NCBI GenBank assembly: GCA_011042755.1
Contig: DRBY01000074.1
Span: 1 to 7,321, forward strand
Direction: 5' to 3'
Length of the DNA stretch: 7,321 nt
Source: Thermoproteota archaeon
GTDB taxonomy: Archaea > Thermoproteota > Korarchaeia > Korarchaeales > Korarchaeaceae
Part shown: positions 1-7,321 of the stretch, one piece after another
Position numbering within the stretch: position 1 is the stretch's first letter
How the letters are laid out: the number at the start of each line of letters is the position of its first letter
Position numbers and translations under genes: made by a program
The notes under the pieces: generated by a model
The model's input: only the letters and a program-made list of their open reading frames with translations
What the model was told of the DNA's origin: nothing
The model's database searches: none

Positions 1-8
1 GCCTAGTC

Positions 9-638
9 ATGGAGGCGGCTAGGCAGGCTCTCCTGCTAGCCGCCTTATCTCTACCAAAGCAGAGGTCTATAGACCTCATAGGGGACAAGCTCGGTCTGAG
101 CAGGGCTGAGAGGGTAGCTGTTGAGAGGCTCGTTCGGTGGCCTGGGGAGGCCGTGGCATCGGCGGTCAAGAAGGTTCCGGCAGAGGCGGCCAGAGGGAGG
201 GACATCGGGGTTGACGGCCACAATGTCCTGATCACCGTGGAGGCTATGCTGATAGGCGAACCGGTCTTCCTGTGCTCGGATGGCTTCTTGAGGGATCTAA
301 GAGGGGTATTCTCGAGTTACAAACCATCTGAAGTGACTCCAGACGCCCTAAGGGAGATTGCAAGGGTTCTCAAGGAGATAGGGCCTCGCAGGGTCGTGAT
401 AGTCTTTGACGAACCCATGAGCCGCAGCGGAGAGCTGGCCGCCTTGACCAGGCAGGTCTTGTCTGAGTTCAAGCTTGCTGGCGACTCTCTGACCCACAAA
501 CATGTGGATACGTTCGTTGCTTCGCATGACGTGGCAGCTAGCTCGGATGTAGCGGTTATTGAGAAGGCCAAGTGCGTTTTAGATATCCCGGAACTCGTCG
601 CTAGGCGAAGGGGCCTTGAGCCTAAGGTTATCTGGTAG
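9..638 (+). CDS. DUF434/DUF5616 domain protein
   Basis: Conserved archaeal protein of unknown function, 209 residues. The N-terminal ~45 residues are helical and match the DUF434 pattern (an IGDKLGLSRAER-like stretch at 22-35). The rest matches the DUF5616 pattern, with four conserved blocks: DGHNVLITVE at 69-78, DGFLRD at 91-96, FDEPMSRSGELA at 133-144 and SSDVAVIE at 178-185. There is no signal peptide or membrane segment, so it should be cytoplasmic. The spacing of acidic residues (D-G-x-N, then hydrophobic strand-F-D, then S-D) resembles NYN/PIN-type nucleases; that is my inference, not an established function. The ATG at 9 fits the expected domain start, but the frame is open to the window edge, so an upstream start cannot be excluded. 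It precedes mtnA by 27 bp on the same strand and is probably co-transcribed with it; nothing seen ties it to methionine salvage. Confidence 0.85.
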   Translation: MEAARQALLLAALSLPKQRSIDLIGDKLGLSRAERVAVERLVRWPGEAVASAVKKVPAEAARGRDIGVDGHNVLITVEAMLIGEPVFLCSDGFLRDLRGVFSSYKPSEVTPDALREIARVLKEIGPRRVVIVFDEPMSRSGELAALTRQVLSEFKLAGDSLTHKHVDTFVASHDVAASSDVAVIEKAKCVLDIPELVARRRGLEPKVIW

Positions 639-656
639 CTCCACCCCTCAGGGTTC

Positions 657-663
657 GGTGATC
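657..663 (+). promoter_or_regulatory. Shine-Dalgarno site of mtnA
   Basis: GGTGATC lies two bases before the ATG at 666, with the GGTG core five bases away. It is an uninterrupted match to the complement of the archaeal 16S rRNA 3' end. This supports the ATG at 666 as the mtnA start and internal translation initiation on a message shared with the DUF434 gene. Confidence 0.65.
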
Positions 664-665
664 TC

Positions 666-1718
666 ATGCCACCAGCGCTTCCGTGGACTGTGAGACTGGA
701 AGAGGATAATGTAGTTCTGATAGATCAGACGGCTCTACCGACGGAGCTAAAGTTCGTGGAGTGTAGCGACGTTGAGTGCGTTGCTCGAGCGATTGAGACG
801 ATGGTGGTGAGGGGCGCGCCGGCAATTGGCGCCACGGCCGCCTTTGGCCTGGCTCTAGCGGCCATGCACTCTAAGGCCACCGATCCCAAGGCCTTGCTAG
901 AGGAACTCAAGGTGGCGGCCGAGAGGCTCAGGAAGACGCGGCCAACCGCAGTGAACCTCTTCTGGGCCATAGATCGAGTTATGTCCGCGGCCGTGAAGGC
1001 AGCCGACTCAGGCTCAGCAGATGCCATAAGGGAGAATGTGGTCAAGGAAGCCAAGGCCATAGCTCAAGAAGATGTGGATGCGAATATGGCCATAGGGAGG
1101 CATGGCGCGGAGCTAATAGACGATGGAATGACTATAATGACGATCTGCAACGCTGGAACGCTAGCTACGGTCTGGTATGGCACTGTCACGGCTCCAGTCT
1201 ATACGGCCTGGGATCAGGGAAAGAGGTTCTCCGTGATAGCTCTCGAGACCAGGCCCGTGCTCCAGGGAGCTAGGTTGACGGCGTATGAACTCCATGCGGC
1301 CGGCATACCGGTGACCCTGATCGTGGACGGCGCCGCCGCTCACACGATGAGGGAGAAGGGCGTAGACCTAATCTTCGTGGGAGCAGACAGAATACTGGCA
1401 GACGGTACCGTGTACAACAAGATAGGGACGTACAGCCTAGCCTTGGCGGCCAGAGCTCACGGAATTCCGTTCTTCTCAGTCGCTCCAACAAGCACATTCG
1501 ATTTGAAGTCGACCAGATCCGATGTCAGGATAGAGGAGAGGAGTCCCGACGAGGTCACACACGTTCGGGGAGTGAGGATAGCTCCAGAGGGCGTGAACGT
1601 ATTCAATCCGGCGTTCGACATGACTCCTCCAGAACTCCTCACTGGGATAATAACCGAGAAAGGAATCCTATATCAGCCCTTGAAGCTGTCTATAGCCAGA
1701 ACTCTCGGAACGCATTAA
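666..1718 (+). CDS. mtnA: S-methyl-5-thioribose-1-phosphate isomerase MtnA
   Basis: Cytoplasmic aldose-ketose isomerase converting 5-methylthioribose-1-phosphate to 5-methylthioribulose-1-phosphate in salvage of methylthioadenosine. The 350 residues are the normal family length. Seen: RGAPAIG at 49-55; CNAGTLAT at 161-168 carrying the catalytic cysteine, C161; ETRPVLQGARLTAYEL at 194-209; VGADRI at 238-243 carrying the catalytic aspartate, D241; NKIGTY at 251-256; and the C-terminal block EEVTH/RGVRIAPEGV-type at about 294-310 followed by NPAFDMTP at 314-321. The CNAG motif and the full C-terminal block separate it from ribose-1,5-bisphosphate isomerase and eIF2B-like relatives. A strong Shine-Dalgarno site supports the ATG. 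It follows the DUF434 gene by 27 bp and converges on the GIY-YIG-HAD gene with one base between the two stop codons. No other methionine-salvage gene is recognisable here, although the convergent HAD phosphatase could conceivably act in the pathway. Confidence 0.96.
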   Translation: MPPALPWTVRLEEDNVVLIDQTALPTELKFVECSDVECVARAIETMVVRGAPAIGATAAFGLALAAMHSKATDPKALLEELKVAAERLRKTRPTAVNLFWAIDRVMSAAVKAADSGSADAIRENVVKEAKAIAQEDVDANMAIGRHGAELIDDGMTIMTICNAGTLATVWYGTVTAPVYTAWDQGKRFSVIALETRPVLQGARLTAYELHAAGIPVTLIVDGAAAHTMREKGVDLIFVGADRILADGTVYNKIGTYSLALAARAHGIPFFSVAPTSTFDLKSTRSDVRIEERSPDEVTHVRGVRIAPEGVNVFNPAFDMTPPELLTGIITEKGILYQPLKLSIARTLGTH

Positions 1719-1719
1719 C

Positions 1720-2820
1720 CTACGCCTTCACGAGTACATCGTGAATCTGGGCAAGGCTCGTCAGGACCGGCGCGCCAACAGGCTCCTGTGGAGGATTCCG
1801 CCTAGCCAGGAGTATTCCCCTGATGCCGACGCTCTGAGGGGACAGCACATCCGATCTGAGAAGATCTCCCACGGTAACTGTGTCGTGTGGCTGGATCTCT
1901 AGGAGATCCAACGCTCTGACGTAGGCTTCTGGGTTAACCTTGTTGATCCCCAGATCCTCAGAAGTGATGATGGCGTCAAATGCTGAGCTGAGCCCTATCT
2001 TCTCGAGCTTCGCGCGCTGCCACCTCGAAAATCCGTCTGAGAGTAGGACGAGCTTGAAGCTCATCTTAGCTAAGTCTAGGATGGCGAAGGCATCTGGATA
2101 GGGCTCAGATAGATGAATAGATTCTTCCCAAAACTCTCTCTCAGCTTCTTCAGGCGGCGGTATCAGGGGGAACTTCTCCCTAAGCCTCTCGAAAACCCTC
2201 CTCTTGGAGTACTTCTCTGGCAACTCAGGCATCTCCGCATAGATGGACCGTCTGACATTCTCGTAGGACTCCACTAAGGCCTCTGGATCTATCCCCCACT
2301 TCTTAGCGAGATTCGTAACAGCCTGCAATCTCTTCAGGTCGTAGTCGCACAGAGTGCCATCTAGATCTACTATCACTACCTCGGCAGCTTCCCTGTATTT
2401 CGGCTTCATTCCGAGCTTGAGTATGGCAGATTCGGACGCCTTCCTCGCTATCGTGAGGTCGGTTCCAAGGTACTTGAGGTGTGAGCCAGTTCTAGCGTCG
2501 CTGCTACCGAACTTAGGGACCGGCTCTCCATCTAGCACCTCTGCGAGCTCATCTTCCATAGACGGATCTCGGGTCTCCCCGTAAATTGCGCAGAGGGGCT
2601 TTACCGCGGGGCTGGACGTGAGCCAGTCTATGTGCCAGCGCACCCTCTCTGGACGCCTCAGGTGTCTCTCGATCCTCTTCTGAAGTCTAGCCATCGCTCT
2701 GCCAACATACGCATAGTAGCCTTCCCTGAACTCTATGACGCCGAGAGAGCCAACCTTGAACTCACGGCTCTCTAGCACCTTAACGATGAGCAAGTAGACA
2801 CCGGAGTCCAAAGCCTGCAC
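1720..2820 (-). CDS. DUF123 GIY-YIG domain fused to HAD hydrolase
   Basis: A 366-residue two-domain protein. Residues 1-118 match DUF123, an archaeal-type GIY-YIG nuclease-like domain: GVY at 7-9, YVG at 38-40, R49 and H53 in RIERHLR, RWHIDWL at 61-67, E89/E91 and GSSD at 105-108. The usual Cys-x-Cys after GSSD is missing (A109, T111). After a linker, residues ~147-366 form a HAD phosphatase with all four motifs: DLDGT at 152-156 (nucleophile D152, acid/base D154), SDG at 261-263, K294, and GDLLRSD at 318-324 (D319, D324). The ~100-residue helical insert between motifs I and II is a C1 cap, as in phosphoglycolate phosphatases and nucleotidases; the substrate is not readable from sequence. The fusion is unusual to me. 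It is the last gene of the ogg-gyaR operon, 27 bp after gyaR. The start is uncertain: GTG at 2820 has no ribosome site, whereas TTG at 2811 has GGGTG six bases upstream. Domain calls are firm; function is open. Confidence 0.87.
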   Translation of the reverse strand: MQALDSGVYLLIVKVLESREFKVGSLGVIEFREGYYAYVGRAMARLQKRIERHLRRPERVRWHIDWLTSSPAVKPLCAIYGETRDPSMEDELAEVLDGEPVPKFGSSDARTGSHLKYLGTDLTIARKASESAILKLGMKPKYREAAEVVIVDLDGTLCDYDLKRLQAVTNLAKKWGIDPEALVESYENVRRSIYAEMPELPEKYSKRRVFERLREKFPLIPPPEEAEREFWEESIHLSEPYPDAFAILDLAKMSFKLVLLSDGFSRWQRAKLEKIGLSSAFDAIITSEDLGINKVNPEAYVRALDLLEIQPHDTVTVGDLLRSDVLSPQSVGIRGILLARRNPPQEPVGAPVLTSLAQIHDVLVKA

Positions 2821-2825
2821 CCGTG

Positions 2826-2859
2826 AAAAAGAGAGGAGAGAGGGGCTTCAGCTGAAGCC
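2826..2859 (-). terminator. Palindrome plus pyrimidine/T tract, possible attenuator
   Basis: A perfect 16-bp palindrome, GGCTTCAGCTGAAGCC, occupies 2844-2859 and contains the gyaR stop codon. As RNA it can form a 6-bp stem with an AGCU loop. Reading leftward on the minus strand, it is followed by an unbroken C/T tract ending in five T residues at 2826-2830, just before the GTG of the GIY-YIG-HAD gene. This resembles an intrinsic or pyrimidine-tract archaeal terminator and could cause partial termination inside the operon. A dyad operator is the alternative. Confidence 0.4.
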
Positions 2860-3846
2860 AGGAGGCCTCACGTTGACTACATCCTTGTTCACGAGCGTTG
2901 GCGGGATCTTCCCTTCCTTGAAGGCTATTAGGTTCTCTGCAACAATCTCCGCCATGCGCGACCGCGTCTCAATGCTCGCGCTTGCGGCGTGAGGCGCCAG
3001 AACCACGTTCTTGAGCTGGAGCAGCGGGTCGTCAGGCGGTATCGGCTCCTGCTCGAACACATCTAGGGCTGCGCCTGCTATCCAGCCCTCCTTCAGAGCT
3101 CTGTAGAGAGCCTTCTGATCCACGACCTTCCCTCTCGCCGTATTTATCAAGAAGGCCGTTGGCTTCATCATCTTCAGCTCCTTCTCGCCGATCATGTGGT
3201 AGGTCTCGGGTGTGAGGGGAGTGTGCAGGCTGACGAAGTCAGACTCCCTCAGCAGGGTCTCAAGGTCGACGAACTGAGCGCCAAGCTCCTTCTCAGCCTC
3301 TTCGTTCCTCACGATGTCGTAGTAGAGGATCCTCATGTTGAAGCCCTTTGCCCTCCTGGCCACGGCCCGACCTATTCTGCCCAGCCCCACGATGCCGAGA
3401 GTGGCTCCGTAGACATCCGTCCCGAGCATCATGAGCGGGTGCCAAGCCACCTCCCACTTCCCAGTCCTCACGTACTCATCCGCCTCGACTACCCTCCTGG
3501 CCACCGCGAGCATTAGAGCGAACGCGAAGTCTGCCACAGTCTCGGTGAGCACGCCAGGCGTGTTGGTAACGTAGATCCCTCTCTTTGTGGCCTCTGAGAC
3601 ATCTATGTTGTCGAACCCGACGGCGTACTGAGCGATTATTCTGAGCCGAGGCGCCGCATCCATAACCTCCGCATCTATGGGATCTGTCAGCAGGGAGACG
3701 AGCGCGTCCGCATCCTTAACCCTCTCTATGATGACCTCCTTGGGGGGCGGGGCCTCCTCAGGCCAGAGATCGACTTCAAAGTGCTCTTTGATCTTCGCTA
3801 GACCCCTCTCGGGGATCTCCCTAGTCATGAATAGCTTGGGCTTCAT
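2848..3846 (-). CDS. gyaR: Glyoxylate reductase / D-2-hydroxyacid dehydrogenase
   Basis: Cytoplasmic NAD(P)H-dependent D-2-hydroxyacid dehydrogenase, reducing glyoxylate to glycolate (or hydroxypyruvate to D-glycerate). At 332 residues it matches Thermococcus-type glyoxylate reductase along its whole length, from [12 protein letters not shown] at the N-terminus to IPPTLVN-DVV and a PGF tail. Seen: substrate-loop YAVGFDNID at 74-82; Rossmann motif GLGRIG at 154-159; and the catalytic set R238 (NTARGKVVD), E267 (FEQEP) and H286 (APHAASAS). The last motif reads PHAAS where PHIGS is usual. D177 at the end of the second Rossmann strand (YYD) suggests NADH rather than NADPH preference; this is inference. 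The ATG at 3846 has AGGTG at 3854-3858, seven bases upstream. It lies 46 bp after ogg and 27 bp before the GIY-YIG-HAD gene on the same strand. Phosphoglycerate dehydrogenase is a less likely alternative because there is no ACT/regulatory domain. Confidence 0.93.
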
Positions 3847-3879
3847 GGGGGAACACCTAGTCAGGGCGACTTAGACTTC

Positions 3880-3887
3880 CCTATAAG
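3880..3887 (-). promoter_or_regulatory. Possible internal TATA box for gyaR
   Basis: The 46-bp ogg-gyaR gap holds CTTATAGG (minus-strand reading), centred about 27 bases before position 3857. A start there would leave a leader of about 11 bases containing the end of the AGGTG ribosome site. It may let gyaR and the fusion gene be transcribed independently of ogg. The match is short and unsupported by data. Confidence 0.35.
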
Positions 3888-3892
3888 CAGCT

Positions 3893-4528
3893 TCACCTGA
3901 ACACAAAACCCGTCTTCATGCACCACATGTAGAGGTCAAGCTCGGCCAGAGTCAGGCCGATCTCGACCGCAACTCCTCTCAACACACCTTCCAATTCTAG
4001 GTACCTCTTCACAGTGAGGCTCTTGGGGAGATCGCTCACGAGAGCATAGTCACGCATTATCCTCAGGATGTGCCTGTCTATAATAGCCACATCCTTACGC
4101 CCAGTGTTCCTCAGGAAATGACTTGCCTCCTTCATCCCCAGTCCTGGAATTTCTCTTCTGAGCCAGTCTCTTGCTCTACGAGAGGTTAGGCTCGGGATTA
4201 CCCGCCTCACGTCTTTCACGAGTCTCATGGCTTGCACTATGAATCTAGCCCGGGTCTTGGGGAATCTGTGCCCCATCCTCCTCAACACATTCTCAATTTC
4301 TGGGGCCGAGCCCCCAAAGAGAAGGCCGGTACTCCAGAGGTGGGTTGCAATCTCGAAGGCTCTTACAGCCTTGAAGTTGGCCGCGAGTATGCAGAAAGCT
4401 AGTTCCCTAGCCCAAAGCCTCCAGTCTCCAGATCCTATCTCCTCGAACTCCTTTAGCCTCGCTTCCACGACTCTTGCGACCTCTGGATCGGTTCTCAGCC
4501 TCTGAATCTCTCTCACGAGCCTCTGCAT
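3893..4528 (-). CDS. ogg: Ogg2-type 8-oxoguanine DNA glycosylase/AP lyase
   Basis: Base-excision repair enzyme that removes 8-oxoguanine and nicks the resulting abasic site by beta-elimination. The 211 residues agree with the ~207 of archaeal Ogg2. Seen (numbering from this start): FCILAANF at 45-52; [13 protein letters not shown] at 86-98; helix-hairpin-helix [17 protein letters not shown] at 127-143 with catalytic lysine K133; and IIDRHIL at 149-155 with catalytic aspartate D151. Family Ogg2 proteins end in a lysine that helps recognise the oxidised base; this one ends FVFR, an arginine. The ATG at 4528 is preferred over ATG 4576 and TTG 4591: homology begins at this methionine, and the AT block at 4553-4561 is at TATA distance. 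The longer forms would run through the promoter, and the TTG form would overlap radA. It is the first gene of the operon with gyaR and the GIY-YIG-HAD gene. Confidence 0.92.
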
Positions 4529-4552
4529 TTGATCAAACTTTCGCACGCGCAC

Positions 4553-4561
4553 AATTATTAT
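4553..4561. promoter_or_regulatory. Shared divergent TATA element of ogg and radA
   Basis: AATTATTAT is an isolated nine-base A/T block in otherwise GC-rich DNA, inside the 56-bp gap between the two start codons. Its centre (4557) is 29 bases from the ogg ATG (4528, minus) and 28 from the radA ATG (4585, plus), so transcription would begin a few bases before each ATG. Neither gene has a GGAGG-type ribosome site, as expected for leaderless messages; ogg does have a partial TGATC match. The purine run GGGGA abuts the block in the ogg direction and could act as the BRE. The radA side is weaker. Confidence 0.6.
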
Positions 4562-4584
4562 CCCCACGCTGGACATCAGTTTTG

Positions 4585-5616
4585 ATGCCAAGAGGTAAGA
4601 GGAAGGTCGAGACCGAAGGGGGAACAGATGATGAGCTGAACGTCGACGAGGCGCAGGAGCTGGAAGTCGAGCCCTACGATGAGTTTGACCTGACGACTCT
4701 AGAGGGGGTCGGACCGACCATAGCCAAGAGGCTGAGTGAGGCAGGCTTCACCACGTTGGAGTCGATTGCTCTAACCTCTCCAGCCGAACTTTCGGCGGCC
4801 GCGGGGATACCCGCCTCCACAGCCGCAAAGATCATCGCGGCGGCTAGGAAGATTCTGAAAGTCGATGTCATGACGGCCTACGACTACTACCAGAGGAGGA
4901 AGACCGTCCAAAGGATCACGACGGGATCTAAGGCTCTCGACGAGCTGCTTGGCGGGGGAATCGAGACCCAGGCGATCACCGAGATATACGGACCATACGG
5001 GTCAGGGAAGACTCAGCTATGCCACCAACTCGCCGTGACGGTGCAGCTGCCTGTAGAGCGAGGAGGGCTCGGGAGAAGATGCCTGTACATCGACACGGAG
5101 GGAACCTTCAGGCCGGAGAGAATAGTCCAGATTGCAGAGAGATTTGAGCTCGATCCAGAAGAGATTCTAAAGAACATCCTTGTGGCTAGAGCATTCACCA
5201 GCGACCACCAGATGGTCGTTACCGAGAAAGCAGAACCCTACCTAAAGAAATACAACGTGGGTCTGATCATAGTGGATTCGCTGATAAGTCACTTTAGAGG
5301 GGAGTTCACTGGTAGGGAGAACCTTGCTGAGAGGCAGCAGAAGCTCAACAAGTATCTGCATCGCCTCCTCAGGTACGCGCTGGGCTACAACTTGGCGGTT
5401 CTCGTTACGAACCAGGTCATAGCAGATCCTTCTGCCTTCTTTGGGGATCCAAACAGGCCGGCTGGCGGACACGTGCTGGGGCACGGCGTGACTGCTAGGT
5501 TATACATCAAGAGGGGTAAGGGAAATCGGAGAATAGTGAAGTTGGTCAAGAGTCCCTATCTGCCTGAAGACGCTGTAGAGGTTGCCATAACCGGTGGCGG
5601 CATAGAAGACGTGTGA
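4585..5616 (+). CDS. radA: DNA repair and recombination protein RadA
   Basis: Archaeal RecA/Rad51-family recombinase that forms ATP-dependent filaments on single-stranded DNA and catalyses strand exchange. Length 343, normal for RadA. Residues 1-36 are charged and mostly acidic; 37-92 form the helix-hairpin-helix N-terminal domain ([12 protein letters not shown] at 39-50). The ATPase core has [20 protein letters not shown] at 110-129, Walker A GPYGSGKT at 136-143, [12 protein letters not shown] at 168-179, Walker B LIIVDS at 227-232, [13 protein letters not shown] at 244-256, TNQV at 275-278 and GGH at 294-296. Two departures stand out: the linker polymerisation motif FxxA reads VMTA at 95-98, and Walker A has PY where EF is usual. 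The frame is open upstream to an ATG at 4474, but that would overlap ogg; the ATG at 4585 gives the expected N-terminus and sits 28 bases from the shared TATA element. First gene of a plus-strand run, seven bases before the next start. Confidence 0.97.
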
Positions 5617-5623
5617 GGAAGCC

Positions 5624-5833
5624 ATGAACGCCATGATCCAAGTAGAGATAGAGGGGCAGGTATTAACGGTCAGCCGATTCACAAGAGTAGCAGATCTCCT
5701 CAGGGAGATGGGTCTCCACCCGGAGTCGACTCTAGTGCTCGTGAATGGCAGGCCGGCCCCAGAGAGAATGTACCTATCTCAGGGAGATCGCGTCAAGTTC
5801 GTGAAGGTGACTGTTCACTTCCAGGGTGTGTGA
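5624..5833 (+). CDS. ThiS/MoaD-like beta-grasp small protein
   Basis: A 69-residue ubiquitin-fold protein of the ThiS/MoaD type. The pattern is seen in the strand VEIEGQVLTV at 7-16, the helix RVADLLREMGL at 21-31, LVLVNGRPAP at 37-46 and LSQGDRVKFVKV at 51-62. Typical sulfur carriers end in Gly-Gly, the site of adenylation and thiocarboxylate formation; this one ends in HFQGV, with a single glycine followed by valine. No reading frame near the end supplies a GG tail. The gene starts seven bases after radA, with GAGG at 5615-5618 five bases upstream of the ATG, and ends three bases before the tRNA thiolase start. Tight spacing suggests translational coupling and a role with that enzyme, as sulfur donor or as a non-activated accessory subunit. 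ATG 5633 is a less likely alternative start. Confidence 0.82.
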   Translation: MNAMIQVEIEGQVLTVSRFTRVADLLREMGLHPESTLVLVNGRPAPERMYLSQGDRVKFVKVTVHFQGV

Positions 5834-5836
5834 CCA

Positions 5837-6814
5837 GTGAGACCTCTGTGTGATCGCTGCGGCCGGAGAGAAGCCATCCATACGCTCAGGGCTTCCGGAG
5901 AGAATCTCTGCGGGAACTGTCTTCTCCAGGAGATTAGACTGAAGGTCTACTCAGTACTCGACAGGGTTCTAGAAGAGGGGGATAGGGTTGCTGTGGCGCT
6001 CTCCGGCGGGAAAGATAGCTCACTGACTCTTTACATGCTGAAGGAGTACGGAGAGCACGCAAGACTGAACTTCGAACTGGCTGCAATAACGGTGGATGAG
6101 GGAACCCCCTATCGAAGGACTGCGATAGAGAAAGCGTCAGAACTCACGAAGTTGCTTGGAGTGAATCACAGAATAGTGGCTATGCGGGACTATCACGGCA
6201 TTAGCGTCTCTGAGATCAGATCTAAGCTCCCTGCTCGCTGGAGGAGGTCTGCTTGTACCTACTGCGGGGTGCTTCGCAGGTGGATAATCAACTCCGTGGC
6301 TAGAGAGATGGGAGCTACCAAGGTGGCGACAGGCCACAATCTGGACGATGTCCTCCAGACTCACATAATGAACCTCGCCAGGGGCGACGTCCCGGCCATG
6401 GCTAGGTCTGGCCAGGGGGTTAGGTCCCCCTCTCCAAAGATGGTGCCGAGGATCAAGCCGCTGGCCCTGATCAGGGAGCGCGACGCGGCGGCGCTAACCC
6501 TCTACTTGGGTATTCCTGCTCACTTTGGAAAGTGTCCCCTCACTACAGGGATGAGGGTTGGGGTTAGGAGGGCTCTAGACGAGCTGGAATTGGCGCTGCC
6601 CGGCATCAAGGAAGACTTGGCTAACGGTATCGAGTCTGTAATATCGAGGGTTAGGTCCTCTGGGGGCGTGAGTGTAGAGCTGAGAGAGTGTAAGCTCTGT
6701 GGGGAGCCCACAACTGGAGAGATTTGTAAGGCGTGCCAGATGAAGCTAGAGCTAGAGCCAATCGTTCAGCGAACTCTTCTCTTCGGCTCCACGTCAAGTG
6801 AGGGCTCAAGTTAA
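5837..6814 (+). CDS. NcsA/TtuA-family tRNA 2-thiolation enzyme
   Basis: PP-loop ATPase that adenylates a tRNA uridine and replaces its 2-oxygen with sulfur, at position 34 (NcsA/Ncs6) or 54 (TtuA). All family elements are present in 325 residues: zinc pair 1 (C5, C8, C25, C28); PP-loop SGGKDS at 56-61; the three [4Fe-4S] ligands C140, C143 (SACTYCGVLRR) and C233 (GKCPL); TGHNLDD at 165-171; and zinc pair 2 (C285, C288, C297, C300). CTYCGVLRR is closer to NcsA/Ncs6, while CKLCGEPTTGEICKAC also fits archaeal TtuA, so the target position is left open and no symbol is given. The final ~15 residues are Ser/Gly-rich. The start is GTG, with GGGTG at 5824-5828 eight bases upstream. It is three bases after the ThiS/MoaD-like gene, its likely partner. 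Confidence 0.93.
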   Translation: MRPLCDRCGRREAIHTLRASGENLCGNCLLQEIRLKVYSVLDRVLEEGDRVAVALSGGKDSSLTLYMLKEYGEHARLNFELAAITVDEGTPYRRTAIEKASELTKLLGVNHRIVAMRDYHGISVSEIRSKLPARWRRSACTYCGVLRRWIINSVAREMGATKVATGHNLDDVLQTHIMNLARGDVPAMARSGQGVRSPSPKMVPRIKPLALIRERDAAALTLYLGIPAHFGKCPLTTGMRVGVRRALDELELALPGIKEDLANGIESVISRVRSSGGVSVELRECKLCGEPTTGEICKACQMKLELEPIVQRTLLFGSTSSEGSS

Positions 6815-6848
6815 TAGCCTTTGTAACACAACAGTCGAGAGGTAGGAG
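6811..6848 (+). promoter_or_regulatory. Possible promoter and ribosome site of the PAC2 gene
   Basis: The 37-bp gap after the tRNA thiolase has an AT-rich TTAATAG at 6811-6817 overlapping the stop codon, and a double ribosome-binding sequence, GAGGT at 6839-6843 and AGGAG at 6844-6848, before the ATG at 6852. If TTAATAG acts as a TATA box, transcription would start near 6840 and include part of the ribosome site. The ribosome site is convincing; the TATA call is weak. Confidence 0.4.
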
Positions 6849-6851
6849 TAA

Positions 6852-7321
6852 ATGGGCTGGCTTAGGCTCGTCGAATCTGGCAGGCCCGAGGGACCCTATG
6901 GAGTAGCCATAGCAGGTTACCCAGGAGTAGCAAACGTCGGAGCAGGCGTGGTGTCCTACCTATCCGAGGAGCTGGGATCAAAGCTCCTAGCGAGAGTGTA
7001 TTCCGAGTACCTCTTTCTCCCAGGAAATGTTGCTGGCATATCCGTCTCCGAGTCGGGAGGATTCGAGCTACCCTCCGTCCAAATTTCTGAGACAGAGAGA
7101 GAGATAGGAGGACTGGGCCGCATGCTGCTGATCTCGAGCCAAGTTCAGCCCGTTCCTTGGGGCCAGCTAGAAGTCGCCAGCGAGGTAATCAAGTATGTGA
7201 CCTCTCTCGGTGTGGAAAGGCTGATTGTGATCGCAGGGTACGCAGATCCGGAGCTGATCGGTAAGGTCTTGACTTTCGGGAGCGACAAAGACATGCTCGA
7301 GCGCTTCCTCAAGTGCGGCGC
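6852..7321 (+). CDS. PAC2-family protein (partial, 3' end outside window)
   Basis: The first 156 codons of an open frame with no stop before the window edge. The sequence fits the PAC2 family, archaeal relatives of eukaryotic proteasome-assembly chaperones. Seen: AGYPGVANVG at 21-30 followed by an amphipathic helix (VVSYLSEELG at 33-42), the strand MLLISSQVQP at 91-100 (the G/S-xQP block of the family), then helix EVASEVIKYVTSLGV at 107-121 and strand RLIVIAGY at 123-130. No signal peptide or membrane segment is seen, so it is probably cytoplasmic. The role of archaeal PAC2 proteins is poorly settled, and no proteasome gene is in the window. The ATG has GAGGT eight bases upstream. It follows the tRNA thiolase by 37 bp on the same strand and may be co-transcribed or have its own promoter. 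Confidence 0.85.
   Translation, partial: MGWLRLVESGRPEGPYGVAIAGYPGVANVGAGVVSYLSEELGSKLLARVYSEYLFLPGNVAGISVSESGGFELPSVQISETEREIGGLGRMLLISSQVQPVPWGQLEVASEVIKYVTSLGVERLIVIAGYADPELIGKVLTFGSDKDMLERFLKCG

What the first reader, a model, noticed from the sequence alone, without database searches (positions are those of the whole stretch)
1720..4528. Candidate oxidative DNA repair and phosphoglycolate-disposal operon: ogg - gyaR - GIY-YIG/HAD
Three same-strand genes with 46- and 27-bp gaps encode an 8-oxoguanine glycosylase/AP lyase, a glyoxylate reductase, and a nuclease-like domain fused to a C1-cap HAD phosphatase of the phosphoglycolate-phosphatase type. Established: oxidative attack on DNA sugars leaves 3'-phosphoglycolate ends whose repair releases 2-phosphoglycolate; E. 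coli Gph (a HAD enzyme) removes it; glyoxylate reductase interconverts glyoxylate and glycolate. Inference: the operon would excise the damaged base, process the end, dephosphorylate the product (or the DNA end itself) and handle the two-carbon acid. Divergence from radA strengthens the repair theme.
Basis: partly seen in the sequence, partly recalled or inferred. Interest (0 to 1): 0.78.

Follow-up and report, generated by a model that had tools for sequence, protein, structure and literature searches.

The report
Rare archaeal nuclease–phosphatase fusion beside ogg
A little-known archaeon carries a DNA-damage glycosylase gene next to a metabolic reductase gene and a rare fused nuclease–phosphatase gene; the genes are real and the fusion is worth testing, but the proposed phosphoglycolate-disposal pathway is not supported.

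Summary
The three genes and the 46- and 27-bp gaps are confirmed: an Ogg2-type 8-oxoguanine glycosylase, an archaeal glyoxylate/hydroxypyruvate reductase (GyaR), and a COG1833/DUF123 GIY-YIG nuclease domain fused to a C1-capped HAD phosphatase, in a korarchaeote-like host. The phosphoglycolate story fails on three points. The HAD domain scores far below every phosphoglycolate-phosphatase cut-off shown, and nearer to TIGR02253 and YjjG-type nucleotidases. Glycosylase/lyases leave a 3'-unsaturated aldehyde or 3'-phosphate, not phosphoglycolate. Characterised Pyrococcus GyaR enzymes are mainly hydroxypyruvate reductases. Linkage evidence is indirect and uneven: ogg and gyaR share six contig lengths among korarchaeal relatives, the fusion only one of these. 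The fusion, found in four protein clusters (one the window's own), is the new item. It keeps the GIY-YIG and HAD catalytic residues but lacks three cysteines present in 40–41 of 41 other DUF123 proteins sampled. The favoured role is a nuclease that trims damaged DNA, tethered to a phosphatase acting on the released product. This is inferred from domain content, the known EndoIII–COG1833 fusion and the ogg neighbour; no activity has been shown.

The parts
3893..4528 (-). ogg: Ogg2-type 8-oxoguanine glycosylase/AP lyase (211 aa from ATG 4528)
   Evidence: Ogg-HhH 175 bits, PRK01229 212 bits over cut-off 183 (longer frame 3893-4591 scanned); 162.6 bits to MjaOgg2 3FHF; keeps the Lys that is Gln in the 3KNT chain, and the IIDRH Asp
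2848..3846 (-). gyaR: archaeal glyoxylate/hydroxypyruvate reductase (332 aa)
   Evidence: NF009714 589 bits over cut-off 455; best solved relatives 6bii, 5aov, 2dbq at 461-466 bits
1720..2820 (-). DUF123 (COG1833, GIY-YIG) - HAD fusion, 366 aa from GTG 2820; probable real start TTG 2811
   Evidence: AlphaFold2 model of the full length, mean pLDDT 85, pTM 0.83, from 5 sequences
2461..2820 (-). DUF123 / GIY-YIG nuclease domain (about residues 1-120); Y9, Y38, R49, H53, E89 kept, family cysteines at 90, 109, 111 replaced by D, A, T
   Evidence: Pfam PF01986 72 bits; column counts in 41 family members and 4 fusions
1786..2388 (-). HAD-IA domain with C1 cap (about residues 145-345); D152, D154, S261, K294, D319, D324
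   Evidence: Pfam PF00702/PF13419; motif columns conserved in relatives (S261 is T in P0003), motif IV missing only in truncated P0004; fold matches
4529..4584 (.). 56-bp intergenic region between ogg and radA; AATTATTAT at 4553-4561 lies 24-25 bp from both start codons (possible shared TATA region; inference)
   Evidence: sequence
2844..2859 (.). 16-bp palindrome GGCTTCAGCTGAAGCC over the gyaR stop, followed on the - strand by a pyrimidine/T5 tract: possible partial terminator
   Evidence: the terminator scan did not flag it and the fold z-score is 0.40, no stronger than shuffles

Best explanation
In a korarchaeote-like archaeon, an ogg-gyaR gene pair (divergent from radA), which seems the wider linkage, has a third gene that seems lineage-restricted: a COG1833 GIY-YIG nuclease fused to a HAD-IA phosphatase. 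The fusion most likely works in damaged-DNA (base excision) repair: the GIY-YIG domain cuts the strand next to the lesion or to the blocked 3' end left by a glycosylase/lyase such as Ogg, and the HAD domain hydrolyses the small phosphorylated product released (a 5'-nucleotide or sugar-phosphate fragment). gyaR is probably a metabolic neighbour (hydroxypyruvate/glyoxylate reduction), not a step of the repair pathway. Shown: gene order in the window, domains, intact catalytic residues in both domains, lack of the family's three cysteines, rarity of the fusion in one search. Inferred: nuclease activity, repair role, HAD substrate, co-expression, gene order in relatives.
For: Catalytic residues of both domains conserved in the fusions. 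COG1833 is a GIY-YIG family with an EndoIII fusion in two methanococci, proposed in 2006 to act in base excision repair (PMC1564403). Fusion and ogg share contig lengths in two relatives besides the window (6221, 4098). TIGR02253 and YjjG nucleotidase are among the three leading HAD models in the window protein and in P0002-P0004; fold matches include NANP, PH0459 and YfnB. ogg and gyaR share 6 contig lengths among 21 x 69 top rows and none among the 12,951 other row pairs.
Against: No activity of any COG1833 protein was seen in print in the listings and passages looked at. In 25 genomes of another archaeal phylum having both a strong Ogg match and DUF123, the two lie at least 84 kb apart (8 genomes) or on different contigs (17), so Ogg-DUF123 linkage is not general. 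The fusion is not listed for 5 of 6 contig lengths shared by ogg and gyaR, though only each cluster's longest contig is printed. RuBP 5-phosphatase, a metabolic enzyme, scores second in P0002 (82 bits against cut-off 330). Possible separate promoter and terminator signals weaken co-transcription. Loss of the cysteines could mean the nuclease domain is degenerate, although its catalytic residues are kept.
Confidence: 0.35

Rival explanations
1. Neighbourhood without shared pathway: ogg, gyaR and the fusion are adjacent housekeeping genes in a compact archaeal genome, and the fusion's HAD domain is a general house-cleaning phosphatase (nucleotide or sugar phosphate) whose nuclease partner acts elsewhere, for example on RNA or in nucleotide turnover.
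For: gyaR is a metabolic enzyme with no evident chemical step after Ogg; the fusion is listed for only one of six contig lengths shared by ogg and gyaR; a TATA-like box before gyaR and a palindrome/T-tract after it; Ogg and DUF123 unlinked in another phylum.
Against: Same strand and short gaps; fusion and ogg share contig lengths in two relatives; COG1833 is fused to EndoIII in two methanococci.
Confidence: 0.4
2. One reading: the HAD domain removes phosphate from 2-phosphoglycolate (or from 3'-phosphoglycolate DNA ends) and GyaR handles the resulting two-carbon acid.
Against: PGP models at 23-40 bits against cut-offs of 180-466; 32-56 bits in P0002 and P0003, and no PGP model within E 1e-6 for the truncated P0004; Ogg chemistry would not make phosphoglycolate (inference); Pyrococcus GyaR prefers hydroxypyruvate; C1 caps favour small molecules, not DNA ends (recalled).
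Confidence: 0.06
3. The HAD domain serves methionine salvage or pentose-phosphate metabolism with the convergent mtnA gene.
Against: mtnA is on the opposite strand, convergent; RuBP phosphatase cut-off is 330 bits; no role for a nuclease domain.
Confidence: 0.05
4. The DUF123 part is a degenerate, non-catalytic DNA- or RNA-binding tether that merely places the phosphatase on nucleic acid.
For: Absence of three otherwise near-invariant cysteines in 4 of 4 fusions.
Against: The GIY-YIG positions Y9, Y38, R49, H53 and E89 are kept in 4 of 4; the 2006 study suggested that the Cys/His ligands stabilise the extension rather than catalyse.
Confidence: 0.14

Closest known systems
COG1833/DUF123 GIY-YIG proteins, including MJ0613 and MMP0538 (endonuclease III-COG1833 fusions)
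   Same: GIY-YIG core motifs and C-terminal FG-SD-SHL extension; association with a base-excision glycosylase, by fusion in MJ0613 and by neighbouring gene here
   Different: C-terminal HAD phosphatase instead of N-terminal EndoIII; family cysteines at columns 90/109/111 missing in 4 of 4 fusions; ogg is a separate gene
TIGR02253 / PH0459 / Thermococcus onnurineus HAD (4ygq) / NANP-type HAD-IA phosphatases and YjjG/YfnB nucleotidases
   Same: C1-capped HAD-IA fold with DxD, S/T, K and GDxxxxD motifs; among the best family and structure matches
   Different: Below their curated cut-offs; fused to a nuclease domain; substrate unknown
MjaOgg2 (PDB 3FHF/3KNT) 8-oxoguanine glycosylase/AP lyase
   Same: Full-length homology, Lys and Asp of the active site kept, 162.6 bits
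   Different: C-terminal residue Arg instead of Lys in the window and in the nine relatives fetched
Pyrococcus-type glyoxylate/hydroxypyruvate reductases (PDB 6bii, 5aov, 2dbq)
   Same: Full-length homology at 461-466 bits, over the NF009714 cut-off
   Different: No difference looked for beyond the scores; its placement next to ogg is the only unusual point

Membership tests
Ogg2-type 8-oxoguanine glycosylase | PRK01229 equivalog score over cut-off | tested here: met
   212 bits against 183
Ogg2-type 8-oxoguanine glycosylase | catalytic Lys and Asp of the HhH-GPD site | tested here: met
   alignment to 3FHF and 3KNT; roles recalled
Ogg2-type 8-oxoguanine glycosylase | C-terminal lysine, called strictly conserved in OGG2 (PMC3397491 passages) | tested here: not met
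   Arg in the window and in nine relatives; the role described is that of the terminal carboxyl group, which an Arg also offers
Ogg2-type 8-oxoguanine glycosylase | 8-oxoguanine excision and AP lyase activity | not testable with these tools
   needs enzyme assay
Archaeal glyoxylate reductase (GyaR/GRHPR) | NF009714 equivalog score over cut-off | tested here: met
   589 bits against 455
Archaeal glyoxylate reductase (GyaR/GRHPR) | preference for glyoxylate over hydroxypyruvate | not testable with these tools
   Pyrococcus enzymes prefer hydroxypyruvate; T. litoralis enzyme cited as preferring glyoxylate (PMC4749974 passages)
COG1833/DUF123 GIY-YIG nuclease | PF01986 score over cut-off | tested here: met
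   72 bits against 25
COG1833/DUF123 GIY-YIG nuclease | GIY-YIG catalytic Tyr, Tyr, Arg, His, Glu | tested here: met
   4 of 4 fusions; roles of the residues recalled
COG1833/DUF123 GIY-YIG nuclease | His/Cys-rich C-terminal cluster (described as semi-conserved, so not strictly defining) | tested here: not met
   Cys at columns 90/109/111 in 40, 41 and 41 of 41 family members and 0 of 4 fusions; His114 kept
COG1833/DUF123 GIY-YIG nuclease | GIY-YIG fold by structure comparison | tested here: inconclusive
   fold matches of the full-length model are almost all to the HAD part; the model of the domain alone was poor, pLDDT 46.9
Phosphoglycolate phosphatase (Gph/PGP) | PGP equivalog cut-off (TIGR01449, PRK13222.1-2, PRK13222.1-4, PRK13223) | tested here: not met
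   34, 40, 23 and 29 bits against 180, 225, 327 and 466
YjjG noncanonical pyrimidine nucleotidase | TIGR02254 equivalog cut-off | tested here: not met
   77.9 bits against 159.9
TIGR02253 HAD-type hydrolase | subfamily cut-off | tested here: not met
   89.2 bits against 169.75
HAD-IA phosphatase superfamily with C1 cap | four HAD motifs and helical cap between motifs I and II | tested here: met
   motif columns, helices 160-237 between motifs I and II in the model, HAD-IA-v1 36.6 bits over cut-off 23.3

The most novel reading that the evidence does not exclude
The DUF123-HAD fusion is a previously undescribed single-polypeptide repair enzyme of korarchaeotes: a GIY-YIG nuclease that no longer has the family's cysteine cluster removes the blocked 3' end or damaged nucleotide created by Ogg, and the attached phosphatase immediately destroys the released damaged nucleotide or reactive sugar phosphate so that it cannot be reused.
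Probability: 0.2. Interest if true: 0.7.

Novelty: new variant of a known kind. Interest (0 to 1): 0.38.

Why it matters
COG1833 was described in 2006 as a predicted archaeal nuclease of unproven repair role (PMC1564403), and no later functional study turned up in the searches made. A natural fusion to a phosphatase, beside an 8-oxoguanine glycosylase, offers a concrete and testable substrate class (DNA ends after glycosylase/lyase action, then the released phosphorylated product). The variant without the cysteine triad also tests whether the putative metal cluster of COG1833 is only structural.
Full report
WHAT IS THERE. The window is a 7.3-kb archaeal fragment. Its best Ogg and GyaR relatives include korarchaeal records (named rows: Candidatus Korarchaeota archaeon, Methanodesulfokora, 'Thermoproteota archaeon'), so the host is korarchaeote-like; it was not identified further. 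Gene order: DUF5616 protein (3-638 +), mtnA (666-1718 +), DUF123-HAD fusion (1720-2820 -), gyaR (2848-3846 -), ogg (3893-4528 -), radA (4585-5616 +), a ThiS/SAMP2-like ubiquitin-fold protein (5624-5833 +), a TtuA/NcsA-like PP-loop protein (5837-6814 +), and a PAC2-family protein running off the end (6852- +). Start codons, stops and gaps of 46, 27, 1 and 56 bp were checked directly. No tRNA was found.

IS THE HAD A PHOSPHOGLYCOLATE PHOSPHATASE? By family models, no. In the window protein TIGR02253 scores 89, YjjG/YfnB nucleotidase 78, RuBP 5-phosphatase 61, and the four PGP models shown 23-40 bits, each below its own cut-off (PGP cut-offs 180-466, best 25 of 32 families shown). In P0002 and P0003 the same three models lead (TIGR02253 first in both; RuBP phosphatase second in P0002, YjjG second in P0003), with PGP models at 32-56 bits; the truncated P0004 matches only YjjG, TIGR02253 and RuBP phosphatase models at E 1e-6. 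The domain has a complete phosphatase motif set (D152, D154, S261, K294, D319, D324; motif roles recalled), so it is a likely phosphatase of unknown substrate, nearest to nucleotidase/NANP-type families.

IS THE PATHWAY CHEMICALLY COHERENT? [quoted passage not shown] Phosphoglycolate ends come from sugar oxidation, a different lesion (recalled). Pyrococcus GyaR enzymes were reported to be NADH-dependent hydroxypyruvate reductases with residual glyoxylate activity; the same paper cites earlier work in which the T. litoralis enzyme preferred glyoxylate (PMC4749974, passages read). Either way the enzyme reduces glyoxylate to glycolate, so it would make glycolate rather than dispose of it (direction recalled). 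The three genes therefore do not form the proposed sequence of reactions.

CONSERVATION. No korarchaeal genome could be fetched. As a substitute I compared the 'longest contig' lengths printed for protein clusters (typed). Among the 21 best Ogg rows and 69 best GyaR rows, 6 lengths coincide (4098, 13540, 50553, 99289, 170449 and 1676138); among the remaining 12,951 row pairs of the two 120-row lists, none does. The fusion shares a length with ogg twice (6221 and 4098) and with gyaR once (4098) (for the fusion, 4 clusters against those 21 and 69 rows). So ogg and gyaR probably share contigs in several korarchaeotes, all three genes are probably on one 4,098-base contig (P0004, named 'Thermoproteota archaeon' DRO06; the three clusters carry partly different source labels), and the fusion was not listed for the other five ogg+gyaR lengths. 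The method shows a probable shared contig, not adjacency; only the longest contig of each cluster is printed, so a missing match is weak; the 1.68-Mb contig carries no information on proximity; and the remaining row pairs are only a rough control, being largely from other organisms. In 100 genomes of another archaeal phylum (that of L001), DUF123 was found in 86, Ogg over its cut-off in 30 and GyaR over its cut-off in none. Of 26 genomes with a strong Ogg match (133 bits or more), 25 had DUF123, 8 on the same contig, the closest 84.7 kb apart. Ogg-DUF123 linkage is thus not general in archaea.

THE NEW ITEM: A DUF123 WITHOUT ITS CYSTEINE TRIAD, FUSED TO A PHOSPHATASE. A search of about 5.8 billion proteins (length-limited and dependent on shared words) found four clusters with DUF123 plus HAD, one of them the window's own, and one SfsA-DUF123 protein. 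In an alignment with 41 other DUF123 sequences (40 from genome loci of one phylum after dropping two duplicates, plus P0005), Y9, Y38, R49, H53 and E89 are kept by 40 or 41 of 41, and cysteines stand at columns 90, 109 and 111 in 40, 41 and 41 of 41. The four fusions (window, P0002, P0003, P0004) keep Y9, Y38, R49, H53, E89, D108 and H114 but have no cysteine at any of the three columns; they do have cysteines elsewhere (column 106 in P0003 and P0004, as in 22 of the 41). [quoted passage not shown] I found no later functional study of the family in the held library (judged from listings); most subscription papers are not held.

HOW IT MOST LIKELY WORKS. I favour a repair enzyme in which the GIY-YIG domain cuts next to the damaged or blocked site and the HAD domain dephosphorylates the released product (0.35). 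The strongest rival is a neighbourhood without a shared pathway (0.4 as a statement about the three genes; it partly overlaps with the favoured view, since gyaR is treated as a bystander in both). Transcription as one unit is unproven: gyaR has a TATA-like sequence in the 46-bp gap (3880-3887), a 16-bp palindrome followed by a pyrimidine/T5 tract separates gyaR from the fusion, although the terminator scan does not flag it and the fold of that region is not stronger than its shuffles (z 0.40). The AT-rich box at 4553-4561 lies 24-25 bp from both the ogg and radA start codons, which would suit divergent, leaderless archaeal transcripts (inference).

VERDICT. Observation partly confirmed; interpretation partly supported; the pathway headline is not supported. 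The fusion is a new variant of a known kind and the reason the locus deserves any interest (0.38).

Noticed in passing
window 4585-6814 (+): radA is followed at 7- and 3-bp gaps by a ThiS/SAMP2-like sulfur-carrier protein and a TtuA/NcsA-like PP-loop tRNA thiolase homologue, a ubiquitin-fold/thiolation pair next to a recombinase.
   Followed up: no
window 666-1720: mtnA (TIGR00512 397 bits over cut-off 279) is convergent with the fusion, with one base between the two stop codons.
   Followed up: partly
window 3893-3898 (-): The Ogg C-terminus is Arg (FVFR) in the window and in all nine relatives fetched, where a review calls a C-terminal Lys strictly conserved in OGG2 (PMC3397491 passages).
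   Followed up: partly
protein P0005 (385 aa): A natural SfsA-DUF123 fusion (PF03749/PF17746 plus PF01986, 109 member sequences), another architecture for COG1833; it keeps the cysteine triad.
   Followed up: partly
window 2844-2859: A 16-bp palindrome over the gyaR stop codon, followed on the - strand by a pyrimidine/T5 tract; seen before it was searched for, so no chance figure applies.
   Followed up: partly
window 3-638 (+): DUF5616-family protein with a weak DUF434 match (below its cut-off), running off the window start; function unknown.
   Followed up: no
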